A stretch of DNA of 64,000 nucleotides from Actinomycetota bacterium. GTDB lineage: Bacteria; Actinomycetota; Thermoleophilia; RBG-16-64-13. The notes under the pieces are model-generated. The model was given only the letters and a program-made list of their open reading frames with translations, did not search any database and was not told the DNA's origin. Of this stretch, positions 1 through 64,000 are shown piece by piece; positions within the stretch are counted from its first letter, which is position 1, and the number at the start of each line of letters is the position of its first letter. The stretch covers positions 124,001 to 188,000 of the forward strand of contig JADQBG010000009.1 of NCBI GenBank assembly GCA_016278725.1. Reading direction: 5' to 3'. The position numbers were made by a program, and so were the translations under genes.

Positions 1-1095
1 CATTGCGTTGGCCTCCACGGGATTGTCGAAGAGGTCGAGCACCTGGCGGGAGATCGCTTCGGAGTCGTTGAAGGGAACCAGTCGTCCCCGCTCGACGGAG
101 AGCATCTCGGCGGCGTACCAGTAGGGGGTGGAAACGATGGCCTTGCCGCTCCCCATGGCGTAAGCCAGGGTCCCCGAGGAGATCTGAGCCTCGTTGACGT
201 AGGGAGTGACGTAGACGTCGGCGGCCCCCAGAAACTCCCTGAGTTCTTGCGGATCGACGAAGCGGTTCTGGAAGATGATGTTGCCGTCCACGCCCAGACT
301 CTTGGCGAGTTGCTGGAGCGAAAGCCGGTAGGCCTCACCCTCGTTCCGCAATACGTGCGGATGGGTCACGCCCAGGACGATGTACACGGTGTCGGGATAG
401 CGCTCGACGATCGCGGGGAGCGCCCGCACCATGTGCTCTATGCCTTTGTTCGGGGAGAGCAGGCCGAAGGTCAGAATTACTCGACGTCCCTCGACTCCAA
501 ACTGATCCTTGTAGTAGTTGGGGTCGACGAACGCGACATCGGGGATGCCGTGGTGAATGAAGGCGATCTTCTCCTCCGGCACTCCGTAGATTTCCTGGAG
601 CAACGTCCCCGCCGTCTCGCTCAGCACGATCAGGCGGTCGGAAAGATCGGCGAGCTTGCGCAGGGTATCCAACTGCCCCGGGGTGGGTTCCTTGAGAACG
701 GTATGCAGGGTGGTAACCACCGGCATCCGGAGTTCGCCCAGCAGGCCGAGAATGTAGCGGCCGTCGGCTCCGCCGAAGATGCCGTATTCGTGCTGCAGGC
801 AGACGACGTCCACCTGGTTCATGTTGAGGAACTCCGCGGCCAGGCGGTAGTCGGTCAGACGCGACTCGTCGAGCTCGAAGCGCACCCGCTGCGGATAGTC
901 GTAGCCGCCGGCCACGTCGTTCATCGCGATCGTCCAGAAGTCGGACATGGGCGCCTGTTCGGTGAGGGCGTCGGCCAGATCGGCGGTGAAGGTGGCGATG
1001 CCGCAGCGCCGCGGCGTGTGATTGCCGATGAGGGCTACCTTGTTGAGGCCTGCGCCCAGCGACGGGTCCACGAAATTCTTCGAGTTAACGTTCAT
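1..1095 (-). CDS. Glycosyltransferase family 4 (GT-B), 3' end off the window
   Basis: The first 365 codons are present and the gene continues past the left edge. Early residues contain R-R-C-G-I-A-T-F-T, typical of the N-terminal domain of GT4 enzymes. The C-terminal Rossmann half shows FGLLSPNKGIEHMV (about residue 212) and EAQISSGTLAYAMGSGKAIV (about 311), the usual nucleotide-sugar binding region. The likely role is transfer of a sugar from an NDP/GDP-sugar to a glycan, lipid or solute in the cytoplasm; the acceptor is unknown. The ATG at 1093-1095 is preceded by GGAGGA. The frame stays open upstream into the thioredoxin-reductase remnant, but the joining stretch does not look like protein, so I keep this start. 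Confidence 0.85.
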   Translation of the reverse strand, partial: MNVNSKNFVDPSLGAGLNKVALIGNHTPRRCGIATFTADLADALTEQAPMSDFWTIAMNDVAGGYDYPQRVRFELDESRLTDYRLAAEFLNMNQVDVVCLQHEYGIFGGADGRYILGLLGELRMPVVTTLHTVLKEPTPGQLDTLRKLADLSDRLIVLSETAGTLLQEIYGVPEEKIAFIHHGIPDVAFVDPNYYKDQFGVEGRRVILTFGLLSPNKGIEHMVRALPAIVERYPDTVYIVLGVTHPHVLRNEGEAYRLSLQQLAKSLGVDGNIIFQNRFVDPQELREFLGAADVYVTPYVNEAQISSGTLAYAMGSGKAIVSTPYWYAAEMLSVERGRLVPFNDSEAISRQVLDLFDNPVEANAM

Positions 1096-1260
1096 TGTCC
1101 TCCGTTGCAGATAAAGCGAACGGCACGCGATCGAAGCTGACTGCAAACGGGGCGGAGAGGACGGCGAAGAGCTCGGCGCAGCGCCTGGAGAGAATCCAAA
1201 TCGGATGCTTGGCTTTACTCTAGCACAGCAAGGTGGCCGGAAGGGCCGCGGGGCCGTGAC

Positions 1261-1851
1261 TCCGTCCATCTCGAGCGCGGCTTCCAGACCCGAGTTGCCT
1301 CCTCCCACGATCGCGATGGATAGGTTGCGAAAGAGGGGGCCGTCGCAGGTCGAGCAGTAGACCACGCCCCTGCCCTTCAGTTCATGCTCGCCGGGGATCC
1401 CCAATTCACGCTTCTGCGCTCCGGACGCGATAATCACCGCGCGCCCGCACACCTCTTTGCCGGATTCGGTGTCGCAGGCGACGATGCCCGGCATCAGCCG
1501 GAGTCCGATGACGCGTTCTCCCACGACCTCGTCGACGTCGTGTTCGCGCACCTGCTCATACATCTCCTGGACCAGGTCTGGCCCTCCGATTTGGCGCACG
1601 CCGGGATAGTTGGTCAGTTCCCGCGTGGTGCCGACCTGACCCCCGATGTCGAGGCTGACTATGGCCGTCTTCAAATTCTTGCGCGCTGCATGCAAAGCGG
1701 CCACGAGGCCGGCAGGGCCGGCGCCGATCACGACCACGTCGTAGATCGCCAAGTATTCCCTGGCGGGAAGACCGAGGAGGCGATCGAGTTTCCCACTGGC
1801 GTTGAGCGTTGCTAGTGCGATATTCGGGGATACATCGTGGCCTCGTCCGGA
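1261..1851 (-). pseudogene. Thioredoxin reductase-like fragment, truncated at both ends
   Basis: The minus-strand frame reads as an FAD/NAD(P)H disulfide oxidoreductase: YDVVVIGAGPAGLVAALHA (FAD-binding dinucleotide fold), then the redox motif C-S-T-C-D-G, then the second nucleotide-binding motif IVGGGNSGLEAALEM. Homology stops abruptly at about 1267, so the rest of the NADPH domain and the C-terminal FAD portion are missing. The frame is closed upstream by a TAG near 1850 with no ATG or GTG before the homologous part, so the 5' end is lost too. A non-functional remnant is the simplest reading; its 5' break abuts the GH15 fragment on the other strand. Confidence 0.75.
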
Positions 1852-1853
1852 CT

Positions 1854-2402
1854 AGTTCTCTGGTTCTGCAAGGCCTCACATACCAGCCGAGCGGAGCGGT
1901 GGTGGCCCCAGCCACGACCTCGCTCCCCGAGAGAATCGGGGGCGAGTGGAACTGGGACTACCGCTTCTGCTGGCTGCGAGACGCGAGTCTCATGATGCGT
2001 GCCCTCTGGGTAGCCGCCTGCCCCGACGAGCCCGAGCGGTTCTTCCGTTTCGTGGACCAGGCGGGAGGGCGTCTGGGTCGCGCCGCGGTTCAGATCATGT
2101 ACGGCGTCGAGGGTGAGCGGCGGTTGCTTGAGGGTGAACTCAGCCACCTACGCGGCTTTGCCGATAGCCGGCCGGTCCGTACCGGTAACGCGGCCTGGCA
2201 GCAGAAGCAGCTCGACGTGCTGGGCGAGGTGCTCGATGCCGCCCACGTGCTACGGGAAACGCTGGGGGAGTTCGGGGAAGGCACCGTGAGCTCCTGACAT
2301 CTTTGCCCGACAGGGCGGCGGTCAGCTGGCAGGAGCCCGACGCCGGGATGCGGGAGGCGCGGGGCCGCGAGCGGCACTATCTATCCTCGAAGGTCGATCG
2401 CC
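1854..2402 (+). pseudogene. GH15-type glycosidase fragment with frameshift
   Basis: Codons from 1854 read SLVLQGLTYQPSGAVVAPAT and then E-W-N-W-D-Y-R-F-C-W-L-R-D-A-S, the catalytic-domain signature of GH15 (glucoamylase/trehalase-like) proteins, followed by about 100 related residues to a TGA at 2297. Homology resumes in another frame at about 2303 (PDRAAVSWQEPDAGMREARG) and fades at about 2400. The N-terminal half and the C-terminal quarter are absent. There is no start codon in place; the upstream ATG at 1809 is chance. The parent enzyme would hydrolyse alpha-glucosides, but this copy is dead. Confidence 0.8.
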
Positions 2403-2413
2403 GTAACGAGGTG

Positions 2414-2452
2414 GTTCTTTAGAGAACGTTTGCTACCATACTATCTTTGGTA
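2414..2452 (+). promoter_or_regulatory. Paired inverted repeats upstream of marR
   Basis: There are two short dyads: GTTCTTTAGAGAAC at 2414-2427 (one mismatch) and TACCA-N9-TGGTA at 2434-2452. MarR-family repressors usually bind such dyads in their own promoter, so this is a candidate operator for the marR/MFS pair. The function is inferred. Confidence 0.35.
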
Positions 2453-2475
2453 AAATCCCTGAGGCTCTTGAGCCG

Positions 2476-2504
2476 CGGCCGGCCCTTTGCCGGCCGGTTT
2501 TGTT
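2476..2504 (+). terminator. Hairpin with T-rich tail before marR
   Basis: CGGCCGGC (2476-2483), a 5-nt loop and GCCGGCCG (2489-2496) form a perfect 8-bp stem followed by GTTTTGTTT. It lies between the putative marR operator and the marR start, so it could be an attenuator in the leader or the terminator of the vanished upstream gene. Confidence 0.55.
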
Positions 2505-2540
2505 TACGAGACGCAGGCGAGAGCGCAGGCGAGAGGTTTA

Positions 2541-2990
2541 ATGCACGAGGCAGATGCGGCCCGACTGGCGGAACTCTTGGGAGACGTCCGCCGGTTATTC
2601 AAGGAAAAGGTGACGACATGGGCCAACTCCCCGGGCGTGCCCCTGACCACGGTGGTGATGTTGCGGGAGGTGGCCCGCGACCCCGGCGTGGGCGTGAGCA
2701 TACTGGGGAGGAGGACGGGATTCTCCAAGGGCTACGTGTCCTCCACGGTGGAACAGATGGAGGAGGAGGGTCTGCTGCACAAAACCGCGCACCCCAAGGA
2801 TCAACGCTGCCTGCAGATACGCCTGACTCAGTCGGGCAGAGAGTTGCTCGATCGCCTGGAGGGTCAGTACGGCGCCTTCTGGGCGGAACTGCTGCACGAA
2901 GTGCCCGACGACGAAGCGGCGCAGATCATCGCCGCGCTCGAGCAGTTGCGAGCACGGCTAACGAATGAGAGAGAGGATGCCGGTGACTGA
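2541..2990 (+). CDS. MarR family transcriptional regulator
   Basis: 149 residues with a winged helix-turn-helix. The recognition-helix region reads RRTGFSKGYVSSTVEQMEEE and the wing region has HPKDQRCLQIRLTQSGREL, the standard MarR arrangement. The ATG at 2541 is preceded by GAGAGG. A longer in-frame start at 2487 would put the terminator-like hairpin inside the coding region and is disfavoured. The stop overlaps the start of the drug-efflux gene, so the two are co-translated. Such pairs are usually autorepressed and induced by the transporter's substrate. Confidence 0.85.
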   Translation: MHEADAARLAELLGDVRRLFKEKVTTWANSPGVPLTTVVMLREVARDPGVGVSILGRRTGFSKGYVSSTVEQMEEEGLLHKTAHPKDQRCLQIRLTQSGRELLDRLEGQYGAFWAELLHEVPDDEAAQIIAALEQLRARLTNEREDAGD

Positions 2991-4572
2991 ACCCGCGCAG
3001 GCGCTTCCTGCCCCCGCTTCCCCCGCCCCCGAACGCAACCCCTGGCTGGTCTTGTTGAGCGTGGCCCTGGGCCTCTTCATGGTCGTGGTGGACATGTCCA
3101 TCCTGAACATCGCTCTGCCGCAGATCGCCGGCAGCCTGAACGCCAGCATGGGCAGCATCCAATGGACCCTGATCGCCTACACCCTGCTGATGACGGCACT
3201 CGTCCCCTTGTTCGGCCGGATCAGCGATGTGATCGGGCGCAAACGCCTCTTCATGCTGGGCATGGCCATCTTCACCCTTGGCAGCTTGTTCGCCGGCCTC
3301 GCCACTTCGATCCTCTGGCTGATCGGAGCCCGCCTGGTCCAGGCCGTGGGCGGTGCCCTGATCAGCACGAACACCCTCGCCATCATCACCGACACCTTTC
3401 CCGAAGGGAAGCGGGGCGTGGCCATGGGCGCCCAGGCTATCTTGATCAGCGGGGGGGCCGCGATCGGCCCCACCTTGGGCGGCTTTCTGGTCACCAACTT
3501 TGGCTGGGAGTGGGTCTTCTTCGTCAATCTGCCCGTGGGCTTGATGGCGGTGATCCTGGCCTGGCGCATCCTGCCGCCGCTAAAGAGCAACCGGACGGCG
3601 GAACCGCTCGACTGGGTGGGAGCCGGCCTGATGATGACCGGTCTCGCCTCGACTCTGCTCGCGATCACTCAGGGTACGGCTTGGGGCTGGACCTCGGACG
3701 CGATCCTCGGTCTGGCCGCGCTGGGTGCCGCCACGCTTTCCTTGTTCGTGTGGTGGGAGCTCAGGGCACGCTTTCCCTTGGTCGACCTCTCGCTGTTTCG
3801 CATACGCTCCTTCACCGCGGGCCAGCTGGCCGGACTCTTCGGGACGGTGGCCTTTGCCGCGATGATGTTCCTGCTTCCCTTCTACTGGCAGGGTCTCCGC
3901 GGCTTGAGCGCGCAGGAGGCGGGGGTGATGATGCTCCCGCTACCCGCGGTGCTCATGGTGGTCGCGCCCTTATCCGGACGCCTTTCCGACAAACACGGAG
4001 CGCGGATCATCGCTTCGAGCGGCCTCCTGGTAGTGGCGCTTGCCCTCTTGCTCATCTCGTGGATCGACGCTCAGACCGCGGTGTGGAGCGTGCTTCTGCG
4101 GGTTGCCGTGTTGGGGTTGGGGCTGGGAATGTTCATGGCTCCGAACAACAACGCGGTCATGTCCAGTGCTCCCGCCCAGCGGCGGGGAATCGCTTCGGGC
4201 CTGCTGGCTACGTCTCGCTTCACGGGACAGAGCCTGGGCATCGCCTTCGTGGGTGCGGTAGTCGCGGGGGTGATGCGGACCGATCCCGATGTCACCAGCA
4301 ATACTCTGCCCTCGCCCGAGCAGTTCCACCGGCTGGCCGACAATCCCGCCGCGCTGCAGGCCTTCAGTGACACCTTCGTGCACGCCATGCACGTGGCCAC
4401 GCTGGCTGCGATTCCCTTCGCCCTGCTGGGTGTTGCCTTCTCCTTGAGCCGGAAGGGATCACCTGGAGGTCCGGAAGGCCCGGAGCGGATTGCCGAGGAG
4501 CCGGAGCCGAGGGAGGGGACCTTGCGGGCGAAGATCGGGTCCCCGGAACTGCAGCCGGGCTCCGAGCACTAG
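2977..4572 (+). CDS. DHA2-family MFS multidrug efflux transporter (EmrB/QacA type)
   Basis: 531 residues and about 14 hydrophobic segments. DMSILNIALPQI in TM1 and G-R-I-S-D-V-I-G-R-K-R in the loop between TM2 and TM3 are hallmark MFS motifs; RLVQAVGGALISTNTLAIIT corresponds to the antiporter motif region. The likely role is proton-driven export of hydrophobic or cationic drugs across the cytoplasmic membrane. The start at 2977 is chosen for the GAGAGAGG just upstream; an ATG at 2965 in the same frame has no ribosome-binding site. It overlaps marR by 14 nt. The hydrophilic tail after the last helix is charged and low complexity. Confidence 0.9.
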   Translation: MPVTEPAQALPAPASPAPERNPWLVLLSVALGLFMVVVDMSILNIALPQIAGSLNASMGSIQWTLIAYTLLMTALVPLFGRISDVIGRKRLFMLGMAIFTLGSLFAGLATSILWLIGARLVQAVGGALISTNTLAIITDTFPEGKRGVAMGAQAILISGGAAIGPTLGGFLVTNFGWEWVFFVNLPVGLMAVILAWRILPPLKSNRTAEPLDWVGAGLMMTGLASTLLAITQGTAWGWTSDAILGLAALGAATLSLFVWWELRARFPLVDLSLFRIRSFTAGQLAGLFGTVAFAAMMFLLPFYWQGLRGLSAQEAGVMMLPLPAVLMVVAPLSGRLSDKHGARIIASSGLLVVALALLLISWIDAQTAVWSVLLRVAVLGLGLGMFMAPNNNAVMSSAPAQRRGIASGLLATSRFTGQSLGIAFVGAVVAGVMRTDPDVTSNTLPSPEQFHRLADNPAALQAFSDTFVHAMHVATLAAIPFALLGVAFSLSRKGSPGGPEGPERIAEEPEPREGTLRAKIGSPELQPGSEH

Positions 4573-4598
4573 TTCTCACTTCTCTTTCTCACTTCTCT
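4573..4598 (+). repeat. Two-copy 13-nt tandem repeat
   Basis: TTCTCACTTCTCT occurs twice head to tail right after the MFS stop codon. The remaining 160 nt to the next gene hold no gene. A TATCCT box near 4684 could serve the antiporter gene. Confidence 0.6.
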
Positions 4599-4761
4599 TT
4601 GGGTATCGGGGAAGCGAGCGGCGTCACCTGCCGGGAGTGAATGCGGTCGATGCGCGAGCGGGGGACCTCTCTAGCGGGAGGTGCTATCCTGCCACCGAAG
4701 AACAAGCGGAAACGTGTCGGTTTTACCCTATGTTCCGGCCCCGCGAAGGAGTCTTCCACCC

Positions 4762-6564
4762 GTGTTCTCACCCCTCCCAGCCATCGCCGACATCCTATTT
4801 GGCACGCGGACGGATATAGGCGATCTCCTGTTCGTGACCTCGGTCTTGCTCTGGCTGGGTTACGTGGGCCGGCGTCTGTCGGGACGTTTTCGCGTCCCGG
4901 TGGTAACCACTTTTCTGCTGCTGGGCGTGGCCGCCGGGCCGAGTGGCCTCAACCTGATCTCGGCCTCGATGCTGGATTCGCTCAGGTTCATCGAGCCGGT
5001 TGCCCTCGGGCTTATCACCTTCTCTGCTGGAGAGCAGCTCCTCGTGGGGGAAGTCCTCAAGCTCTCACGGCGGTCCTTCCTGGCGGTCGGCCTGGAAACC
5101 GTACTTCCTATTCTGCTGGTGGGGATCGCCGTCTACTTGCTGACGGGGGAAGCCGTGACGGCGCTCCTCTTGGGTGCGATCGCCGGGACCACCGGCATCG
5201 CCACCGTGATGGCCACCCTGCGTGAGCAGGGAGCCCGCGGCTCCTTCACGCGCCTGATCAGCGTGGCGGTGGCGACCGACAATTTTCTCGCGATCCTCCT
5301 CTTCAGCCTCATCCTGCCCCTGGCAGTTGCGCTGACGCAGGAGGGCGGCGTGCTCTCCCTCTATGCCTCCTCGCTGTTGGACATCGCGGTCTCGATTCTC
5401 GTGGGTTCCCTGGCGGGCCTGCTGCTCGGGCGGCTGATTCGCACGATCAAATCGCCCAGCGAACTCTCGATGATGGTCCTCGCCCACCTGCTGCTCGCCA
5501 TCGGCTTTGCCTACATGCTCGGATACTCCGTGCTGCTGACCGGGCTGACCATGGGGGTCGTGGCGGTCAACCTGTCTGGGTCGGGACGGGAGCGGGAGCG
5601 GCTGTTCACCAGCCTCAAACCCTTGGAGGACCCAAGTATCTCGGTCTTCTTCCTTTGGGCAGGGGCCGGTCTAAACCTGCGGGCGCTGGCCGAAGTCGGC
5701 TTGCTTGCCCTGGTCTATGTGCTCGCTCGCTTGGCAGGAAAAGGGTTCGGTCCGCTGCTCTCGGTGTTTCGCGTGGCCGATCCGCAGGGGCAGGAAGCAA
5801 CGCAGCTGCGCGTATTGGGGGTGGCCCTGCTGCCTCAGGCGGGTGCGGCCATCGGCCTGGCTATCTTGGCCGCGGACACTCTGCCGGTGTTGGGGCAGGA
5901 AGTGCTGACCGTGGTTCTGGCGGCGGTCGTTCTGTTCGAGCTGACCGGACCTCTGGCTGTGCAAGGGGCGGTAAAGCGCGTTGGCGAGGATAATGCCCCG
6001 CCCGAGGACCTGCCCTTCACGCTGGACGAGGCGATTCGCACGCTCGAGGAGAGCAAGGGCGTTTTGATGGTTGCCACCGACCGGGGCACCACGCTCTGGC
6101 AACTCGCGAGCGCCGTGGCCCTCTCGGGCCGGCTGCAGGCCGAGTTGTTGGTCGTGCCGACCGAAGCTCCACCCGATGTGCCCGCCTCCATCGACTACGA
6201 GGCCGGCCTGCTCGGCCATTATTCCCCCGTCGAGTTGCTGCAGGAGCACCTGGACTTTCACGAACACCGCGTGAGCGTGCAACCGGAGATATCGGGCGAC
6301 GTGGTGGAGGACCTGCTCAACCGGACTGCCGACAGCGGGGCCGACCTGCTGATACTGGCCTGGGGAACACACCTTCGCCGCCGATATGCTCCACCGGTGG
6401 TCGAGCGCTCCGCAATACCGGTGGTCGAGCTGCCCGGGCCCAAGGTGCCGCAGCGGCGTGGCCTGGAAAAGGTAGCCGAAGGGGCGGGACGGCTCGCGGC
6501 AACGAGCGCGCGCCGACTGATTCGCCGTCTTCGGCGGGGCGATCAGGGCTCTCGCGCCGACTAG
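4762..6564 (+). CDS. CPA2 (Kef-type) cation:proton antiporter with C-terminal USP-like domain
   Basis: 600 residues. The first 400 form about 12 transmembrane segments with the PVVTTFLLLGVAAGP and LLLGAIAGTTGIATVMATL stretches typical of Na+/H+ exchanger-type CPA2 antiporters; the predicted role is exchange of Na+ or K+ for H+. From about residue 420 a soluble domain begins (KGVLMVATDRGTTLWQLASA, later GADLLILAWGTH) that resembles a universal-stress/nucleotide-binding fold rather than the RCK/TrkA-N domain of classical Kef proteins, suggesting nucleotide gating. The GTG at 4762 is chosen because GAAGGAG lies 9 nt upstream; the frame opens earlier at 4681 with unlike composition. The gene is monocistronic and converges with the ABC permease gene. 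Confidence 0.85.
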   Translation: MFSPLPAIADILFGTRTDIGDLLFVTSVLLWLGYVGRRLSGRFRVPVVTTFLLLGVAAGPSGLNLISASMLDSLRFIEPVALGLITFSAGEQLLVGEVLKLSRRSFLAVGLETVLPILLVGIAVYLLTGEAVTALLLGAIAGTTGIATVMATLREQGARGSFTRLISVAVATDNFLAILLFSLILPLAVALTQEGGVLSLYASSLLDIAVSILVGSLAGLLLGRLIRTIKSPSELSMMVLAHLLLAIGFAYMLGYSVLLTGLTMGVVAVNLSGSGRERERLFTSLKPLEDPSISVFFLWAGAGLNLRALAEVGLLALVYVLARLAGKGFGPLLSVFRVADPQGQEATQLRVLGVALLPQAGAAIGLAILAADTLPVLGQEVLTVVLAAVVLFELTGPLAVQGAVKRVGEDNAPPEDLPFTLDEAIRTLEESKGVLMVATDRGTTLWQLASAVALSGRLQAELLVVPTEAPPDVPASIDYEAGLLGHYSPVELLQEHLDFHEHRVSVQPEISGDVVEDLLNRTADSGADLLILAWGTHLRRRYAPPVVERSAIPVVELPGPKVPQRRGLEKVAEGAGRLAATSARRLIRRLRRGDQGSRAD

Positions 6565-6609
6565 GCTGCGCCGCCGGGCCGGAAGACCGCCCGTGCGGCC
6601 GCGCGGGGC

Positions 6610-7479
6610 CTACAGGTCCTGCCGATTGAAGAGATAGGCCGTCAGCGACACCAGACCGATGACCCAGAAGCTCAGCACCGTGGCGGAAAACAACCGGCCG
6701 TCGACGATCACCTCGCCGGAGAGCAGCTCGAAGCCTTCCGGAGTCTCACCTGCGAGCCAGCCGAAGAGACTGATCAAGTTGTAGCCGGGCAGGAAGCGAT
6801 AGAGGTGGAGGATGCCCTCGGTCCGGGTCAGCACGGCCAGCAGGTAGAGGGGGAAGAGTAGCAGGGTCTCACCGATGGCGATCAGGATGCTGATCAGAGC
6901 GCTCGCCAGGATGGAGCGGGTGATCATCGCCACCAGCGCGGCGATCCCGGAGGCGATCACGGTGGTCAGAAAAGCGTAGAAGACCTGGAGGCCGTAGTCT
7001 TCGCCGAACTCCGCGAGAGCCGCGCCGTCGGGGATCGGACCGTAGTCCGCACCGGCCGCGAGCGAGATCAGGCCCACGCCCAAGGTCAGGAGCAAGGAGG
7101 TGAGGGCGAAAGTGAGCAGGACGAAGGCGGCGACCGCTGCGAACTTCACCAGGATCAGGGGAACCCGCCGGCTCCGGGGCACGATCGCCTTCCAGGTGTT
7201 CCACTGATACTCCCCGGCGAAGAGCACCGCCGCGAAGCCCAGGAGCAGCGCGCGTCCCAGGGGATTGTTGGGGACCAGCCAAGGCAGGATGGCCACCTCG
7301 GTCCAGATTGCGGGGTCGCCCTGCAGGCCCTCGCGGAAGGCCGCGGAGAACAAGGCCAGCAGCAGTCCGATGATGGTGGCGAGCACAGCCAGACCGGGAA
7401 AGATCCAGATCAAGCCGGCGGTCACCCAGCGGTTACCGATGATCTTGGTCCACTCGGCGCGGAAGAGGCTAATCCACAT
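6610..7479 (-). CDS. ABC-2 type transporter permease subunit
   Basis: 289 residues starting MWISLFRAEWTKIIGNRWV, the usual beginning of ABC-2 permeases that partner a separate ATPase. About six hydrophobic segments follow, with a larger extracytoplasmic loop near residues 150-175 and another before the last helix. The ATG at 7477-7479 overlaps the end of the ATPase gene by 11 nt, so the subunits are coupled. Together they would export a drug, peptide or lipid; the substrate is unknown. Confidence 0.85.
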   Translation of the reverse strand: MWISLFRAEWTKIIGNRWVTAGLIWIFPGLAVLATIIGLLLALFSAAFREGLQGDPAIWTEVAILPWLVPNNPLGRALLLGFAAVLFAGEYQWNTWKAIVPRSRRVPLILVKFAAVAAFVLLTFALTSLLLTLGVGLISLAAGADYGPIPDGAALAEFGEDYGLQVFYAFLTTVIASGIAALVAMITRSILASALISILIAIGETLLLFPLYLLAVLTRTEGILHLYRFLPGYNLISLFGWLAGETPEGFELLSGEVIVDGRLFSATVLSFWVIGLVSLTAYLFNRQDL

Positions 7480-8401
7480 CGTCGGCCCGATCCTCGGTAA
7501 TCTGCAAGAAGTAGTCCTCCAGGGTCTGCTTTTCCGCGGAGACCGCGAACACCCGCACGCCCTGCTCCACCAGTTGCCGGACGATTTCGGGCACCTGGGC
7601 GCGGGGAGCGTCGAGCAGCAGAGCGCCTTCGCCGTCTGCCGCATGGTCCCAGTTGGCTTCGAGGACGGCCTTGGCCTGCGTCAGCGGTTCGGCCTCGATC
7701 CTCAGCCGCGAGCGTTCGTGAATCAGCCCCTGGACGCTGCCTTCGCGCAGCAGCCTTCCCCGGTGGACGATGGCCACTCGGTCGCACACCTGCTCGACTT
7801 CCCCCAGTTGGTGGCTGGAGAGAAATACGGTTTTGCCCAGTTCCTCAACCAGGCGCCGCGTCAGTCTCCGCACCTCGTTGATGCCCCGGGGATCGAGCCC
7901 GTTCGCCGGTTCGTCCAGGATGATCAGGTCGGGGTCGCCCAGGAGGGCGGCGGCGATCCCCAGACGCTGCTTCATGCCGGTGGAGTATCCCTTCACCCGT
8001 CGCCGCGAGGCGTCTTGCATCTCGACCAGAGCCAGCAGCTCATCCAAGCGCCCCGGGCGGAGGTCCAGATTTGCGGTGAGCGCCAGCACCTCGAGGTTGC
8101 GCCGGCCTGTCAAGAAATCATAGAAGGCGGCTCCCTCCACCAGGGAACCGACCCGGCCAAGTACGTTCCGCTCGCGGCGAAGCGGCTTTCCGAACAGGTA
8201 GACCTCTCCCTGATCGGGCCGGATGAGGTCGAGCAGCATGCGGATGGTCGTGGTCTTGCCCGCGCCGTTGGGGCCGAGGAAACCGTAGACCTGCCCCGCC
8301 GCCACCTCCAGGCTGAGGTCGTCGACCGCCTGAACCCGCCTTCCCGACCGCCGGCCAAAGTGCTTGGTCAGGTTCTGGATTTGGATGGCGGCTTCAGTCA
8401 C
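7469..8401 (-). CDS. ABC transporter ATP-binding protein (DrrA/CcmA-like)
   Basis: 310 residues with GTG start. Walker A GPNGAGKT is at residues 43-50, the signature YSTGMKQRL at 139-147, Walker B LIILDEP at 159-165, and the switch-histidine region FLSSHQ follows. The C-terminal 90 residues are the usual extension of exporter ATPases (ending near EDYFLQITED). The start overlaps the aldo-keto reductase stop by 8 nt (GTGACTGA), which fixes this start over a longer open frame reaching 8557. It energises the neighbouring ABC-2 permease. Confidence 0.9.
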   Translation of the reverse strand: MTEAAIQIQNLTKHFGRRSGRRVQAVDDLSLEVAAGQVYGFLGPNGAGKTTTIRMLLDLIRPDQGEVYLFGKPLRRERNVLGRVGSLVEGAAFYDFLTGRRNLEVLALTANLDLRPGRLDELLALVEMQDASRRRVKGYSTGMKQRLGIAAALLGDPDLIILDEPANGLDPRGINEVRRLTRRLVEELGKTVFLSSHQLGEVEQVCDRVAIVHRGRLLREGSVQGLIHERSRLRIEAEPLTQAKAVLEANWDHAADGEGALLLDAPRAQVPEIVRQLVEQGVRVFAVSAEKQTLEDYFLQITEDRADDVD

Positions 8402-9542
8402 CGAACAGCTGCCGCGCCTCTTCGAGGAGTTGGCGGATGGGCAGATCCTGCGGGCATACCTCTTCGCACTCGGCGCAGTCCTCGCAGAGCGAAGCCTTGC
8501 CGGACACGTTGTTATACAGCCAGCGGGAAGCCGCCGGGTCCTCGTACTGGCTGACATCGTTGAGCGCTGCCATGATTCCCGGAATGTCTACTCCGGCCGA
8601 GCAGGGCAGGCAGTAGCGGCAGGCGGTGCAGTCCGCCCTGGTCCGGGCGCGATAGACGGAGCGGGCCATTTCGAAGAGCGCCTCCTCCTCTTCGCTCAGC
8701 CCGGCGGGCTGCCCGAACCGGTCGGCCGTCTCCAGATTATGGACCACCTGCTCCATGGTGCTCATCCCGCTTAGAAGCAGACTCACTCCCGGCCGACTCC
8801 AGACAAAACTTAGGGCCGAGGCGATGGGGTCGCGCGGAGGCTCGGCCTGCTCCCATATCTCGCGCACGCCGGCGGGGATCCGGTTCGCGAGACGTCCGCC
8901 TTTGAGGGGCTCCATGACGACGACGGCGAGTCCGCGCTCGGCCGCGTAGTCCAGCCCGGCCTGTCCGGCCTGGTAGTCCAGGTCCATGTAGTTGTACTGA
9001 ATTTGGCAGAAGTCCCAGCCGTAGCTATCGACGATGGGGGCAAAGACCGGCCCCTCGTCGTGAAAGGAGAAGCCGGCGTACCGGATGCGGCCGTCGGTCC
9101 GCGCCCGGTCGAGAAAATCGAGGGCTCCCAACTTGGCCACCTTGCCCCAGCTGCCGGCGTTCAGGCCGTGCAGCAGGTAGCAGTCTATGTGGTCCGTCGC
9201 CAGCCGCTCCAGCTGATGATCGAGGATCCGGTCCATGTCATCCGCGCTCTGGACGCTCCACACGGGGAGCTTGGTCGCGAGCAGCACCCGCTCGCGGTAA
9301 CCACCGGTCAGCGCCCGCCCCACGAAGGGCTCGCTCTCGCCGGGGGAGCCCATGGCCGCGCTGTGGTAGGGGTAGGCGGTGTCGACGTAGTTGACACCCT
9401 GATCGATGGCGTGGCGGAGCATGGCGGTGGCCAGGGGTTCGTCGATCCTGTCCTGCCGATCATCCAGGACCGGCAGGCGCATGCAGCCGAAGCCGAGAGC
9501 CGAAACCTTTTCTCCGGTGCGTCCGAATGTGCGGTAGCGCAT
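8394..9542 (-). CDS. Aldo/keto reductase with C-terminal dicluster 4Fe-4S domain
   Basis: 382 residues. The TIM-barrel part shows the AKR pattern: Y-R-x-F-G-R-T near the start, N-Y-V-D-T-A-x-x-Y (catalytic Asp and Tyr), the Lys in TKLPVW and the His in DCYLLHGL. The last 80 residues carry two cysteine clusters, C-T-A-C-R-Y-C-L-P-C and C-E-D-C-A-E-C-E-E-V-C-P, ferredoxin-like ligands for two 4Fe-4S clusters. This subfamily is common in anaerobes; substrates are mostly unknown and electrons probably pass between the clusters and the barrel active site. It is first in an operon with the ABC exporter, with overlapping ends, so the reductase may act on the exported compound (inference). Confidence 0.88.
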   Translation of the reverse strand: MRYRTFGRTGEKVSALGFGCMRLPVLDDRQDRIDEPLATAMLRHAIDQGVNYVDTAYPYHSAAMGSPGESEPFVGRALTGGYRERVLLATKLPVWSVQSADDMDRILDHQLERLATDHIDCYLLHGLNAGSWGKVAKLGALDFLDRARTDGRIRYAGFSFHDEGPVFAPIVDSYGWDFCQIQYNYMDLDYQAGQAGLDYAAERGLAVVVMEPLKGGRLANRIPAGVREIWEQAEPPRDPIASALSFVWSRPGVSLLLSGMSTMEQVVHNLETADRFGQPAGLSEEEEALFEMARSVYRARTRADCTACRYCLPCSAGVDIPGIMAALNDVSQYEDPAASRWLYNNVSGKASLCEDCAECEEVCPQDLPIRQLLEEARQLFGD

Positions 9543-9587
9543 AAGCCTCCTCAGTTTCCGTTGGTCAGCCGAGCATATTTTCGCGAA

Positions 9588-10166
9588 CTACTTCGTGAAG
9601 AGCGAGAGGTAGTGGTAGGGACCGACGTCCACCATCTTCGTGGGCTGGAAGCCGAATCTGGTCACGATCGCCTCGAGTTCCTGCGGATTTAGTCTGATGT
9701 GTTTGGGCGGGCCCGGCGGGCCGTCCACCTTCTCGAATTCGACCACGGCCAGCAGCCCGTCGCTCTTGAGCACCCGCCTCATCTCTTCCAGGGCGCCTTC
9801 GTGGGTCCCGTCCATCACCAGGTCGTGAAGCACCGTGGCGATCAGACAGATGTCGACGCTCTCGTCCCCCACCGGGATGACTGAACCCACATTCGCCACC
9901 ATCGGCACGATGCGCGTGAACCCCCGTCGGGCGGCCTCCGCCTGGAGCGAGACGATGCCCTCTTCCCAGAGGTCGACCGCGTAGATGCGGCCTCCTTCTC
10001 CGGGACCCATGCGTTCCGCCGCGGCCAGAGCGTAGTTACCCACCCCGCTTCCGACGTCCAGCAGCGTGGTTTCGGGTCCCAGGCTCAACTCTGCAAACAG
10101 CCGGTCCGCATCGACCAGATCGAAACTGCTCTTGCCCGCCGCCGTAGGCCCTGGTTCAGTCGACAT
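9588..10166 (-). CDS. Class I SAM-dependent methyltransferase
   Basis: 192 residues with Rossmann methyltransferase motifs: L-L-D-V-G-S-G-V-G-N-Y (motif I, SAM binding), I-Y-A-V-D-L-W (acidic residue for the ribose), and motif III-like LLAVVEFEKV. It is most like the UbiE/Methyltransf_11 and Methyltransf_25 group; the substrate cannot be told. The ATG follows GAAAGGGG. It precedes the reductase/exporter operon by about 45 nt on the same strand and may be transcribed with it. Confidence 0.85.
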   Translation of the reverse strand: MSTEPGPTAAGKSSFDLVDADRLFAELSLGPETTLLDVGSGVGNYALAAAERMGPGEGGRIYAVDLWEEGIVSLQAEAARRGFTRIVPMVANVGSVIPVGDESVDICLIATVLHDLVMDGTHEGALEEMRRVLKSDGLLAVVEFEKVDGPPGPPKHIRLNPQELEAIVTRFGFQPTKMVDVGPYHYLSLFTK

Positions 10167-10285
10167 GAATTTGCCCCTTTCTCCGCCCGTGCGTGTCCTG
10201 CGTATGCGTGCCGTGCGTGCGTGTAATGGTGATCCCCGAAAACCTGAGCGGGCTACTCCCCCTGGGTAAGCCCCGTGCGGCCGCT

Positions 10286-12076
10286 CTACCCGGTGCCGAC
10301 CTCGACGATACGGTCCTGGGGGAGGTAGACGGTGCGAATGCTATGAGTCTTCTCTCCGCCGTTCAGTAGTTCGATCGTGCGGGTCACGGTCACCGTGAAA
10401 CCCCGGGCCCCGGATTGGAGCACCCTCACCTGCCCGGTGGCCAGTTCATCGGTGTTGCGCCGCAGTTCGGACGGCTCGGTGGGGTCGGTGGGGTCGCCGT
10501 GGGTGGCCGTCACCTCCTCGGCGATGGGCCGCCCGTATAGCGAGACCGTGATGGAGCTCGACGTGTAGGTCGTCTTGACCACGATGGCGCCCGGCGTGTT
10601 GTTGGTGAAGCGGACGTCGAGCTGGGGGTAACTGAGGGTCGCCTCTCGGCCCATGGGATAGCGCGAGATGTACCAACTGTGGGCCTTCCAGCGGTCCAAC
10701 TGCACTCCGGCGAAGAAGGCGGCGTTGAAGGTGGTCGTGCCGAACTGCGAGGTGCCGCCCCCGCAGGTGTCTTCCAGCTCTCCCTGAATGATGGTGGGAG
10801 CGGGGACGTAGCCTTTGTCGCAGCTGCGCGGTCCGGAGATCTGATTGATCGAGAACTGTTCTCCGGGCAGCAGGAGCGTGCCGTCGATGACGTCGGCGAG
10901 TAGTTGGATGTTCTTCACGCGAGGTTCGCCGGAGTCGTGATAGGTGGTGAAGGTCCCGATCAGGTGGGTCGGCTTGAGTTGCTCCGCTTCTTGCGCCGTG
11001 AAGTCCGGCGGGATGCGCTCCACCGGTAGCTCGCCTTGGCGGGTCCCCTCGCGCAGGAGGGCCGTTATCCGTTCAGCCGCCAGCGTGGCGTCAAAGCGAG
11101 TGCCTTCGCGCCCCGGCCTCACCCCCACTTGGGCCGTAACCGGGGAGAAAGCGGCGGTGCTCATGGCATCGAACGTACGGGGCGGAACCCGGGCGGCCTC
11201 GTACCCGAAATTCTGGGGTTCGCGCTCGATCCGGGCGAGCAGCTCGCTTCCCAGGACCTCTAGGAGCCGTTCGGGGTTGACCACCAGTTCCAGGGTGGCG
11301 GCGCCGGCCTCGGTCTCGCGCTCCTGGACCTCGAGGAGCCGGGCGAGGTCGGCCGGGGAGAGGCTGAACTCCTCGCCGCCGGCGCTCAACCGGAGGGGTT
11401 CGGCGACCGCCTGCTTGGCCCGGGCCGCCACTGCCCGAACGTCCTCTTTGGGCACGCGCGGGGGTTCCCTGTCGACGGGCAGCTCGATCTCTTCCCTTCC
11501 GGGGGCCCGGATGGCCTTCACCAAGAGAGCGGCCGCTTCTTCCTGGCGCACGCGCACGCTGCCATGCGGTAGTTCGACCTCGACCTCGAGGGTATCGGGG
11601 TTGACGCGCACCTCGCCGGGAGAACGCTCTCGATCGACCGCCTCTGCCAGGTTGGATATCCGCACAGGGACCAGTTCCCTGTCGTAGGTATCGACCGGTT
11701 CGAGGTCGACGGCCTTATACAGAGAGCGTACTCGTTCGAGAATGTCCCCCGGCAGGCCCTCCCGCCCGCGAGCCATCGCCGCGTCGGCGGTGGCATCGAG
11801 GTCTATTCGGTAGCCGACCTCCGAGGGGAGAATTTCGTGACGCTCGTCTTCGAAGGTGAAGATCACCGGCTGTGCCCAGCGCTCCTCGGCCAGGGTTGCC
11901 AACTCCTGCTCGACCTCTTCCCGAGTCAGGTGGGAGACGTCGTGTCCGGCTACCGAGGTGTTGGACAAGACGCGGTCCGCCTGGACCGCCCAGAGCGTCC
12001 CGATGAACAGCAGGAAGAGCACCACAAGACCCACCAGGGCGTAGGCGGCGTAGGTGAGCCGACGGCGGCGGGTCAT
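10286..12076 (-). CDS. VanW-family membrane-anchored protein with peptidoglycan-binding-like repeats
   Basis: Starts MTRRRR followed by one hydrophobic helix (residues 8-30), giving a large extracytoplasmic protein of 596 residues. The middle contains two copies of the PG_binding_4-type fold (around SNTSVAGHDVSHLTREE and again before residue 330). The C-terminal part is the VanW domain: FTTYHDSGEPRVKNIQLLAD, GEQFSINQISGPR, C-G-G-G-T-S-Q-F-G-T-T. A G5-like end follows (GQVRVLQSGARGFTVTVTRT). The family is associated with cell-wall modification; the exact activity is unknown. The frame opens 50 codons earlier; I chose the ATG just before the arginine cluster and anchor, though a GTG at 12133 with GAGG upstream is possible. 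Confidence 0.85.
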   Translation of the reverse strand: MTRRRRLTYAAYALVGLVVLFLLFIGTLWAVQADRVLSNTSVAGHDVSHLTREEVEQELATLAEERWAQPVIFTFEDERHEILPSEVGYRIDLDATADAAMARGREGLPGDILERVRSLYKAVDLEPVDTYDRELVPVRISNLAEAVDRERSPGEVRVNPDTLEVEVELPHGSVRVRQEEAAALLVKAIRAPGREEIELPVDREPPRVPKEDVRAVAARAKQAVAEPLRLSAGGEEFSLSPADLARLLEVQERETEAGAATLELVVNPERLLEVLGSELLARIEREPQNFGYEAARVPPRTFDAMSTAAFSPVTAQVGVRPGREGTRFDATLAAERITALLREGTRQGELPVERIPPDFTAQEAEQLKPTHLIGTFTTYHDSGEPRVKNIQLLADVIDGTLLLPGEQFSINQISGPRSCDKGYVPAPTIIQGELEDTCGGGTSQFGTTTFNAAFFAGVQLDRWKAHSWYISRYPMGREATLSYPQLDVRFTNNTPGAIVVKTTYTSSSITVSLYGRPIAEEVTATHGDPTDPTEPSELRRNTDELATGQVRVLQSGARGFTVTVTRTIELLNGGEKTHSIRTVYLPQDRIVEVGTG

Positions 12077-12165
12077 GGTGCGGTCCGGTGGCCGGCGGCT
12101 CGCCGATGGTTTTGAGCGGTTGATTCCAATCACTATGCTGTACCTCATACCCCGAACCCTGGCAT

Positions 12166-12189
12166 GTAACGGGTTCCCCGTCCCGTTAC
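12166..12189. promoter_or_regulatory. Perfect 8-bp inverted repeat between divergent genes
   Basis: GTAACGGG, an 8-nt loop and CCCGTTAC lie in the space between the vanW-like gene (minus) and benE (plus). It could be an operator or an RNA hairpin in the vanW leader. Confidence 0.4.
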
Positions 12190-12303
12190 CGGGTACATGC
12201 TGGCGGGCGATGCGCCTCTGCGCCAAGCGGAGTCCGGTCCAGATTCGACAAGGAGGACAAATTGGAGCAGAAGCGGCCCTCTACCCCTATCTGAGATCGC
12301 CAG

Positions 12304-13512
12304 ATGACTGAGGAAAAATCGTTCAGGTTTGGCGAACGGATGCTCGCCCCTTCGAGCGCCGGCATATCGATGGTGTTCATCATGCTCTCGGTGCTCAGCA
12401 TCCCGCTGGCGGCGGCGGCGCGGCTGGGGCTCTCGCAAGAAGAGGTCGCCGCCTGGATCCTGGTTTTGTTCGGGCTTGGGGGCCTGCTCGCGCTGGTGCT
12501 GTCCTTGCGCTACCGGCAGCCTCTGCTGGTTACCGGCAACGTCTTCATCATGATATTCGTGGCCTCTCTCGGGACGCAGTTGAGCTGGCCGGAGCTCGTC
12601 GGCGCGTCTATGGTCGCCGGAGGTCTTGTTCTGCTTCTTGGCGCCTTCGGTCTGACGGGGCGACTTGCCCTCTGGCTACCTGCGCCGATCGTCTACGGGC
12701 TGTTGGCGGGCGCGATACTCCCCTTCTTCATTGACCTCTTCGTCGCGCTGGGGGAGGAGCCGGTCCCGGTGGGCGTGATCCTGGCTACCTACTTGCTGGC
12801 GGCATTGGTCCTTGGAGCGCGAGTCCCTCCGATTCTTCCAGCCATGGTAGTGGGATTCATTGTCGCCGGCGTGACCGGCGAGCTGAGCTTGATTCCAGAA
12901 GCGGCCGCGTTTTCCGTGCCCGCCGTGACCTTTCCGGTCTTCTCCATCGACGCCTTCCTGACGGCCACTCCGGTGATGGTCGTGCTCATTACGCTTCAGG
13001 CCAACGTGCCCTCGATCGCATTCCTAAAAGAACAGGGGTACGCTCCGCCGGAACGGGTGGTCACCGGGATGAGCGGCGCGGGCACGCTGGCCGGCTCGCT
13101 TCTCGGGCCGCTGGGGCTCTCGCTCTCGTTGCCGGCGACGGCCATAGTCGGAGGTGACGCCTCCGGCGACCGGGACACACGCTACTGGGGGGCGGCCTTG
13201 GTGGGCTTGGCCGCGGTGCTCATCGGGGTTCTCGCACCCTTCGCGGCGGAATTCGCGGGAAGCGTGCCCCAGCCTTTGCTGGACGCGGTCGTCGGTCTGG
13301 CCGTCGTGGGCGTGCTGGTCAATGCTCTCCGGGCGGCCACCCGCGGGCCGCTGGTGCTGGGACCGGTGTTTGCCTTCGCCGTTTCCCAGTCAGGTCTCTC
13401 CCTCTTCGGGCTCGGTTCGTTCTTCTGGGCGCTGGTCCTCGGTCTGGTCGCTTCCTTCTTCCTCGAGAGACAGGGATGGAAGGAACTTCGCCAAAGCCAA
13501 GGGACGTTTTAG
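12304..13512 (+). CDS. BenE family benzoate/H+ symporter-like transporter
   Basis: 402 residues and about 11-12 hydrophobic helices. The composition and segments such as RYRQPLLVTGNVFIMIF, L-V-G-A-S-M-V-A-G and L-P-A-T-A-I-V-G-G-D match the BenE family, which takes up benzoate or related aromatic acids with protons. No aromatic-degradation genes are near. The next gene, an MFS transporter, begins 4 nt after this stop, so two carriers are co-transcribed. The start lacks a clear Shine-Dalgarno. Confidence 0.8.
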   Translation: MTEEKSFRFGERMLAPSSAGISMVFIMLSVLSIPLAAAARLGLSQEEVAAWILVLFGLGGLLALVLSLRYRQPLLVTGNVFIMIFVASLGTQLSWPELVGASMVAGGLVLLLGAFGLTGRLALWLPAPIVYGLLAGAILPFFIDLFVALGEEPVPVGVILATYLLAALVLGARVPPILPAMVVGFIVAGVTGELSLIPEAAAFSVPAVTFPVFSIDAFLTATPVMVVLITLQANVPSIAFLKEQGYAPPERVVTGMSGAGTLAGSLLGPLGLSLSLPATAIVGGDASGDRDTRYWGAALVGLAAVLIGVLAPFAAEFAGSVPQPLLDAVVGLAVVGVLVNALRAATRGPLVLGPVFAFAVSQSGLSLFGLGSFFWALVLGLVASFFLERQGWKELRQSQGTF

Positions 13513-13516
13513 TCGC

Positions 13517-14734
13517 ATGACACCTTCGCCCCCCGCTGCCCGCCGCCACCGGGCCCTCTTTGCTCTCTCCCTGGTACTGGTCTTCTCCATGACCACCTGG
13601 TTCTCCGCCTCCGCGGTCATCCCGCAACTGCGCGAACTCTGGGGGTTGAGCAGCACTGCTGGTTCCTGGCTGACGATCTCCGTTCAGCTGGGGTTCGTCG
13701 TGGGAGCGCTTATGTCGGCGGCCCTCAACCTGGCGGACATCGTGTCGCCTCGCCATCTGATCTTTGCGAGCTCGCTTGGGGCCGCCGCGGCCAACGCCAT
13801 CATCGGCCTGGATCCCGGGCCCGAGACCACCACGGTCCTTCGCTTCCTGACCGGGCTCTTCCTGGCCGGGGTCTATCCTCCCGCCCTCAAGCTGCTTTCC
13901 ACCTGGTTCGTTCGGGGCCGCGGGGTGGCCTTGGGAGTACTCGTGGGCGCTCTCACCGTCGGCTCTGCCGCTCCGCACCTGGTAAACGGGCTTGGGGGCC
14001 TGGATTGGCGGCTGGTGATCTACGTAACCTCGGCTCTCACCGTCCTGGGGGGCCTGCTCGCCCAGTTGGGCGTCCGCGAAGGGCCGTTCCCCTTTCCCAA
14101 GGCCGTCTTCGACCCGCGCCAGACGCACGCCGTGTTGGCGAATCGGGGCGTGGTTCTCGCCGTGTTCGGCTACTTCGGCCATCAGTGGGAGCTATACGCC
14201 ATGTGGACCTGGTTCGTGGTGTTCTTCGCAGCCTCTATGGAGGCTGCAGGCCGCGAACCCGGCTCGCTGCCCGCCTTGGCCACCTTCTTGGTCATCGGCA
14301 TGGGGGGTCTGGGCTGCTGGGTGGGAGGCATTCTGGGAGACCGCTGGGGCAGGACGCGTACCACCGTGCTGATGATGGGTCTCTCCGGGACCTGTTCCGT
14401 GCTCGTGGGGTTTCTGTTCGGCAGGTCGCCCTGGCTGGTGCTCGCCCTTGGGCTCGTCTGGGGCTTCACCATCGTGGCCGACTCCGCCCAATTTTCGGCG
14501 GTCGTGACCGAGCTCGCCGATCAGGCGTACGTCGGAACCGCCCTAACCCTGCAGACCGCGACCGGCTTCGCTTTGACCATCGCCACCATCTGGCTGGTTC
14601 CCTACGCCGAGGAGATCGTGGGTTGGCGCTGGGCTTTCGCCCTCTTGGCACCCGGGCCGCTGCTCGGCTCGCTCGCCATGCTTCGACTGCTGCACTCTCC
14701 CGCCGCCGAACGAATCGCTCACGGACGCGGCTAG
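13517..14734 (+). CDS. MFS transporter
   Basis: 405 residues with 12 hydrophobic segments: SMTTWFSASAVIPQLRELWG in TM1, L-R-F-L-T-G-L-F-L-A-G-V-Y-P-P-A in TM4 and G-D-R-W-G-R-T-R-T-T (motif A copy) in the central loop. It resembles CynX/NarK-like sugar- or organic-acid MFS carriers; the substrate is unknown. It begins 4 nt after benE and is probably co-transcribed with it. The open frame extends upstream inside benE, but the ATG at 13517 is the first sensible start. Confidence 0.85.
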   Translation: MTPSPPAARRHRALFALSLVLVFSMTTWFSASAVIPQLRELWGLSSTAGSWLTISVQLGFVVGALMSAALNLADIVSPRHLIFASSLGAAAANAIIGLDPGPETTTVLRFLTGLFLAGVYPPALKLLSTWFVRGRGVALGVLVGALTVGSAAPHLVNGLGGLDWRLVIYVTSALTVLGGLLAQLGVREGPFPFPKAVFDPRQTHAVLANRGVVLAVFGYFGHQWELYAMWTWFVVFFAASMEAAGREPGSLPALATFLVIGMGGLGCWVGGILGDRWGRTRTTVLMMGLSGTCSVLVGFLFGRSPWLVLALGLVWGFTIVADSAQFSAVVTELADQAYVGTALTLQTATGFALTIATIWLVPYAEEIVGWRWAFALLAPGPLLGSLAMLRLLHSPAAERIAHGRG

Positions 14735-14789
14735 ATCGGCGGGGAGCACTTCCCTCTCCGGCTGGCGGAGACCCCCCCGATGCCACGCG

Positions 14790-14827
14790 GGTTCAATCGT
14801 GCGGTCGCGGGAAAAATCAACGGTAAG
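14790..14827 (+). repeat. 38-nt leader element, copy 1
   Basis: Matches 31 of 38 positions with 19667-19704. It lies 20 nt before the first SnoaL-like gene; the partner copy lies upstream of the second. This marks the extent of an ancient duplication. Confidence 0.6.
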
Positions 14828-14847
14828 AACGACCTTGGAGGCGGACA

Positions 14848-15810
14848 GTGACGGACCAGGCGCGTGGCAATCGGGAAGTCATCTTGCGCCTCTTCGAGAT
14901 GATCAATACCGGCAGCATAGAGGACATAGACGAGGTGCAGGACGAGGATGTGCTGACCCTGCACCCGCAGACACGGGAACGCGTACGGGGGCGGGAGGAA
15001 TACAAAGTTATGGCCCGCGGGTTCCAGCAGCTCGGAGGACTCAGGGTAAGCGAGACCGAGAGGGAGTTCATCGGAGGGGAGGAGGAACGTTACCTGCTCA
15101 CTCCCCTCTTCACGATGGTAAAGATTCAGGGCACCGGAGAGACCCTCGTCGTGACCTCGAAGAATCATTATCCCGACGGATCGGACTGGTACACGATCGG
15201 TCTCGTCACGTTCCGCAGGGGCAAGATCCTGAAGCAGGTGCTCTTTTTCGGGCCGACATTCGATCCCCCCGATTGGCGGGCTCAGTGGGTCGAACCCCTG
15301 GAGAGCCGGAGTGGTGTTCATGTGGAGCAGCGCGGGACTGCAGCACCGAGGGTTTCCAACCAAGTCAATCGGGACGCAGCGACACGCCTATTCGCGCTCA
15401 TGGATCTGGGCGAGTACTCGCATCTCGACGAGGTCTTCCGGACGGAGGTCGTGACCGAGTATCCGCAATCCGGTGAACTCGTGAGGGGCCTCGAGAACCT
15501 GAGGAACGTTATGAGCCACTATCCGGGCGGGCACCCGCGGGTGAGCCCGGAGGAACGCGTGTTCGTGGGCGACCGCGGAGAACATCGCTTACCCAGCCCC
15601 ACCGACTCCATTCTCAGGATCCACGATGCCGGTGACCGGCTGGTCTCGAGCATCAAGACCCGCTATCCCGACGGTTCCGACTGGTACACGGTCTCGGTCT
15701 TTTCCTTCTTGGAAGGCAAGATCTCCAAGCAGATCGTGTACTTCGCCCCGGTAATGCCGGCGCCGGAGTGGCGGAGCCAGTGGGTGGTGGCGGATATCGG
15801 GGAGTATTGA
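14848..15810 (+). CDS. Double NTF2/SnoaL-like protein, copy 1
   Basis: 320 residues built from two tandem NTF2-fold (SnoaL_like) domains: each half runs R-x-x-x-x-R-L-F-x-M-M/D, E-Y-P/H-P-Q, then Y-P-D-G-S-D-W-Y (residues 108-115 and 273-280), then a strand of the form G-K-I-x-K-Q-x-x-x-F and a P-x-W-R-x-Q-W tail. Such folds act as small-molecule isomerases, hydrolases or binding proteins; no catalytic residue can be assigned. The GTG is preceded by TTGGAGG. It is a close paralogue of the gene at 20229. Confidence 0.75.
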   Translation: MTDQARGNREVILRLFEMINTGSIEDIDEVQDEDVLTLHPQTRERVRGREEYKVMARGFQQLGGLRVSETEREFIGGEEERYLLTPLFTMVKIQGTGETLVVTSKNHYPDGSDWYTIGLVTFRRGKILKQVLFFGPTFDPPDWRAQWVEPLESRSGVHVEQRGTAAPRVSNQVNRDAATRLFALMDLGEYSHLDEVFRTEVVTEYPQSGELVRGLENLRNVMSHYPGGHPRVSPEERVFVGDRGEHRLPSPTDSILRIHDAGDRLVSSIKTRYPDGSDWYTVSVFSFLEGKISKQIVYFAPVMPAPEWRSQWVVADIGEY

Positions 15811-15816
15811 CCCGTT

Positions 15817-15945
15817 CTACTGCCCGTCCTTTCCGTTGGCCGGGTAGCCGCCCTCCTCGTCGGCCACCAACCAGCCACCAGTAGCCGTAATTCTCCAGGC
15901 CGGCTTCGCGCAGCCCCTCATCCCACTCTTGCTCGGGAATCGCGC
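15817..15945 (-). pseudogene. Possible short gene remnant
   Basis: The minus strand reads EQEWDEGLREAGLENYGYWW in one frame and, after a 2-nt shift, VADEEGGYPANGKDGQ before a stop. The composition is protein-like across the frame change, suggesting a decayed small gene. I do not recognise the family. Confidence 0.3.
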
Positions 15946-16018
15946 CTCGGATTCATCCGCCCTTAAGCAGGACGAAAGAAATCGGCAATATCTGGTGGGG
16001 ATGCTCTCGAGTGCAAGA

Positions 16019-16048
16019 GCTTCCGCCCCGCAGGCAGCAGGCGGAAGC
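16019..16048 (+). promoter_or_regulatory. Stable hairpin in lipoprotein leader
   Basis: GCTTCCGCC (16019-16027) pairs perfectly with GGCGGAAGC (16040-16048). A smaller hairpin, GCTCT/AGAGC, lies just upstream. Both sit 55-100 nt before the lipoprotein start with no T-run, so this is a structured 5' leader rather than a terminator. It matches no riboswitch class I know. Confidence 0.45.
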
Positions 16049-16102
16049 CGACGACCGAAGGGCAAGCCCTCTCACCAAGGGAGGGGAGAGAGGAAGACGA
16101 AG

Positions 16103-17152
16103 ATGGAGACGAAAACGAAGACAAAAAGAGCATCACTGCTCGCGCTCGCGGCGCTCGCGATCCTGGTATTGGTCGCGGTGGTGATCGTCGGCTGCGGTGA
16201 TGACGGAGACGACACGGCCACCACCATGGTGGACGAGACGACTACCACGATGGCCGCCGAAACAACGACGACGGTGATGGACGAGATCACGGGGATGGAT
16301 CCCATGACCGCTCCCCGCGCCTCGATCGACAGATTCAGCATGGAGGCGGGGACGCTTCAGGTGCGGGACGAGTCCAACGGGCTCCCCGGGCCGAATGAAC
16401 CGATCGATTTCGATCAAGGCCCCTTCATAACCCAGGGATTGGGTCCCAATGGCGAGATCGTGAAGTACTATAACTTCGACGTTCAGCCGACCACGGCGGC
16501 GCCCATCTACGCGCTCTTCAAAGAGGGTGAGGACGCCCCGGTCGAAGGCCAGTTGAACATCGTTGGGGTCATTCCCGGGGACCCGGGCTACAACGATTTC
16601 TGGCACGTGAACAAGGTGACCGTACCTGACGACTACGTTGCCAACTCGATCACCAACGTTGGAGAACTCATGGACTCCGGCTACCCGATCGAGGCCACCG
16701 GCATGATCGTCAATTGCCCGGTGGTTCCGGACGGCTCGACCGCGGAACTCAGACTGACCGATGAGGACCCGGGGCTGACCATGGGCTGGTATGAGGACCA
16801 GGTGATCTACTACTTTAACTTCTCAGAGAAGATGCTGAGCGTCACCCCGCCCGCCGAGGGCCAGCCGGAAGTGCCGACCGCGGACATTCTCGTGACCTTC
16901 AACGTCAATCCCGATCAACCCGACGGTGGCCCGGCCTCGGGCTTCATGACCGAGATGGGGAGCGGGCAGACCCACAACGTGGTCGCGGCCCTTCCCAGCG
17001 ATCCGGGTTACTCCCCGCTCTGGGATGTTGACGTCTACGACAACGCCGCGTTCAGCTCGGTTAGCGATCTGGCCTCCGCCCAGGCCGCGCCGACCCTGGC
17101 CATGAGTGTTGCGTTGGTCAACTGCCCGATAGTGTCGGTGGAGATGAGGTAG
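16103..17152 (+). CDS. Lipoprotein with internally repeated domain
   Basis: 349 residues. A positively charged start and a hydrophobic stretch end in V-I-V-G-C-G, a lipobox with Cys31 as the lipidated residue. A Thr-rich linker follows (residues 39-60). The folded part contains two related halves: V-I-P-G-D-P-G-Y-N-D-F-W ... V-N-C-P-V-V and A-L-P-S-D-P-G-Y-S-P-L-W ... V-N-C-P-I-V, each about 130 residues with a paired Cys. No function is recognised; it is probably anchored on the outer face of the membrane. The ATG at 16103 follows GAGAGGAAG. It ends at a strong terminator. Confidence 0.8.
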   Translation: METKTKTKRASLLALAALAILVLVAVVIVGCGDDGDDTATTMVDETTTTMAAETTTTVMDEITGMDPMTAPRASIDRFSMEAGTLQVRDESNGLPGPNEPIDFDQGPFITQGLGPNGEIVKYYNFDVQPTTAAPIYALFKEGEDAPVEGQLNIVGVIPGDPGYNDFWHVNKVTVPDDYVANSITNVGELMDSGYPIEATGMIVNCPVVPDGSTAELRLTDEDPGLTMGWYEDQVIYYFNFSEKMLSVTPPAEGQPEVPTADILVTFNVNPDQPDGGPASGFMTEMGSGQTHNVVAALPSDPGYSPLWDVDVYDNAAFSSVSDLASAQAAPTLAMSVALVNCPIVSVEMR

Positions 17153-17212
17153 ACGGCTCCAGAGGCACCACGGCTCGAGAGCCACCACGGCTCGAGGCGC
17201 CGGTGACAGAGG

Positions 17213-17251
17213 ACGGCGGGAAGCGGAGATGATCCCTTCCCGCCGTTGTTT
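17213..17251 (+). terminator. Rho-independent terminator after the lipoprotein
   Basis: ACGGCGGGAAG (17213-17223) and CTTCCCGCCGT (17236-17246) form an 11-bp perfect stem followed by TGTTT. Just upstream, the 14-mer CACCACGGCTCGAG occurs twice at a 17-nt interval. Confidence 0.8.
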
Positions 17252-17332
17252 CGCCGTTTGGGTGGGGATGGGGGGATCGGCCAGGCGGGCATCGGTGACC
17301 CCGCAGGGGCCGGCTTCCGGTATCCTCGGGGA

Positions 17333-17758
17333 GTGAACGGCCAGCAGCCTCCGTCTATTAGCTCTCGGCGGCCCCGGGGAGTGACCATCATGGCATTACT
17401 ACTGATGGTCCAGGCCGCTCTGTGGGGGCTGGCCGGCTCCCTGGATCTATTGGAGGCCCGGCCTGCCTTCCCGCTCGCCGAGGATCTGTCGCCCGCCACC
17501 CTCGCTCTGGCCGCACTTAACATCGCGGTCGCCGTGGGCATGCTTCTGCTGCGGCCATGGGCCTGGCTCGCGGCCGTCAGCCTCCAGGGGGTCATTCTGG
17601 CGTGGGGCCTCGTGACCTATTTTCGCGGAGATCCGCACTACCTGGCCATGGCCGTCGCCGTCTCCCTGGTGCTCTACCTCAATCTGCGCGAGGTCAGGCG
17701 GCCGTTCGGGGTGGAGGAGTTGCATCCTCGGAGGGGCATGCGCGAGAGGGAGTTGTGA
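17333..17758 (+). CDS. Small polytopic membrane protein
   Basis: 141 residues with GTG start and four hydrophobic segments after the basic sequence RRPRGVTIMALLLMVQAALW. I recall R-P-R-G-V-T before the first helix as common in small actinobacterial membrane proteins, which favours an upstream start over the ATG at 17390. There is no usable Shine-Dalgarno, but TATCCT ends 6 nt before the GTG, so it may be leaderless. The function is unknown. Confidence 0.6.
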   Translation: MNGQQPPSISSRRPRGVTIMALLLMVQAALWGLAGSLDLLEARPAFPLAEDLSPATLALAALNIAVAVGMLLLRPWAWLAAVSLQGVILAWGLVTYFRGDPHYLAMAVAVSLVLYLNLREVRRPFGVEELHPRRGMREREL

Positions 17759-17780
17759 TGTCGGCGCCGGGGGCCACCCC

Positions 17781-17957
17781 ATGAGCAACGGGTCCGATCA
17801 TGGGTCGGCTGACCCCGTCGCTGATCTCGAACTTCTGCGCCGGTTCGAGCCTCAGCTGCGTCTCACCCGCGGTGAGCATTTCCAGCCCATGGGGATCGAC
17901 CCCTACCTGGGCTTAACCGATCTCCTCGAAGGCGCCAAGGCCAGGAACCCGAAGTAG
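17781..17957 (+). CDS. Short N-terminal piece of a split Vps62-like gene
   Basis: 58 residues containing RRFEPQLRLTRGEHFQPMGI. From memory, a similar motif (YEPVLRFT-G-E-x-F-x-P-M-x-x-x-x-Y) opens large actinobacterial membrane proteins whose later part resembles the next gene. The TAG at 17955-17957 shares its last G with the GTG of the next frame. So this is either the 5' half of a frameshifted gene or a coupled small protein. Confidence 0.55.
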   Translation: MSNGSDHGSADPVADLELLRRFEPQLRLTRGEHFQPMGIDPYLGLTDLLEGAKARNPK

Positions 17958-19618
17958 TGGTGTCTAGGCCCGACGTGTCCCAGGTGGTGCTGGCCAAATG
18001 GGGAGGCGGTCCGGCGGACACCGTCAGTTACCTGCAGTTCGTGCGGCGGCCGCTCAATACCCTGGAACTGGTCAGGTTTCGCACTCAGCAGTCGCCTTTG
18101 CGGCAGTTCCACCGCGGAACGCTGCGCCTGGCTCGCGTGGGGCTGGCGGGGCGGCTCCTCGATGCGGCCTTCGCACTGTCTTTCCTCGCCCGGGGGCGGA
18201 TCCCGGGGGGTGTGGCCGCCGCCGCAGCAGTCGCCTTCCGCGATAACGTGGGCGATGACCCGCCCGTCTACTACGGCCGCGTCACGCGCACGCCGAGCTA
18301 CACGGTTCTTCAGTACCACTTCTTCTACGCCTACAACGATTACCGCAGTCATTACCGCGGCGCCAACGATCACGAAGGCGACTGGGAGCTGGTCAGTCTG
18401 TACCTTTCCGAGGACCCGGATGGGGGGGCCGCCTTGGAATGGGCGGCTTATGCGGCCCACGACCGCTCGGGACCGGACCTGCGGCGCCGCGGCGACGACC
18501 CTGAGTTGGAGCGGGTCGGAGAGCACCCGGTCCTCTACGTGGGTGCGGGCAGCCATGCCGGCTTCTTTTCTCCGGGCGATTACCTGATCCGGATCGAGCT
18601 TCGCCCCCTGGCTCGTCTGCGCGAGCAGCTGGAAGAACTGCGCGACGTATGGCGCCGGCTGCTTCGCCAGGGAGGGAGAGTGGGCGGTGAGCCGGAGGAC
18701 CGAAGGTTGGCGCTGGCTTTCGTCGATTACGCCCGGGGTGACGGCCGGATGCTTGGGCCGCGAACCGAGCGCCCCTTCGAGGCCCGTCTGGTCGAGGAGC
18801 AGCCGGCCCTCCTCGAATACGCAGGCCTTTGGGGACGCTACTCCCAGGACTTCTTGCGGGGAGAGGACGCGCCGACGGGACCCCGGTTCAACCCCGACGG
18901 TTCTCTACGCACCTCCTGGTACGACCCGGTGGGCTGGGCGGGGCTGCACGGGGTTCCGCCGTTTTCTCAGGAGACCGAGATGATTGCGGAGGAGTTGGAG
19001 AAGCTCGCCTCGTCGCGGCTGATCACGGCGGAAGCAGCGGCTGCTGCGGCGGCCGAGGCCGAGAGGTTGGGAGTTCGCCTGGCGGCGCTCGAGCAGCTCC
19101 CTGCCCCTCCCGCCGAGCTCGAGGGGCGGTCCGTCGAACTGGAAGAGGCCACGCGGCACGCGCAGGCACTTCTTCGCGAGCTGGGCGAGCAGGACAGGCT
19201 CATAGAGGCCCTGCAGGAGCGGCGAACCCACCTGCTCGCCGGGGAGCGGGAAGATCCCAGAGCCCATCTGAGGCATCCGGCGATCCCCGAGAGAAAGGAA
19301 GGCCCTCGTCTGCGGCGCCTGGCCGAGACCTGGAGTGCCCTGAGCGCCGGGCTGCTCTTGCTGGGCGAGGTGGCGGTGGCCGGTGTCTTTAGGGTAAGCC
19401 CCCTGCCCCTGCTGCTCCTTCTGGGGGCCTTCATCTTCGTCGAGTCTCTCTTCTCCCGCAGGCTCGTGGTCTTCGTCCACGGTCTGGTACTGGGACTGGC
19501 TCTCGTGACTCTCGGGATCCTCGCGTGGGAGTTCTGGTGGCCGATCTTCATCGCCCTCACGGCGGCTCTGGGCGTCTATCTCATCTGGAGCAACCTGGCC
19601 GAACTGCGGGGGCGCTGA
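17957..19618 (+). CDS. Vps62-like protein with C-terminal membrane helices (main part of a split gene)
   Basis: 553 residues. The central motif LQYHFFYAYNDYRSHYRG followed by N-D-H-E-G-D-W-E is typical of Vps62-related proteins, with a later H-x-G-F-F. A coiled-coil, Ala/Glu-rich stretch occupies about residues 335-440, and the last 90 residues contain about four hydrophobic helices. The role is unknown. The GTG start at 17957 overlaps the previous stop and has AGGAA upstream, compatible with coupled re-initiation or with a fixed or programmed frameshift joining the two pieces. Confidence 0.65.
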   Translation: MVSRPDVSQVVLAKWGGGPADTVSYLQFVRRPLNTLELVRFRTQQSPLRQFHRGTLRLARVGLAGRLLDAAFALSFLARGRIPGGVAAAAAVAFRDNVGDDPPVYYGRVTRTPSYTVLQYHFFYAYNDYRSHYRGANDHEGDWELVSLYLSEDPDGGAALEWAAYAAHDRSGPDLRRRGDDPELERVGEHPVLYVGAGSHAGFFSPGDYLIRIELRPLARLREQLEELRDVWRRLLRQGGRVGGEPEDRRLALAFVDYARGDGRMLGPRTERPFEARLVEEQPALLEYAGLWGRYSQDFLRGEDAPTGPRFNPDGSLRTSWYDPVGWAGLHGVPPFSQETEMIAEELEKLASSRLITAEAAAAAAAEAERLGVRLAALEQLPAPPAELEGRSVELEEATRHAQALLRELGEQDRLIEALQERRTHLLAGEREDPRAHLRHPAIPERKEGPRLRRLAETWSALSAGLLLLGEVAVAGVFRVSPLPLLLLLGAFIFVESLFSRRLVVFVHGLVLGLALVTLGILAWEFWWPIFIALTAALGVYLIWSNLAELRGR

Positions 19619-19666
19619 ACCCACCACCCCAGTCAACCCGGGCTGAGGCGGCGGCCAGAGGGCGCA

Positions 19667-19704
19667 GGTTAAATCGGGCGGTCCCGGGAAAAGCCATGGG
19701 TAAG
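19667..19704 (+). repeat. 38-nt leader element, copy 2
   Basis: Partner of 14790-14827. Here it precedes an extra membrane-protein gene inserted between the leader and the SnoaL-like gene. Its in-frame ATG at 19696 is not conserved in copy 1. Confidence 0.6.
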
Positions 19705-19719
19705 CGAGGTCTTTCACGG

Positions 19720-20226
19720 ATGAACGCGACCCAGTTTCTGATAGGCGTATCCGGCGCCCTGGTGGGCGTCATCGGGTGGCTGTTTGTCGGCCTGTACATA
19801 CAGAGACGGGCCCACAATATGCAGGCGCGAGACGCCGGCCGAGCCGTCTATTTCGAGTTGAGCGCGAACAGATTGGCCGTATTCATCGCCGCACAGTACG
19901 CTGTGTTCGGGGAGCTCAACCGTTCGACCTACGAACGCCTGTTGCCGGAGCTCGCGACGTGGCTTCCTGCCGCGGAACTGCAGGCGTTGGTCCTCGCCTA
20001 CCTTGGGCACGGCGGATATCAACAGGCGGCGAGTGACAGCGAAGTGCCGCAGAACGTCAGGCATGCCGCCCTCTCCGGCATCCTTGACGCGCATCGAGTG
20101 GCCTTGGATCTGCTGCGTCCGCGAGTGTTCTCCAAGAAGGAGATCGAATCGCTGAATAGGTATGCGGGCTCTGAGTACGTTCGCATGATCGAAGCTGCAG
20201 ACGCGGCAGAGCGCGTAGGAGGTTGA
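19720..20226 (+). CDS. Membrane-anchored protein of unknown function
   Basis: 168 residues: one N-terminal hydrophobic helix (FLIGVSGALVGVIGWLFVGL) followed by a soluble alpha-helical domain rich in Ala, Leu and Arg. I do not recognise the family. The ATG at 19720 is preceded by CGAGG at 9 nt; an earlier ATG at 19696 lies inside the duplicated leader. The stop is 2 nt before the next ATG, so it is co-translated with SnoaL-like copy 2, unlike copy 1, which lacks this gene. Confidence 0.6.
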   Translation: MNATQFLIGVSGALVGVIGWLFVGLYIQRRAHNMQARDAGRAVYFELSANRLAVFIAAQYAVFGELNRSTYERLLPELATWLPAAELQALVLAYLGHGGYQQAASDSEVPQNVRHAALSGILDAHRVALDLLRPRVFSKKEIESLNRYAGSEYVRMIEAADAAERVGG

Positions 20227-20228
20227 CC

Positions 20229-21191
20229 ATGACGGACCAGACGGGTGGCAAACGGGACGTCATCTTGCGTTTCTTCGAGATGATGAATACCGGCAACATA
20301 GAGAATCTAGACGAGGTATACGACGAGGACATGCTGACCGTGCATCCCCAGACACGGGAACGCATCCAGGGTCTGGAGGCCCACCGAGTCTTGGCTCGCG
20401 GGTTTCAGGAGCTGGGAGGTATCGACATCCCCACGGAAGAGACAGAGTTCCTCGGAGATGATGAGGAACGCTATCTGCTCACACCGCTCTTTACGATGGT
20501 AAAGATCCAGGGCACCGGAGAGACGCTCGTGGTGACCGCGAAGATGCGGTATCCCGACGGCTCGGATTGGTACAACATCGGTCTGACCACGTTCCGCAAG
20601 GGCAAGCTGCTGAAGCGGGTGCTGTTCTTCACGCCGACATTCGATCCCCCTGACTGGCGGGCTGAATGGATCGAGCCTCTGGAAGGCAGGAGAGGGGTCC
20701 ACGTGGAGTACCGTGGGACTCAAGCACCGGGGGGTGCCAACCAAGTCAACCGAGATGCAGCGGCACTCCTGCCCGAACTCGTGGACACGGGAGACTACGA
20801 CCGGCTCGGCGAAGTCTTCGATAGGGAAGTCGTGACCGAGTATCCCCAATCCGGCGAACTCATCAGAGGCCTCGAAAATCTGAGGAATGTCATGAGCCAC
20901 TATCCGGGCGGCCACCCCCGGGTGAGCCCGGATGAACGGCTGATAGTGGGTGACCGCGGCGAGCATCGCTTCCCCACTCCGGCCGACTCGACCCTCAAAA
21001 TCCACGATGCGGGCGACCGCCTGCTCACCAGCATCAAAACCCTCTATCCGGATGGTTCTGACTGGTATACGGTTTCGGTCTTTGTCTTCTCCGAGGGCAA
21101 GATCTCGAGGCAGGTGGTGTACTTCGCCCCGGTCATGCCGGTGCCGGAGTGGCGGGCGCAGTGGGTGGTGGCGGATATCGGCGAGTATTGA
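20229..21191 (+). CDS. Double NTF2/SnoaL-like protein, copy 2
   Basis: 320 residues, colinear with the protein at 14848 throughout and highly similar, including both Y-P-D-G-S-D-W-Y motifs and the ending V-V-A-D-I-G-E-Y. Start ATG at 20229 with TAGGAGG upstream. The two paralogues lie 5.4 kb apart on the same strand. The conserved double-domain layout suggests the two halves form one pseudo-dimer with a shared cavity (inference). Confidence 0.78.
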   Translation: MTDQTGGKRDVILRFFEMMNTGNIENLDEVYDEDMLTVHPQTRERIQGLEAHRVLARGFQELGGIDIPTEETEFLGDDEERYLLTPLFTMVKIQGTGETLVVTAKMRYPDGSDWYNIGLTTFRKGKLLKRVLFFTPTFDPPDWRAEWIEPLEGRRGVHVEYRGTQAPGGANQVNRDAAALLPELVDTGDYDRLGEVFDREVVTEYPQSGELIRGLENLRNVMSHYPGGHPRVSPDERLIVGDRGEHRFPTPADSTLKIHDAGDRLLTSIKTLYPDGSDWYTVSVFVFSEGKISRQVVYFAPVMPVPEWRAQWVVADIGEY

Positions 21192-21246
21192 CTGCGTCTC
21201 ATTGGCTACACCGGCGTAGCGCGGGAGTCTAGAATACGGCCAGAGA

Positions 21247-21266
21247 GCGGGCCGACGAGGGCCCGC
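21247..21266 (+). promoter_or_regulatory. Leader hairpin before the ACT/PFL operon
   Basis: GCGGGCC (21247-21253) pairs with GGCCCGC (21260-21266). A TAGAAT box lies at 21230-21235. This places the hairpin in the 5' leader, 24 nt before the ACT-protein start. Confidence 0.4.
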
Positions 21267-21289
21267 GTGCCCCACCAGGAAGGATACTC

Positions 21290-21565
21290 ATGCATACTCC
21301 TGCCGTCGTTTCGGTTCTCGGGGAGGATCGGGTTGGGATAGTGGCCGCCGTCGCGACCGCGCTGGCGGAAGCTCAGGCCAACATCGAAGACATCCGGCAG
21401 ACCATCATAGGCGGGATCTTCTCCATGACGATGCTGGTGACGGTGAGCGAGGACGCCGTCCCCTTCGACGAACTTCAGCGCCGGCTGGCCCGGACCGCCG
21501 AGGACCTTGGCGTGCAGATCACGCTGCAGCGCGAGGACGTCTTCCGCTACATGCATCGCATCTAG
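21290..21565 (+). CDS. ACT domain protein (UPF0237 family)
   Basis: 91 residues, a single ACT fold: AVVSVLGEDRVGIVAAVATA, then NIEDIRQTIIGGIFSMTMLV. ACT domains bind amino acids or other small ligands. The gene is immediately followed by a PFL-family gene, a pairing that I recall in many anaerobes and archaea; the ACT protein is thought to regulate its partner. AGGAAGG lies upstream of the ATG. Confidence 0.88.
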   Translation: MHTPAVVSVLGEDRVGIVAAVATALAEAQANIEDIRQTIIGGIFSMTMLVTVSEDAVPFDELQRRLARTAEDLGVQITLQREDVFRYMHRI

Positions 21566-21618
21566 CCTAGCCGCAGCTCCGCCGTCCTCTCAAAGTCCAT
21601 CTCCAGGAGGTTTCCCTC

Positions 21619-22983
21619 GTGTACATCTCGCCCGAGGAGATCGTCGAAACGCTGACGATGATCACGCAGCAGAACCTCGACGTTCGCACGGTCACGCTCG
21701 GCCTGTCCTTATCCGGCTGCACCCACCCCGACGTCGAGGTCATGGCGCAGCGGGTCTACGAGCGCGTCACCTCCGCAGCCGAACATCTGGTGCCGATCGC
21801 CAAGCAGATCGAGCGCGAGTATGGGCTCCCGATCGTGAACCAGCGCATAGCGGTCACTCCCATCGCCCAACTGGCGGCCGCCACCGACGCCGAGGACCTT
21901 ACACCGCTGGCCGTGGCGCTCGACCGGGCCGCGCTCGAGGTGGGTGTCGACTTCCTCGGGGGTTTCTCGGCCCTCGTGCAGAAGGGGACCGGTGACGGAG
22001 ACCGCCGCCTCATCGCCTCGATTCCTGCAGCCTTGGCGGCCACGGAGCGGGTCTGCGCCTCGGTCAACGTCGCCTCGACCCGCACCGGGATCAACATGGA
22101 CGCCGTGCTGCAGATGGCCGCGGTCATCCAGGATACGGCGCAGGCCACGGCCGACCGGGACAGCCTCGGCTGCGCCAAACTCGTGGTGTTTGCCAACATG
22201 GTGGAAGACAACCCCTTCATGGCCGGGGCCGTGCATGGTTCCGGCGAACCCGACGCGGTCATCAACGTGGGGATTTCCGGGCCGGGAGTGGTGCGTGCCG
22301 TGGTCTCGTCCCTGCCCGCGGACGCCGATCTGACCAGCGTGGCCGAAGCGATCAAAGCGACCGCCTTTAAGATTACCCGCATAGGAGAACTGGTTGCCCG
22401 CGAGACGGCGCACCGGCTGGGCGTGGCCCGCGGCATCGTCGATCTATCGCTCGCACCTACCCCGGCGGAGGGCGATTCGGTCGCCGAGATCATCGAGGCT
22501 ATGGGGGTGGGCCGCTGCGGGGGTCCCGGTACCACCGCGGCTCTCGCGCTTCTGAACGACGCGGTCAAGAAAGGCGGGGCGATGGGCACGAGTTCGACCG
22601 GAGGCCTTTCCGGTGCCTTCATTCCCGTTTCCGAGGACACCGGCATGATCCGCGCCGTGGAGAGCGGAGCGCTTTCGCTGGAGAAACTCGAAGCCCTGAC
22701 CAGCGTCTGCTCTGTGGGCCTCGACATGATCGCCATACCGGGAGACACCGCCACCGAGACCATCGCCGGCATCATCGCCGACGAGTGCGCCATCGGCGTG
22801 ATCAACGCCAAGACCACGGCGGTGCGCTTGATTCCGGCGGCCGGCAAGAGGGTTGGGGATAGGGTGCACTTCGGCGGCCTGCTGGGAGAAGCCCCGGTGA
22901 TGGCGGTCAACGATTGGGCGGGCACGGTCTTCGCGCGGAGGGGCGGACGTTTCCCGGCGCCGCTGGGGAGTCTGCGTAACTGA
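21619..22983 (+). CDS. PFL family protein (UPF0210/DUF711)
   Basis: 454 residues with GTG start and AGGAGG at 9 nt. The sequence runs M-I[11 protein letters not shown] near the N-terminus, [18 protein letters not shown] in the middle and V-G-R-C-G-G-P-G-T later, all typical of this family, which has a pyruvate-formate-lyase-like fold. No radical-Gly motif is apparent and the biochemical function is unknown. It pairs with the upstream ACT protein. Confidence 0.88.
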
Positions 22984-23164
22984 GGCTTGCTCGGCCGCAG
23001 TCGGCGTGCGGGGGACCGCGGTCATCATCCACACTCGAACTCGTTTGAGATTCACCTCCCCGGGAAGAGCGGGCGCCAAGGCGGTCCGGCGGGAGGGTGC
23101 GAGTCTGTCGAGCGCGTAAGCGGCTCCGCTGCCGGACCGAGGCAACACTGACGAGGAGGCGGCG

Positions 23165-23386
23165 ATGGCGAAGGTCCCCGACGAACAGCAATACATGGAG
23201 CGGTGCATCTGCGGCAACTGTCCCAGCTATCCGGGCGAGGGTGGCTTTTTCTGCGCGAAAGGGAAGAGCAGTCAGTCGATCACGCGCCGCGGCTGCATCT
23301 GCGGAGACTGCGAGAATTTCAAAGAGTTTGACCTGAAGGACGGGTACTACTGCGCCGACGGCGCGGCCGGTGAGGGAGCGCAGTAG
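23165..23386 (+). CDS. DUF2769 cysteine-rich protein
   Basis: 73 residues and eight cysteines. It has two related blocks, C-I-C-G-N-C-P-S-Y and G-C-I-C-G-D-C-E-N-F, each followed by a downstream Cys (F-F-C-A-K-G, Y-Y-C-A-D-G). This is the DUF2769 pattern, a likely Zn or Fe-S binding small protein found mainly in anaerobes. GAGGAGG precedes the ATG and a strong terminator follows. It may functionally belong with the redox/selenium operon on the opposite strand (inference from proximity). Confidence 0.82.
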   Translation: MAKVPDEQQYMERCICGNCPSYPGEGGFFCAKGKSSQSITRRGCICGDCENFKEFDLKDGYYCADGAAGEGAQ

Positions 23387-23418
23387 AGACGCTGCAGTAG
23401 CTCCGCCTAGTCATGCCG

Positions 23419-23455
23419 CTACCGCCACCCCACCAAGAGGGTGGCGGTAGTTTTC
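23419..23455 (+). terminator. Strong rho-independent terminator
   Basis: CTACCGCCACCC and GGGTGGCGGTAG form a perfect 12-bp stem with an 8-nt loop, then TTTTC. It terminates the DUF2769 transcript. On the other strand there is no T-run. Confidence 0.9.
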
Positions 23456-23464
23456 AACTCCCCG

Positions 23465-24625
23465 TCAGACAGTGGCCAGCTTATCCTCGACCACTCGATG
23501 CGCCCTTACAAACTTGCTCAGGATGAACAGGTAGATGAGGATCGCTAGGTACACGCTGATGTAGTTGAGGGCCGATATCCCGGTGAACTGGACGAAGAAC
23601 CCGTAGACGTACACTCCCAAGACCTGGGAGCCGACGAAGGCTCACACGAAACCCCACTGGGAGGGGGCGAAGGCCGTCTTGGAAAACTCCGTCCTCAGGT
23701 AGTCCCGCACCACGTACACCGCCGCCACTCCCCAGCCAATCGCCAGGGCGTAGGAACCGGTTATAAGCAGAGACGTCGACCCGGGAACGTCCAACGCGAC
23801 CTGAGGCTGCACGTACTCGGCCACCCGGTAGGCGCCCAGTCCCAGCAGGCAGGAGATGGGAACCACCAAGAAAAAGCCCGGCAGAATGGGATTGGGGGGT
23901 AACTCCCGCGCCTTGATATGCGTGTAGAGCAAGAACCCCAACTTGGCGACCAACATTAGGACGCCGATCACCAGGGCAAAAACCGTTCCCACGGCGGCGA
24001 TGCCGGCTACCGTGTCGTTTTCGGCCATGGAAGTGATCCCGGAGCCGGTGAGCGTCACCAGGCCGAAGGCGAAGACGTCCAGCAGCCAGATGAAGTTGAA
24101 CTGGGTGAGGTCGACGCCTTCCGAGAACCAGGTCCGGCCGACCGTGACTTCGAGGAAGACGAGAACCGCCAGGAGCACGCCGAAGATGATCAGCGAGGGA
24201 AGCATGAACGCCTGCATGTGCGCGCTCATTTGCGGCACGAAGAAGCCGAAGGGCGCCCAGAAGACGTTCACCGTCATGGCGAGGGAAGCCACGATGGCGA
24301 AGATCCCCGCGTTCTGATTCTTGTGGGGATTGTTAACGAAGGCCCGGTAGGCCCCGCGCTCTGTGAGCCACCCCCACAGCCGCCCGAGAAAGTACACCGT
24401 GAGCGCGAAGTTGATGAGGGTAAAGGCGAGCATTATGGCCACGAGGGGCAGGTAGAGGGCGCTCTCGGCGCCGGAAAGCGTTCCCCAGCTCACGTTGGAG
24501 AGCGTGATCAGACCCTCGCTGTGGGGGATGCCAAACTGCAGGTAGTTGAAGGCCATGAGCGCGATGCCGCCCGCGGCCAGGGAGGACTGGAACAGCAACG
24601 GGTGAAACGGGATCCGCAGTTTCAC
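23465..24625 (-). CDS. Putative membrane selenoprotein, TsoY-like; in-frame TGA at codon 328
   Basis: Read straight through, the frame gives 386 residues: about ten hydrophobic helices starting HPLLFQSSLAAGGIALMAF, then S-Q-W-G-F-V, a TGA at 23642-23644, and 58 more residues (AFVGSQVLGVYVYGFFVQF ... VVEDKLATV) that form two further clean helices and a basic/acidic tail before TGA at 23465. No start codon or ribosome-binding site precedes the second part. A SECIS-like hairpin with GGUCU loop follows the TGA. From memory, an NCBI family called TsoY (seleno)protein fits; its function is unclear, probably a membrane component of sulfur/selenium redox chemistry. The GTG start has AGGAGG inside the end of the preceding gene. 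Confidence 0.78.
23614..23630 (-). promoter_or_regulatory. Predicted bacterial SECIS element for the TsoY-like TGA
   Basis: On the minus strand CTCCCA pairs with TGGGAG (6 bp, perfect), closing a 5-nt GGTCT loop. The loop starts 18 nt after the TGA. E. coli fdhF, from memory, has GGUCU in its SECIS loop at almost the same distance. Confidence 0.75.
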
Positions 24626-24627
24626 TG

Positions 24628-25500
24628 TTAGCCCTCCTTGATCCCGCTGTAGACGGATTTACAGGTGGGCGAGCTCTTGCCGGTTTTGGCGGCCTCGGCC
24701 GCTGCCGGAGTGGCGTGCTCCGTGCCCCCGAGGCGCTGGGCGTACGCCTCGGCGTCCAGTAGCTGGTCCTTCCACCCCTCCGTCGCCTGAATCTTGACCA
24801 GCCAGGTCTCATGCGGATTCTCGTTGACCGCCGCCGCGGTGGCCTCGGGGTTGGCTTTCAGCGCCTTCCCGGCGATTGGGCTGAGGAAGTACTTCATGTT
24901 CTTCTTGGTCGTGGCGAAGGCGATCTCTTGGTCGACGACCAGGTCCTCGCCCACCTCGGGAAAGACTTCGAGGTCGATGAGGCCGCCCATAAGGGCCACC
25001 CCCGGCTCAGATACACCGACTACTACGGCGTCTTCGTCGGCGCCCGCCTCGCTCTTCACCCAGTACTGGCGCGCCCCGTCGTAGAGCCGGTCGCCCGGCA
25101 GGTCGAAGTCCTTCCCCAAAAAGCCCTCGAGTTTCGCCATGCTCTCCCCCTTGTCGTGCTCTCTCCACCTCGCGGCGAGCCCGTCTCCCGTTTGCAACTG
25201 TTCGCGTAGCACCTCGCGCAGAAGGTCGCAGGCCTGGACCATCTTCGGATAGGCCACGCGGTAGTAGATCTCGTTGCCGTCCCGGCGTGTGCGCACCAGG
25301 CCCAGGTGCCTCAGTACGGCGAGGTGCTGGGAAACTAGTGGTTGCCTGGTTCCCACCATCTCGGAGAGGTCATTAACCCTGCGCTCGCCCTCGCTTAGAA
25401 CCTTCATCAGCTCGACGCGCAGGGGATGGGCAAGGGTTTTGCACACCTCGGCGTGCATCTCGTAGAGTCTCGGGTCGATAGGGTGACCCCGCTCGGCCAT
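24628..25500 (-). CDS. ArsR-type HTH fused to GcvH-like (lipoate carrier) domain, with a nested start
   Basis: 290 residues. Positions 15-95 are an ArsR winged helix (KTLAHPLRVELMKVL; RQPLVSQHLAVLRHLGLV; DGNEIYYRV). Positions 121-245 resemble glycine-cleavage H protein or sulfur-oxidation LbpA: DLEVFPEVGEDLVVDQEIAF, with Lys200 in ATTKKNMKYFLSP aligning with the lipoylated lysine. There is no stop between the parts, but an in-frame ATG at 25138-25140 is preceded by AAGGGGGAG, so a free 170-residue carrier is probably made too. The ATG at 25500 overlaps nothing and lies 2 nt after the DsrE-like stop. I infer it regulates this operon and/or senses its redox state. Confidence 0.8.
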   Translation of the reverse strand: MAERGHPIDPRLYEMHAEVCKTLAHPLRVELMKVLSEGERRVNDLSEMVGTRQPLVSQHLAVLRHLGLVRTRRDGNEIYYRVAYPKMVQACDLLREVLREQLQTGDGLAARWREHDKGESMAKLEGFLGKDFDLPGDRLYDGARQYWVKSEAGADEDAVVVGVSEPGVALMGGLIDLEVFPEVGEDLVVDQEIAFATTKKNMKYFLSPIAGKALKANPEATAAAVNENPHETWLVKIQATEGWKDQLLDAEAYAQRLGGTEHATPAAAEAAKTGKSSPTCKSVYSGIKEG

Positions 25501-25502
25501 CG

Positions 25503-25856
25503 TTAGTAGACCACCACCTTGTCCGCCTCCATCGTCCACTCAGCGAGTAGATCCATGGATCCGCGAACGGTACCGTCGATCATCGCGTGGGACGCCAGAC
25601 CACGGGCGTCCATGCAGCTACCTCACAACCCCACCGCGGCCCTTTTGGCCATGAGGCCCTTCAGCATGCGCTCCGCCGAGTAGTAGCCCTCGGGTGGCGC
25701 TTGGCCCGCCAAGGCGCAGGCCGTGGCGTCCGCCGTCAGGAAGACCTTCACCTGTGCGTCATCCTGCTTGGCCACCGCGAGCGCATGGCGCAGGGCGTTG
25801 TAGGAGCGCTCAGATCCGTAGGGTGCGTCGTTCAGCACAAAAAGCACTGATCCCAT
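25503..25856 (-). CDS. Putative DsrE-family selenoprotein; in-frame TGA at codon 78 (U-G-S-C)
   Basis: Read through the TGA at 25623-25625 the frame gives a full-length 117-residue DsrE/DsrF-like protein: M-G-S-V-L-F-V-L-N-D-A-P-Y-G, E-G-Y-Y-S-A-E-R-M-L-K-G-L, then U-G-S-C-M-D-A-R-G-L and finally S-M-D-L-L-A-E-W-T-M-E-A-D-K-V-V-V-Y, stop TAA. In ordinary family members the segment reads C-G-T/S-C-M-D-A-R-G, so the TGA sits exactly at the first Cys of the redox pair. A hairpin with GGUCU loop follows. DsrE proteins carry persulfide sulfur on Cys; here Sec would be the reactive atom. It is first gene of the operon. Confidence 0.82.
25590..25611 (-). promoter_or_regulatory. Predicted bacterial SECIS element for the DsrE-like TGA
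   Basis: On the minus strand GGACGCC pairs with GGCGTCC (7 bp, perfect) around the 8-nt loop CGTGGTCT. The stem starts 12 nt after the TGA codon. The GGTCT in the loop is shared with the TsoY-like hairpin. Confidence 0.78.
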
Positions 25857-25894
25857 CTAGTCCCCATCCCCCCGGCACGGCATTGGTAGGATAA

Positions 25895-25940
25895 GCAGGA
25901 TATCGCATTATCGCTATGTTGCAACTATGTATTTGCAGGG
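25895..25940 (-). promoter_or_regulatory. AT-rich promoter/operator of the selenoprotein operon
   Basis: An AT-rich island in GC-rich surroundings contains the palindrome GTTGCAAC (25918-25925) flanked by repeated CATAG/ATAT blocks. ArsR-type repressors bind such AT-rich dyads, so autoregulation by the ArsR-GcvH protein is plausible. Confidence 0.4.
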
Positions 25941-26069
25941 CGCCGCGTATCGAACCAGGGCCGTCATCAGGCGGCCCGCGGCCCTGGTTCTTCCCGGTTT
26001 CAACCTTGGCCGTCGAGCCGCGTATCTTTGGCCGCCTTGTCCAGGGCTTCTTTGCAGGGCGCAACTACA

Positions 26070-27422
26070 TCAAGACCCGAACGCGAAGAGAGGTGGGAGA
26101 ACTATGACCACGCCGGCGGCCCACAGTCCGAAGACGGGCAGGTACCTCGTCTGCCACCGGGCCAGGCGGTCGAAGGTGGCTCGGCCGGTGAGCAGCCGCA
26201 GCGAGAGCCAGGCTGCCCCGAGAAGGTTCACCAGGAGTACGAGGTTCAGGCCAAGAGCGGCCACGCGGTTGGGGGTGAACCCCAGGTCGCCGATCCGGGC
26301 CAGCATCGAGGCGAGCACCATCATGTCGAGAACCAGGGCGGCGGCGACCGCCACGAGCTGAACGACGTCCATGAAGCCTGCTCTCTGCGACGACTCTCGT
26401 GCCGAAAGCCCGTAGAGGACCAGCCCAAGCACGACGATCAGGAGGGCGTCGAACACGGCGAGCTGTTCCCGGTCGAACTCGCTGCCGAGCCCGGTTACCG
26501 CGTAGGTGAGCGCGGAGCCGGTCAGCATCAGCGCGAAGAGAGGGGTGAAGACCATGGTGAGCACGGGCGCCATGTTCTCGACCACGCTCTGCTTCGCTCC
26601 GACCAGCCACGCAGCCACGATCACCGCTCCGGCGGCCCCTGAGGGAATTACCCACTCGATGACACTCTCACCGAGGCCCGCGCGCACGGGTTCGAGGATG
26701 GCCAGGGTGAGCCCCATCAACACCCCTCCGCCGAGGGCGATCAGCACGTAGTAGATGAACCACTCCCCGCTGAAGCGCACGAAGTCCATGCGCCTCTCGT
26801 GAGAGCGCCACTCGCCGCCCACATACGCGTAGCCCACGGCGAACCACAAGGCCACGGGCAGGTGCAGCGCCGCGAGCATCTCGGTGGAGGACTCCGGGTC
26901 GAAGGGATAGAGGTTCATGACCAGAGCCCCCAACACGAACGGTGCCGCCGTCGGCAGGCTCTGGCGGAGGGGCAGCTTGCGCCGCTGGGCGAAGTACCAG
27001 GCGAGGAAAGGCAGCACGAAGAGGCTGACGTTGCGCGCGAACCATGGCGAGGGATCACCCGACCAGCCGTCTCCTCTGAGCGCGATCTGAATCGTGATGG
27101 CGGCGGCGACGGCAAAGAGGAGTGCTTCAATTAAACCGTTCGAATTGCGTCCCGAATCCGACTCGGACTTGGATGGCAACACCAGTTGCTTCCAGAGCCG
27201 GTCGCTGTGCTCCAGCGCGAACTCCCGGGACAGCCCGTCGATATCCCCCATCCGTTTGACGGCGACCAGGAAGGCCTCGTCGCCGGTGAGACCGCCCGCT
27301 TGCAGGTCGGCCATCTGATCGCGAAGATGGGTCTCCAGTTCATCGATATCGGGTTCGGCGACGGTGCGTGAACGGCCGACGTAGGCCCGCCATTCGGCGA
27401 TCCGTGACTCGAGAACGTCCAT
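26070..27422 (-). CDS. Permease-prefix-domain membrane protein
   Basis: 450 residues. The N-terminal 80 are soluble and helical (IAEWRAYVGRSRTVAEPDID, later V-K-R-M-G-D-I-D-G-L-S-R-E-F), matching the permease prefix domain 1 found in proteins paired with PadR regulators. About ten hydrophobic segments follow, DUF4153-like. It starts 4 nt after the PadR stop. The usual inference is an envelope-stress or antimicrobial-response membrane protein controlled by the PadR repressor; the substrate is unknown. Confidence 0.75.
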   Translation of the reverse strand: MDVLESRIAEWRAYVGRSRTVAEPDIDELETHLRDQMADLQAGGLTGDEAFLVAVKRMGDIDGLSREFALEHSDRLWKQLVLPSKSESDSGRNSNGLIEALLFAVAAAITIQIALRGDGWSGDPSPWFARNVSLFVLPFLAWYFAQRRKLPLRQSLPTAAPFVLGALVMNLYPFDPESSTEMLAALHLPVALWFAVGYAYVGGEWRSHERRMDFVRFSGEWFIYYVLIALGGGVLMGLTLAILEPVRAGLGESVIEWVIPSGAAGAVIVAAWLVGAKQSVVENMAPVLTMVFTPLFALMLTGSALTYAVTGLGSEFDREQLAVFDALLIVVLGLVLYGLSARESSQRAGFMDVVQLVAVAAALVLDMMVLASMLARIGDLGFTPNRVAALGLNLVLLVNLLGAAWLSLRLLTGRATFDRLARWQTRYLPVFGLWAAGVVIVLPPLFAFGS

Positions 27423-27426
27423 GTCT

Positions 27427-27795
27427 TTATACCTCCCCGGCTGCCGGCACGAGGTCGAACCGGGTCCATATGTCGTTAAGGGCGCGTGTGACTGCCGCCC
27501 ACTGGCGTTTCTGCTCGGCGAGGGCGGCTCGGCCCTCCTCGGTGATCGCGTAGTATTTGCGCCGGCGGCCTTCGGGTGGGATCCGCCAGTCAGTGGTCAC
27601 GTAACCCAAGCGGTGGAGACGGTGAAGGAGCGGATAGAGCATCCCGTCGGTCCACTCGAGCTCCCCTCCGGACAGCTCCCGCACCCGCTTCAAGATCGCA
27701 TAGCCGTAGCTCTCGCCTTCATCGAGGATGGCGAGGACCAGCGGAGTCGCCGACGCCGCCACCAGATCTTTGTCTATGTGTATTCGACCACCCAC
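27427..27795 (-). CDS. PadR family transcriptional regulator
   Basis: 122 residues from a GTG at 27793-27795. PadR winged-helix core: TPLVLAILDEGESYGYAILK, then W-T-D-G-M-L-Y-P-L-L-H-R-L, and wing E-G-R-R-R-K-Y-Y-A-I-T-E-E-G. A longer frame opens upstream at 27873 but would include the promoter, so it is rejected. Translationally linked to the membrane protein at 27422. Confidence 0.85.
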   Translation of the reverse strand: MGGRIHIDKDLVAASATPLVLAILDEGESYGYAILKRVRELSGGELEWTDGMLYPLLHRLHRLGYVTTDWRIPPEGRRRKYYAITEEGRAALAEQKRQWAAVTRALNDIWTRFDLVPAAGEV

Positions 27796-27805
27796 GTCAC
27801 CGCGT

Positions 27806-27835
27806 ACTCTAGCACCGCTATACATAGAGGTGCAA
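27806..27835 (-). promoter_or_regulatory. padR promoter with embedded dyad
   Basis: On the minus strand TTGCAC, an 18-nt spacer and TAGAGT form a good vegetative promoter about 10 nt before the GTG start. Within the spacer the dyad CTAT-AC-ATAG (27818-27827) is a candidate PadR operator. Confidence 0.6.
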
Positions 27836-27888
27836 GGTGTTAGGGCGAATAGGCGCTGCGCCGTCTCCGCCATGTGAGGGCAAGGATC

Positions 27889-28320
27889 TTAGAAGAACGT
27901 GTGGCAGTCGACGCCAAGCGCCGCGGCGGCCTCAGCGAGAACCCCATCCGCGGTGGCCAGCTGCTCGAGGCCTTCGCCTTTGAGCGCGCCCAGGTGCAGC
28001 GCATCCAAAGACCGCAGCGGCAACTCGGGCACAGAACCGAGCAGGGATTCAGCCAGAAGGTAGTGCTCGACGCGTAGCGGGAGAAGGATCAGGTGACCCG
28101 CCGCGATGTCTGTCTCGAAAGCCGAAAACACGCGAGCCTCTGTCAGGGGATCGAGTGAGCCTTCGCGGCGATGGCGGGCGAGCAGGGACTTCATCTCGAC
28201 TTTGGTGAGGGCGCTGATGTAGACCGGCGTTGCCTCCCGCAGGTACTCCTCCACCTCTTCCGAGAAGGCCTCGTTCAGATACCACTTAGCCAGAGCGCTG
28301 GTGTCTATATAGACGTCCAT
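27889..28320 (-). CDS. vapC: VapC-type PIN-domain toxin
   Basis: 143 residues. The PIN fold acidic residues are visible: M-D-V-Y-I-D-T-S-A-L-A-K at the start, E in ALTKVEMKSLL, and D in L-R-S-L-D-A-L-H-L. Predicted Mg-dependent endoribonuclease. The ATG at 28320 is chosen; a GTG 24 nt earlier is in frame. It follows its antitoxin on the same strand. Confidence 0.85.
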   Translation of the reverse strand: MDVYIDTSALAKWYLNEAFSEEVEEYLREATPVYISALTKVEMKSLLARHRREGSLDPLTEARVFSAFETDIAAGHLILLPLRVEHYLLAESLLGSVPELPLRSLDALHLGALKGEGLEQLATADGVLAEAAAALGVDCHTFF

Positions 28321-28378
28321 CAGCGGTGCGGGGACAGGTGCCACCCGGGCCCGCGCCGCATGAACGATCTGGCCGTCT

Positions 28379-28609
28379 TCATCCGCGCGCGTTTCGGTCT
28401 TCTCGGATGAGTTCCGAACTCGAGCGCCGCATCCGGGGCATCGACGCCCGAAGGTCGGCGTGCGAAGGCGGGGAGACGGACCGGTGGAGGGGGACGATCT
28501 TTACGAGCGGACGGCCGTTTCGTGTCACCACCAACTCGCCTTCCCGATCCACGACCTCCTCGATTCGCGAGAGCTCGCTTCTGATTTCTCGGATGGAGAT
28601 GTGTCGCAT
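28379..28609 (-). CDS. Phd/YefM-type antitoxin of the PIN toxin
   Basis: 76 residues: I-S-I-R-E-I-R-S-E-L-S-R-I then GELVVTRNGRPLVKIVPL, the Phd/YefM DNA-binding fold, with a basic C-terminal tail to cover the toxin. GGGGGAG precedes the ATG. Probably represses its own promoter at the inverted repeat just upstream. Confidence 0.85.
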   Translation of the reverse strand: MRHISIREIRSELSRIEEVVDREGELVVTRNGRPLVKIVPLHRSVSPPSHADLRASMPRMRRSSSELIREDRNARG

Positions 28610-28637
28610 CCGTGGCTCCCCCTTCCGGACTGGAGAA

Positions 28638-28668
28638 TTGTGTCACCTACTATTCCATTGTGACACAA
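28638..28668 (-). promoter_or_regulatory. Operator of the Phd/PIN module
   Basis: Perfect 9-bp inverted repeat TTGTGTCAC-N13-GTGACACAA located 29 nt before the antitoxin start. Confidence 0.65.
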
Positions 28669-28750
28669 AACCGTAGCCGGGCGATGTTGTCATTAGTATT
28701 ACCTCAATGAGTCACCTAAACAGGCGGAACAGCCACGGGGGCCCGCACCT

Positions 28751-28783
28751 TGTCAACCGAACGACCGCTTTCGGGGTGTGGTA
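28751..28783 (+). promoter_or_regulatory. Sigma-module promoter motif 1
   Basis: TGTCAACC (28751-28758), 17 nt, then GTGTGGTA (28776-28783). The same arrangement lies before the other three ECF sigma genes, suggesting autoregulated ECF promoters. Confidence 0.6.
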
Positions 28784-28832
28784 GGAGTAAGTTGGCTCAG
28801 AACCGGACCAGCGGGAGGAAGTCGTAGCGTAG

Positions 28833-29408
28833 GTGGAAACCGAACTCGACACGCCTGCTCTGGCTATGGCCGACGATTCACGACGTGACGGCCAGATGGA
28901 GTGCTCCTTCCGCTACGCCACCCCCGAGGCGCTCTTCCGAGCCGAGCACGAGAAGCTGGTCAAAGCCCTGGTGCTGGTGGCGGACGGTGACAGGGAGGCG
29001 GCCCGGGATGCGGTGCAGGAGGCATACGTGCAGCTCTGCCTCAACTGGAAGAAGGTGCGAGAGTACGACGACCCGAGCGCCTGGGTGCGCCGAGTGGCGA
29101 TCAATCGGCTGAGGAACCAGCAACGGAGCTACCGCCGGGGACTACGGGCGGTGAGCCGCCTCGCCGGTGAACGCGCAGCGACAGATTCTTCCCCGCCACC
29201 ACCGACTCAGGACCTGCGACGAGAGCGGGTGCTGACGGCGCTCAAAGCCCTGCCCGAGAGGCAACGTACCGCCGCCGCTCTCTACTACGTGGCCGATCTG
29301 TCGGTTGCCGAAGTGGCCCGCTCGATGGGGGTCCGCGAGGGCTCGGTCAAGACGCACCTCTCCCGCGCCCGTGGGACCCTCAAATCGCTGCTGGAGGATG
29401 AGCGATGA
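28833..29408 (+). CDS. ECF-type sigma factor, module 1
   Basis: 191 residues. Region 2: EHEKLVKALVLVADGDREAA ... A-V-Q-E-A-Y-V-Q ... W-V-R-R-V-A-I-N-R-L-R-N. Region 4: ALPERQRTAAALYYVADLSV, then a helix-turn-helix with G-S-V-K-T-H-L-S-R-A-R. This is the SigE-like ECF layout. The GTG at 28833 is used; an ATG at 28866 is an alternative. The stop overlaps the next ATG (ATGA), pairing it with the membrane protein. Confidence 0.88.
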   Translation: METELDTPALAMADDSRRDGQMECSFRYATPEALFRAEHEKLVKALVLVADGDREAARDAVQEAYVQLCLNWKKVREYDDPSAWVRRVAINRLRNQQRSYRRGLRAVSRLAGERAATDSSPPPPTQDLRRERVLTALKALPERQRTAAALYYVADLSVAEVARSMGVREGSVKTHLSRARGTLKSLLEDER

Positions 29409-31852
29409 GGGATTCGGAACAGAGAAAGAAGCCGGCCGAGGATCGCCGGCTGGGACAGCTCCTGAGCCAGGCCGCCCCCAGTGCCCGGCTCGACTGGGGA
29501 GCAGTCCAGGCCGAGGCGGAGAGGCGGCGCCGCCGGCGACTGGCCACCCGATCGGTCTTCTCGCTCGCCGCCGTACTCCTGCTGGCACTGGGCGGGTGGG
29601 CGTTCTGGCAGGAGTTCCTGGTCGCCGATGACGTGGTGGTGATCACCGACGACGTCGTGGGGGACGACTCGGGAGCCGCCTCGGAGCGGGACACACCACC
29701 GAGCACTGTGGCCGTCTCCGAAGAGTCGAGCTGGGAGATAACCCAGATCAGCGATAACCCGGGGATGGACATGGTGCCCTGGTTGGAGGGCCACTACCTG
29801 GCCTGGCGCGCGCACGACGGGCACGACTGGGAGATTTTCCTCGAGAACCTCGAGGACGGGACTGAGCAGAACCTCACCGATGACGAGCAGGACCAGTGGG
29901 AGCCGCGCATGTCCGGCGACTGGATCGTGTGGCAGGAGGGCGAGTCCGGGGGCCCCTATCAGCTGTGGGCGTACAACCAGGACACCGGCGAGCGGCGCGA
30001 CCTCGGCCGGCTCGACTGGTACGCGCAGTATCAGGTTGCCGGGGACCTCGTCGTCTGGCCGGTGTACTCGCGACCCAAGGTGGGGTTTAAGGTGCACAGT
30101 TTCAGTACCCGGGAGACTCGCGAGGTCGGACTCGGGGAGTACGAAGAGGTCTGGCCCACTACGGATGGGGTGCAGGTCGGGATTCAAGCCGTCGATTTCC
30201 TCGGCGATGGCGACCTCTTCCTGTACCAGTGGGAGGATCAGAGCCTCGAGATAATCGCGCCTTCCGTCCGCGGATTGGCTCGGGGCTCAGGGTATGAGGA
30301 CAACTGGGTTGCCGACGGCCGGGTCGTCTGGAGCATGCTCGAGGGCGGAGACCGGGAGATCTTCCTTTACGACTCGAAGACCGGACGGACTGAGCAGCTC
30401 ACCCAGAACGAAGTCGATGACGTTGCCCCCGTCCTCGGTCGCTCCTCCCTGGTGTGGTACCAGATGCAGGGTGAGGCCTACGATCCCGCCGACAACCCCA
30501 ACCGCAACCGGTCTGTTCAGATGCGGGATCTGTCCACCGGCGGGACGGTTGTTCTCCCCGGAGCCTTTGCCTTCCTCCAGCGGGATGGGGCACTGGTGGC
30601 GACGGTCTCATGGCCGCAGAAGTGGAAGGAGATGTATCTCTATCAGGTCGAGAGTGGCCGGCTCGAGAGGATCGCTCAGGAAGGCAAGCTGGGAAGTTTC
30701 ATTCAGTTGGACGAAGGAAGGGCTACCTGGTCCTGGGAAGACCAAGACCCGCAGGGGCCGACCGCCGAGGTCATGCTCGCCCGTCCTGCCATCGGCGGTG
30801 CGGTAAGCAAGTCGGAGGACTGGCGCCCGCTCGAAGAGCCTCCCGAACTGGCCGGGGTGGAAGCGGTGCCGCCGGGCTTCGCGGTGCGGGTCCGGTCGTC
30901 CACCTCCGGCTCTGGTGGGGATGAGACCGAGGCGCTGCTGATACCGGAGACCGAAAGCTACCGGCTTCAGCGCACTGATCGCGGACCTGGAGGGCCAGAG
31001 CCTTTCTCGACCCTTGAAGTCCGTACTCCAGAGGGGGTCCTAACCTACTCAGAAGGGGTCGGCGTGCGGCGAGGCCAGCCGATGGGGCCGGGCGACTCGG
31101 CCGCGGCGCTCGAGTGGGCATTCCAACAAGTAGTCGGTCCAGACCTCTTGCCAGACGCGAGTTGGCAGCGTTCGGGTAACCGCTACCGGGCCGAAGCCAC
31201 CCTCAGGCCTCCTCCAAGCGCCGAAGCGCCAAAGAACTTCACGGCGGAAGTGGCTCTCGAGATGCTGGTGGATGAAGGCACCCGCATCCCGCTTTACTCC
31301 CGGTTGGCAGGGCGGGACTCGGCTGGTACGGAGCAGGTGACCGAAGTGCGGCGGACGTTGATTCCACTGGCGGACGTCACCGATCCACCCTCTCTGGACA
31401 ACGTGAGGGAGTTTGCGGCGAAGCGGTGGCGGAGCGAGATAGAGGCGGCCCGGGCACTCCCCTATCAGGCGGTAGGTTTGGACTATCCGGGACTAAGGCT
31501 GAACGTCATCCGTGCAACTGGTGCTAACTTCCTGAGGCTGGAGTACGGCCTTCCCGACAAACCCATGACCGCGGTTATCATCGAGCACTTCGCGACTGCC
31601 GATCCCGAAGCCCGGAAGGAGCTGGAACGGTGGGAGGAGCCAACCTACGACGAGGGTTCGCTGGTTACGGCCTTTACCCAGGGAGACGCTGTCGTCCGCC
31701 TTATACTCGTGGACGGGTCGACAATGGGTCTTGCCGAAGACCCCTTCGCCCACCTCGACCTCAGCCTCGACAAGGTGAAGGATGCCCTCGTACCCCTCGA
31801 CCAGCTGCCGCCGTCGCACTTCGACCCGCCTGAGGGTTGGCTGGGAAACTAG
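29405..31852 (+). CDS. Membrane anti-sigma-like protein with beta-propeller ectodomain, module 1
   Basis: 815 residues: short cytoplasmic N-terminus (about 45 residues, RRRRR before the membrane), one helix at 50-68, then the motif V-V-V-I-T-D-D at 77-83 and a large extracellular part. Residues 105-480 contain repeated blades of TolB/DPP-IV propeller type (NPGMDMVPWLEGHYLAWRAH; W-E-P-R-M-S-G-D-W-I-V-W; D-R-E-I-F-L-Y-D). The last 250 residues are a separate domain. By position it is the presumed anti-sigma partner; the propeller would sense a ligand or wall component. Confidence 0.72.
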   Translation: MRDSEQRKKPAEDRRLGQLLSQAAPSARLDWGAVQAEAERRRRRRLATRSVFSLAAVLLLALGGWAFWQEFLVADDVVVITDDVVGDDSGAASERDTPPSTVAVSEESSWEITQISDNPGMDMVPWLEGHYLAWRAHDGHDWEIFLENLEDGTEQNLTDDEQDQWEPRMSGDWIVWQEGESGGPYQLWAYNQDTGERRDLGRLDWYAQYQVAGDLVVWPVYSRPKVGFKVHSFSTRETREVGLGEYEEVWPTTDGVQVGIQAVDFLGDGDLFLYQWEDQSLEIIAPSVRGLARGSGYEDNWVADGRVVWSMLEGGDREIFLYDSKTGRTEQLTQNEVDDVAPVLGRSSLVWYQMQGEAYDPADNPNRNRSVQMRDLSTGGTVVLPGAFAFLQRDGALVATVSWPQKWKEMYLYQVESGRLERIAQEGKLGSFIQLDEGRATWSWEDQDPQGPTAEVMLARPAIGGAVSKSEDWRPLEEPPELAGVEAVPPGFAVRVRSSTSGSGGDETEALLIPETESYRLQRTDRGPGGPEPFSTLEVRTPEGVLTYSEGVGVRRGQPMGPGDSAAALEWAFQQVVGPDLLPDASWQRSGNRYRAEATLRPPPSAEAPKNFTAEVALEMLVDEGTRIPLYSRLAGRDSAGTEQVTEVRRTLIPLADVTDPPSLDNVREFAAKRWRSEIEAARALPYQAVGLDYPGLRLNVIRATGANFLRLEYGLPDKPMTAVIIEHFATADPEARKELERWEEPTYDEGSLVTAFTQGDAVVRLILVDGSTMGLAEDPFAHLDLSLDKVKDALVPLDQLPPSHFDPPEGWLGN

Positions 31853-31908
31853 GCTCCGGGAGCCGTGTGAGCCGAACTGCTGGCGCCGGGAAGTGGTGCG
31901 CGGAGGGA

Positions 31909-31922
31909 GTATGCTGGCATAC
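31909..31922 (+). promoter_or_regulatory. Perfect palindrome and -10 box abutting an antitoxin start
   Basis: GTATGC-TG-GCATAC ends at the base before the ATG. TATGCT within it is a plausible -10 box 7 nt before the start, implying a leaderless transcript blocked by its own product. Confidence 0.55.
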
Positions 31923-32153
31923 ATGAAACGCAGGACATTGAAGATCCCGGACGAGCTGGACGCCCGCCTGCGACACGAGGCCGAGCGGCGCGGCGCTACC
32001 GTTTCGGCCCTGACGCGCGAAGCACTAGAGCAGTACCTGGGGGGCTCGGGGTGGCGGCTGGGCGCCGCAGCAGCGAGTAGAAGCGGCCACTCGGACATCT
32101 CGGAACGGATTGAGGAGATCCTGGCGGAAGAGGGGCGCGGATACCTCTCGTAG
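31923..32153 (+). CDS. Ribbon-helix-helix (CopG-like) antitoxin, orphan
   Basis: 76 residues: M-K-R-R-T-L-K-I-P-D-E-L-D-A-R-L followed by ERRGATVSALTREALEQYL, the RHH DNA-binding fold, and an acidic tail (S-E-R-I-E-E-I-L-A-E-E) that would wrap a toxin. No toxin gene follows; the next gene is on the opposite strand. Confidence 0.78.
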   Translation: MKRRTLKIPDELDARLRHEAERRGATVSALTREALEQYLGGSGWRLGAAAASRSGHSDISERIEEILAEEGRGYLS

Positions 32154-32171
32154 AGAGCGTTCGCTGAAGAG

Positions 32172-32243
32172 CTAGGCCTCGGAGGACAGAATGCGCTCGA
32201 TGGCCTGTCGGAGAGGCGGGATATGTTTCTGCACCATACTCAC
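32172..32243 (-). pseudogene. HEPN toxin remnant (internal deletion)
   Basis: A GTG overlapping the MNT stop (GTGA) opens 23 codons ending M-V-Q-K-H-I-P-P-L-R-Q-A-I-E-R-I-L, the C-terminus of DUF86/HEPN proteins. Start and end are kept but the middle, including the catalytic R-x4-6-H, is gone. Confidence 0.6.
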
Positions 32244-32557
32244 GCGGCTCGAAGGACATCCGCCGCTTCCGCCAGTATGTGGGGGCCGATGTAGGGGGAG
32301 AGCGCTTCCGTGGTGACAAGCTCAACCGGGTGCTCGAGAGTGGCCTCGAGCAGGTCGGCGAGAGACATGAAATGCTCGAGAGACTTCTGCGCCGGATCGA
32401 ACTCGACCAGCACGTCGACGTCGCTGTCGGGACGGGCTTGATTCCGCAGGACGGAGCCGAAGAGGGCAAGGCGACGCACACCGAGGGCGCGTATGTCGGC
32501 CTCGATGGCTTCGAGTCGGGAAATCGCTTCTTCGCGGGAGAGGACACTCGGGCTCAT
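32240..32557 (-). CDS. MNT-type nucleotidyltransferase antitoxin (MntA-like)
   Basis: 105 residues with the minimal nucleotidyltransferase motif L-A-L-F-G-S-V-L-R-N followed by R-P-D-S-D-V-D-V-L-V-E-F (metal-binding Asp pair). In intact modules this protein inactivates a HEPN RNase toxin by adding nucleotides. Here only a stub of the HEPN gene follows. The ATG is at 32557. Confidence 0.85.
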   Translation of the reverse strand: MSPSVLSREEAISRLEAIEADIRALGVRRLALFGSVLRNQARPDSDVDVLVEFDPAQKSLEHFMSLADLLEATLEHPVELVTTEALSPYIGPHILAEAADVLRAA

Positions 32558-32658
32558 GCGAGGAATCTACCGCATGCCGAAGCCGTAGGCCAGACGCACG
32601 GCGCAGTTGGGCGGGGAAGCTCCTGCGGCGACGGAAGTAGGAAGGCGGCGGCCGTGAA

Positions 32659-32937
32659 GTGGTCCTGGCCGAGGAAGAGCGGGTCGAGTGGATCTCGCGC
32701 CTTGTCGACGGCTATCGGGGGTCCTGGACGGAGGCCTTGAACGGTGAAGTCGCTTCGGTGATGGTTTTGAGTGTCACGCTTAGCGCAGATGGGGGCCGGG
32801 ACGTTTCTTTGGGCTGGAGCGGCGCTTCGGTTGCGAACGGGGTGAGCGTGGTCTCCTATAGGGGAGGACGCTACTGGGTCGACGGGGACCAGCCCCTCAA
32901 CCGGGAGTTGGCCGCGCTATATGAGGTGGTGAAGTGA
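32659..32937 (+). pseudogene. N-terminally truncated copy of the 33402 lipoprotein
   Basis: 92 residues matching the mature part of the lipoprotein at 33402: V-E-W-I-S-R-L-V-D-G-Y-R-G-S-W, G-R-D-V-S-L-G-W-S-G, V-S-Y-R-G-G-R-Y-W-V-D-G-D-Q-P-L against the same pattern there. The signal peptide and first 40 residues are missing, cut off where the MNT/HEPN module begins. It may still be translated from a GTG and ends GTGA-coupled to the next gene. Confidence 0.6.
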
Positions 32938-33398
32938 CGGTGGCGGGACGACCAGAACGAGCGGAAGATCAGGAACGGCGGCAGAGGACCCCGCTGAACA
33001 TCCTCCTTCTGCTCGCCGCCGCTTCGATCCTCGTCCTCTTGCTCTGGGGGCCGCTACTGGTCACCTCCCCTGAGGAAGCGGTGTCAGCGGTTCAGAATGG
33101 AGAGGACCGTTACTTCGGGGGGCTGACCTACGGGGACGTGGTCAGAACTCACGAAGCGTCGGTCAGCGCTCGGGGCGAATGGAGCGTCGAACAGAACGAG
33201 TTCTACGACTCGTTCTTCGAGGGCGATGAGGGAGGGTTCTTCTGGATCGTTACCTACAACGCCCCGGGAACCGACGAGACGCGAGAACTGGAGTTCTTCG
33301 TGAAGCGCTACACCGGCGACATCTCGTTGAGTGAACCCAACTGGTCGTTCCTGCCCGAGCAGCAACTGCAAGAGTACTTGGCGAGGGGGAAGGAGTAG
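32934..33398 (+). CDS. Single-pass membrane protein, unknown
   Basis: 154 residues: basic cytoplasmic start, one helix (PLNILLLLAAASILVLLLWG), then an acidic ectodomain rich in aromatic residues (N-E-F-Y-D-S-F-F-E-G-D). The GTG overlaps the previous stop. Member of an envelope operon running to 38424. No family recognised. Confidence 0.65.
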   Translation: MTVAGRPERAEDQERRQRTPLNILLLLAAASILVLLLWGPLLVTSPEEAVSAVQNGEDRYFGGLTYGDVVRTHEASVSARGEWSVEQNEFYDSFFEGDEGGFFWIVTYNAPGTDETRELEFFVKRYTGDISLSEPNWSFLPEQQLQEYLARGKE

Positions 33399-33401
33399 CC
33401 G

Positions 33402-33845
33402 GTGGCGGAGCCGGCCCGGATACTCGCCCTTGTGCTTCTCCTAGCCCTTGCGCTGCTGTCGGCCGGGTGCTCGCAAGCCACCCTCCTCGCACCGCGACTC
33501 CAAGCAGACGATATGCGCGGCATCAGGATTCTGCTAGTCGAAGGGGATGAGGTTCAACTGGGTGAGGTCGCGCAGGCCAAGTGGGTCGAGCGTCTGGCCG
33601 AGGCCTATCAGGGATCCTGGGAGCAGGGGGAGACCGGATTCGAGATAACTTCCCCAGGAGTGATGCTCGTCGAGCTGGAAAACGACTGGGGACGGGACGT
33701 TACTCTCCGATGGTACGGCGGGCCGGTCGAGCAGGGCGCCGTCCGCGTCGACTATCGTGGAGGTAACTACCACGTTCAAGGAGAGCATCCTCTAACCCGC
33801 GCGCTCGCGGAACTAGAGGCGGAGCTCAAGACGCGCGACTTCTAA
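33402..33845 (+). CDS. Small lipoprotein, family A
   Basis: 147 residues with GTG start. Signal peptide ends in L-L-S-A-G-C-S (lipidated Cys23). The mature domain is about 120 residues: I-L-L-V-E-G-D-E-V-Q-L, W-V-E-R-L-A-E-A-Y-Q-G-S-W, G-R-D-V-T-L-R-W-Y-G-G. Two relatives are in the window: the truncated copy at 32659 and the lipoprotein at 55750. Function unknown. Confidence 0.72.
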   Translation: MAEPARILALVLLLALALLSAGCSQATLLAPRLQADDMRGIRILLVEGDEVQLGEVAQAKWVERLAEAYQGSWEQGETGFEITSPGVMLVELENDWGRDVTLRWYGGPVEQGAVRVDYRGGNYHVQGEHPLTRALAELEAELKTRDF

Positions 33846-33855
33846 GAGGGGAGCT

Positions 33856-34455
33856 ATGAGACTTCGACGACGACTGCTTACGCTGACCGCGATCTGCCTG
33901 CTCCTGCTCGGCCTGGCGATCCTCTCGCTGCAGGACACGGAAGCCTTCTCTCTGGTCAACCTGGTCATGTTTCTGCTTGTGCCGGCGGTGTGGCTGGGCG
34001 GCGTGGTCTGGCTTTTGCTGGGGAGGCTCCGAGGAGTTGCACCAATCCTGGGACTGCTATTAGGGCTGATGGTGGTGGTAGGCGGAGTGCATGTTGTCTT
34101 CGATCTGAGCAATGTCACCTCTCTGCCGATAGAGGACGGTAGTGACGCCGTGAGCGTCGTCCAATCGGAGCCTGTGCCGGGAACGAGCCGCACGGTACAC
34201 GAAATTCTCGCTTCCTCGGATGCAGCTGCCGGGGACGCGTCTGACCGCTGGGAGGCCGAGAGGCTGAACCCGGAGTGGAGCGGGGCGGAGCGCTGGGAAG
34301 TCCGGTGGACGCCCGGCGAGGGAAGTCAACTCGAGCCGCTGCTCTTTCGCGTCACCGTCACGGGCGGCGTGCGGTTCGAGGTCACGGTCTCCGGAGCGCA
34401 TTCTGACGCTGCCGCTCAACTGCGTGCCCTTGCTCCCGGATCGGCTGGGGCATGA
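33856..34455 (+). CDS. Membrane protein with extracytoplasmic domain
   Basis: 199 residues: three hydrophobic helices within the first 90 residues, then an outer soluble domain of about 100 residues (RWEAERLNPEWSGAERWEVR). GAGGGGAG lies before the ATG. The stop overlaps the next ATG (ATGA). Part of the 32.7-38.4 kb envelope operon; no known family. Confidence 0.68.
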   Translation: MRLRRRLLTLTAICLLLLGLAILSLQDTEAFSLVNLVMFLLVPAVWLGGVVWLLLGRLRGVAPILGLLLGLMVVVGGVHVVFDLSNVTSLPIEDGSDAVSVVQSEPVPGTSRTVHEILASSDAAAGDASDRWEAERLNPEWSGAERWEVRWTPGEGSQLEPLLFRVTVTGGVRFEVTVSGAHSDAAAQLRALAPGSAGA

Positions 34456-36044
34456 AGCGAGAATCCCCGGAACGACTGGCGCTGGCCCTTTTGCTGATGG
34501 CGATGGCCTTCGCCATGGCCGCGCTGGCGACGGGGTGTGGCAACCGGGATGAGCCCGCGACGACGTCTGTTTCGGCGCCTCCGACCGATGTCGGTCAGGA
34601 AAGCGGCGAGCAGCCTTCCCTCGAGACGACCGACGCGCAGGCGGTGCTCGACGGGCTGCTCGAGTGGATCCGGGCGGAGCCCACCAAGGGGGAATATGGT
34701 GAGGCCTACGTCTGGACCTACGGGGAGAGCGGGCAGCCTCGACGGGTCGAGCGAGGCGAGAATCTGCACGAGTCCCTCATCCCCACGCCGGCGGTTGTGT
34801 CGGGGGACAACTACTTCGTCGAGATGGGACGTGAGGTTTGGACGCGGATGAGCCCTGACATCGCTCGCCGAGCCTACGAGATGGAGGACGTGGCCCAACC
34901 TGAGCGTATGCAGCCCGCCTTCCTCGTCGCCGCCCTGCGCTATTTCGATCCTCTTCGTGTGCTCGAGCAACTGCGGCCGGGCATCGCCGTCGACGCCGGC
35001 GAGAACTGGTACCTGGCCGGGACCGTATCCCTAACCGATCTTCTCGGAATGGACCTCCCAAACTTCATCTACCGGCAGCGGGAGTTCAACCTTTTTGCGC
35101 CCGAACTGACCGTGACGGGATTCGTGCGGAAGTCGGACCACCGGCCGGTGCGCCTCTGGCTCCAGGAACTCGACCCCGGCCGCGGCCCCGAGGCGTTGGA
35201 CTGGTCGCGAACGACGGACGCGCCCGAGCTGCCGGCGGACGCCACGCCCTACCTGGGCATCGACGACGGCAGCTATGAGGACGCGGAACTCTCCTTTGAG
35301 CAGCTGACCGAGCGCATGCTCGAGCGCGCCTGGGGCAACCTCGTGCTACGGGGGAGCGGACGCGAGGTGACCATCGGACCGGCGGGAACCGAGGTTCGCC
35401 TGGTTGAGACCGGCGAAGCGCCGATTGTCGGGGTGGGCGGCACGGTCTTGTTCCGCGAGGGTGGCCATCAACGGGGCGGATCGGTTTCGGAGATCTATTG
35501 GCCGCAGGACCTCGAGTCCGAGCGTTTGGTGATCTCGCTCGAAGAGCTCGCGCAGGCCTTCGCTTCGTCTCCGCCGGCCGGGCGCCTCGAGTTACTGTTG
35601 GAGGCGCGGGACCGCTTCCTGCTCGCGCTGCTGAACGACCCCTATCTGGTGTTGTCGGTGACGGAGTGGAGCGAGGAGGTGGCGTCAGCGCCGCGGGATA
35701 CCTCGCTGAACGAAGGCGCGAAGTGGCGACTCAGCGGGACGGCCGATGTGCGGGAAGTGCTTGGCGCGGGGCGAGACGGCGAAGCTGTACTGCGGATGGT
35801 GGACGCGAGCCTTGCCGCCGCGGCAGCCGGCTTGGCCGAGGAGAATCCCCCGGTCCTCGACGCCCGATATCAGGTCACGGTGGACGTGGCCGCGGACGGA
35901 CGCCCGGTTTATTGGCGGCGAACTCTCGATCCACCGCTCCCGGAGGGGGAGTTCACGCCGTGGCACCATGTTCAAGGCGAGGCGCAGTTCATCGGCCAGG
36001 AGGTCGAGTTGGGACCCCTGCCCGAAGCAAAGCCGATCGAGTGA
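34452..36044 (+). CDS. Large lipoprotein, family B (LppX/LprG-like layout)
   Basis: 530 residues; lipobox A-L-A-T-G-C-G (Cys29). After a flexible linker come about two similar 230-residue domains rich in beta strands, with phrases such as A-V-L-D-G-L-L-E-W-I-R-A-E-P near residue 63 and DARYQVTVDVAADGRPVYWR near the end. It resembles the lipoprotein at 50823 and the truncated one at 45447. Periodic D-x-x-G-x-P-R/V strands recall LppX/LprG-like lipid-binding lipoproteins, but this is only an impression. Confidence 0.68.
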   Translation: MKRESPERLALALLLMAMAFAMAALATGCGNRDEPATTSVSAPPTDVGQESGEQPSLETTDAQAVLDGLLEWIRAEPTKGEYGEAYVWTYGESGQPRRVERGENLHESLIPTPAVVSGDNYFVEMGREVWTRMSPDIARRAYEMEDVAQPERMQPAFLVAALRYFDPLRVLEQLRPGIAVDAGENWYLAGTVSLTDLLGMDLPNFIYRQREFNLFAPELTVTGFVRKSDHRPVRLWLQELDPGRGPEALDWSRTTDAPELPADATPYLGIDDGSYEDAELSFEQLTERMLERAWGNLVLRGSGREVTIGPAGTEVRLVETGEAPIVGVGGTVLFREGGHQRGGSVSEIYWPQDLESERLVISLEELAQAFASSPPAGRLELLLEARDRFLLALLNDPYLVLSVTEWSEEVASAPRDTSLNEGAKWRLSGTADVREVLGAGRDGEAVLRMVDASLAAAAAGLAEENPPVLDARYQVTVDVAADGRPVYWRRTLDPPLPEGEFTPWHHVQGEAQFIGQEVELGPLPEAKPIE

Positions 36045-36130
36045 GTTTGGGGTGACGTCAACCGAACTCAAGGCCCCGAAGCGCGTTCTCCTCGTTCGGC
36101 TGCGCCGAGCGGTGAGGAGATGGTAGAGCT

Positions 36131-37984
36131 ATGAGCGACGACCGGGAACTCGAGGAGCTGCGGCGAGAGGTCGCCCATCTGAACGAGCGTCTCTCGGCGC
36201 TCGAGGAGCTACTCGGTGCGCCTGAGTTGGAACCGGTGCTGCAGCCCGAGGTTGAGGCGGAGGCCTGGCCGGCCGTTGCTTCCTCCGCGCCCACTCCCAC
36301 GGCGTCGCCACCGGAACCCGTCGGCCGCCCTGTCCAGTCGTCCCGCCGCACCGCCCCCGCCCGGGAGCCAGAACGCCGTGAACTGGAAAACCTCATCGGC
36401 TCCACCTGGCTGAACCGGCTCGGAATCATCGCCCTCTTCGTGGCCACCGCCTTCTTTCTGCGCTACGCCTTCGAAAACGACTGGATCGGCCCGTGGGGGA
36501 GGGTGGCGATCGGGTTGGCCGCTGGCGTCGGGGTGATCCTCTGGGGCGAACGCTTCCGCCGCCGCGGCTACACCGCCTTCTCTTGGTCGCTCGACGCGCT
36601 CGGGATCGGAGTGCTGTATCTCTCGCTCTGGGCCGCTTCCGACCATTACGAACTGATACCTCAGTGGCTGGCCCTCGCAGCGATGGCGCTGGTGACCGCG
36701 ACCATGACTATCCGCGCCGTCTACCTGCAGGCGCAGCCGATCGCCCTCTTCGCGCTGCTGGCCGGCTACGCAGCACCGGTGCTCGTCTCACTGGGGGAGG
36801 GTCAGCACGTCGCGCTCTTCTCCTATCTGCTCATCCTCAACCTCGGCGCCTTTGCGGTGGTTCGGATGCGGAGCTGGCTGCCGGTCGCTCTCGAGGCTTT
36901 TCTGGCCACCACCTTGATCTTCTGGGGTTGGCGCGCGTTCGACTATTCCAGCGGGCTCCTGGAGGTGACGCTCGGCTTTGCCTCGGTGTTCTTCCTGCTC
37001 TTCGCCGTGGCACCGCTGGTGGTCCGCCGCCTCCCCGAAAGTGAAGCCCCCGGCCCGGCCAGCGCACTGCTTGAGCCCAACATCCTCCTCCTGCTTCCTC
37101 CGGCGAACGCGGGGGCCTACTTTCTCTTCGCCCGGGAACTGCTGCAGACCCAGGGGCGGCCGGCCCAGGCGTTGGTCGCGGCGGGGATCGCCGCGGTGGC
37201 CTTCGGGGTGGGCGTGGGGATCGGCCGGCGCTCGAGCGAGGAAGGCCGCATCCGCGGACTGCTCCAGGGTCTGCACTGGTCGCTCGCCGTTTTGTTCTTG
37301 GCCGGCGCCATCGAACTCCGCTTCCAGACCCCCTGGGCGAGTGTGCTCCTTCTGCTGGAGGCTTTGGCCGTCACCGCCGTGGGCTATCTCCGCCGTCACC
37401 GCTTCGCGCTCGTCCTGGCCGCGCTGGTGCTCGGATTAGCGGTGGCCCGGCTCGCGCTCTACGATCAGTTCGACCCTTCGCGCCTGCTGCTGAACGCCCG
37501 CTTCGGCAGTTTCCTGCTGGCTGTCGGAGTGACCCTGGCGCTCTGGCGGGCGGCGACGCTCTTGGTGGAGGATCGGCGGCGCGAACTGCTCTGGGCAGCC
37601 ACCATGACGGTAAACGCTCTCGCTCTGCTTGCGCTGACTTTGGAGGTGCACCACTTCTTCCAAAGTACCGGCGGCCTTCGCCCGAGTCGCTTCGCCAACT
37701 ATGACCTCGTGCGCGACTTTGCCTACTCCGCGCTCTGGTTGATCTATGGGGCCGGGCTGATGGCGGTGGGCTTCTGGCGGCACCTCGACGTCTTGCGGTG
37801 GCAGGCGCTGGGGGTTATCGCGGCCACCGCGGTCAAGGCCTTCGTCTACGACGTCGCCGAACTGGAGCAGGTCTACCGCATTCTGAGCTTCTTCTTCCTC
37901 GGTGTGGTGCTGCTCGTGGTGTCCTTTGCCTACCAGCGCGACTGGCTGCGGCTAGAGCGGGCGGAGAAGCAGGGAGGAGGATGA
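36131..37984 (+). CDS. DUF2339 polytopic membrane protein
   Basis: 617 residues. The cytoplasmic N-terminus has a coiled coil (DDRELEELRREVAHLNERL) and a Pro/Ala-rich linker, then R-E-L-E-N-L-I-G-S-T-W-L-N-R-L-G-I, the sequence that opens DUF2339 proteins, followed by 14-18 hydrophobic helices. The family is large and membrane-embedded; its role is unknown but envelope-related. Its stop overlaps the next lipoprotein start. Confidence 0.85.
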   Translation: MSDDRELEELRREVAHLNERLSALEELLGAPELEPVLQPEVEAEAWPAVASSAPTPTASPPEPVGRPVQSSRRTAPAREPERRELENLIGSTWLNRLGIIALFVATAFFLRYAFENDWIGPWGRVAIGLAAGVGVILWGERFRRRGYTAFSWSLDALGIGVLYLSLWAASDHYELIPQWLALAAMALVTATMTIRAVYLQAQPIALFALLAGYAAPVLVSLGEGQHVALFSYLLILNLGAFAVVRMRSWLPVALEAFLATTLIFWGWRAFDYSSGLLEVTLGFASVFFLLFAVAPLVVRRLPESEAPGPASALLEPNILLLLPPANAGAYFLFARELLQTQGRPAQALVAAGIAAVAFGVGVGIGRRSSEEGRIRGLLQGLHWSLAVLFLAGAIELRFQTPWASVLLLLEALAVTAVGYLRRHRFALVLAALVLGLAVARLALYDQFDPSRLLLNARFGSFLLAVGVTLALWRAATLLVEDRRRELLWAATMTVNALALLALTLEVHHFFQSTGGLRPSRFANYDLVRDFAYSALWLIYGAGLMAVGFWRHLDVLRWQALGVIAATAVKAFVYDVAELEQVYRILSFFFLGVVLLVVSFAYQRDWLRLERAEKQGGG

Positions 37985-38424
37985 TGGGGCGACTTGGTTT
38001 TGGAGGTGGAGGCGGGATTCGACTCGCCTTGCTGCTGATCGCGGTCGTCGGGCTCGCCGGGGGCTGCGGAGAGCCCCAAAGCGAAAGCGCCACGCCGGTT
38101 TCACAAACCGAGCCGGGTCGGCCCGAGGAGCAAACCGCCACTCTGTCGCGGGAGGAGGTGCAGCGGGTCTACGAGCGCCTGCAGGCGATTGACTTTCTCC
38201 AGTATCCGGTCGAGCCGGGGCCCTCGCCCGAACCCGCCGCCACAGACCCCCAGTCCCCGGAGGATATTGAGGATCTCGAGGCCTTCGTGTTGAGCGCGGG
38301 CTGGGGGCAGGTGGAGCACGGCGTGCGATGGTGGGGTGGACCGGAAGCTGATGGGGCTGAACTTGAGCCGCTCCGCGAGACGCTCGCGCAGACCGAGCGG
38401 TTGGCGCGGGGGAAGTTCGAGTAG
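37981..38424 (+). CDS. Small lipoprotein, last gene of the envelope operon
   Basis: 147 residues; signal peptide ending G-L-A-G-G-C-G (Cys29), Thr/Pro/Glu-rich linker, then a short helical domain (LSREEVQRVYERLQAIDFLQ). The ATG overlaps the DUF2339 stop. Function unknown. Confidence 0.68.
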   Translation: MMGRLGFGGGGGIRLALLLIAVVGLAGGCGEPQSESATPVSQTEPGRPEEQTATLSREEVQRVYERLQAIDFLQYPVEPGPSPEPAATDPQSPEDIEDLEAFVLSAGWGQVEHGVRWWGGPEADGAELEPLRETLAQTERLARGKFE

Positions 38425-38434
38425 GCAGCGCCCC

Positions 38435-38677
38435 TCAGAGAGCTCGGTACGCCGCCTCATCCTCTGCCGATAGCCACTCTTCAAGGGTCGAAGCGGGCGC
38501 GTCGAGGTAGCCGAGTTTCGAGGACTCGCCTTTCTCCAGGATCACTCGGCCAGATTCGTTCAACTCAAACGACACCATATCCCCTGACTTTAGACCCAGC
38601 GCGTCGCGCACCGCTCTCGGAATGGTCAGCCGGTTGTCATTGTCCAGCCGGCTCAGGGCTCGCCTTATGAGCTTCAC
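38435..38677 (-). CDS. AbrB/MazE-type antitoxin, orphan
   Basis: 80 residues: R-L-D-N-D-N-R-L-T-I-P-R-A-V-R-D-A-L-G-L-K-S-G-D is the SpoVT/AbrB swapped-hairpin DNA-binding motif; acidic tail E-E-W-L-S-A-E-D-E-A. No toxin gene follows downstream on this strand. Confidence 0.8.
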   Translation of the reverse strand: MKLIRRALSRLDNDNRLTIPRAVRDALGLKSGDMVSFELNESGRVILEKGESSKLGYLDAPASTLEEWLSAEDEAAYRAL

Positions 38678-38737
38678 AAATGCCTCCTAAACGTTGGGAC
38701 CCACACACACGCAACATTCCCAACTCTCTCTCTAGGC

Positions 38738-38860
38738 TCAGGCCTTCAGTCCGAGGGTCTCTAGCATCTCCATGACGGTCACGACTCCGAGGTTGGGGGA
38801 GAGAACGCCCGAGACGAGGGCGTTAGTGTCGAGGACTGCCCTGGCGACGCTTCCGTCCAC
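38738..38860 (-). pseudogene. PIN-domain toxin remnant with internal deletion
   Basis: 40 codons from a GTG inside the antitoxin gene: A-R-A-V-L-D-T-N-A-L-V-S-G-V-L (PIN N-terminus with the first catalytic Asp) joined directly to V-V-T-V-M-E-M-L-E-T-L-G-L (typical PIN C-terminal helix). About 90 residues are missing in frame. Confidence 0.65.
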
Positions 38861-39122
38861 GGATCTCGGTGATCGCTTGGTCCACGTCTTTTTCGGTCAG
38901 TCCTTGCCGTTGTACGTTTGCGCGAACCTCGACCACAAGTCTGTCCCAGGGGGAGGCAACGGCGGTGATTATGACCGAGTCCCCCCGGACTTCGAGTTCC
39001 ACCTCAGACTCAGAGGTGATTGCCAGTGCCTCTGCCATCTCTTTGGGAATCGTCACGGCTATGCTGTTACCAACCTTGCGGGCTTTGACTCTCAGCGCCC
39101 CGTCACCTCCTCTCCTATACAC
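38823..39122 (-). CDS. AbrB/MazE-type antitoxin of the deleted PIN toxin
   Basis: 99 residues: L-R-V-K-A-R-K-V-G-N-S-I-A-V-T-I-P-K-E-M-A-E-A-L is an AbrB-like fold; basic, helical C-terminus (E-I-R-G-R-K-R-R-Q). It overlaps the PIN remnant by 38 nt, the usual antitoxin-toxin order. Confidence 0.78.
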   Translation of the reverse strand: MYRRGGDGALRVKARKVGNSIAVTIPKEMAEALAITSESEVELEVRGDSVIITAVASPWDRLVVEVRANVQRQGLTEKDVDQAITEIRGRKRRQGSPRH

Positions 39123-39157
39123 TCAGTTTACGCGTGCGTCGCCTGTCATAGTTCTAC

Positions 39158-39424
39158 TTACCCGAACCGCTTCTCCGCCCGCAGCCGCGCCTTGGCCGTC
39201 TCCACCTCGCGGTTCCTGGGGGGCGCGGCGGTCACCAGCGACTCCAGCAGCTGCTCCGAGGCTGCCGCCACCTCCTCGACCGCCCGGTTGAAGGCCTCCT
39301 CATTGGCCGCGGAGGGCTTCGAGTAGCCGCTGATCTTGCGCACGTACTGCAGGGCCGCCGCCCGGACCTCCTCGGAGGTCGCGGGCGGGTCGAAGTTGTA
39401 GAGGGTATGGATGTTCCTACACAC
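39158..39424 (-). CDS. DUF2277 domain protein
   Basis: 88 residues beginning M-C-R-N-I-H-T-L-Y-N-F-D-P-P-A-T, then V-R-A-A-A-L-Q-Y-V-R-K-I-S-G-Y, the clear DUF2277 signature. Small, mostly helical and of unknown function, frequent in actinobacteria. Overlaps the end of the SRPBCC gene by 8 nt and so belongs to the ArsR/SRPBCC operon. Confidence 0.9.
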   Translation of the reverse strand: MCRNIHTLYNFDPPATSEEVRAAALQYVRKISGYSKPSAANEEAFNRAVEEVAAASEQLLESLVTAAPPRNREVETAKARLRAEKRFG

Positions 39425-39941
39425 GCGGCGCCTCCTGGGAAGCTTCCTGCGAGGCCTGTCGCCCCGCCTGCTGGGTGACGAGTTCCTCGAGTTGATCGTA
39501 GGTCTCGGCCGCGCCTTCCTCCATGCCGGACTGGAGCATGCCGTCCCGATCCTCGAACGAGTCGAAGCGTGAGACCGCCTTTATCTTGGTGCGTCCGTCT
39601 TCCTCCTCGAGCGTCATGGTGTCCACCGAGATGTGCCCGGGAAAGCCCTCGAACTCGAAGGTCTGGGTCACCCGCTCGGGCGGCACGATTTCGCGGAACT
39701 CCCCGCGGAAGGCCCAATCTTTGCCGTCATCGTCGTGCTCGACGAAGCGCCAACGGCCTCCGGGATGCACGTCCATCTCGTCGACCTCGGTGGACGAACG
39801 CCGGCGGCCCCACCACTTGGGGATCAGCTCGGGATCGGTCAAGGCGGCAAAAACTAGCTCGCGCGGAGCGTCGAAGGTGCGTGTCAGGATGATCACGGGC
39901 TCGTCGGCCGGGGCGCTGACGTTGAGTTTGTTGGTGCTCAT
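39417..39941 (-). CDS. SRPBCC family protein (AHSA1-like)
   Basis: 174 residues: I-I-L-T-R-T-F-D-A-P-R-E-L-V-F-A-A-L-T-D-P-E, then K-W-W-G-R, then D-V-H-P-G-G-R-W-R-F, the hallmark of AHSA1/START-like hydrophobic-ligand proteins. The C-terminal Gln/Glu-rich tail (QASQEASQEAP) is extra. ATGA overlap with the upstream ArsR gene: a very common operon in which ArsR represses the ligand-binding protein gene. Confidence 0.9.
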   Translation of the reverse strand: MSTNKLNVSAPADEPVIILTRTFDAPRELVFAALTDPELIPKWWGRRRSSTEVDEMDVHPGGRWRFVEHDDDGKDWAFRGEFREIVPPERVTQTFEFEGFPGHISVDTMTLEEEDGRTKIKAVSRFDSFEDRDGMLQSGMEEGAAETYDQLEELVTQQAGRQASQEASQEAPRV

Positions 39942-40330
39942 GGTGTCTCCTTGTTACTTGATGGGGCGGAGTCGAGCTCCTCGCCGCCCACGGCACCCTG
40001 TTCGCTGAGGCCCTGAGTCTCCCGCAGGTAGTCGTCCAGGCGATCGAACCGCTCCTCCCAGAATTCCCGGTAGCGCTCGAGCCAATCGGAGGCGTCCTTC
40101 AACGGTTCCGCCTCGAGCCGGGCAGGGCGCCACTGAGCTTCCCGGCTGCGCGTGATCAGGCCGGCCCGCTCCAGCACCTTGAGATGCTTGGATACCGCGG
40201 GCAGGGAAATGTCGAAGGGTTCGGCGAGTTCGGTGACCGAGGCCTCCCCCGCCGATAGCCGAATGAGGATGGCTCGGCGCGTGGGGTCGGCCAGGGCGGC
40301 AAAGGTCTCGCTGAGTTGGTCGGTGCTCAT
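39938..40330 (-). CDS. ArsR family transcriptional regulator
   Basis: 130 residues starting M-S-T-D-Q-L-S-E-T-F-A-A-L-A-D-P-T-R-R; helix-turn-helix SLPAVSKHLKVLERAGL. No metal-binding Cys pair is visible, so it belongs to the non-metal ArsR group paired with SRPBCC genes. The ATG at 40330 has AAAGAGG upstream; a frame opening at 40570 is not used. Confidence 0.88.
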   Translation of the reverse strand: MSTDQLSETFAALADPTRRAILIRLSAGEASVTELAEPFDISLPAVSKHLKVLERAGLITRSREAQWRPARLEAEPLKDASDWLERYREFWEERFDRLDDYLRETQGLSEQGAVGGEELDSAPSSNKETP

Positions 40331-40337
40331 TGCCTCT

Positions 40338-40359
40338 TTAACCAATTGGATAATTAACC
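40338..40359 (-). promoter_or_regulatory. Operator-like repeats upstream of arsR
   Basis: The palindrome CCAATTGG (40342-40349) overlaps the first of two direct TTAACC repeats (40338-40343, 40354-40359). AT-rich in a GC-rich context and 8 nt before the arsR start, a likely ArsR operator. The 180 nt beyond, to hicA, hold nothing I can name. Confidence 0.45.
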
Positions 40360-40538
40360 TATGCGGAAAATACCCGCCCCGGGGGAGGGCAAACCGTACG
40401 GATACCGTGAGCGCTTGCGGGAGCGCGCGCATGTCAATCGGCATAGCCGTCGTCAAGCACGTGAGCACCCTGCCCGCGGTGGCGATCTTGGGCTTCGTAA
40501 TGAGCAAGTTCTGGACAGCGGCCGAGTCCGACCTTGAG

Positions 40539-40757
40539 CTACTCGAAGTCGTTGGCGGTGAGATCGGCATCCCTCATGATCGAGGCTGTGACTTTGGGGT
40601 GAAGGGTCTTGCCGGAGTGCATTGGTACCGTCACTCGGACACCCGTGGCGTTACGGAGTATGCAGTGGCTTTCCCTCTGACGCACGTTGCGGAAGCCGTG
40701 AGACTGAAGAACTCGCAAGGCCTGCGCCCCAGTGACGCGCGGGGCCCGAGGGGTCAT
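40539..40757 (-). CDS. hicA: HicA-type mRNA interferase toxin
   Basis: 72 residues: V-T-G-A-Q-A-L-R-V-L-Q-S-H-G-F, then R-E-S-H-C-I-L (catalytic His) and V-T-V-P-M-H-S-G-K-T-L: the double-stranded-RNA-binding-like HicA fold. The ATG at 40757 overlaps the hicB stop. Confidence 0.88.
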   Translation of the reverse strand: MTPRAPRVTGAQALRVLQSHGFRNVRQRESHCILRNATGVRVTVPMHSGKTLHPKVTASIMRDADLTANDFE

Positions 40758-40978
40758 ACTGCTACGTTCAGGGTGAGGAGACTGACGCTGTCGCTCTTCG
40801 GTACATCCTCCCCGCAGTCGAGGCGATCCTCGATGTGAAGGGTGATCGCCTCCCGGAGATTCTGAACCGTCTCCTCGTATGTGTCTCCCTGGGTGTAGCA
40901 ACCCTGCAATTCAGGGCACTCCGCCCAGTAGCCATCCTCGTCATGTCCGATTTTGCCTGTCAATCGGTACTCGCTCAT
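40754..40978 (-). CDS. hicB: HicB-type antitoxin
   Basis: 74 residues: Y-R-L-T-G-K-I-G-H-D-E-D-G-Y-W-A-E-C-P-E-L-Q-G-C is the degraded RNase-H-like HicB fold; T-Y-E-E-T-V-Q-N-L-R-E-A-I follows. It lacks the usual C-terminal HTH, as short HicB proteins do. Gene order hicB-hicA is the less common one. Confidence 0.88.
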   Translation of the reverse strand: MSEYRLTGKIGHDEDGYWAECPELQGCYTQGDTYEETVQNLREAITLHIEDRLDCGEDVPKSDSVSLLTLNVAV

Positions 40979-41292
40979 TCCAGGACCTCGCAAGGGTTTG
41001 CCGTCCTCGAATCATACACAAGGGCGCTTGGCTGAGGAGCTTAGCCGAGTCCTACACGAGCCCAGACAACGTGCAGTCGCGACCGTCGAGGATTCAGGTC
41101 CACCGGCATCCCCAACTCGTCGGCGAGTACCCGCAACAACCCCGATGAGCACGGCGAGCACGCTTCCGGCAACCAATGCCCGGGTCGGCAGACTCCTCAC
41201 AGGGTGGTGCATACCACGAGCCTTCTACATGCGCGAGTTCCGGGCAAGCATCAGCTCCCAGGACCGGGACCGAGAATCTTGTCGACATCCCC
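40979..41292. other. No supported gene
   Basis: About 310 nt without a convincing gene. A minus-strand frame starting at 41212 encodes a hydrophobic stretch (LVAGSVLAVLIGVVAG), but it has no ribosome-binding site and odd composition, so I treat it as noise or a remnant. Confidence 0.5.
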
Positions 41293-41323
41293 TGTCAATC
41301 TCCCGGCCCCCTGCGGTGTTATA
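41293..41323 (+). promoter_or_regulatory. Sigma-module promoter motif 2
   Basis: TGTCAATC at 41293-41300 and GTGTTATA at 41316-41323. The spacing is 15 nt rather than the 17 nt seen in the other three modules. Confidence 0.45.
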
Positions 41324-41363
41324 CATATGAAGGGACCAAGCTCGCGGAGGAGGATGGCGGCTG

Positions 41364-41915
41364 GTGGAGTTGCTGGACTCGGCATTAGAGCAGAAGGAAA
41401 ACGGCGTAAACAGCCGGGGCGTTTGGGCACGCACCAGCTTCGCCTCTGCCGAGGCCCTCTACCGCGCGGAGTATCGGCGCCTTCTTCGCCTACTGACGGT
41501 CGCCGCCCCAGACCCCGAGACGGCCGCCGACGTCCTGCAGGAGGCCTTCGTGCAGCTCCACGTCAAGTGGAAGCACGTAGCCGAGCATGAGAACCAGGTG
41601 GGCTGGGTGATGCGGGTGGCGCTCAACCGCCTGCGCAACCAGGAACGGTCCCTCCGGCGCCGGGCGGCGGCCCTCATTAGGGTGGGGGAAGGAGAGGCAA
41701 CCAGCCTGGCCCCTCGACCTGAAGGGCGCCTCGATCTGGTGCGGGCCATCAAACGGCTGCCGGCCCGCCGACGACTGATCCTCGCCCTCTACTACTTCGA
41801 GGATCGCCCGGTGGCTCAGATCGCCAATCTACTCGGGATCTCGGAGGGCTCGGTCACCCGGCAACTCCACCGAGCCCGCGAAGCGTTGAAGAAGGATTTG
41901 GGGGAGCAGGAGTAG
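41364..41915 (+). CDS. ECF-type sigma factor, module 2
   Basis: 183 residues with GTG start and GGAGGATGG upstream. Region 2 contains D-V-L-Q-E-A-F-V-Q-L-H-V-K-W and W-V-M-R-V-A-L-N-R-L-R-N; region 4 contains R-L-P-A-R-R-R-L-I-L-A-L-Y-Y-F-E-D, then G-S-V-T-R-Q-L-H-R-A-R. It differs most from the other three. The next gene starts 2 nt after its stop. Confidence 0.87.
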   Translation: MELLDSALEQKENGVNSRGVWARTSFASAEALYRAEYRRLLRLLTVAAPDPETAADVLQEAFVQLHVKWKHVAEHENQVGWVMRVALNRLRNQERSLRRRAAALIRVGEGEATSLAPRPEGRLDLVRAIKRLPARRRLILALYYFEDRPVAQIANLLGISEGSVTRQLHRAREALKKDLGEQE

Positions 41916-41917
41916 CT

Positions 41918-43465
41918 GTGGTTAAAGATCAAGACATAACAAGGGCAATCGCGGCGATCGCCGCAGGCGCCGACGAGCTGCCGCCGGCCCCCGACCTCGG
42001 CCGCCGCTTGTCCCGCGCTCGGCGCCGGCACCTTGTCCTGCGGGCCATGGCGGTCCCGGTGACCCTCGTTCTGGTCGCGGCTCTGGGCTACTGGATGTCC
42101 GACGCAGTCAGGGGTGATCAGATGGTGGTCATCGATGACTCAGCGGGGGAGGTGGTCGGTCCCGGCACGACTGACGCGACGGCTGCTGCCGCCGAGGAAG
42201 AGGAGAAGGGACTCCTCGTGACCGTCCGGGCCGCGATCGCATTCCTGGAGCAGGGGGAGATCGAGATCAACCCTTCTCAGGGCCATCCCGAGTACGGCGA
42301 AGTGCCGACCAACCCGCTTGGGGAGTTACGGGTCTACGAGGCCTGGCTCGAGGGCCAAGAGGCGGTCCGCATCACGGTCACCCTTTCTGTGGGCGCAGGC
42401 TCAGAGGAAGCATACCGGCTGGCTGAGGAGATCAAATCCTGGCCCGAGGTCGAGTCCCATTCGTTCATCCACAACGAGCAGAACCGCGAACGCACACGTC
42501 AGAGCATGGTCCTGGAGCGCAGAAAGACGGATCCCAGCTTCTCGGCCGGAGATGACGGGGATTTCGCAGGGCCACGGTTTCCAGATCTATTCGAAGTCCG
42601 ATTGGTTCCCACCGCCCAGCGAGCTGAGGCGCTGGATCGATTGCAGGGGGATCCGGCCGTTGACGCGCTTGGGGCCACTGACGACTTGCCTGTGGAAACC
42701 ATCGAGCGAAACGTGCTCGCTCTGTTGCACTTTGCCGAGGCGCGCACCCCCGAAGCTGAGGAGTGGCTGGCGGCGCACCGAGAGCTGCTGAAGGCGGGGG
42801 ATCGCTCCGCCTCAAATGATAGCGGCGTCACCCCAAACGACGCGCCCCTCCCCTCCGCGCGAGAGGTCCCTGACGCCTTTTTTGACCGGACTACTCATCT
42901 GCCGGTTGAGCAGGGAATAGGGGACGTTACCGCCGAGGACGAAGCTGAAATCGTCGGCGCCCAAGACCGAGCCATAGGCGGTACGCCTACCCCTCCCCCG
43001 GACTTACCCCCCGCTGTTCCAACAGAGCGCGCCCGGGCGCTGGCGGACTCGGCCGTTTCAGCGTTCTCCGACCTGGACTTGACCGTTCTGAACGCAGTCG
43101 AGCTTCAATATGCGGAACCCGTAGTCAAGATATGGTTAGGCTCGAAGTCGGCAGGTGACGGCAAGGTAGCCATCTACATCTTCAAGAACCCACGTCCTTC
43201 ACTGCCATTACCCGCGGCAACCGAGGGCTCAGGCGCCCAGTCAGCACAGAGCGAGGAGGTCGCCGTGCCCGGTGCATCGGAGGCGCGCATGTTGAGTTAT
43301 CCCTCTGGCGCCGGCTATCAGATGCTTGTTCAGTTGCCTGATAGGACTGTCATCAACGTGTCATCGGAGGGGCCGACTCCCATGCAGGAGGGTAGGTCGC
43401 CACTTGACCGCGCCGGGGTCGAACATCTCACCGAAGTACTCATGACACGGATACAGGCACGCTAG
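41918..43465 (+). CDS. Membrane anti-sigma-like protein with FtsX-ectodomain-like region, module 2
   Basis: 515 residues: cytoplasmic 1-37, helix 38-60, then the motif M-V-V-I-D-D at 69-74. Residues about 135-245 read V-R-I-T-V-T-L-S-V-G-A ... I-K-S-W-P-E-V-E-S-H-S-F-I and D-L-F-E-V-R-L-V-P ... D-P-A-V-D-A-L, the alternation of strand-helix and -P-x-V- found in FtsX extracellular domains. A Pro-rich linker and a C-terminal domain (V-V-K-I-W-L-G) follow. Presumed partner of the sigma factor upstream. Confidence 0.68.
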   Translation: MVKDQDITRAIAAIAAGADELPPAPDLGRRLSRARRRHLVLRAMAVPVTLVLVAALGYWMSDAVRGDQMVVIDDSAGEVVGPGTTDATAAAAEEEEKGLLVTVRAAIAFLEQGEIEINPSQGHPEYGEVPTNPLGELRVYEAWLEGQEAVRITVTLSVGAGSEEAYRLAEEIKSWPEVESHSFIHNEQNRERTRQSMVLERRKTDPSFSAGDDGDFAGPRFPDLFEVRLVPTAQRAEALDRLQGDPAVDALGATDDLPVETIERNVLALLHFAEARTPEAEEWLAAHRELLKAGDRSASNDSGVTPNDAPLPSAREVPDAFFDRTTHLPVEQGIGDVTAEDEAEIVGAQDRAIGGTPTPPPDLPPAVPTERARALADSAVSAFSDLDLTVLNAVELQYAEPVVKIWLGSKSAGDGKVAIYIFKNPRPSLPLPAATEGSGAQSAQSEEVAVPGASEARMLSYPSGAGYQMLVQLPDRTVINVSSEGPTPMQEGRSPLDRAGVEHLTEVLMTRIQAR

Positions 43466-43509
43466 CCGTAAGGCCGCAACTCGGACAAGTGTCGTGAACC
43501 AAACCTGCC

Positions 43510-43538
43510 TTGCGTACGTCCAAGGGGGGGGGTACACT
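43510..43538 (+). promoter_or_regulatory. Promoter with G9 tract in the spacer (SLH gene)
   Basis: TTGCGT (43510-43515), 17-nt spacer and TACACT (43533-43538). The last nine spacer bases (43524-43532) are all G, so slippage would change the spacer length. Confidence 0.6.
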
Positions 43539-43580
43539 CGAGAGGGCGGACGGTTAGAGCGACCTTGAAGGAGGGCCTTG

Positions 43581-44750
43581 ATGAGGGTCAGACGCACAAC
43601 CGCTGCCACTGCGGCGCTGGTCACAGTGATGCTGCTCCTTCTCTCGTCGGCGCCCGCGCTTGCCTTTCCGCCCGACACGCCTCCCTTCAGCGACGTCGAC
43701 TCCTCGACCGACTTCGCCACAGCAATAACCAACCTGGAACAGTCGGGCGTGGTGGAGGGCTACGGAGACGGAACCTTCCGTCCAGAAGCGAGCCTCTTAC
43801 GGGCGCAGATGGCCAAGATGTTGGTCGGCGGGCTCGGTCTACCGGTCCGGGAGGACTACCCGCTCCCGCCGTTTGCCGACTTAGGGCCCGATGATCCGGG
43901 GAATCTCTATCCCCACGAGTACGTCAAGGTGGCCAAGGACTTCGCGATCACGAACGGCACCAGTGCCACCACCTTCTCCCCTTACCTTGCCATCCCTCGC
44001 TGCCAGGCGGTGACCATGGCCGCGCGGGCGGCCGAGGACTGGGGCCTGAGCGTGCCCCCGACCATCGAGAGTCTGCTCTCGCCCTGGGGACTCTTTAGCG
44101 CAACCCACGAGATTTCGGCGAACATCGCCGCCCTTAACTCCATATCCTACGGGCTCCACTTCGAGACGGACGCCGCCGATCCCTGGGCTCCCATGACCCG
44201 GGCAGAAGCCGCACTGCTTACGGACAACGTGATGAAGACTCGGGCGGGCGCAGAGATCACCGACCTTAACTGGCCCGGCCCGGATGGGGGCTACAGCACC
44301 GCCCAGCTCATCGCTAACCACTTCCCCACGGTGCTTCGCCCGCCTCTGTTTCTCCCCCTCGAGCTACCCGCTGGTTTTTCCGAGGGAGATATGGCCGCTC
44401 TGGGGACCGCCCTCTCCTACACCCCCTTGGGCTCCGACCCCCACTTGGGCTTTGGTGGCGCTGGCGGTGCGAGCGGGTACGGGGTCGGCTTTACCAACGG
44501 CACCGACCAAGTTCTCCTTGCGGTGAACCCCGGGGCCGATGTGGGCGAAGCCGAGGGTGAGGAGACGCCGACCACCCTGGAGGGCACCCCCTTCTATTCG
44601 TATGATTTGGGCGACCGCTTGCTGCTCCAGGCGAAGAGCGAGGGTCAGGGGACTGTAGCCCTGGTAGCCTCCGCCGGCACCGACCCGGACATCCTCACGG
44701 CTTTCGCCGAGCAACTGTCCCGGATCAGCTGGCAGATGCCTGAGCGCTGA
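43581..44750 (+). CDS. Secreted S-layer-homology (SLH) protein
   Basis: 389 residues with a cleavable signal peptide (A-P-A-L-A-F). Two SLH motifs: F-S-D-V-D-S-S-T-D-F-A-T-A-I then G-V-V-E-G-Y-G-D-G-T-F-R-P-E; and F-A-D-L ... Y-V-K-V-A-K-D-F ... T-F-S-P-Y-L-A-I-P-R, plus a third degenerate one around L-N-S-I-S-Y-G-L. They would bind wall polysaccharide. The C-terminal domain (from about residue 245) is a separate fold similar in style to those of the neighbouring lipoproteins. AAGGAGG precedes the ATG. Likely a target of module 2. Confidence 0.85.
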   Translation: MRVRRTTAATAALVTVMLLLLSSAPALAFPPDTPPFSDVDSSTDFATAITNLEQSGVVEGYGDGTFRPEASLLRAQMAKMLVGGLGLPVREDYPLPPFADLGPDDPGNLYPHEYVKVAKDFAITNGTSATTFSPYLAIPRCQAVTMAARAAEDWGLSVPPTIESLLSPWGLFSATHEISANIAALNSISYGLHFETDAADPWAPMTRAEAALLTDNVMKTRAGAEITDLNWPGPDGGYSTAQLIANHFPTVLRPPLFLPLELPAGFSEGDMAALGTALSYTPLGSDPHLGFGGAGGASGYGVGFTNGTDQVLLAVNPGADVGEAEGEETPTTLEGTPFYSYDLGDRLLLQAKSEGQGTVALVASAGTDPDILTAFAEQLSRISWQMPER

Positions 44751-44808
44751 TCTCGGACGAGAAGGGTCAAGATGTGGCGGCCAAAGCAGCTTTCTTCTGT
44801 CGAGAAAC

Positions 44809-45096
44809 TCAGGCGACGGTCACGAGAGGGGGGATCGGCGCCGCCGGACGACTGCGGACAAGGTCATAGGCCGCCTGGAGGTTGATCCAGAACTCAGGTG
44901 TAGTGTTGAGCGCTTCGGAGAGCAGCCACGCGGTCTCCGGCGTGACACCTCGCTTGCCACGCACAATCTCGTTGATACGTTGCACCGGCACGCCGAGATG
45001 CGCCGCGAAGGCGACCTGGGATACACCCAGGGGAAGGAGGAACTCCTCGCGGAGGACCACCCCCGGATGGGTGGGTATGCGGTTCTCCGGGATCAT
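44809..45096 (-). CDS. higA: HigA-type antitoxin, orphan
   Basis: 95 residues: R-I-P-T-H-P-G-V-V-L-R-E-E-F-L, then an XRE helix-turn-helix (SQVAFAAHLGVPVQRINEIV) and T-P-E-T-A-W-L-L-S-E-A-L-N-T-T-P-E-F-W, the HigA signature. HigB would normally precede it; the 48 nt upstream hold none. AGGAGG before the ATG. Confidence 0.88.
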   Translation of the reverse strand: MIPENRIPTHPGVVLREEFLLPLGVSQVAFAAHLGVPVQRINEIVRGKRGVTPETAWLLSEALNTTPEFWINLQAAYDLVRSRPAAPIPPLVTVA

Positions 45097-45128
45097 GCCA
45101 TACCTCCTAGCGGTGATAGTACTGCGTC

Positions 45129-45141
45129 GGATACCGTATCC
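45129..45141. promoter_or_regulatory. Perfect palindrome between divergent starts
   Basis: GGATAC-C-GTATCC lies between higA (minus) and the small membrane gene (plus, ATG at 45145). Candidate HigA operator controlling both; TACCGT within it is 7 nt before the plus-strand ATG. Confidence 0.55.
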
Positions 45142-45144
45142 ACC

Positions 45145-45363
45145 ATGGCTGCTAAGAAACGGAGAAACGAGGGACCCGAGCGGCGGAAGAAGGTCAGGCG
45201 AGGCTATCGGGAGCTTTTCCGGGAATCGGAACGCTGGACCTGGGGCAACAGCCCGAGTCAGTGGCCGCGGTGGGGCGATCTGGGCGGCCGGTGGTTCTGG
45301 CTGCTGATCGGCGCTCTTGTGGTCGCGAACATAGTGTTCCGGCTTTTCGGTGGCGAGAGCTGA
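45145..45363 (+). CDS. Small single-pass membrane protein
   Basis: 72 residues: very basic start (A-A-K-K-R-R-N-E-G-P-E-R-R-K-K), aromatic middle (R-W-T-W-G-N-S-P-S-Q-W-P-R-W) and a C-terminal helix (FWLLIGALVVANIVFRLF). Possibly leaderless. Function unknown. Confidence 0.5.
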   Translation: MAAKKRRNEGPERRKKVRRGYRELFRESERWTWGNSPSQWPRWGDLGGRWFWLLIGALVVANIVFRLFGGES

Positions 45364-45446
45364 GACCTATGCATCGGCGATCAGCTACACATCCCCGAGC
45401 GTTGATCTCGGACGAGAAGGATCAAGATCCGGACAAGGAGCCGCAG

Positions 45447-45731
45447 GTGCGCAAGCCCTACCTGCAGACGTTCTTAACGTCGTTGCTCGCAGTTCTGGTC
45501 TTTCTCTACGGATGCGGAGGCGGCAGTCAAGCGGCCGATCAACCGGCATCTGCAGAGGAACTCAAGACCAGGATACTCGAGTGGGTGGAGGAGGCCCCCT
45601 TGAAGGTGGACCTTCAGGTTGAGAATCAGAATTCAGATATGCGCCTTCGTCACTACGGCGCTAACGGTCTCCCTGTACTCCTCCAGATCGAGTCGGACCA
45701 ACCTTTCCCTGGTCCAATTCTCTACGACTAG
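45447..45731 (+). pseudogene. Truncated family-B lipoprotein
   Basis: 94 residues from a GTG with AAGGAG upstream. Signal peptide ends F-L-Y-G-C-G (Cys23); then S-A-E-E-L-K-T-R-I-L-E-W-V-E-E-A-P-L-K-V, matching S-P-E-E-A-V-R-A-A-L-A-W in the lipoprotein at 50823. A TAG ends it where the relative continues for over 400 residues. Expressed stub or dead copy. Confidence 0.65.
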
Positions 45732-45769
45732 ATGCCCGAGGGCATGCCGGCAGACCTCGAGTTTGCCTT

Positions 45770-46201
45770 CTAGTCTGCCAGTGGATTGACGTGGGTCAGG
45801 CCGGCGAACCGCTTGAAGTCGTTGTCGGCCGAATAGAGGGTATAGCCCCACTCCAGAGCGAGAGCTGCCAGATGCGCGTCGGTCGTCAGATTGCCCGCGG
45901 CTCCGCTTTGCTCGAGGAGTCTGCGGAAGATCGGCCAATGGCCCTGCCCTGGAGCGACAGGCTTCACCAAGGGATGGCGAAGCCACTCTTCGGCAAAGCC
46001 CAGCGCCCTGTCGATCCCGAGTGGTCTTTCGAAGACCCGCGGGTTAGTGGTGACCCGCAGAAAGGCGAGAGTCACCGCCCAGGCCAGGCCCACGCTCTCC
46101 GTTCCGCTCAGGACCGATTCGAGCCAGGCACGCGCCCTGTGGTGGTGCGGAAGGTCCACGTTCACGGCGTATACCAGCAGATTCGCATCGGGCAGGATCA
46201 T
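45770..46201 (-). CDS. vapC: VapC-type PIN-domain toxin
   Basis: 143 residues: M-I-L-P-D-A-N-L-L-V-Y-A-V-N (first Asp), E-S-V-G-L-A-W-A-V, and T-T-D-A-H-L-A-A-L-A (third Asp) then YSADNDFKRF (fourth). All acidic positions of the active site are present. The upstream antitoxin gene ends 13 nt before the ATG. Confidence 0.88.
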   Translation of the reverse strand: MILPDANLLVYAVNVDLPHHHRARAWLESVLSGTESVGLAWAVTLAFLRVTTNPRVFERPLGIDRALGFAEEWLRHPLVKPVAPGQGHWPIFRRLLEQSGAAGNLTTDAHLAALALEWGYTLYSADNDFKRFAGLTHVNPLAD

Positions 46202-46214
46202 TGGGTGTGAACCA

Positions 46215-46481
46215 CTACTTGCGCTGCTCCATCTTGGATACCAAGGCCTCGTCCTCCAAGCCTTCGGAAAGAGCGAGCGTCTTGTCAAGATCGATACCGG
46301 ACCGAGGGGAGCCGAGGGAAGCCGGCTCCAGCCGGTAGGGCTCCGACTCCGGTTGCTCGAGCCTGGTCAGTCCGGTACGCAGAGCCTCGTTAACCACCTG
46401 CTTGAACGGCTTCCCGGTTCGTCGGGCCCGCTCCCTGAGCTCCTGGGCGATCCTATCTTCAATGGTAAGCGTGGTGCGCAT
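46215..46481 (-). CDS. vapB: VapB-type antitoxin
   Basis: 88 residues: M-R-T-T-L-T-I-E-D-R-I-A-Q-E-L-R-E-R-A, then F-K-Q-V-V-N-E-A-L-R-T-G-L: the ribbon-helix-helix fold of VapB family members, with an acidic C-terminus. Pairs with the PIN toxin downstream. Confidence 0.87.
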   Translation of the reverse strand: MRTTLTIEDRIAQELRERARRTGKPFKQVVNEALRTGLTRLEQPESEPYRLEPASLGSPRSGIDLDKTLALSEGLEDEALVSKMEQRK

Positions 46482-46560
46482 GAGAGTGCCTATCCTCCTA
46501 GCATCAAAGCATCATCAATTTTAGCACGGCGTGGCATTTGGGGCAGGGCCAGGTACGTTT

Positions 46561-46774
46561 CGCGAAGGCGCGCCCTGATGAACTCCCTCGCCGATCTCTT
46601 TCGGTATAACCTCGAGGTGGCCGCTCGGACTGAGGACGAGCCAAGGCATGTGGTGATCGGCATCATTGGACGGAGGCACTGGTCTGCGGTGATCACCACC
46701 GGGAGGATCGTGTGCGAACAATCTCGGTCCGCAGGGCACGCGAAGAGGAGGTGGCTTTGTATGAAGGCCAGTGA
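46561..46774 (+). pseudogene. BrnT-like toxin remnant, frameshifted
   Basis: One frame reads R-T-E-D-E-P-R-H-V-V-I-G-I and H-W-S-A-V-I-T; a second takes over with R-E-D-R-V-R-T-I-S-V-R-R-A-R-E-E-E, the C-terminus of BrnT-like (DUF4258-like) toxins, ending TGA at 46772-46774. The N-terminal motif is not found. Confidence 0.5.
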
Positions 46775-46983
46775 ATTCGACGAGAGGTTCGATCGCGGTG
46801 AGGACGTTACGGACGAACTGGACCTCGAGGAGAGCCGCCGCCCGGTGCTGGAGGCAAAGCGGGTCAGCGTCGACTTTCCGCTGTGGGTGGTCGAGTCTCT
46901 TGATCGTGAGGCAAAGCGCCTGGGCGTTACCCGCCCAATCTGTCATCAAGGTCTGGATCGCGGAGCGTCTCGAGCAAGGGTAG
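46761..46983 (+). pseudogene. BrnA-like antitoxin with +1 frameshift
   Basis: M-K-A-S-E-F-D-E-R-F-D-R-G-E-D-V-T and R-V-S-V-D-F-P-L-W-V-V-E-S-L-D-R-E match BrnA antitoxins. After V-T-R an extra C at about 46937 shifts the frame; the expected Q-S-V-I-K-V-W-I-A-E-R-L-E continues in the next frame to a stop at 46983. Confidence 0.7.
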
Positions 46984-47025
46984 CCTCACTAGCCACAATA
47001 GCTACGCTGCATGGGGCAAAATCCA

Positions 47026-47068
47026 TGTCAACCCGCGAACCCCCTTCGTCGTGTACCTTGTGTAGTAG
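47026..47068 (+). promoter_or_regulatory. Sigma-module promoter motif 3
   Basis: TGTCAACC (47026-47033), 17 nt, GTGTACCT (47051-47058). A second GTGTAGTA follows at 47060-47067, the exact octamer seen in module 4. Confidence 0.6.
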
Positions 47069-47087
47069 CTGAACGGGTAGCGGTGCA

Positions 47088-47711
47088 GTGCGGCCGCTTT
47101 CCTCACCGAAGGAAGGGGAGCGAAGCATCGAAGGTGCGGCGGACACGCTGAAGGCGGGCGAGGAGAAACCGGCAGAGTCCGGACGCCGCTGGCCGCGCCG
47201 CAAGGAGACCGACGACCGCGCCGTCTCCCACTACGCTTCCCCCGAAGCCCTCTTTGCCCGCGAATACGCCTCGCTCTCCCGGGCCCTGGCGCTCGTCACC
47301 GGTAACCTGGAATCCGCCGAAGACGCGGTGCAGGAAGCCTTCGCCGAACTCTGCAAGAACTGGCGCAAGCTTTCGGAGTATGAGGATCAGGCGGCCTGGG
47401 TCCGCCGGGTGGCCATCAACAAGGCCAAGGATCAGAAGCGCTCGCTCAGCCGCCGCGCCACTGCTCTGGTTCGCCTCGAGGCTGAGCCTCGCTACTCGCC
47501 GCAGGCCCAGCTCCCCGACACCGAGCTTCACCGCGCCCTCCGTCGTCTACCCCTCAAGCAGCGCACGGCGGTTGCGCTCTTTTATCTGGCGGATCTTTCC
47601 GTGGCGGAGGTGGCCGAGGCCATGCAGGTCTCCGAGGGCACGGTCAAACGGCATCTCGACCGGGGCCGGGAGACCTTGAGAAGCACCTTGAAAGCAGGAC
47701 GCGATGAGTAG
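47088..47711 (+). CDS. ECF-type sigma factor, module 3
   Basis: 207 residues with GTG start. Region 2: A-E-D-A-V-Q-E-A-F-A-E-L-C-K-N-W, W-V-R-R-V-A-I-N-K-A-K-D. Region 4: RLPLKQRTAVALFYLADLSV, then G-T-V-K-R-H-L-D-R-G-R. Very similar to module 4's sigma. The N-terminal 45 residues are charged and poorly conserved, so the start could be further in. Overlaps the next gene by 8 nt. Confidence 0.88.
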   Translation: MRPLSSPKEGERSIEGAADTLKAGEEKPAESGRRWPRRKETDDRAVSHYASPEALFAREYASLSRALALVTGNLESAEDAVQEAFAELCKNWRKLSEYEDQAAWVRRVAINKAKDQKRSLSRRATALVRLEAEPRYSPQAQLPDTELHRALRRLPLKQRTAVALFYLADLSVAEVAEAMQVSEGTVKRHLDRGRETLRSTLKAGRDE

Positions 47712-50034
47712 AACGCCGCAGACAGCCTTCGACCTCGAACTGCGCACCGCCCTCGACCAACTGGTGCCCGAGGTGCACACCGGAGGCAAGTGGCTCGGGG
47801 TCGAGGCCAAGCTAAAGCACAAGCGCCGCCAGAGCCGGATCGTGCAGGCGGTGGCGGTGACGGCCGCTGTGGTGTTGCTCGTGGCCTTCGGAACTTGGGC
47901 GACCGACTTGTTCCGGCAGCCGGATCTGATCGTGATCGATGATAGGGACACAGACGAGGTAGGGGGATCAGAGGCGACTCAAGAGGTCACGCCGACATCA
48001 GAGAAGGAGCTCCTCCAGACGATTCAGGAGCTGATCGCGTTTGTCGAGGCGGGGGACATCGAGCTCAGTTGGGCGCCGGAGGAGGAGAACGCTGTGACGG
48101 AGACGCTTGCCGTCCGTGCGCTTCGAAGCTGGGAAGAGCACCTACTGGCCTCCGATATGACCCTTATTCTTCAGCCCGACGCCAGCCAAGAGGATATCGC
48201 ACGTCTTCGCCAGGAGATCGAGTCCTTGCCGCAGGTTGAGCGATACGAGTACCTAAGCTCGGATGCGCGGACGGGTGAGGGCGAGCTCGAGCCGTCACCG
48301 GCACGCTTCGAGATCTGGCTATTTGATGGGCTGCCCGAACAGAACGAGGCGCCGACCTCAACGCTTCCCTCGGGTCCCGCGACCTTGTCTACCAACTCGG
48401 CGGTCGCGTCCGTAACGTACAGTCCTCCCAACCTGCTCGAGATCCGCGAAGGGGTCGAGGAGATGCTGTCTCACGCTGAGCCTAAGACGGCAGAGGCGAA
48501 GGCCTGGCTTGAGCAACACCTCGGGGCCACTGACTCGGCCGACCTGGCTGAGATTTCGCTCCGCCTGCCTCCGCCCCCCGACGAACCCAGCGAGGCCGAA
48601 GTCGTAATCGCCGTCCCCTGGGGCTCGGATCTGGGGGAGGTTGGCCTGGAAGAGACGGAACTTGGCCCAACCGGTCCGGCTGTCTTCGGAATATCCTCTA
48701 ATGGACGCCTCTGCGCCGTCTACGACCGCTTCAACCAGCGGGTGAACCTCTACAGAGACGGTGTCGCTCAAGCCGCCTTCGGGATCGAGGGGATCGTAAG
48801 CAGCATGCTCGTTGACGATGAGGGCCGCTTCTACGTGAGAGTCCGCGAGGACCGCAAGGAGGTCCTTAGGGCCTACTCGGCTTCCGGAGAGGAACTCGAG
48901 GAGACTCGGATCGACCCGAATCAGCCCGTCGCCCCTCTCTTCTGGGCCGGCGCCGATATCTACACGGCTGGGGAGGGTGAAGCGTTCGGCGAGCGTGCGT
49001 TCATCCCGTTGCGTCTCTCCGATTCCCGCCCGCGGGACGCCCACACGCCCGGGTACCCGCTTGGAGGAGGCCTTTTCGCCACGCTATCGGAGTCCGGCGA
49101 GGGCGATTTTCTGCTTAAGGTGTACTCGCAGGACGAGCAAGTCACAGAAGTAGTCCTCTCTGCCGCTGAACAATCTGATCGTGGGGCTGCGCTGCTGGAT
49201 GGATCGGCTCTCGGCGGTCTGCCCGTCGTTCATTTTGTCCTTGGGCAAACCGCACCCGAAACTCCTCCTCGATCGCAGTTCATTGCGGTCGATTACCAGC
49301 GAGGGCTCATGTCATCTGCACTTGTCGAACTCGACTGGAGAATCGCCGGTGGCGGAGTGGTAGTAGGCGAGAAGGGCGTGTACGTGATGAAGTTAGGCGA
49401 GGAGGGCATGCGGATCGAGTGGACAGCTTTTGAGCGACGTGCGGAGAACCCTCTAGTCTCAGACGCAGGGCAGCCTCAGGTTGACCCCTTTGGCCGCGGC
49501 CCGGGCAACACCGGCGACCGGCCCGGCTACCTCACTGCCTGGCCGGACCTCTCGCTGGAGGAACTCCGGCGGCGGGTCGTCGATCAGGTCGAGGCGCCCG
49601 TCAATCCCGACACCGGCCAAAGCCATGTCTACCTTCCGTCCAAGCTGCCCGAGGACTTCTTACCCGCAGGAGCTTGGGGGGAGAAGCTGGGGAGCCACCA
49701 CAACCCCGCCGTCGACGGCGCCTTCTACGGGGCGGCCTTCTCCAACAACGAAACGGCGATCCGCCTTGTTGTTAATCCCGACCAGGCGACGCTCAGCTTC
49801 ACCCTCGGCGCTTTGGCCTCGCCTGAGGTGCGAGATAACGAAGAGCTGTGGAAGGCCACGGGCGCGAGCGTCATGGGCCAGGAGGCTCACGAACTCGTTC
49901 GCGACGGCATCGTCTACTTCCGCTTGGAGCTGCCGGAGAGCACCGTCTACGTGTACGGCCCCGAGGAGATCCGGCCACAGATCTGGGCGTTGGCCGCCGC
50001 GCTGGCGCCGGTGGCCGTCGCTCCACCCGCCTAG
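47704..50034 (+). CDS. Membrane anti-sigma-like protein, module 3
   Basis: 776 residues: cytoplasmic 1-45 (G-K-W-L-G-V-E-A-K-L-K-H-K-R-R), helix 46-68, motif D-L-I-V-I-D-D at 74-80, then V-G-G. Residues about 130-215 again resemble FtsX ectodomains (M-T-L-I-L-Q-P-D-A-S-Q-E-D-I ... S-L-P-Q-V-E-R-Y-E-Y-L). A propeller-like middle (G-R-L-C-A-V-Y-D-R-F-N; G-R-F-Y-V-R-V-R-E-D) and a C-terminal domain ending in V-Y-V-Y-G-P-E-E-I follow. Presumed sensor/anti-sigma of module 3. Confidence 0.7.
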   Translation: MSRTPQTAFDLELRTALDQLVPEVHTGGKWLGVEAKLKHKRRQSRIVQAVAVTAAVVLLVAFGTWATDLFRQPDLIVIDDRDTDEVGGSEATQEVTPTSEKELLQTIQELIAFVEAGDIELSWAPEEENAVTETLAVRALRSWEEHLLASDMTLILQPDASQEDIARLRQEIESLPQVERYEYLSSDARTGEGELEPSPARFEIWLFDGLPEQNEAPTSTLPSGPATLSTNSAVASVTYSPPNLLEIREGVEEMLSHAEPKTAEAKAWLEQHLGATDSADLAEISLRLPPPPDEPSEAEVVIAVPWGSDLGEVGLEETELGPTGPAVFGISSNGRLCAVYDRFNQRVNLYRDGVAQAAFGIEGIVSSMLVDDEGRFYVRVREDRKEVLRAYSASGEELEETRIDPNQPVAPLFWAGADIYTAGEGEAFGERAFIPLRLSDSRPRDAHTPGYPLGGGLFATLSESGEGDFLLKVYSQDEQVTEVVLSAAEQSDRGAALLDGSALGGLPVVHFVLGQTAPETPPRSQFIAVDYQRGLMSSALVELDWRIAGGGVVVGEKGVYVMKLGEEGMRIEWTAFERRAENPLVSDAGQPQVDPFGRGPGNTGDRPGYLTAWPDLSLEELRRRVVDQVEAPVNPDTGQSHVYLPSKLPEDFLPAGAWGEKLGSHHNPAVDGAFYGAAFSNNETAIRLVVNPDQATLSFTLGALASPEVRDNEELWKATGASVMGQEAHELVRDGIVYFRLELPESTVYVYGPEEIRPQIWALAAALAPVAVAPPA

Positions 50035-50054
50035 AGCTGATGAGGCATGACCCG

Positions 50055-50156
50055 CTAGTCAGCCACCTGCGCTACGGCCGCGGCGAATCGGTCGAAGTCC
50101 TCGAGGGAGGTGTGCAGGCGGGCGAGGAGCTGGGTGACCTTTGGCTGGTCGATCAC
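50055..50156 (-). pseudogene. HEPN toxin remnant (3' truncated)
   Basis: A GTG overlapping the MNT stop (GTGA) opens 33 codons, V-T-Q-L-L-A-R-L-H-T-S-L-E-D-F, like the first helix of DUF86/HEPN toxins, then TAG. The catalytic region is absent. Confidence 0.55.
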
Positions 50157-50584
50157 CGAAGCCCTTTCTCGGCGTAGTGCCGCAACCTAAGGCGCCGGAG
50201 CTCCTCGAACTCGGCCTTCCGATCGTGGTAGCGAGAGAGGAGTTCCCGTTCCAGCGTCACCCGTTCGACGTCGTCGCCGGAGAACACCCTGACCCCCTTT
50301 TCGAGAACCCTTCCGCGGGCCTCGAGGGGGGCCGGACCCAGATTGCGTAGGTCGACGTCGACGCCTACCTCGCGGGAGAGGCGATCGGCAAGCAGCATCT
50401 CGGTCTTGATCGCAAGTTGCTCGCCCTCGCGATATCTGTAGAGGTAGTAGCCGACATCGAGGTCGCTGTCCGGGCGGGGCGTGCCGGAAACGCGGCTGCC
50501 GTAGGCGTAGGCGACGAGCACGCCGTGCTCGGGGAAGTGACGTTCCGCCGCCCGTCGGAGTCGTTCAATGAGCTGGGTATCCAT
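50153..50584 (-). CDS. MNT-type nucleotidyltransferase (antitoxin-like)
   Basis: 143 residues from the ATG at 50584: L-V-A-Y-A-Y-G-S-R-V-S-G and R-P-D-S-D-L-D-V-G-Y-Y-L, the nucleotidyltransferase metal-binding motif. The C-terminal L-S-R-Y-H-D-R-K-A-E-F-E-E-L-R is typical of the MNT partner of HEPN toxins. Only a HEPN stub follows. Confidence 0.83.
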   Translation of the reverse strand: MDTQLIERLRRAAERHFPEHGVLVAYAYGSRVSGTPRPDSDLDVGYYLYRYREGEQLAIKTEMLLADRLSREVGVDVDLRNLGPAPLEARGRVLEKGVRVFSGDDVERVTLERELLSRYHDRKAEFEELRRLRLRHYAEKGLR

Positions 50585-50822
50585 GCACCACCAACTGTAG
50601 TGCCCGTTGGGGGCTTGGGCAAGCGGAAGCGCTGCCTTCGGTCTGGCTAGCTTCCCGGCAGTTCCCCCATCGAGCACCGCAGGCAGGACTGCGGGGGGCC
50701 TTTAGATTCCCGTGCGGTCCAGTAGATGTTTGGACAGAGAGAAGCGAGAGTATCTCCACAGGGAGCCGGGGGCGGAGCTAGACTGAAGCGGTGAAGGCTA
50801 GACCGCCAGGGAGGGGGCTGCA

Positions 50823-52493
50823 ATGGGCCGGAGCGGTGCAGGTGTAGCATCAGGCCGGGGCGGGGGCCGGACCAAGGGCAACGGTCGCGGCTCCCGTGTT
50901 CTGCCCGCCCTGATCCCCGGTCTCCTTGCCCTGCTCCTCGCGGCCTTTATGCTGGCGGGTTGCGGCGAGGATTCGGGAGACAACTCGTCCGACTCGTCGA
51001 CCACCCCAACCCTGACCGAAGTCTCGTCTCCGGAAGAAGCGGTTCGGGCGGCGCTGGCTTGGGCGACGGCGGCGCCGCTCCGGGTGCGTTTGGGCGGGGA
51101 GGAGGGCTCGGAGGTGCTCTACGGCGCCGGGGGTGAGCCCGGACGGCTCGAATACCTGGGGGATCCCCGGGAGCCGCTTCTGCCCGACCCCCTGGTCTGG
51201 GACGCGGACACCCACTACCTGGATCTGCGGAACTTCTCCGTGCCCCGCATGAGAACGGAGGCGCTGGCCATCGACTTCGCCACCCTCGAGACGGCCGTCG
51301 AGTCGAAGGACGAACAGTGGCGCGAATTCGCGCGCGGCCTGGGGGTCTCTTTCGCCCTCTACCGCTCTCGCGACCCCCTCCGCATGCTGCGAAACTTTGA
51401 TCCGCTTGAAGACGAGCTTCCCGCTCCCGAGGACGGACAGGTGTCCCTCCGCGGCCAAATCGATCCGCACGCCGCCATCGAGTCCGAGTTCCTCGTGGGC
51501 CTGCTCGAGTCGGTGGAAGGGGTCGAGCGCTTCCTGCCCGAGCGTCTGTCGGCGATGTTGGTGCTCTCCGCGGAGGACTGGCGGCCCTTGGAGTTGCGCT
51601 TGTCCTACCCGTCGGAGCCTGAGGCCCAGGAGCTTGTCGCCGAGTTCGAGCGGGCGGAGGAAGGGCCGGAGATCCCCGAGGGCTATCCGCGGCTGAGCGA
51701 TTACACCGAGCCGGCGGCGGATCCGGCAGAGCTCCTGGAGACCGTGGCCGACTGGCTCGACGCGCAACCCGTGGAGGTCATCTACCCGGAGGGTTCGGCC
51801 GTGTTGGACGGCGGGGCGTCCGCCTTCCGCGTGGTCGATCCCCCCGGGGATGGCGCCTGGGCGGCCACGTTTGCGGAGTCGGCGAAGCTGCCCTTGAGCG
51901 CCGGGGACCGCTACTACTGGCAGCGGCCGGGTGAGGGCGAAGCGGGCTGGCTGTCCACCAATTGGGAGGAGTTGCAGTCGGCGGCGCGGTCGAAGCTCGC
52001 CGTGCCGCTGGAGGAGCGCGATGCTCAGACCGCCCAGACGGTTTACGACGCTATCGTGCGGAGCTATCTGCTGGACGTGCTCAACCCACGCTGGTGGGTG
52101 GCTACCGCGCTGCGAAGCGCCTCGACCGACCGCGAAGGCCCGGCGCTGGCCGTGTCCGAGGTGGAGGGAGGCTACGAGCTACGCGGGGGCTTTGTCGATG
52201 ACGCGCTCTACCCCTCCTTGCCGGCCTACGAACTGCTCATCTACGTCGGCAATCCTCCGCCGGGGATCGACGCGGGCGGCGAGGACTACGTCTGGAACTA
52301 CTCACACGAGTATCAATTGGTGCTGCGGGTGGATGCGGACGGGACCCCGCGCGAACTTCGCGTCGAGGGCAACGCACCGGACGGCTTCGCCGAACTGCAG
52401 GACCTGCGCATGACCTTCGCACGCACCGACGAGCGCTTATCGCCACCCGAGGACGCCACCCCGCTGCTTGAGTTGCTCGGAGGGGAGAAGTGA
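50823..52493 (+). CDS. Large lipoprotein, family B
   Basis: 556 residues; N-terminus Gly/Arg-rich, hydrophobic core ending F-M-L-A-G-C-G (Cys47), Ser/Asp linker, then two domains of about 230 residues. Shared phrases with 34452 and 45447 include S-P-E-E-A-V-R-A-A-L-A-W-A-T-A-A-P and V-D-A-D-G-T-P-R-E-L-R-V near the end. GGAGGGGG lies before the ATG, and TAGACT with an upstream TCCACA may be its promoter. The 238 nt before it contain no gene. Starts a three-gene operon. Confidence 0.72.
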   Translation: MGRSGAGVASGRGGGRTKGNGRGSRVLPALIPGLLALLLAAFMLAGCGEDSGDNSSDSSTTPTLTEVSSPEEAVRAALAWATAAPLRVRLGGEEGSEVLYGAGGEPGRLEYLGDPREPLLPDPLVWDADTHYLDLRNFSVPRMRTEALAIDFATLETAVESKDEQWREFARGLGVSFALYRSRDPLRMLRNFDPLEDELPAPEDGQVSLRGQIDPHAAIESEFLVGLLESVEGVERFLPERLSAMLVLSAEDWRPLELRLSYPSEPEAQELVAEFERAEEGPEIPEGYPRLSDYTEPAADPAELLETVADWLDAQPVEVIYPEGSAVLDGGASAFRVVDPPGDGAWAATFAESAKLPLSAGDRYYWQRPGEGEAGWLSTNWEELQSAARSKLAVPLEERDAQTAQTVYDAIVRSYLLDVLNPRWWVATALRSASTDREGPALAVSEVEGGYELRGGFVDDALYPSLPAYELLIYVGNPPPGIDAGGEDYVWNYSHEYQLVLRVDADGTPRELRVEGNAPDGFAELQDLRMTFARTDERLSPPEDATPLLELLGGEK

Positions 52494-52921
52494 TGGCGAC
52501 GGGCGGCTCCTCTGACCTTGCGGCGCGGGAGAGGCCGGAGCGGGGAGCCGAGTCTCCACGAGTTCTTCGGGCGGAGGCCCTCATGGCCCTCGCACTGGTG
52601 GTCGCGGGAACGCTCGCGCCGCTGCTGGTGCTGATTTTGGCCGACTTGGAATCCGCCGGCGGATTGTTCGTCGCGGTGGCCTGCACGGCAGGCGTCATCG
52701 GCGTTGCGGCTTTGTTGTACGGGCTTTGGCTGGTGGCCCGATCCGGCGGAATTTGGTCGGGATGGACCGGCGGTCGGAGCTGGAGAGCCAGTCGGAGCAC
52801 TGAAAGTATCACCGCCCGCTCGCGCGCACTGCTCTGGCTTGCCGTCGGCGTCTATCTGGTCGTCTGGCAGGTGGGCCTCTTCGGCGTTGGGTTTCTGCTG
52901 TTCTTCTCGGACACGCGGTGA
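52493..52921 (+). CDS. Small membrane protein
   Basis: 142 residues with about three to four hydrophobic helices (EALMALALVVAGTLAPLLVL; ALLWLAVGVYLVVWQVGLFG). Its ATG shares a base with the lipoprotein stop (TGATG). No family recognised; co-transcribed with the two flanking lipoproteins. Confidence 0.62.
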   Translation: MATGGSSDLAARERPERGAESPRVLRAEALMALALVVAGTLAPLLVLILADLESAGGLFVAVACTAGVIGVAALLYGLWLVARSGGIWSGWTGGRSWRASRSTESITARSRALLWLAVGVYLVVWQVGLFGVGFLLFFSDTR

Positions 52922-52961
52922 CGGGATGCTCCTTGCCCACAGCGGATTCGGAGGATCAGGG

Positions 52962-53639
52962 GTGTGGACGATAAAGCGGGTTCGGAGGAGGATCTTGCGG
53001 ATACTGCCGGTGATCGCCATACTGGCCGCCCTGTTCGGTAGCGGCTGCACGGCCGCTGATCAGTCGGTGACGGCCACGGACGAGCCTGCGATCACCTACG
53101 CCGAGGGTGGAGTGAACGAGGGCTTTGCCGAGACGTTCGCCTCGGGGCCTAAGTCGGGCTTTTGGGCGGGCAATGTCGAGACCGTCCCCGAACGCCCCGC
53201 TGCCCTACCCGAGAGCTTCTACCAAAAGCCGTCCCAGCCGCCAAAAGGATATCCGGACGAAGTCTACTGGGGCGCCGGCAGGATTCGACTCCGCGCGCCG
53301 TCCTCCGTCCCCGATCCGCTCTGGGTCTTCGCAGACGAACTCGACAAGCAGCGGCTGGATGAGATTGTTGCCGAGGCGATCGCCGAAGGTCGAGTGGTCG
53401 TCGTCTATGCCCGTCGCTACTTCAGCCTGGTGGGGACGGTCGGCCCGCCCAATCCCTTCGACGAGCCCACGATGCGAAGCTACGGCATGACCCTCACCTG
53501 GGCGCCGTGGAACGAGTCCTCCCCGCGCATGGGCTCGCCCTACTGGTCCACGCCTCCGGAAGCCGGAGAACCCACCCGGGATGCCGTGTACGCTCTTATG
53601 GCCATGGAGACGGTGGCGGAGGAGGTGGACGATGAGTGA
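52962..53639 (+). CDS. Lipoprotein with G-F-W-A-G-N domain
   Basis: 225 residues with GTG start and GGAGG at 6 nt. Basic start, lipobox L-F-G-S-G-C-T (Cys29). The mature part carries G-F-W-A-G-N-V-E-T-V-P-E-R-P and D-P-L-W-V-F-A-D-E-L followed by G-R-V-V-V-V-Y-A-R, a domain also found twice in the module 4 membrane protein. Longer frames open upstream at 52704 but lack a signal peptide. Confidence 0.7.
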   Translation: MWTIKRVRRRILRILPVIAILAALFGSGCTAADQSVTATDEPAITYAEGGVNEGFAETFASGPKSGFWAGNVETVPERPAALPESFYQKPSQPPKGYPDEVYWGAGRIRLRAPSSVPDPLWVFADELDKQRLDEIVAEAIAEGRVVVVYARRYFSLVGTVGPPNPFDEPTMRSYGMTLTWAPWNESSPRMGSPYWSTPPEAGEPTRDAVYALMAMETVAEEVDDE

Positions 53640-53789
53640 GCGCTGCCGGAGCGGCGAGCGGAGAGGAGGTGAGAACGGGGGTAGTCGAACCTTCCTGTCG
53701 GCCCCTTCTGGGGAAGCTGGAGGGACAGGCGCGGGTGGCCCAAAAGAACGGGATTAGGCTGGCGCGGTACTCGTGTTACGATGTCTTAC

Positions 53790-54008
53790 ATGAAGACAAC
53801 GCTGACCATCCGCCTCGACGAAGACCTGCAGCGCGAACTCGATCGCCTGGCCGCCGAAACCGGACGCACTCGGAGCGACATCGCGCGGGACGCTCTTCGT
53901 CGCCAGCTCGCGCTTCTTCGGTTTGAGCAACTCCGAGGCCGAGTCCTGCCCTTCGCCGAGGCGCGCGGCCTTCTCACCGACGAGGACGTGTTCGACATCG
54001 TCTCGTGA
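53790..54008 (+). CDS. vapB: Ribbon-helix-helix antitoxin (VapB-like)
   Basis: 72 residues: M-K-T-T-L-T-I-R-L-D-E-D-L-Q-R-E-L, then TGRTRSDIARDALRRQLALL. TACGAT ends 7 nt before this ATG, so the transcript may be leaderless; an ATG at 53781 would overlap that box. GTGA overlap with the toxin. Confidence 0.85.
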   Translation: MKTTLTIRLDEDLQRELDRLAAETGRTRSDIARDALRRQLALLRFEQLRGRVLPFAEARGLLTDEDVFDIVS

Positions 54009-54415
54009 AGGTTTTTCTCGACACGAACGTGCTAGTGAGCGCGTTCGCGACTCGAGGACTCTGCGCCGACTTAGTGCGGCACGTCTTGGCTGAGCACGAG
54101 CTCCTGGTCGGCGAGGTCGTGCTAACTGAACTCGAGCGGGTTCTGACGGAGCGGATGGCCGTACCCGGGAGAACGGTCGCCGAAATCGAAGAGCTGCTCC
54201 GCGGCCAGACCGTCGTTCCGCAACCTCCACGTCACCTGAGGCTCGGACTCCGGGATTCCGATGACGAGTGGGTGGTTGCTTCGGCCAAATCCGGCGGAGT
54301 CGAAGTGCTCGTGACCGGCGATGATGACATTCTTGCGGAAAAGCAGAGACTCCCCGTCCCAGTTCAGTCGCCCAGGGATTTCTGGAATTCTCAGCGGCGG
54401 ACCGGGTCTGAATGA
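54005..54415 (+). CDS. vapC: PIN-domain toxin (VapC-like, COG1569 type)
   Basis: 136 residues: V-F-L-D-T-N-V-L-V-S-A-F-A-T-R-G (first Asp), T-E-L-E-R-V-L (Glu), D-S-D-D-E-W-V-V-A-S-A and V-T-G-D-D-D-I-L. A complete PIN active site. GTG start overlapping the antitoxin stop. Confidence 0.88.
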   Translation: MKVFLDTNVLVSAFATRGLCADLVRHVLAEHELLVGEVVLTELERVLTERMAVPGRTVAEIEELLRGQTVVPQPPRHLRLGLRDSDDEWVVASAKSGGVEVLVTGDDDILAEKQRLPVPVQSPRDFWNSQRRTGSE

Positions 54416-54504
54416 GCCTCACTGAGTTAGGCGCGCTCCGTGAGCCACTGCTGGTGCGCGTGCACCCGGCGGGTGTACAATTGAGGGGATGAAAGGAGCG
54501 GTGC

Positions 54505-54783
54505 ATGGAATCATCCGTCAACAAGACGCGGCGACTGAGCATCAGGGCATCATCCGAGGAGAAGGAACTTCTGGCACAGGCAGCTGATCTTACCCGCACG
54601 ACCATTAGTCAGTTCGTCCTGCGTGAGGCGCTCGACGCGGCGGAGCAGTTACTCATGGACCGCACCCGCTTTTCTCTGGACGATGAAGCCTGGCAGGAGT
54701 TCGTTGATCGTCTCGACCGACCTCCCAGGGAGCTGCCTGAGATCCGGCGTTTGATGCGGAAACCTTCGCCGTTCGACGAGTAA
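54505..54783 (+). CDS. DUF1778 (TacA-like) antitoxin
   Basis: 92 residues: R-L-S-I-R-A-S-S-E-E-K-E-L-L-A-Q-A-A, then R-T-T-I-S-Q-F-V-L-R-E-A-L, the DUF1778 RHH fold. The C-terminal part ends L-D-R-P-P-R-E-L-P-E-I-R-R-L-M, the toxin-neutralising segment typical of the family. AAAGGAG before the ATG. Confidence 0.88.
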   Translation: MESSVNKTRRLSIRASSEEKELLAQAADLTRTTISQFVLREALDAAEQLLMDRTRFSLDDEAWQEFVDRLDRPPRELPEIRRLMRKPSPFDE

Positions 54784-54784
54784 A

Positions 54785-55288
54785 GTGCCGCCGCTCCAGC
54801 GCCCTGCGCTGCTCTCAGAGCATCATCGTGTCGATCGGTTTAATTGCGGCAACGACGCGCTCAATCACTTCCTCGAGCGCTTTGCCCTGGAAAACCAGAA
54901 GAGCGGAAAATCGAGGACGTACGTCGCGGCGAGGAAGGGGATGGCCGTCGCCTATTACAGCCTTGCTCCGGCAAGCGTCGAAGTGGCGGAAGTGCCGGCG
55001 AGGGTGGCTCGGGGCCAGGGCAGGGCAGAGATCCCCGTCATACTCCTTGGCCGGTTGGCGGTCGACCTTCGAGAGCAGGGGACCGGCTTGGGCGGGCAGA
55101 TGTTGCTTGATGCGCTGCGTCGGGCGGTGGAGGGGGCCGAGGTGATCGGGGGGAGAGCCGTGCTGGTCCACGCCGTGGACGAGCGCGCTCGAAAGTTCTA
55201 TCTCCATCATGGATTTGAAGAGTCGCCTGGCGATCTGCTCCACCTGCTCCTTCTGATAAAGGATATTCGCAAAACGCTCGGGCTGTGA
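54785..55288 (+). CDS. GNAT acetyltransferase toxin (TacT-like)
   Basis: 167 residues. F-N-C-G-N-D-A-L-N-H-F-L near the start and L-A-V-D-L-R-E-Q-G-T-G-L-G-G-Q-M-L (acetyl-CoA binding loop Q/R-x-x-G-x-G/A) mark the GNAT toxins that acetylate aminoacyl-tRNA. F-Y-L-H-H-G-F-E ends the fold. Starts with GTG 1 nt after the antitoxin stop. Confidence 0.88.
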   Translation: MPPLQRPALLSEHHRVDRFNCGNDALNHFLERFALENQKSGKSRTYVAARKGMAVAYYSLAPASVEVAEVPARVARGQGRAEIPVILLGRLAVDLREQGTGLGGQMLLDALRRAVEGAEVIGGRAVLVHAVDERARKFYLHHGFEESPGDLLHLLLLIKDIRKTLGL

Positions 55289-55324
55289 CTCAGCAAGGAC
55301 TTCTCCTGATTCCTTTGCGACCCC

Positions 55325-55459
55325 GGACTTGGTGGCGGGAGCTCTCGCAACAAGCGACCGCCTCTCCAGGTCCTCGAGAAAGGCTCTACTGTCGGCATGG
55401 AAGCGATCGGTGTGATCGAATGCTGCGACCAAGACATTCGCGTCGACGACAGGGATCAA
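55325..55459 (-). pseudogene. PIN toxin 5' fragment
   Basis: M-I-P-V-V-D-A-N-V-L-V-A-A-F-D-H-T-D-R-F then F-L-E-D-L-E-R-R: the first 45 codons of a PIN protein. Beyond about 55325 homology stops near the 3' end of the convergent GNAT gene; the long open frame further left is antisense to that gene. Confidence 0.6.
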
Positions 55460-55483
55460 GGAAGCTCTAACCGGTTTCGGTCT

Positions 55484-55678
55484 TCATTCAGCACATCGGT
55501 GGGCGGTGGCTCCCTCTGGGGCCGTCTTGCTTGCCTCCTCGCCGAGTTTCAAGAACCGGTCGAGCCATCCTCCTGCTTTGCCTTCCTCGCGCGGCTTGTC
55601 GAGTTCCCCCGCCAACCAGCGCTGTAGCCGTATAGCTGTATAACGTAGAGGGGCCTTCCTGGCCCCCAATTTAGGCAA
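55484..55678 (-). pseudogene. Decayed antitoxin upstream of the PIN fragment
   Basis: The frame ends W-L-D-R-F-L-K-L-G-E-E-A-S-K-T-A-P-E-G-A-T, like the toxin-binding tail of VapB-type antitoxins; the DNA-binding part is not clear. Position and strand match the PIN fragment just downstream. Confidence 0.4.
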
Positions 55679-55749
55679 ATGGGCCGTCCAAGAGGTTAGA
55701 CTCGAGGAGAAGCTCGAGAAGCTGCGATGAGGGGGGGAGGGTAGCAGCC

Positions 55750-56163
55750 ATGATTCGTCGTCATCTTCTCGCGATCGGTCTGCCGAGTCTCCTCTTGATC
55801 GCTGTCGCCGTGCTCCTCGTTACTGGCTGCGCGCCGGCGTTGGAGGCTGAAGATGTGACCCAGCTTCGGGTGCGCGTCTTGGGCGGCAATGAGATCGAAC
55901 TGGACGGGGAGGTGGGCCAGCGTTGGGCCGAGCGGCTAACCACCGCCTTTGAGGCGCAGGAGGGTGGAACGACGGAGCTCTGCGACTGCGCGGAGGAAAT
56001 GTGGGTGACCCTGGCGCGCACCGGCGACCGTGACCTGGAGCTTGCCCGCATCGCCGATGGCGTCCGCGCTTCCGCGGTCGGGATGCCCGTGCGGCAGTAC
56101 GGAGAGGGACCTCTGAGCGAGGCCCTCGACGCGCTCCAAAGGGACCTGAGTCTGGACAATTAG
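55750..56163 (+). CDS. Small lipoprotein, family A
   Basis: 137 residues; signal peptide ending L-L-V-T-G-C-A (Cys27). Mature part: V-T-Q-L-R-V-R-V-L-G-G-N-E-I-E-L, W-A-E-R-L-T-T-A-F-E and D-R-D-L-E-L-A-R, colinear with the lipoprotein at 33402. An extra C-D-C motif at about residue 77 is not in the relative. GGGGGGAGG before the ATG. Confidence 0.7.
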   Translation: MIRRHLLAIGLPSLLLIAVAVLLVTGCAPALEAEDVTQLRVRVLGGNEIELDGEVGQRWAERLTTAFEAQEGGTTELCDCAEEMWVTLARTGDRDLELARIADGVRASAVGMPVRQYGEGPLSEALDALQRDLSLDN

Positions 56164-56269
56164 GTGACTCCTCCTTCGGGGTGTTCGTCCTGGTTCCATC
56201 TAACCTACCTTCGCCCTCTACGCTGCTTCACTCCTCTAACGATCTTGGTATAGGTGGAGCAGTGGGCGG

Positions 56270-56389
56270 GACGAGTTCCAAGTCTACGTCGGGCGGGACG
56301 CGCGAATGATGAACCTGCTCTACCGGCTAAGCCCACGGCGGGCCACTCACTTCATGTACAAGCGGATGAAGGAGTTGCTCCCGGATTGA
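56270..56389 (+). pseudogene. C-terminal fragment of a short-chain dehydrogenase
   Basis: Forty codons reading D-E-F-Q-V-Y-V-G-R-D-A-R-M-M-N-L-L-Y-R-L, then S-P-R-R-A-T-H-F-M-Y-K-R-M-K, as in the C-terminus of many SDR oxidoreductases, to a TGA. No Rossmann part is present. Confidence 0.6.
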
Positions 56390-56455
56390 GCCGGAATGTA
56401 GAATATTTGTGCTACCTTCAAAAGAGTGTAACCACGCAGGAAACGAGGGCGCGGC

Positions 56456-56683
56456 ATGCAGAGAGAGGTGAAGCTGCGGAAGGCGGGCGGATCGATCAGC
56501 GCCACCCTTCCTAAGGACATGGCCGAACGACTGCAGCTCGAGGCCGGCGATTCCGTTATCGCCATAGAGACGGAGCGGGGCATCCTCCTGACCCCTTACG
56601 ACCGCGATTTGGAGGAGGCACTCGCAGTTGGTTCAAAGGTGATGAAGAAGTATCGCAATGCCCTGCGGGAGTTGGCGAAGTAG
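56456..56683 (+). CDS. AbrB/MazE-type antitoxin of Doc
   Basis: 75 residues: V-K-L-R-K-A-G-G-S-I-S-A-T-L-P-K-D-M-A-E, an AbrB swapped-hairpin motif; then D-R-D-L-E-E-A-L and a basic helix. GAGG before the ATG and TAGAAT at 56398-56403 as a possible -10. Paired with the Fic/Doc toxin 6 nt downstream. Confidence 0.86.
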   Translation: MQREVKLRKAGGSISATLPKDMAERLQLEAGDSVIAIETERGILLTPYDRDLEEALAVGSKVMKKYRNALRELAK

Positions 56684-56689
56684 CCTGAC

Positions 56690-57097
56690 GTGGCGTCGCC
56701 TTCGCAGCCGCTTTGGTTGAGTAAAGAGGCAGTTGAGGCGCTGCAACTGGATCTCATCCGCGTACACGGAGGGATGCCCGGTCTGCGCGACGACGCGGGC
56801 TTGGAATCTGCCCTTGCCCGGCCCCGGAATCGCTTCGCATACCACCCCGAGGCCGATGCGGCAGAACTCGCTGCGGCCTACGGCTTCGGGCTCGCGCGTA
56901 ATCACCCGTTCCACGACGGTAACAAGCGCATTGCCTTCGTCGCGATCGCCGTGTTCGCAGGGCTGAACGGGTACCGATTCGAGGCCTTGGAGGAGGAAGT
57001 GGTCGCGGTGATGCGGGCGTTGGCGGCCGGGGAAGTGACTGAGAAAGCCCTCGCGAAGTGGGTTCGCGCGCATCTAGTAGGCTCCGAAGGCGAATAA
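56690..57097 (+). CDS. doc: Doc-type Fic toxin
   Basis: 135 residues with GTG start. Catalytic Fic motif H-P-F-H-D-G-N-K-R at about residue 72, preceded by V-H-G-G-M-P-G-L-R-D. Doc proteins phosphorylate EF-Tu (established for P1 Doc). All motif residues are intact, so probably active. Confidence 0.9.
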   Translation: MASPSQPLWLSKEAVEALQLDLIRVHGGMPGLRDDAGLESALARPRNRFAYHPEADAAELAAAYGFGLARNHPFHDGNKRIAFVAIAVFAGLNGYRFEALEEEVVAVMRALAAGEVTEKALAKWVRAHLVGSEGE

Positions 57098-57127
57098 CAC
57101 AGGCCCACACCAAGAATTCTCTCTGCA

Positions 57128-57160
57128 TGTCAATCAAACTCACCGGATTGACGTGTAGTA
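57128..57160 (+). promoter_or_regulatory. Sigma-module promoter motif 4
   Basis: TGTCAATC (57128-57135), 17 nt, GTGTAGTA (57153-57160). Confidence 0.6.
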
Positions 57161-57240
57161 GATAAGAAAGTCAAAGTCGGCGAGGGTGGGTCTGCGCGTG
57201 AGATGCCCACATCCGAGGGTGGACGCGGGCGCGCAGCCCT

Positions 57241-57870
57241 ATGTCGCCACAGCTGGGGAGAGGATCCGGCATCTCGAAGAGTTGGCTCGACAGGCAGAGC
57301 ACCACGACATCCGCCGCCAGCTCGGTGGGCGAGGACGGTGCGGGCGGGAGCTCCCGGTCAAGCGAGAGCGGTGTCACCGGCCGAGCAGTCTATGCCTCTC
57401 CCGAAGCGGTCTTCCGCGACCACTACCTGCCGCTTGCCCGGGCGCTCTCGGTGGTCGCGGGCAATCCGGAACTGGCCGAAGAAGCGGTGCAGGAGGCCTT
57501 CTCCCGGCTCTGCCGGAACTGGAAAAAGGTCTCGGAGTACGAGGATCAAGTGGCTTGGGTCAGGCGAGTCGCCATCAACCTGATCCGCGATCAGCGGCGC
57601 TCGCTGCGGAGGCAGGTCAACCTGCTGTTGCGGCTGGAGAGGCAGCCCCGGCACGCCCACCCGCCCCGCACCGCCGACCCTGAACTCTGGGACGCGGTCC
57701 GCGCGCTCCCGCTCAAGCAGCGCACTGCGGTGGCCCTCTTCTACGTGGCGGACCTCTCCGTGGACCAGACCGCCGAGGCCATGGGGGTCTCGCGCGGCAG
57801 CGTCGTCAAACACCTCGACCGGGCACGTAAACGCCTGAAAACCATGCTGGAGGACGTCGGTAATGAGTAG
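57241..57870 (+). CDS. ECF-type sigma factor, module 4
   Basis: 209 residues. Region 2: A-E-E-A-V-Q-E-A-F-S-R-L-C-R-N-W, W-V-R-R-V-A-I-N-L-I-R-D. Region 4: ALPLKQRTAVALFYVADLSV, then G-S-V-V-K-H-L-D-R-A-R. Closest to module 3. The first 45 residues are Ser/Gly-rich, so the true start may lie further in. Overlaps the next gene by 8 nt. Confidence 0.88.
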   Translation: MSPQLGRGSGISKSWLDRQSTTTSAASSVGEDGAGGSSRSSESGVTGRAVYASPEAVFRDHYLPLARALSVVAGNPELAEEAVQEAFSRLCRNWKKVSEYEDQVAWVRRVAINLIRDQRRSLRRQVNLLLRLERQPRHAHPPRTADPELWDAVRALPLKQRTAVALFYVADLSVDQTAEAMGVSRGSVVKHLDRARKRLKTMLEDVGNE

Positions 57871-60724
57871 GACGGATGCCGACACGAGAATGCGCCGGAT
57901 GATGAAAGACCTCGCCCATCCCATCGAGATCCAGGGCAAGTGGGCCCAGATCGACGCACGGGCCAAGAGAGACCGACAAAGGCTGCGCGTGGTGCAGGCG
58001 ACGGCGTTGGCGGCCGGCGTGCTGGTCCTCGTGGCCTTCGGCGCCTGGGCGGTCGATTTCTTAACCCAGCCCGATCTGATCGTGATCGACGACCGGGCGG
58101 TGGACGAGGTCGGGGAAGACGGAGTCCGGCCGGATACTAGTGCGGTCGGCAACCCTGTCTCCCTCAAGAGAGGCGAACCCCTCCCTCTTCCACCGGGTGC
58201 CGAGCGCGTGGTGGGCTTTGACTCACGAGGGATCTGGGTGGCCGAGGAGGGCCGATTCGCCATCAACGAGGTGCCGAGCGCGGCCTTGTTCGCGGCGAGC
58301 GCAGATGCTTCGTTGGTTGCTTATGCCGCCGCCGGGCCCAGGGAGCCGGTCGTACTCTGGACCGGGGTGAGCGCCAGCGGCGGGGGCAGCGAGGTCGTCG
58401 TCGAAGCGGGCGAGGAATATCAGCTCGTGGGCCTTTCGGTGTCTCCCCGCAGTTTGCACGTTCTGGTCGATCGGGTGGAGCAGCCCGATCCTTCACTGGA
58501 TGGGGGCAGACATCACCTCTATTTGGTGGAGCGCACGGGTCAGGGACTCGAGACAAGAGAACTGGCGGACGTCCCTGACCTGAGAGCTATAGCCCGCTAC
58601 GTCTGGAGCGCCGACGGGCAGAGCCTCTACCTAACCGAAGGAGAGTACGGGGGAGCCGACCCCAACCGAGTCTTCCGCCTTGACGTCGAGGACGGCCGGG
58701 TGGAGCAGGTCGAGGGACTCGCCGAGGTCCTCGCAGCAGGCCCGAATGGAGAGTTGGCGGGCGTCCGTCACGAGGAAGGTCTGCTCACGCCCGTGCTTCG
58801 CCGCGCAGGTGGCGAAGACCCCCTTGGCGAGCTCGCGGCCTACCGGGGGAGGTTCGGCAGGTTGGAGACCGCTCTTTTCCGAGAAGACGGCCGGCTGACC
58901 TTCGTCGAGGACCGCGGCGCTTGGGGAGAGGATGACGTCATCTGGCAGTTACGCTCGGCGTCTTCGGATCGTGCACGAAGGGTGGCCCGTACTCCTTCCG
59001 TCGCTGCCCTTTACGGCAGCAGCGCCGCCTCGCCCATGCTTTGGTTCTCCTCTGCGCATGCACCCGGTTCGCCGTCCAGCGAGGTCCACTCGATCTCCTG
59101 GGAAGGCGACCCGGCAGGCGACGAGGAGGGAGAGCCCGCCGACTCCAAGGGCGTGGCCTATCCGGGGACCGTGCTCGCCATCAGCCCACCGCCCGTGGGA
59201 GTGGCTCATCCCACTCTTGACGACGAGGAATACGTCGGCGGCGTCGACTACAGCTTCGGGGGGCTCTGGGCGGGGAATGTGGAGACGTTGCCCGAGCGGC
59301 CGAAGTCGCTGCCGCCGGAGTTTTGGGAGGAGCCTCAGGGCTCGGCAGAGACCGAGGGGGACCAGCCGCTGTGGATCTTCGCCAACGAACTCACCGCCGA
59401 CGAACTCGAGGCGGGGATTGAACGGACGGAGCAGGAAGAGCGGGTCGCCGTCGTCTACGGGGCGACGAAGCAGTTCATCGAGTCGCGACAGATCACCGGT
59501 CTGGCCTCATACGAGGAACTCGAACAAATGCCTCCGGATCTGACCAGCGAGCCTTTCGTGGTGAAGAAGGCGGGACGCGACGGAGAGCCGTGGTGGGTGA
59601 CGAGTTGGGCCAACACCGCGAACTCCGGCTTCGGCGAAGGCGATCTGGGTAAGCAGCGCATCACTTACCTCGCGCTGGCGGCGTTCACGCTGGGCCGCAC
59701 CGACCTGATGGAGGGAAATGACCCCACTATTAGTGGCCCGGCCCCGAGGCCTCTCCCTGTAGGCGAGGTGGTTCTCGCGGTTACCTCGCTTGTCTCAGAT
59801 CTCGAGTCGATTACCGGACGCGTCGGCTTTGTCGAATCAACTACCGAGGAAGGCGAGGCCGACTCCGAGCAGAATTATCGCCTTGGTTTTGTGATCCGAC
59901 TACCAGCGCCGGCAGGGGGTGACGAGGAGGACGCCAAGATATCTCTGCAGTTCATGAGCGCCCCGCCCGCGGTTTCCTATCCGGGGCCGTTTCAACCGAT
60001 CTTCGGGGAAGGTGGCATCCGCCCCTTCGGCCGGTTCGCCACGGGGGTCGGAACGCCGGGATTCGTGCAGGCCATTGTGCCGGGAGCATCCTCCTTTCAG
60101 GCGGCGCTACTCACGACGAAGGGCATCGAGATAAACGTTCACACCAGCGCTTTGCCGGCTTTCCTGACCGTGGACATTCTTACGATGCTGGCCCAGGACC
60201 TGACGCGGTCCTTGGGGGGCATCGACGAGGCCCGCGAGCCACTCCTTCCTGGAAGCGAGTACAGCTTCGATGGGCTGTGGTCTGGCAACTTCGATGTCGT
60301 GCCCAGGGAAACCGAGAGGCTGCCGGCGGCGTTCTTTGAGCAACCGGAGAAGGTCGCGGAGCCGGACAATGGAGTGCTGTGGCTTTTTGCGGACGAAGTG
60401 AGCGAGGCGGAGATAGTGACCCTTCTGGGTCAGGCCGGCGAGAAGCGAATCGTCGTTCTGGTAAACCCGTCGGCTGAGGTGCAGGCGCTGGGGATGGATG
60501 CAGCCCGTGGCGGCGGTGACACGGCGGCCATGCCGGTCTTGGTTAGCAGTCAGGAGGCGGATGGGAGTGGCTTGGACTGGAGGCTTTCATGGATACCAGA
60601 GGTGTCAAAGAAGCCCGCGGACGAGCCCACGAAACTTAGTCTGTATGAGCTGCTCGTGAATCTGACCACTCCGGCTCTAGATTCCACAGCCTCTACCGCT
60701 ACCTCGGTGTTGTCCGCGCCATGA
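57863..60724 (+). CDS. Membrane anti-sigma-like protein with two G-x-W-x-G-N domains, module 4
   Basis: 953 residues: cytoplasmic 1-41 (G-K-W-A-Q-I-D-A-R-A-K-R-D-R), helix 42-66, motif D-L-I-V-I-D-D at 71-77, then a propeller-like region with repeated W-x-x-D-G-Q-S-L-Y-L-T-E-like blades (about 110-400). From about 465 comes G-L-W-A-G-N-V-E-T-L-P-E-R-P ... P-L-W-I-F-A-N-E-L, and from about 804 G-L-W-S-G-N-F-D-V-V-P ... V-L-W-L-F-A-D-E-V. The same domain is in the lipoprotein at 52962. Presumed anti-sigma/sensor of module 4. Confidence 0.7.
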   Translation: MSRTDADTRMRRMMKDLAHPIEIQGKWAQIDARAKRDRQRLRVVQATALAAGVLVLVAFGAWAVDFLTQPDLIVIDDRAVDEVGEDGVRPDTSAVGNPVSLKRGEPLPLPPGAERVVGFDSRGIWVAEEGRFAINEVPSAALFAASADASLVAYAAAGPREPVVLWTGVSASGGGSEVVVEAGEEYQLVGLSVSPRSLHVLVDRVEQPDPSLDGGRHHLYLVERTGQGLETRELADVPDLRAIARYVWSADGQSLYLTEGEYGGADPNRVFRLDVEDGRVEQVEGLAEVLAAGPNGELAGVRHEEGLLTPVLRRAGGEDPLGELAAYRGRFGRLETALFREDGRLTFVEDRGAWGEDDVIWQLRSASSDRARRVARTPSVAALYGSSAASPMLWFSSAHAPGSPSSEVHSISWEGDPAGDEEGEPADSKGVAYPGTVLAISPPPVGVAHPTLDDEEYVGGVDYSFGGLWAGNVETLPERPKSLPPEFWEEPQGSAETEGDQPLWIFANELTADELEAGIERTEQEERVAVVYGATKQFIESRQITGLASYEELEQMPPDLTSEPFVVKKAGRDGEPWWVTSWANTANSGFGEGDLGKQRITYLALAAFTLGRTDLMEGNDPTISGPAPRPLPVGEVVLAVTSLVSDLESITGRVGFVESTTEEGEADSEQNYRLGFVIRLPAPAGGDEEDAKISLQFMSAPPAVSYPGPFQPIFGEGGIRPFGRFATGVGTPGFVQAIVPGASSFQAALLTTKGIEINVHTSALPAFLTVDILTMLAQDLTRSLGGIDEAREPLLPGSEYSFDGLWSGNFDVVPRETERLPAAFFEQPEKVAEPDNGVLWLFADEVSEAEIVTLLGQAGEKRIVVLVNPSAEVQALGMDAARGGGDTAAMPVLVSSQEADGSGLDWRLSWIPEVSKKPADEPTKLSLYELLVNLTTPALDSTASTATSVLSAP

Positions 60725-60847
60725 ATGGCTCGGGAATTGGAGACGGCTTCATCAGTCTTTGGTTGGATTGAGCCTGCCGCAAACGCAGTCATACTCGATA
60801 CATGAAAGTGGCACGACTGGAGAGGAGGGGCTGGTATCATCCGTCGC

Positions 60848-61060
60848 ATGGCTGTACCTCGCATCGACATTGAGAAACTGAGTCCCGAAGAACGCCTGCA
60901 GCTGATTGAGGACCTCTGGGAGAGTCTGCGGGCGCGGCCCGAGACCGTACCCGTGACCGACGGGCAGCGTGCTGAACTGGATCAACGCCTTGATGCACTC
61001 GACCGCGGTGAGGGACGGCTCGTGTCTTGGGACGAAGCCAAGCGGCAGCTTCGCGACTAA
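60848..61060 (+). CDS. Addiction-module antitoxin (PF09720-like)
   Basis: 70 residues: K-L-S-P-E-E-R-L-Q-L-I-E-D-L-W-E-S-L, then R-L-D-A-L-D-R-G-E-G-R-L-V-S-W-D-E-A-K, the short acidic antitoxins paired with RelE/ParE toxins. TATCAT ends 7 nt before the ATG (possible leaderless start). Confidence 0.88.
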   Translation: MAVPRIDIEKLSPEERLQLIEDLWESLRARPETVPVTDGQRAELDQRLDALDRGEGRLVSWDEAKRQLRD

Positions 61061-61064
61061 TCCC

Positions 61065-61331
61065 GTGGAGCGAGTCTGGTTTCTCGACCAGGCCGTCCAT
61101 GACCTCGAGTCGGCACGTGCTTGGTATGAGAGGCAACGCGAGGGGCTTGGGAATGAGTACCTGGGAGCGGTCGATGACGCGCTGGAAAGGGTCACAGCCT
61201 TTTCCCGCGCACATCCCTTCTCCCACCGTGGGACGCGCCGGATTCTGCTCCACCGCTTTCCCTATGCCCTTTACTATCGCGAATTGGCGGAATGGGTTTG
61301 CTCGCATTTAGCCGACGAGGGAGGGAGATGA
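61065..61331 (+). CDS. ParE/RelE-type toxin with altered C-terminus
   Basis: 88 residues with GTG start: A-V-H-D-L-E-S-A-R-A-W-Y-E-R-Q-R-E-G-L-G, F-P-Y-A-L-Y-Y-R-E-L. After this the usual hydrophobic strand and basic H-x-x-R-D/R-P end are replaced by A-E-W-V-C-S-H-L-A-D; a more family-like G-L-L-A-F-S-R-R-G-R lies in another frame, so a late frameshift is likely. Ends ATGA-coupled to the next lipoprotein. Confidence 0.7.
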   Translation: MERVWFLDQAVHDLESARAWYERQREGLGNEYLGAVDDALERVTAFSRAHPFSHRGTRRILLHRFPYALYYRELAEWVCSHLADEGGR

Positions 61332-63043
61332 ACGGCGGCAGCGGCAAGGCAGGGATGAGCAAGCGATCGACGGAGGCGCAGCGGCGACTCATGGCCGACG
61401 ACGCTCGTCGTGACCGAGAGCGGCGTGACCGCCGGCGCGGGCGCGCGCACAGTCAACGAGGCGGCCTCCTGCTCCTCGGACTGCTCCTACTGGCGCTGCT
61501 TCTCGTTGTCATCCTGCTTCTGGCTTCCGGCTGCGGCTCGGGGGAAGAGCCGGTCTCGGGTTCGGAGCCCGACCAGGGCCGAGTCGATGGTGAGGGCCTT
61601 CCCGCTCAAATCTCAATCGTCGGATACGGTGAGGTTATCGAGGCCACCTCCGAGGACGACCATAATCCTGGCTCGGACATTCGTCATCGCGACCGAGACT
61701 TGATCGACCCTCACGGTGAGCGCGCCCGGCACGAACTCAACGGGGAGCTCGAGACCATGCGAGGGGTCACAGTTTACGGTCCTACGGCCGGGGCCACTTT
61801 TGAGCCCCGAAGCCTGCAGGTCCTCGACGTCTGGAGCTACCAGAATTGGAGAGAGGAGACGGACGACCCACTGACGCGGCTTCTCTTCGACCGGCTTCCC
61901 GCCGAACATCAGGGTGAGGCTGAGTTCGAGGGTCGCACGGTTGAGGTCTGGACGGCGGAACTGACGTTTGACTTAGCGCCTGCTGAGGAGTCCCTAACCC
62001 TTTCTGTGAGGTCTTACGTCGACCCGGATACCGGCTTCCGTCTGCGCGACGAGTGGACCGCTTATCCCACGGGAGACGAGGGGGCTTTGGACTGGCGGGT
62101 GCTGGAGTTGACGCCCGAGCTGGACCAGCTCCTCGAGCCCGACCACGTGGATGCCGAAGCACAGACTTTGCGCGAGGAGCGAAGGCGGTTGATCGCCGGG
62201 CTCAGCTTTGAGGTCTATGAACTGCCTCCAGAGTACCTCGACCTTAAGCTCGTGCGGATGCTACCCGTCGGCGACTGGCAGGGGGTGGAACTGCACTACG
62301 CGTCGGCTTCTGGGGTCTCTGATGTAGGTTTCCTAGCGGAGGAGGCGGTCGTCCTGCACTCGCTCAGTCCCGACCTCTTCCCCAACTATCCCGAGCCCCC
62401 GCACGATCTCCAGGGTTTTTGGATGGTGGCCGAGGGCGAGAAGCTGGAACACGGCTCGATCGGGGAGACCGGCGTTTCAATTCGGCTCCGGACCGAGGTA
62501 GCATCGGCCGAACCAGGGGAACTGCGCCAGGCGCTTGTGGTGTTCGGTGGGGAGGGACCGGGGGAGAAGCCTGCTTCCACTGCGCCGCCGCCCGTTGACC
62601 AACCGTCGGACCCGTACCTCCGCCCGCACGAGGTCGGCGAGCGCGTCCTTGCCCTAGTTCCCGAGTCCGGGCTCCAGGTGAAGAAGGCCACTTTCGCGCC
62701 CCTGGCGGCCGCGGGTCCCCGATTGTCCGAAATCGAACTCTCACCCCCTGGGGCGCTTCGGGCGAGCGTGACGATTCGCCTCCAGTGGCATATCCCGGAG
62801 AGGAATCTCGAATCCATTGTCCGTGGACTCGGTTACGAGCCAACCACTCTCACCGGTGCTATTGACGCCGTACGGCGTGAGGACACGCACTCCTTCCAGC
62901 TGATCGCCCTTAGCCCGGGCCGCACGACGGTGAACTTGAGCGGGCCCGGTCCTGAGAATGCGGAGGAGAACGGGGGCTTGGACGAGGCGCATATGCGCAA
63001 AATGGTCGAGGAGATCTTGGTCATGCTGCAGGCGAAGGGGTAG
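61328..63043 (+). CDS. Large lipoprotein, family C
   Basis: 571 residues. Long Arg/Asp-rich cytoplasmic start (residues 1-45), hydrophobic stretch, lipobox L-L-A-S-G-C-G (Cys69). The mature part has several beta-rich blocks; the C-terminal one (V-G-E-R-V-L-A-L-V-P-E-S-G) resembles the terminal domains of the SLH and module proteins. GAGGGAG precedes the ATG, which overlaps the ParE stop. A start at 61355 is an alternative. Confidence 0.68.
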   Translation: MNGGSGKAGMSKRSTEAQRRLMADDARRDRERRDRRRGRAHSQRGGLLLLGLLLLALLLVVILLLASGCGSGEEPVSGSEPDQGRVDGEGLPAQISIVGYGEVIEATSEDDHNPGSDIRHRDRDLIDPHGERARHELNGELETMRGVTVYGPTAGATFEPRSLQVLDVWSYQNWREETDDPLTRLLFDRLPAEHQGEAEFEGRTVEVWTAELTFDLAPAEESLTLSVRSYVDPDTGFRLRDEWTAYPTGDEGALDWRVLELTPELDQLLEPDHVDAEAQTLREERRRLIAGLSFEVYELPPEYLDLKLVRMLPVGDWQGVELHYASASGVSDVGFLAEEAVVLHSLSPDLFPNYPEPPHDLQGFWMVAEGEKLEHGSIGETGVSIRLRTEVASAEPGELRQALVVFGGEGPGEKPASTAPPPVDQPSDPYLRPHEVGERVLALVPESGLQVKKATFAPLAAAGPRLSEIELSPPGALRASVTIRLQWHIPERNLESIVRGLGYEPTTLTGAIDAVRREDTHSFQLIALSPGRTTVNLSGPGPENAEENGGLDEAHMRKMVEEILVMLQAKG

Positions 63044-63076
63044 GAGTGAGGGCTTTTCTTCGATCTTTGGTTTTTA

Positions 63077-63104
63077 TTGATCAGCAAATTGAACTCGTTA
63101 TATT
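63077..63104 (+). promoter_or_regulatory. Promoter of the MazE-like gene
   Basis: TTGATC, a 16-nt spacer and TATATT. Only 6 nt separate the -10 box from the ATG, so the mRNA is probably leaderless. Confidence 0.7.
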
Positions 63105-63110
63105 CGCGAT

Positions 63111-63347
63111 ATGAAGACCTCCTTTTCCATTCCTGACGACCTATTCGAGCGGGCCGAACGGTTGGCCAAGAAGATGAACCACTCCCGGAGCGAGCTCTAC
63201 AGTCGGGCGGTCGCGGAGTACGTGGCTCGGCACAGCGCTGATGAGGTCACGGAAGCCCTGAATGCGGCGCTGGAGGAGATCGATCAGTCCGAGGAGGGTT
63301 TTACGCGCGAGGCCTCGATCGGGCTCCTGAGGCGAACCGACTGGTGA
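63111..63347 (+). CDS. MazE/RHH-type antitoxin, orphan
   Basis: 78 residues: M-K-T-S-F-S-I-P-D-D-L-F-E-R-A-E-R-L-A, then MNHSRSELYSRAVAEYVARH, the RHH MazE group; C-terminal E-A-S-I-G-L-L-R-R-T-D-W. A mazF gene would be expected to overlap the stop, but none follows. Confidence 0.85.
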   Translation: MKTSFSIPDDLFERAERLAKKMNHSRSELYSRAVAEYVARHSADEVTEALNAALEEIDQSEEGFTREASIGLLRRTDW

Positions 63348-63424
63348 ACGCCGCTCGCTGTGCCCGAAGCAGGCTTGGGTTGGGTAAGGTGGGAGCAGTG
63401 AGCAAAGTCACGCCAGGAGGCAAG

Positions 63425-64000
63425 ATGCGGAGACGAGCGGGCGAGGCGAGCGCCCAGCGGCTGCCGGGATTTGCCGGCTTAGCGCTGCTCGCCGCGCTGC
63501 TGGTAACCGTAGAGGTCGTGATTGCTCAATCGACCGCCGCGGAGCGCCATACCCTGATGAGCACCGCCATCACCGTGGACCTGGCCCTTGGGTTCCCGCT
63601 GCTGGCGTACCTGCTCCTGGTCCGTCGCGGCCGCTTCGGCCTGCTGGTCCTGGTGCCTTTCCTGCTCGTGGGGGCGCTCGTCGCCCGGCTGGTGGCCCCG
63701 CAGCCGGACAATCCTGTCATGAACTTCTTGGAGTTGGCGCTGCCCGCGCTCGAACTGGGCGTGATCGCCGTGGGCATCTGGAAGCTCCGGCGTCTGCTCG
63801 CCGCCTACCGTCTGGCGAGGCCCACTCAGCCTTACCCCTTCGATGCCTTCCGTCTATCGGTTGAAAGGGTCTTCGGCAGATCCGGGGTCGCGCGCGCCGG
63901 CACGATGGAAGCCGCGTTCCTGGCCTTCGGGTTGGGCGGCTGGAGGCGGATCCGTCCCGAAGAGGGCTACGAAGCCTTCCCCACGCACCGACGGGCGGGC
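63425..64000 (+). CDS. Polytopic membrane protein, runs off the window
   Basis: 192 codons, open at the right edge. Basic start, then about four hydrophobic helices (FAGLALLAALLVTVEVVIAQ; L-G-F-P-L-L-A-Y-L-L-L; LLVLVPFLLVGALVARLVA; A-L-P-A-L-E-L-G-V-I-A-V-G) before a soluble segment. AGGAGG lies 5 nt before the ATG; a GTG at 63401 is in frame. Not recognised. Confidence 0.7.
   Translation, partial: MRRRAGEASAQRLPGFAGLALLAALLVTVEVVIAQSTAAERHTLMSTAITVDLALGFPLLAYLLLVRRGRFGLLVLVPFLLVGALVARLVAPQPDNPVMNFLELALPALELGVIAVGIWKLRRLLAAYRLARPTQPYPFDAFRLSVERVFGRSGVARAGTMEAAFLAFGLGGWRRIRPEEGYEAFPTHRRAG

Follow-up and report, generated by a model that had tools for sequence, protein, structure and literature searches.

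A 64,000-nt stretch of an Actinomycetota genome, hereafter the window, contains a tsoY gene that probably encodes a selenoprotein with the fold of SLAC1-type pores, in which a selenocysteine (Sec) residue occupies the gate and which participates, together with the products of its operon, in the transport of sulfur or selenium anions. The parts of this reading differ in strength. That tsoY is a genuine selenoprotein gene, with UGA codon 328 read as Sec, is well supported computationally by comparison with its relatives; the placement of Sec328 in transmembrane helix 9 (TM9), where TehA and SLAC1 carry the gate Phe that blocks their pore, is supported by profile alignments; and what TsoY transports, and in which direction, are guesses made from the neighbouring genes.

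A tsoY gene with an in-frame UGA codon

The gene, its Sec codon and the candidate Sec insertion element are located as follows.

23465–24625, minus strand: tsoY, 386 aa, with Sec at residue 328, a predicted ten-helix SLAC1-fold membrane protein
23642–23644, minus strand: TGA Sec codon of tsoY (residue 328), placed by homologue alignment
23613–23631, minus strand: SECIS hairpin of tsoY, GCTCCCA-GGTCT-TGGGAGT, whose loop begins 17 nt past the TGA

The open reading frame starts with GTG at 24625 on the minus strand and is preceded by AAGGAGG. As the first-pass annotation had claimed, the same frame continues past the TGA at codon 328, here for 58 more codons (329–386) up to a TGA stop at 23467–23465. 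The strand was absent from that claim, and a plus-strand reading of 23465–24625 was dropped on account of in-frame stops. The name TsoY given in the first-pass annotation turned out to be right, because the read-through product exceeds the cut-offs of two NCBIfam models over nearly its whole length, scoring 519.3 bits against the equivalog NF047643 seleno_TsoY (cut-off 250; protein residues 7–372 on profile positions 2–366 of 366) and 319.8 bits against NF047644, 'TsoY family (seleno)protein' (cut-off 150). The family-site motif of the window protein is U328-AFV, its first residue lying in the column that holds the TGA of the homologues, and the motif UxxV is listed for TsoY in a table of a review (PMC13188914) that cites Haft and Tolstoy 2025. 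Going by that table, the family was named earlier, and what is new here is this member gene.

Searching bacterial and archaeal genomes yielded 15 relatives, further family searches added more, and the viral contigs searched contained none. In the first alignment, codon 328 is TGA in 13 of 14 sequences and TGC in the remaining one, from Trichococcus. The enlarged alignment holds 24 TsoY sequences (18–93% identity), with TGA at this codon in 16 full-length sequences, the window's own included, Cys in eight and neither TAA nor TAG in any of the 24. The Cys forms that the first-pass annotation had proposed looking for thus exist, and homologues ending at this place were not encountered: all 24 relatives read on, as Sec or Cys forms, through TM9 and TM10. 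The column of residue 328 is one of nine invariant columns among the 24 sequences, and the VGSQVLG segment that follows the TGA is among the best-conserved stretches of the Sec-type proteins. The tree places the Cys form of Trichococcus inside the Sec forms, and a distant subfamily consists entirely of Cys forms. One member of this Cys subfamily (G393; L057/L062) has a TGA at codon 328 in a frameshifted gene, in a genome without SelB, and is probably decaying. Recoding of UGA as Trp is excluded, since the aligned relatives carry Cys and never Trp at position 328, and is also disfavoured by the genes of the window, which terminate at TGA or TAA as usual. The distribution of TsoY is patchy, with matches over the cut-off in 4 of 61 near genomes and none in 75 further genomes from the same family as Trichococcus.

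Sec machinery and the SECIS hairpin

The Sec machinery, on which the first-pass reading depends, is present in the window's genome, which is 99.65% complete. It encodes SelB (642 aa), a tRNA-Sec (74.9 bits) and SelD (401 bits, on another contig than tsoY), all three identified with curated models, and SelA, which was called from the sequence of the open reading frame adjoining selB and not from a model. This SelD is of the Sec type, its own gene carrying an in-frame TGA where the active site is encoded (HGSG-U-ACK). Together, SelA, SelB, tRNA-Sec and SelD would decode UGA 328 as Sec with the help of the hairpin just downstream. SelB also scores over the cut-off in all but two of the genomes behind the first TsoY relatives. 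Neither SelB nor tRNA-Sec was found over the cut-off in the Trichococcus genome that carries the Cys form, or in a fragmented Desulfovibrio metagenome-assembled genome (MAG) with a Sec tsoY (L033, G071), where the relevant piece is likely missing from the assembly. The tsoY gene of this MAG has the TGA and a strong hairpin. In the distant subfamily, every genome with an intact Cys-type tsoY gene (L047–L054 and L063) also encodes SelB, so that Cys at position 328 does not simply reflect the loss of Sec use.

The 6-bp hairpin with a GGTCT loop reported by the first-pass annotation is found downstream of the TGA as CTCCCA-GGTCT-TGGGAG, and the interval 23613–23631 includes one additional G-U pair. 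Bacterial SECIS elements are described as having an apical loop of 3–9 nt with a G in the first two loop positions, located 16–37 nt from the UGA, and an MFE of at most −7.5 (PMC13188914); the tsoY hairpin satisfies these rules with its GGTCT loop, its distance of 17 nt and its MFE of −15.3 to −20.9 kcal/mol. Rfam models at gathering scores gave no match within the window. All seven base pairs are retained in each of the 13 aligned Sec tsoY genes, as compared to four of seven in the Trichococcus Cys homologue. Stem substitutions among the Sec genes comprise one exchange of C-G to U-A and several U-G swaps, so that covariation taken alone is modest, with a single change on both sides. The stem shares nucleotides with the conserved VGSQVLG codons; as a control for this, synonymous codons were shuffled using each gene's own usage. 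Such shuffles yield all seven pairs in only 1.5–7% of cases per Sec gene, while the four pairs of the Trichococcus gene are no better than chance (P 0.87). This comparison between the Sec genes and the Trichococcus Cys gene is the cleanest internal control.

A TGA followed by a hairpin is by itself weak evidence, because a loose screen for an open frame plus hairpin retains 19 in-frame TGAs in the window; there are 17 other such places in the window, and two of them were translated, neither giving a protein-like sequence. We regard the selenoprotein call for tsoY as secure because of the homology, the exchange of Cys and Sec and the conservation of the hairpin. It is very improbable that UGA 328 is an ordinary stop ending a 327-residue protein, with the downstream frame a remnant or due to chance: TGA is a standard stop, with which tsoY itself ends, and the loose screen passes many such codons, but the Sec or Cys residue in all 24 aligned relatives, the continuation through TM9–TM10, the conservation of VGSQVLG, and the hairpin, which the Sec genes retain and the Cys gene of Trichococcus has lost, argue against it.

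Predicted fold and the gate position

A structural model of TsoY, predicted from 24 sequences, has a pLDDT of 86.9 and a pTM of 0.88. The model places codon 328 just within helix 321–343 (TM9), which is followed by helix 348–385 (TM10). The first-pass annotation had placed two membrane helices after the TGA; two helices do come, the Sec residue itself being predicted to lie inside the first. It had also described the segment as lacking a start codon, while in-frame TTG336 and GTG338 exist, on which nothing hinges. In a search of solved structures, SLAH1, SLAH3, SLAC1 and TehA stand alone with Z scores of 27–33 over 295–318 residues, the next match being an unrelated designed barrel (Z 16.7), and an earlier, poorer model of TsoY led to the same SLAC1/TehA family. 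By sequence, a TsoY profile found no match among PDB chains. The Pfam family SLAC1 (PF03595) matches the tsoY product with 29.8 bits (gathering cut-off 27.9) and the Trichococcus protein with 37.8 bits, and does not match a distant member of the Cys subfamily (L047). The profile match and the predicted fold together support the assignment of TsoY as a ten-helix pore protein of the SLAC1/TDT fold, which it would share with TehA, SLAC1 and the SLAH proteins at about 8–15% identity.

The pores of TehA and SLAC1 are blocked by a Phe residue on TM9, F262 of TehA being equivalent to F450 of SLAC1 (PMC10645844). To locate this residue in TsoY, the 24 TsoY sequences were compared with 20 SLAC1-family proteins plus E. 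coli TehA, the TehA numbering being confirmed on the PDB sequence 3m71. In the hhalign alignment of the two family profiles (probability about 80%), W324-GFV-U328-A of TsoY falls on W258-SFS-F262-G of TehA. Residue 328 was placed on F262 in 59 of 60 runs that subsampled both families, and in all five MAFFT modes. The gate column accordingly holds Cys or Sec in 24/24 TsoY sequences and Phe in 21/21 SLAC1-family proteins. Family profiles had to be used for the gate alignment, since the comparison with the single E. coli TehA sequence fails, hhalign detecting no similarity and giving no usable alignment. As the motif of the Cys-subfamily proteins is mostly ICP, the Phe-Pro of SLAC1 (F450-P451) would correspond to their Cys-Pro. 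Since the gate Phe on TM9 is absent, TsoY appears to be a divergent branch and not a canonical SLAC1 channel. In the limited literature searched, neither a description of a TsoY Sec residue at the SLAC1/TehA gate nor a SLAC1-type protein treated as a selenoprotein was found.

The tsoY operon and the putative function of TsoY

tsoY is the third gene of a tight operon, in which a gene for a DsrE-like selenoprotein comes first and ends 2 nt upstream of a gene for an ArsR-GcvH-like fusion protein, which in turn ends 2 nt upstream of tsoY.

25503–25856, minus strand: DsrE-like selenoprotein gene, 117 aa (Pfam DsrE, 75.3 bits), with a UGSC motif and Sec at residue 78
25623–25625, minus strand: TGA Sec codon of the DsrE-like gene (codon 78), placed by homologue alignment
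25590–25611, minus strand: SECIS-like hairpin belonging to the DsrE-like gene, GGACGCC-CGTGGTCT-GGCGTCC, suitably spaced from the TGA
24628–25500, minus strand: ArsR-type HTH fused to a GcvH-like domain, 290 aa (Pfam HTH_5 and GCV_H above cut-off)

The TGA of the DsrE-like gene aligns with TGA in two homologues (L021 and L030) and with Cys in two others (L026 and L027). The first-pass annotation had called TsoY the second selenoprotein of this stretch, which fits with this DsrE-like UxxC selenoprotein gene two genes upstream. Selenoproteins of the DsrE-like UxxC kind were already known in 2005 (PMC1088965); the window's gene has the UxxC motif and the DsrE family in common with them and differs in sharing an operon with TsoY and the ArsR-GcvH-like fusion. 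The fusion protein scores 94.7 bits against the GcvH-related model NF045810, which is below the cut-off of 150. It also occurs in one close relative (L021/L036; about 90% identity), but no such fusion was detected next to tsoY in the following genus (L022/L103). Compared with the NF047643 family, the window's operon may differ in having the fusion and the DsrE-like selenoprotein directly upstream of tsoY. In other genomes, tsoY is found near dsrE, ArsR, selD, selenium-linked LysR, ArsR-rhodanese and CGGC-domain genes, and in two genomes a Cys-subfamily tsoY adjoins a rhodanese or sulfide:quinone-reductase-like gene. Elsewhere in the window, the plus strand encodes, about 5 kb apart, a pair of similar proteins (14848–15810 and 20223–21191), each about 320 residues long and seemingly made up of two related halves.

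The literature searched yielded no stated function for TsoY. We hypothesize that TsoY acts as a pore for, or a transporter of, a small anion of sulfur or selenium, such as sulfide, sulfite, thiosulfate or a selenide-like species, and that its gate selenolate binds, or reversibly reacts with, the species that passes or is sensed, in which case flux through TsoY would depend on the redox or persulfide state. TsoY would partner with the DsrE-like selenoprotein as a sulfur carrier, with the GcvH-like (lipoyl-type) domain and with the ArsR-type regulator, and may feed or relieve this DsrE/GcvH-like carrier system under ArsR control. The more specific proposal of a selenolate-gated anion pore, in which the Phe plug has been replaced by Sec or Cys and opening or transport proceeds through reversible Se–S chemistry with sulfur species, is tentative, and we put it at roughly one chance in three.

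A redox enzyme that has retained the fold and a selenium-supply channel are real alternatives to a sulfur-anion pore. The first, which we consider unlikely, holds that TsoY is a membrane enzyme acting on thiols, selenols or quinones, in which the SLAC1 fold is non-conducting and the Sec residue catalytic, not a gate. Known selenoproteins are mostly redox proteins (PMC13188914), the operon contains sulfur-carrier types (DsrE and GcvH-like), and the replacement of Phe by Sec brings chemistry rather than bulk. However, the closest folds among solved structures belong to channels or transporters, TsoY has no recognised cofactor domain, and among the 24 sequences there is no second Cys that is invariant across the entire family, although Cys259 is invariant within the Sec-type branch.

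The second, to which we give marginally less credence, is that TsoY conducts selenide or selenite, feeding or protecting the SelD pathway through selenium supply or export, and does not act on sulfur. In several Bacillales and in one Peptococcaceae genome, selD lies just upstream of tsoY, with a selenium-linked LysR gene accompanying tsoY/selD in the Bacillales, and the presence of SelB in the Cys-subfamily genomes points the same way. YedE, compared here by description only, offers an earlier example of a sulfur-type transporter linked to the use of selenium and is, like TsoY, a ten-helix membrane protein, with an invariant Cys that has been proposed to be functional (PMC5322559), but the two are separate protein families and YedE has Cys, not Sec. 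Against a dedicated selenium channel, the neighbours in the window are of the sulfur type (DsrE, GcvH and ArsR), with selD located elsewhere, and the Trichococcus form persists without detectable Sec machinery.

Implications for the TsoY family

Sec usually sits in enzyme active sites. If the selenolate-gated pore proposed for TsoY is true, an active-site selenocysteine would here act as the gate of a channel, and Sec at a channel gate would widen the roles known for this residue. Locating the Sec at the gate of a channel fold for which structures and gate mutants are available would also make an orphan selenoprotein experimentally tractable.

Follow-up and report, generated by a model that had tools for sequence, protein, structure and literature searches.

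Can a bacterial repressor and a carrier protein be joined in a single polypeptide, and does a gene for such a protein also produce the carrier on its own? This question is raised by an open reading frame in the 64,000-nucleotide stretch of DNA analyzed here (the window). The frame had been proposed to encode an ArsR-type regulator fused to a GcvH-type lipoate carrier, with a second translation start nested at the domain boundary. One gene might then supply both a regulator with a tethered carrier and a free carrier.

Results

An ArsR repressor and a GcvH-fold carrier share one reading frame

The proposed one-frame fusion without an intervening stop was borne out, as a protein of 290 amino acids (Table 1). 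Its coding strand is the minus strand; the plus strand of 24628-25500 is broken by stops, and a plus-strand reading of this interval was rejected for that reason.

Table 1. Features of the fusion gene and its operon in the window (numbering of the forward strand).
Feature	Position	Strand	Remarks
Operator-like site TTGCAACATAGCGAT	25910..25924	(-)	upstream of dsrE; 15 bp; from aligned dsrE upstream regions
dsrE-type selenoprotein gene	25503..25856	(-)	117 codons; Sec TGA 25625-25623; stop TAA 25505-25503
Candidate bacterial SECIS hairpin	25590..25611	(-)	after the dsrE TGA; 7 bp, 8-nt loop
arsR::gcvH fusion gene	24628..25500	(-)	290 aa; open frame from ATG 25500 to TAA 24630-24628
ArsR winged-helix domain	25189..25479	(-)	approximately aa 8-104; HTH_5, NF033788, fold
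Internal Shine-Dalgarno sequence AAGGGGGAG	25144..25152	(-)	-9.1 kcal/mol; identical in both fused species
Internal ATG (Met121)	25138..25140	(-)	aligned with start codons of free-standing gcvH
GcvH-fold carrier domain	24631..25140	(-)	aa 121-290; GCV_H, fold, Lys alignment, conservation
tsoY selenoprotein gene	23465..24625	(-)	GTG start; Sec TGA 23644-23642; stop TGA 23467-23465
13-bp hairpin, probable transcript end	23419..23450	(-)	after tsoY; -27.9 kcal/mol, z -3.11

In a Pfam search, residues 140-256 matched GCV_H (39.9 bits, cut-off 22.2), as had been expected. The winged helix had been expected to match HTH_20, but this model stayed under its cut-off (21.5 versus 27 bits), and residues 26-70 matched HTH_5 instead (49.8 bits, cut-off 22). 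With 83.3 bits against NF033788 (cut-off 55), the N-terminal half is an ArsR/SmtB domain. An AlphaFold model from a 25-row alignment (mean pLDDT 87.4, pTM 0.61) has two well-folded domains, a weak connecting block at residues 111-120 (mean pLDDT 59) and a low-confidence C-terminal tail (278-290); it gave no confident placement of the ArsR and GcvH domains relative to each other. Superposed on known structures, the carrier domain fitted the E. coli H-protein with Z 18.7 and an rmsd of 1.6 over 124 residues, and the ArsR domain fitted SmtB, CzrA and BigR with Z 12.7-14.1.

The fusion is confined to one genus and conserved within it

Homologues were searched for in 61 genomes, i.e., the window's own (G000) and 60 relatives. 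The only other full-length match, at 92% identity, came from G001, the sole other genome of the genus drawn for this set. In a sample of 396 genomes from the phylum, G000 and G001 were again the only two with a match spanning both domains at E 1e-18. The two fused genes share the same junction and 89% DNA identity over 852 aligned bases with zero insertions or deletions. The dN/dS ratio between the two species is low in the ArsR part (0.024) and the carrier (0.10) and higher in the 21-codon linker (0.46); the C-terminal 33 residues are free of amino-acid changes. Judged from these rates, purifying selection acts on both halves in the fused frame. With the same fusion maintained by selection in a second species, the comparison excludes a sequencing error for practical purposes. 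Within the genomes searched, the fusion is restricted to one genus, represented by two assemblies of uncultured bacteria. We conclude that it is a real, genus-restricted new domain architecture made of parts of known kinds. The literature searched (titles and abstract openings, with most subscription papers outside its coverage) held no earlier account of an ArsR-GcvH fusion.

In sister genera, arsR and gcvH are separate genes at three loci. The two genes of G006 have a 32-nt overlap and lie in different frames; the arsR stop precedes the gcvH start by 55 nt in G004 and by 11 nt on contig C70 of G013. The original prediction had named separate genes in relatives as the sign of an artefact; such genes do exist, but an artefact is not implied, since the second species is fused too. 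Further dsrE-arsR pairs, in G005 (twice), G012 and G015, are without a recognised adjoining gcvH. We propose that arsR and gcvH were adjacent or overlapping in the ancestor and that a frame change in this genus would have dropped the arsR stop and merged the two genes.

G013 has a second dsrE-arsR-gcvH set at two contig ends, those of C64 and C58 (L046 5918-6409 and L051 1-355, both minus). The two ends are in compatible frames, and the gcvH part (C58) starts at the contig end. We did not score this set as another fusion, because the overlap of the ends is only 4 nt and the gcvH part has a TAA in frame; it is possibly a fusion or a decayed copy. Close to its N-terminus, the free carrier of the same genome (L045 2908-3591, minus) contains a long low-complexity insertion rich in Ala and Thr, which is shorter in G004.

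The fusion gene lies between two selenoprotein genes

The operon has the order dsrE(Sec)-[arsR::gcvH]-tsoY(Sec), and thus places the fusion between two selenoprotein genes. Neither these flanking genes nor the operator-like site described below had been part of the original prediction. dsrE ends two bases upstream of the fusion gene, and its product falls into the DsrE/DsrF family (DsrE, 75.3 bits, cut-off 22.7). Its in-frame TGA, in the context ...GLUGSCMDARG... (UGSC), is found in 10/10 family copies from eight genomes, and a Cys takes its place in all ten matches from other families of the class. We read the dsrE product, with its TGA aligned to the Cys of the homologues, as a DsrE-type selenoprotein. 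In the helix of the candidate SECIS hairpin, 61 of 63 cells were paired (96.8%) across nine sequences, with one pair changed on both sides in two of the nine. Single-sequence folds were no better than base-composition shuffles (z 1.02 to -1.55), and a SECIS claim from such folding was dropped; the support for the candidate consists of the shared helix with its one two-sided change.

Directly downstream of the fusion, tsoY encodes a SLAC1-like membrane selenoprotein. Read through its TGA, TsoY scored 519.3 bits against NF047643 (cut-off 250) and covered the model to its last position. Its Sec motif in the window, U-A-F-V, fits the UxxV motif with which TsoY is listed (PMC13188914). At the hairpin behind tsoY, a terminator pattern scan gave a terminator-like site on the plus strand only. 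Moreover, the window's own genome has a tRNA-Sec (74.9 bits, anticodon TCA) and a SelB over its cut-off. Convergent on tsoY, a 73-aa Cys-rich open reading frame (23165-23386, plus) contains CICGNCPSYPGEGGFFCAKGK, repeated in similar form.

An operator-like site precedes the operon

Alignment of the sequence ahead of dsrE yielded the pattern TTGYAAYATNGCRAT. Of its nine occurrences in 18 family genomes, all (9/9) lie upstream of a dsrE-arsR pair; they fall in exactly the eight genomes that have this pair, and none of the ten others has one. Since the pattern was built from the same loci, its presence there is by construction, and the evidence lies in its absence elsewhere, over about 50 million bases. 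By chance, 0.27 occurrences are expected in the 18 genomes under a first-order model of the window's composition; the reversed pattern had no occurrence in them. A tenth dsrE copy (G005 C217) is without TTGYAAYATNGCRAT and has a more symmetric variant, ATATCGCTATATTGCGATAT, instead. Both fused species have kept the operator-like site. As the motif stands only beside dsrE-arsR, it is very probable that the operon is repressed by its own ArsR half via this predicted operator.

The nine aligned sites have TTGYAA, 16 nt and TANNNT in common, in the window TTGCAA, 16 nt and TATCCT (25902-25897). From this spacing, it is probable that the operator-like site and the promoter overlap, although no promoter was found when 23300-26100 was scanned with a consensus.

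The domain boundary retains the start of a free-standing carrier gene

On the message strand, the boundary reads GACAAGGGGGAGAGCATGGCG, i.e., AAGGGGGAG (25152-25144), AGC and ATG (25140-25138). A Shine-Dalgarno sequence and an ATG are hence found exactly where they had been predicted (25152-25138, minus strand), and both are kept in the second fused species. Met121 (MAKLEGFLGKD) aligns with the gcvH starts MAKVKGFLGRD and MAIVKNFLGRD at the three loci of the sister genera. Because the start codons of free gcvH genes align with Met121, we take the internal start of the window gene to be the ancestral gcvH start.

Pairing with the anti-Shine-Dalgarno sequence amounts to -9.1 kcal/mol in both fused species, compared with -9.8, -7.0 and -6.1 kcal/mol in the separate gcvH genes. 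Among in-frame internal ATGs of window reading frames of at least 250 aa, 16 of 249 paired equally well. Shine-Dalgarno strength alone is thus unremarkable, and this control weakens it as proof of internal initiation; what chance leaves unexplained is the alignment with the gcvH starts and the keeping in a second species. Between the two fused species, GAC AAG GGG GAG and the ATG are unchanged, and codons 113-115 and 120 have changed. Codons 104-112 are, however, just as identical, so that nucleotide conservation of the Shine-Dalgarno sequence fails as proof, too. Since both fused species have retained the ancestral start with its Shine-Dalgarno sequence, production of a free carrier is plausible. 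From these features, we consider use of the Met121 start by ribosomes moderately probable, and two products, a tethered repressor and a free carrier, are likely made from the one gene.

The carrier keeps the lipoyl-lysine

Lys200 (24903-24901, minus) does align, as had been claimed, with the lipoyl-lysine of the solved H-proteins from T. thermophilus, M. marinum and E. coli. Loss of this lysine in homologues, named beforehand as an argument against the claim, was looked for, and Lys200 turned out to be kept in the window and in all five orthologue copies read. The C-terminal tail SPTC(K/R)S holds Cys280 (24663-24661, minus), which the orthologues keep as well. Lys200 is preceded by TTK, compared with ESV in H-proteins, and given this TTK, lipoylating enzymes may reject it. 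No ligase gene was seen adjoining the fusion gene; LipB is present in the genome, so lipoylation is possible in principle.

The same genome has two further GcvH-related proteins. On contig C23 (L054:5599-6813), a GcvH domain with the lipoyl-lysine and an arsenite-methyltransferase-like domain form one 405-aa frame, and its G001 counterpart has an equally long open frame. The GcvH-related protein on contig C25 (L053:5767-6270) has Leu at the lipoyl-lysine position, and likewise its G001 counterpart (L112).

Repressor cysteines and gene neighbours point to sulfur

In the ArsR half, Cys20 (25443-25441) and Cys91 (25230-25228) are present in 10/10 family copies, and Lys33 stands at the position of the first sensing Cys of both BigR and SqrR. 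At seven relative loci (G006, G004, G013 twice, G005 C115, G012 and G015), a gene for a pyridine nucleotide-disulfide-type flavoprotein adjoins dsrE, pointing away from it in at least six of the seven. The G006 flavoprotein scored 72 bits with Pyr_redox_2, and 109 versus 525 bits with the sulfide:quinone reductase model NF049943. Methionine gamma-lyase-like genes lie near the loci of G006, G005 C115, G012 and G013 C64, and NifS-like genes near that of G015, similar ones being present on G013 C58 and G005 C217. Neighbours of these three kinds (SQR-like, methionine gamma-lyase-like, NifS-like) are absent beside the window's own operon. From the cysteine and carrier features and the sulfur neighbours of the relatives, the operon most likely serves sulfane-sulfur or sulfur/selenium handling, the substrate being inferred.

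In G007 (L052:5668-7336), a related ArsR gene lies directly ahead of a gene for a type III sulfide quinone reductase, selenoprotein subtype (616 bits, cut-off 525), which has no in-frame stop in the stretch scanned. In G013 (L046 approximately 2790-3470, minus), an ArsR domain is in frame with a domain that by eye looks like a rhodanese, which would be a further case of a repressor linked to a domain of the sulfur-carrier type.

The locus varies known sulfur regulator and carrier systems

The Tso neighbourhood (Haft and Tolstoy 2025) comprises, according to the review PMC13188914 and NCBIfam names, TsoR, TsoY, TsoX and the GcvH-related protein NF045810. The window operon resembles it in having TsoY, an ArsR regulator and a GcvH-related domain alongside, and selenoproteins in one operon. 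In contrast to Tso, its ArsR half reached 46.1 of 115 bits with TsoR (NF045707) and its carrier (aa 124-289) 94.9 of 150 bits with NF045810, where the free G006 homologue reached 105.3; TsoX had no match in G000 and exceeded its cut-off in 0/18 genomes. Also, the first selenoprotein here is of DsrE type, and a fusion stands in place of the two middle genes.

sHdr sulfur oxidation is described with an LbpA carrier, a DsrE-type protein and the ArsR repressor sHdrR (PMC6067878; PMC12423496). It shares with the window a GcvH-like carrier with lysine and C-terminal Cys, a DsrE-family partner and an ArsR repressor. LbpA is reported to combine the lysine with N-terminal and C-terminal Cys, some archaeal exceptions aside (PMC6067878), whereas the window carrier has C280 only and no N-terminal Cys. 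Unlike sHdr, the operon (dsrE, fusion, tsoY) is without hdr genes, has selenocysteine in DsrE and a repressor fused to the carrier, and places the sensing cysteines elsewhere.

The persulfide-responsive repressors BigR and SqrR (PDB 3pqk, 6o8l) share the fold of the ArsR half and are its closest solved sequences after Rv0081, but their first sensing Cys is replaced by Lys33, with C20 and C91 present instead. The carrier likewise shares fold (Z 18.2-18.7) and lysine position with the glycine cleavage H-protein (PDB 3a7l, 1onl), but differs in its 26-28% identity, the TTK ahead of the lysine, the SPTC tail and its gene neighbours. On the features tested, we hence rejected a filing as LbpA, TsoR, BigR/SqrR or ordinary GcvH; the locus is a variant of known sulfur regulator and carrier systems.

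Discussion

We propose that the ArsR half dimerises and would repress the operon at TTGYAAYATNGCRAT, releasing it once Cys20/Cys91 encounter reactive sulfur or a comparable soft reagent. As ribosomes would initiate at Met121 too, the cell would have a repressor with a tethered carrier alongside a 170-aa carrier on its own. The GcvH half would be lipoylated on Lys200 and exchange sulfur or electrons with the selenocysteine of DsrE; Cys280 might bind sulfur as a second site, and TsoY would transport a compound of sulfur or selenium through the membrane. The sequence itself shows a conserved fusion flanked by selenoprotein genes, a motif upstream of the operon, and retention of both the lysine and the internal start. 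For the regulator-plus-carrier gene of a short Sec operon as a whole, with ArsR autorepression, a lipoylated carrier, a dual start and TsoY transport together, we see about even chances. Counted against it are the TTK ahead of Lys200, Lys33 at the sensing-Cys position of BigR/SqrR, the lack of sulfur neighbours beside the window's own operon, the relatives that have dsrE-arsR but no recognised adjoining gcvH, the 16 of 249 internal ATGs that pair as well, and the occurrence in two assemblies of one genus.

The internal ATG and Shine-Dalgarno sequence might instead be relics of the old gcvH start; the fused protein would then be the sole product at useful levels, and the carrier would work exclusively within the repressor protein. 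A recent fusion found in one genus fits with this, as do the 16 of 249 internal ATGs with an equally good Shine-Dalgarno sequence and the conservation of codons 104-112, from which no special constraint on that sequence follows. However, a repressor is usually needed in small and a carrier in larger amounts, and Shine-Dalgarno sequence and ATG stayed unchanged although codons 113-115 and 120 changed; we consider this alternative quite possible, but less probable than not. That the carrier domain, free or fused, is the H-protein of the glycine cleavage system would account for the gcvT-gcvPA-gcvPB genes without adjoining gcvH in the same genome (L135:1227-5318), where a whole-genome search found three GcvH-like places only, one of them without the lysine; the same query does detect an ordinary GcvH in G008. 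The gcvH-less operon is, however, also found in G001, G003, G004, G006 and G009 and is hence not tied to the fusion (six family genomes in all; L135, L136, L138, L139, L140, L141). Moreover, the carrier lies within the dsrE-arsR operon in every orthologue with a readable upstream side, and the C23 GcvH domain, whose lysine is intact, could do the job in its place; we regard the H-protein role as very unlikely. An artefact that lost a stop or frame between two genes might be suspected from the many-contig assemblies and the separate genes of sister genera, but against the same junction in two species at 89% DNA identity, with zero indels over 852 aligned bases, it is so improbable as to be negligible.

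The original prediction further held that the regulator could read the redox or acyl state of its own carrier, and for this we found no direct support: the model offers no confident domain arrangement (pTM 0.61), and the repressor has a conserved C20/C91 pair of its own. In this form, DNA binding by the repressor would depend on the redox state or sulfur loading of the lipoyl domain tethered to it. A tether conserved in two species under purifying selection, an ArsR half that keeps its operator-like site and the kept lipoyl-lysine speak for such control; the lack of a confident interdomain contact in the model, the presence of the Cys pair also in relatives whose carrier is separate or was not found, and the fast-evolving linker (dN/dS 0.46) speak against it, and we regard it as rather unlikely. 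Unlikely, too, is an extended version in which the tethered carrier, charged by the operon's Sec DsrE, would set the hold on the operator, and the internal start would give a free worker carrier. If this were true, sensor and worker would be the same domain.

Bacterial sulfane-sulfur metabolism repeatedly makes use of GcvH-like carriers, DsrE proteins and ArsR repressors. In the window, repressor and carrier have become one polypeptide, and selenocysteine is used by both the partner protein and the membrane protein. With an operator-like site that is defined and single-copy, and with untethered genes in close relatives, the locus offers a natural before/after experiment on whether tethering turns a carrier into a sensor. 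It further lends itself to testing whether internal initiation yields two products from a single gene, and provides a functional lead for TsoY.

Follow-up and report, generated by a model that had tools for sequence, protein, structure and literature searches.

Comparative evidence strongly indicated that a sulfur carrier of the DsrE/TusD/YchN type contains selenocysteine (Sec) at its active-site position in an uncultured member of the Actinomycetota whose Sec system is complete. The selenoprotein reading of the gene, here called dsrE, was well supported by sequence comparison. The explanation that best covered all of the findings, that of a genuine selenoprotein of the YchN branch with hairpin-aided decoding of UGA 78, a probable role as a sulfur carrier and a probable place in an operon, was considered highly probable as a whole.

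Within the window (the whole 64,000-nucleotide stretch of DNA that was analysed), the gene occupies positions 25503-25856 of the minus strand and comprises 117 codons followed by TAA (ATG at 25856-25854, TAA at 25505-25503). Read with TGA as Sec, the open reading frame was interrupted only once, by TGA at codon 78 (25623-25625, minus strand), which takes the first position of a U-G-S-C motif and in alignments falls on the active-site Cys of YchN, TusD and DsrE. An earlier note on this DNA had described a DsrE-family frame with a single in-frame TGA and gave no strand; the TGA was confirmed at codon 78 of a minus-strand gene. The same note held that the part beyond the TGA is full length and intact and ends in TAA 2 nt before the next gene, and this was borne out. 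The TAA is separated by 2 nt from the ATG of the next gene at 25500, and the match of the product to the Pfam DsrE profile (PF02635; 75.3 bits against a cut-off of 22.7, E 5.6e-21) spanned the TGA, covering residues 3-116 and profile positions 2-115 of 116. Gene callers halting at UGA truncate the products of both dsrE and the nearby tsoY.

Conservation of the in-frame TGA and the Sec machinery

Conservation was surveyed in 61 whole genomes (the bacterium's own and 60 relatives). The bacterium's family accounted for ten full-length copies, spread over eight genomes, and all ten had exactly one in-frame stop, always TGA, which stood at the same codon in those same-family copies that were read. 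Copies outside the bacterium's family had no in-frame stop and had Cys at the site. The earlier note had called for a check of close relatives for other stops or frameshifts, and neither was found at the TGA codon in their homologues. A scan of the genome contigs for dsrE homologues gave 55 loci. The comparison set consisted of 10 Sec genes and 45 Cys genes with the motif, and Cys occupied the Sec site in every one of the 45.

After the TGA, pN was 0.06-0.19 versus a pS of 0.40-0.63, with near values before the TGA. The low pN relative to pS indicated that the part beyond the TGA is translated and held under purifying selection.

Sec versions of the gene comprised the Actinomycetota copies and one copy in a Chloroflexota MAG (locus L058), whose genome also has a tRNA-Sec. 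A tree was built from 52 proteins after masking the site as Cys, and it grouped the nine Actinomycetota Sec genes in one clade (98/98). The best tree required two changes of the Sec label; despite this, Sec may have had a single origin among the 52 proteins. The Chloroflexota copy (L058:208-549) reads UGTCCEARG and has a 7-bp hairpin that is differently placed, and its Sec is possibly a separate Cys-to-Sec change.

The bacterium's own genome (2.73 Mb in 26 contigs, 99.65% complete) was searched, as the earlier note had suggested, for selA, selB, selD and tRNA-Sec, and all four were found. The tRNA-Sec, with anticodon UCA, scored 74.9 bits, selB scored 320 bits, selA adjoins selB and scored 556 bits, and selD lies on contig C26 (locus L095). 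A tRNA-Sec match was also obtained in seven of the eight same-family genomes with TGA copies, the eighth genome being 78% complete. Together, the Sec machinery in the genome and the same-codon TGA in relatives supported the selenoprotein reading that the earlier note had put forward. The selD gene at L095 has an in-frame TGA as well, and SelD of this genome is probably also a selenoprotein.

The hairpin downstream of UGA 78

A bacterial SECIS-like hairpin was located at 25590-25611 on the minus strand, with a perfect 7-bp stem (GGACGCC/GGCGUCC) and an 8-nt loop (CGUGGUCU) that includes GGUCU. The hairpin begins at the 12th nt past the TGA codon (25611), in full agreement with the earlier description of a 7-bp hairpin with a GGUCU loop starting at that nucleotide. 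In all ten Sec genes the stem was perfect and 6-7 bp long, the spacer before it measured 11-13 nt and the loop, of 6-8 nt, contained GG. Stems of 6 bp or more that close a loop of 5 nt or more were absent from the 45 Cys genes, four of which had stems of that length around loops of 3-4 nt. The difference between Sec and Cys genes gave a Fisher p of 3e-11 for loops of at least 5 nt and 3e-8 for any loop, for sequences that are related and not independent. A compensatory change from C-G to U-A was seen in the stem in two genes, the covariation being that of one pair only.

The energy of the hairpin was unexceptional for GC-rich DNA, with a synonymous-codon z of about 0 for the window copy and a mean of -0.9 for the ten genes, and a shuffle test likewise gave a z near 0 for the window copy. 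Synonymous codons of the SECIS region were no more identical than those elsewhere (2/9 vs 7/48, p 0.62). Arg85 was encoded by CGT in 9/9, though CGT made up only 10 of the 170 Arg codons in six genes of the window.

A pseudogene or a sequencing error, with the TGA as an ordinary premature stop, would not be expected to show this TGA in ten copies across eight genomes, with purifying selection on the sequence after it and alongside intact Sec machinery. A bare in-frame stop, and the near-zero energy z of the hairpin in the window copy, would fit such a stop; the pseudogene reading was nevertheless rejected on the conservation of the TGA and the selection beyond it, and we regard it as very improbable. 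Even smaller is the probability, close to negligible, that TGA is recoded throughout the genome (e.g., as Trp) instead of directing Sec insertion. Such recoding would suit the read-through of TGA in two genes of the operon, but other genes end at TGA, such as the DUF711 gene at 21619-22983, the TGA aligned with Cys and not Trp in homologues, and the UCA-anticodon tRNA is the tRNA-Sec. Genome-wide recoding was rejected, as TGA is a normal stop elsewhere. Under the selenoprotein reading, SelB with Sec-tRNA(UCA) would read UGA 78, aided by the hairpin 12 nt downstream, and this decoding would yield the U-G-S-C active site.

Protein type, sulfur context and rival functions

The structure model of the dsrE product (pLDDT 95.4) matched E. 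coli YchN best (1JX7; TM 0.93, about 42% identity), followed by DsrEFH and TusBCD, and according to this model the product is YchN-type. YchN resembles the window protein in fold, in length and in having Cys at the aligned site; its motif is CKTC, with Cys, where the window protein has UGSC, with Sec. In the family profile alignment, the column of Sec78 was occupied by Cys in YchN, TusD (2D1P_A) and DsrE (2HY5_A), and this Cys is the active-site residue of the superfamily. The earlier placement of the TGA at the first Cys of a CxxC motif was upheld. The TusD and DsrE carriers (2D1P, 2HY5) have the fold and the aligned active-site Cys in common with the window protein, but identity was only about 17-22%, and they are heterohexamer subunits with neither CxxC nor UxxC, whereas the window protein has UxxC. 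In TusD and DsrE, the active-site Cys is the persulfide-bearing residue.

Two more specific assignments were rejected. The product scored 22.4 bits against the TusD equivalog TIGR03012, for which the cut-off is 89.25 bits, and gave no match at E up to 10 to the UGSC-containing selenoprotein family (NF041046), a different family with only the letters U-G-S-C in common with it. A second, different DsrE-family gene was observed in the same genome (L104:1489-1851, contig C17), with one in-frame TGA and a U-G-P-C motif; read through the TGA, it matched PF02635 at 52.4 bits.

DsrE-like UxxC selenoproteins have been reported from the Sargasso Sea in 2005 (PMC1088965), in Desulfovibrio vulgaris in 2006 (PMC1794560) and in GOS in 2008 (PMC2398784), and they are listed in later reviews (PMC9312934; PMC13188914). 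The window gene shares with them the PF02635 domain, the UxxC motif, a SECIS-like hairpin that follows the UGA and a host that decodes Sec; WP_014524487.1 and AACY01486889 are among the published DsrE-like cases. Its UGA aligned with the conserved Cys in UxxC, with Sec homologues in other species, a bacterial SECIS stands just 3' of the UGA with an energy that is not exceptional, and tRNA-Sec, SelA, SelB and SelD are encoded in its own genome. It differs in its host, an uncultured Actinomycetota lineage. The YchN type is stated here for the window protein alone, the known DsrE-like selenoproteins being compared by published description. The window dsrE is one more member of a selenoprotein family that dates back to 2005-06; TsoY dates from 2025, and the review PMC13188914 attributes it to Haft and Tolstoy 2025. 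Our literature search returned no paper on YchN together with DsrE, and none on a selenoprotein with GcvH and DsrE.

Around the 55 homologue loci, single-linkage BLAST protein clusters placed ArsR, including ArsR-rhodanese fusions, at 42, an SQR-like flavoprotein (with an NF049943 match below cut-off) at 27 and a cysteine-desulfurase-like protein at 11. Annotated plasmid copies lie near genes for ArsR, an MBL-fold hydrolase, an MFS transporter, rhodanese and cysteine desulfurase. Within the window, dsrE has no SQR gene beside it, and a search of the bacterium's own genome with NF049943 yielded no full-length SQR (best match 26.8 of 525 bits). By association only, the gene neighbours pointed to sulfane-sulfur handling by the dsrE homologues. 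The fold, the aligned Cys and the homologues' sulfur-gene neighbours suggested that the dsrE product could be a small sulfane-sulfur carrier, a function to which we give an about even chance. In such a carrier, Sec78 would bind sulfur in the form of a selenosulfide (Se-SH), or form an Se-S bond with Cys81, and the protein would pass the sulfur on to a partner. The persulfide or selenosulfide on Sec78 is proposed by analogy with TusD and DsrE.

A real selenoprotein could also act as a thiol/selenol oxidoreductase or a metal(loid) ligand and not as a sulfur carrier. UxxC is a thioredoxin-like redox motif, Cys81 was invariant in 40/40 homologues, the next gene encodes an ArsR/SmtB regulator, and several selenoproteins are assigned to metal(loid) handling in a review (PMC13188914). 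However, the neighbours of the homologues were mostly sulfide and sulfane-sulfur genes, and Sec stands where known sulfur-transfer proteins have their active Cys; we consider this alternative possible, if somewhat doubtful.

The ArsR/GcvH fusion and tsoY

Downstream of dsrE, an ArsR/SmtB-type regulator and a GcvH-related domain are joined in one open reading frame (24628-25500, minus strand), and tsoY (23465-24625, minus strand) encodes a membrane protein, a second selenoprotein of the operon that was absent from the earlier note. As they share a strand and a 2-nt spacing, dsrE, the ArsR/GcvH-like fusion and tsoY are probably co-transcribed; dsrE and tsoY are neighbours in the bacterium's own genus and lie on different contigs in genome G004. 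Codon 328 of tsoY is a TGA (23642-23644, minus strand) read as Sec, and the match to NF047643 continued through it: the score went up from 449.5 bits to 519.3, against a cut-off of 250, and profile positions 2-366 of 366 were covered. A SECIS-like hairpin with a 7-bp stem and the loop GGUCU lies downstream (23613-23631, minus strand), and the TGA and hairpin were kept at the same place in two relatives. The second TGA of tsoY (23467-23465) was taken as the true stop, as the sequence after it diverges in relatives.

In comparison with the Tso neighbourhood (TsoY, TsoR and a GcvH-related protein), tsoY of the window was full length and over the cut-off, whereas the ArsR and GcvH-like parts matched TsoR and NF045810 weakly, below cut-off, and are fused. 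TsoB, of the three-selenoprotein Tso operon, was not found over the cut-off in the bacterium's own genome (best 43.7 of 805 bits). The window ArsR scored 67.7 bits, below the BigR/SqrR cut-off of 155, and has Lys at the position of the Cys of the BigR sequence; neither its score nor this residue speaks for a role as a sulfane-sulfur sensor. It is conceivable, and in our judgment unlikely, that the two-selenoprotein operon forms a dedicated selenium-based relay for sulfane sulfur or metalloids, in which a soluble selenosulfide carrier and the membrane selenoprotein TsoY would be joined by a regulator with its own lipoyl-like sensor domain. Through tsoY and the ArsR/GcvH fusion, two selenoprotein families gain a gene context in which their roles can be tested.

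The ArsR-GcvH fusion occurs in the bacterium's own genus and also at L039, while the two parts are separate genes at L044 and L045. In parallel to this fusion, an ArsR-rhodanese fusion adjoins a Cys version of the dsrE gene at L077:4716-5393.
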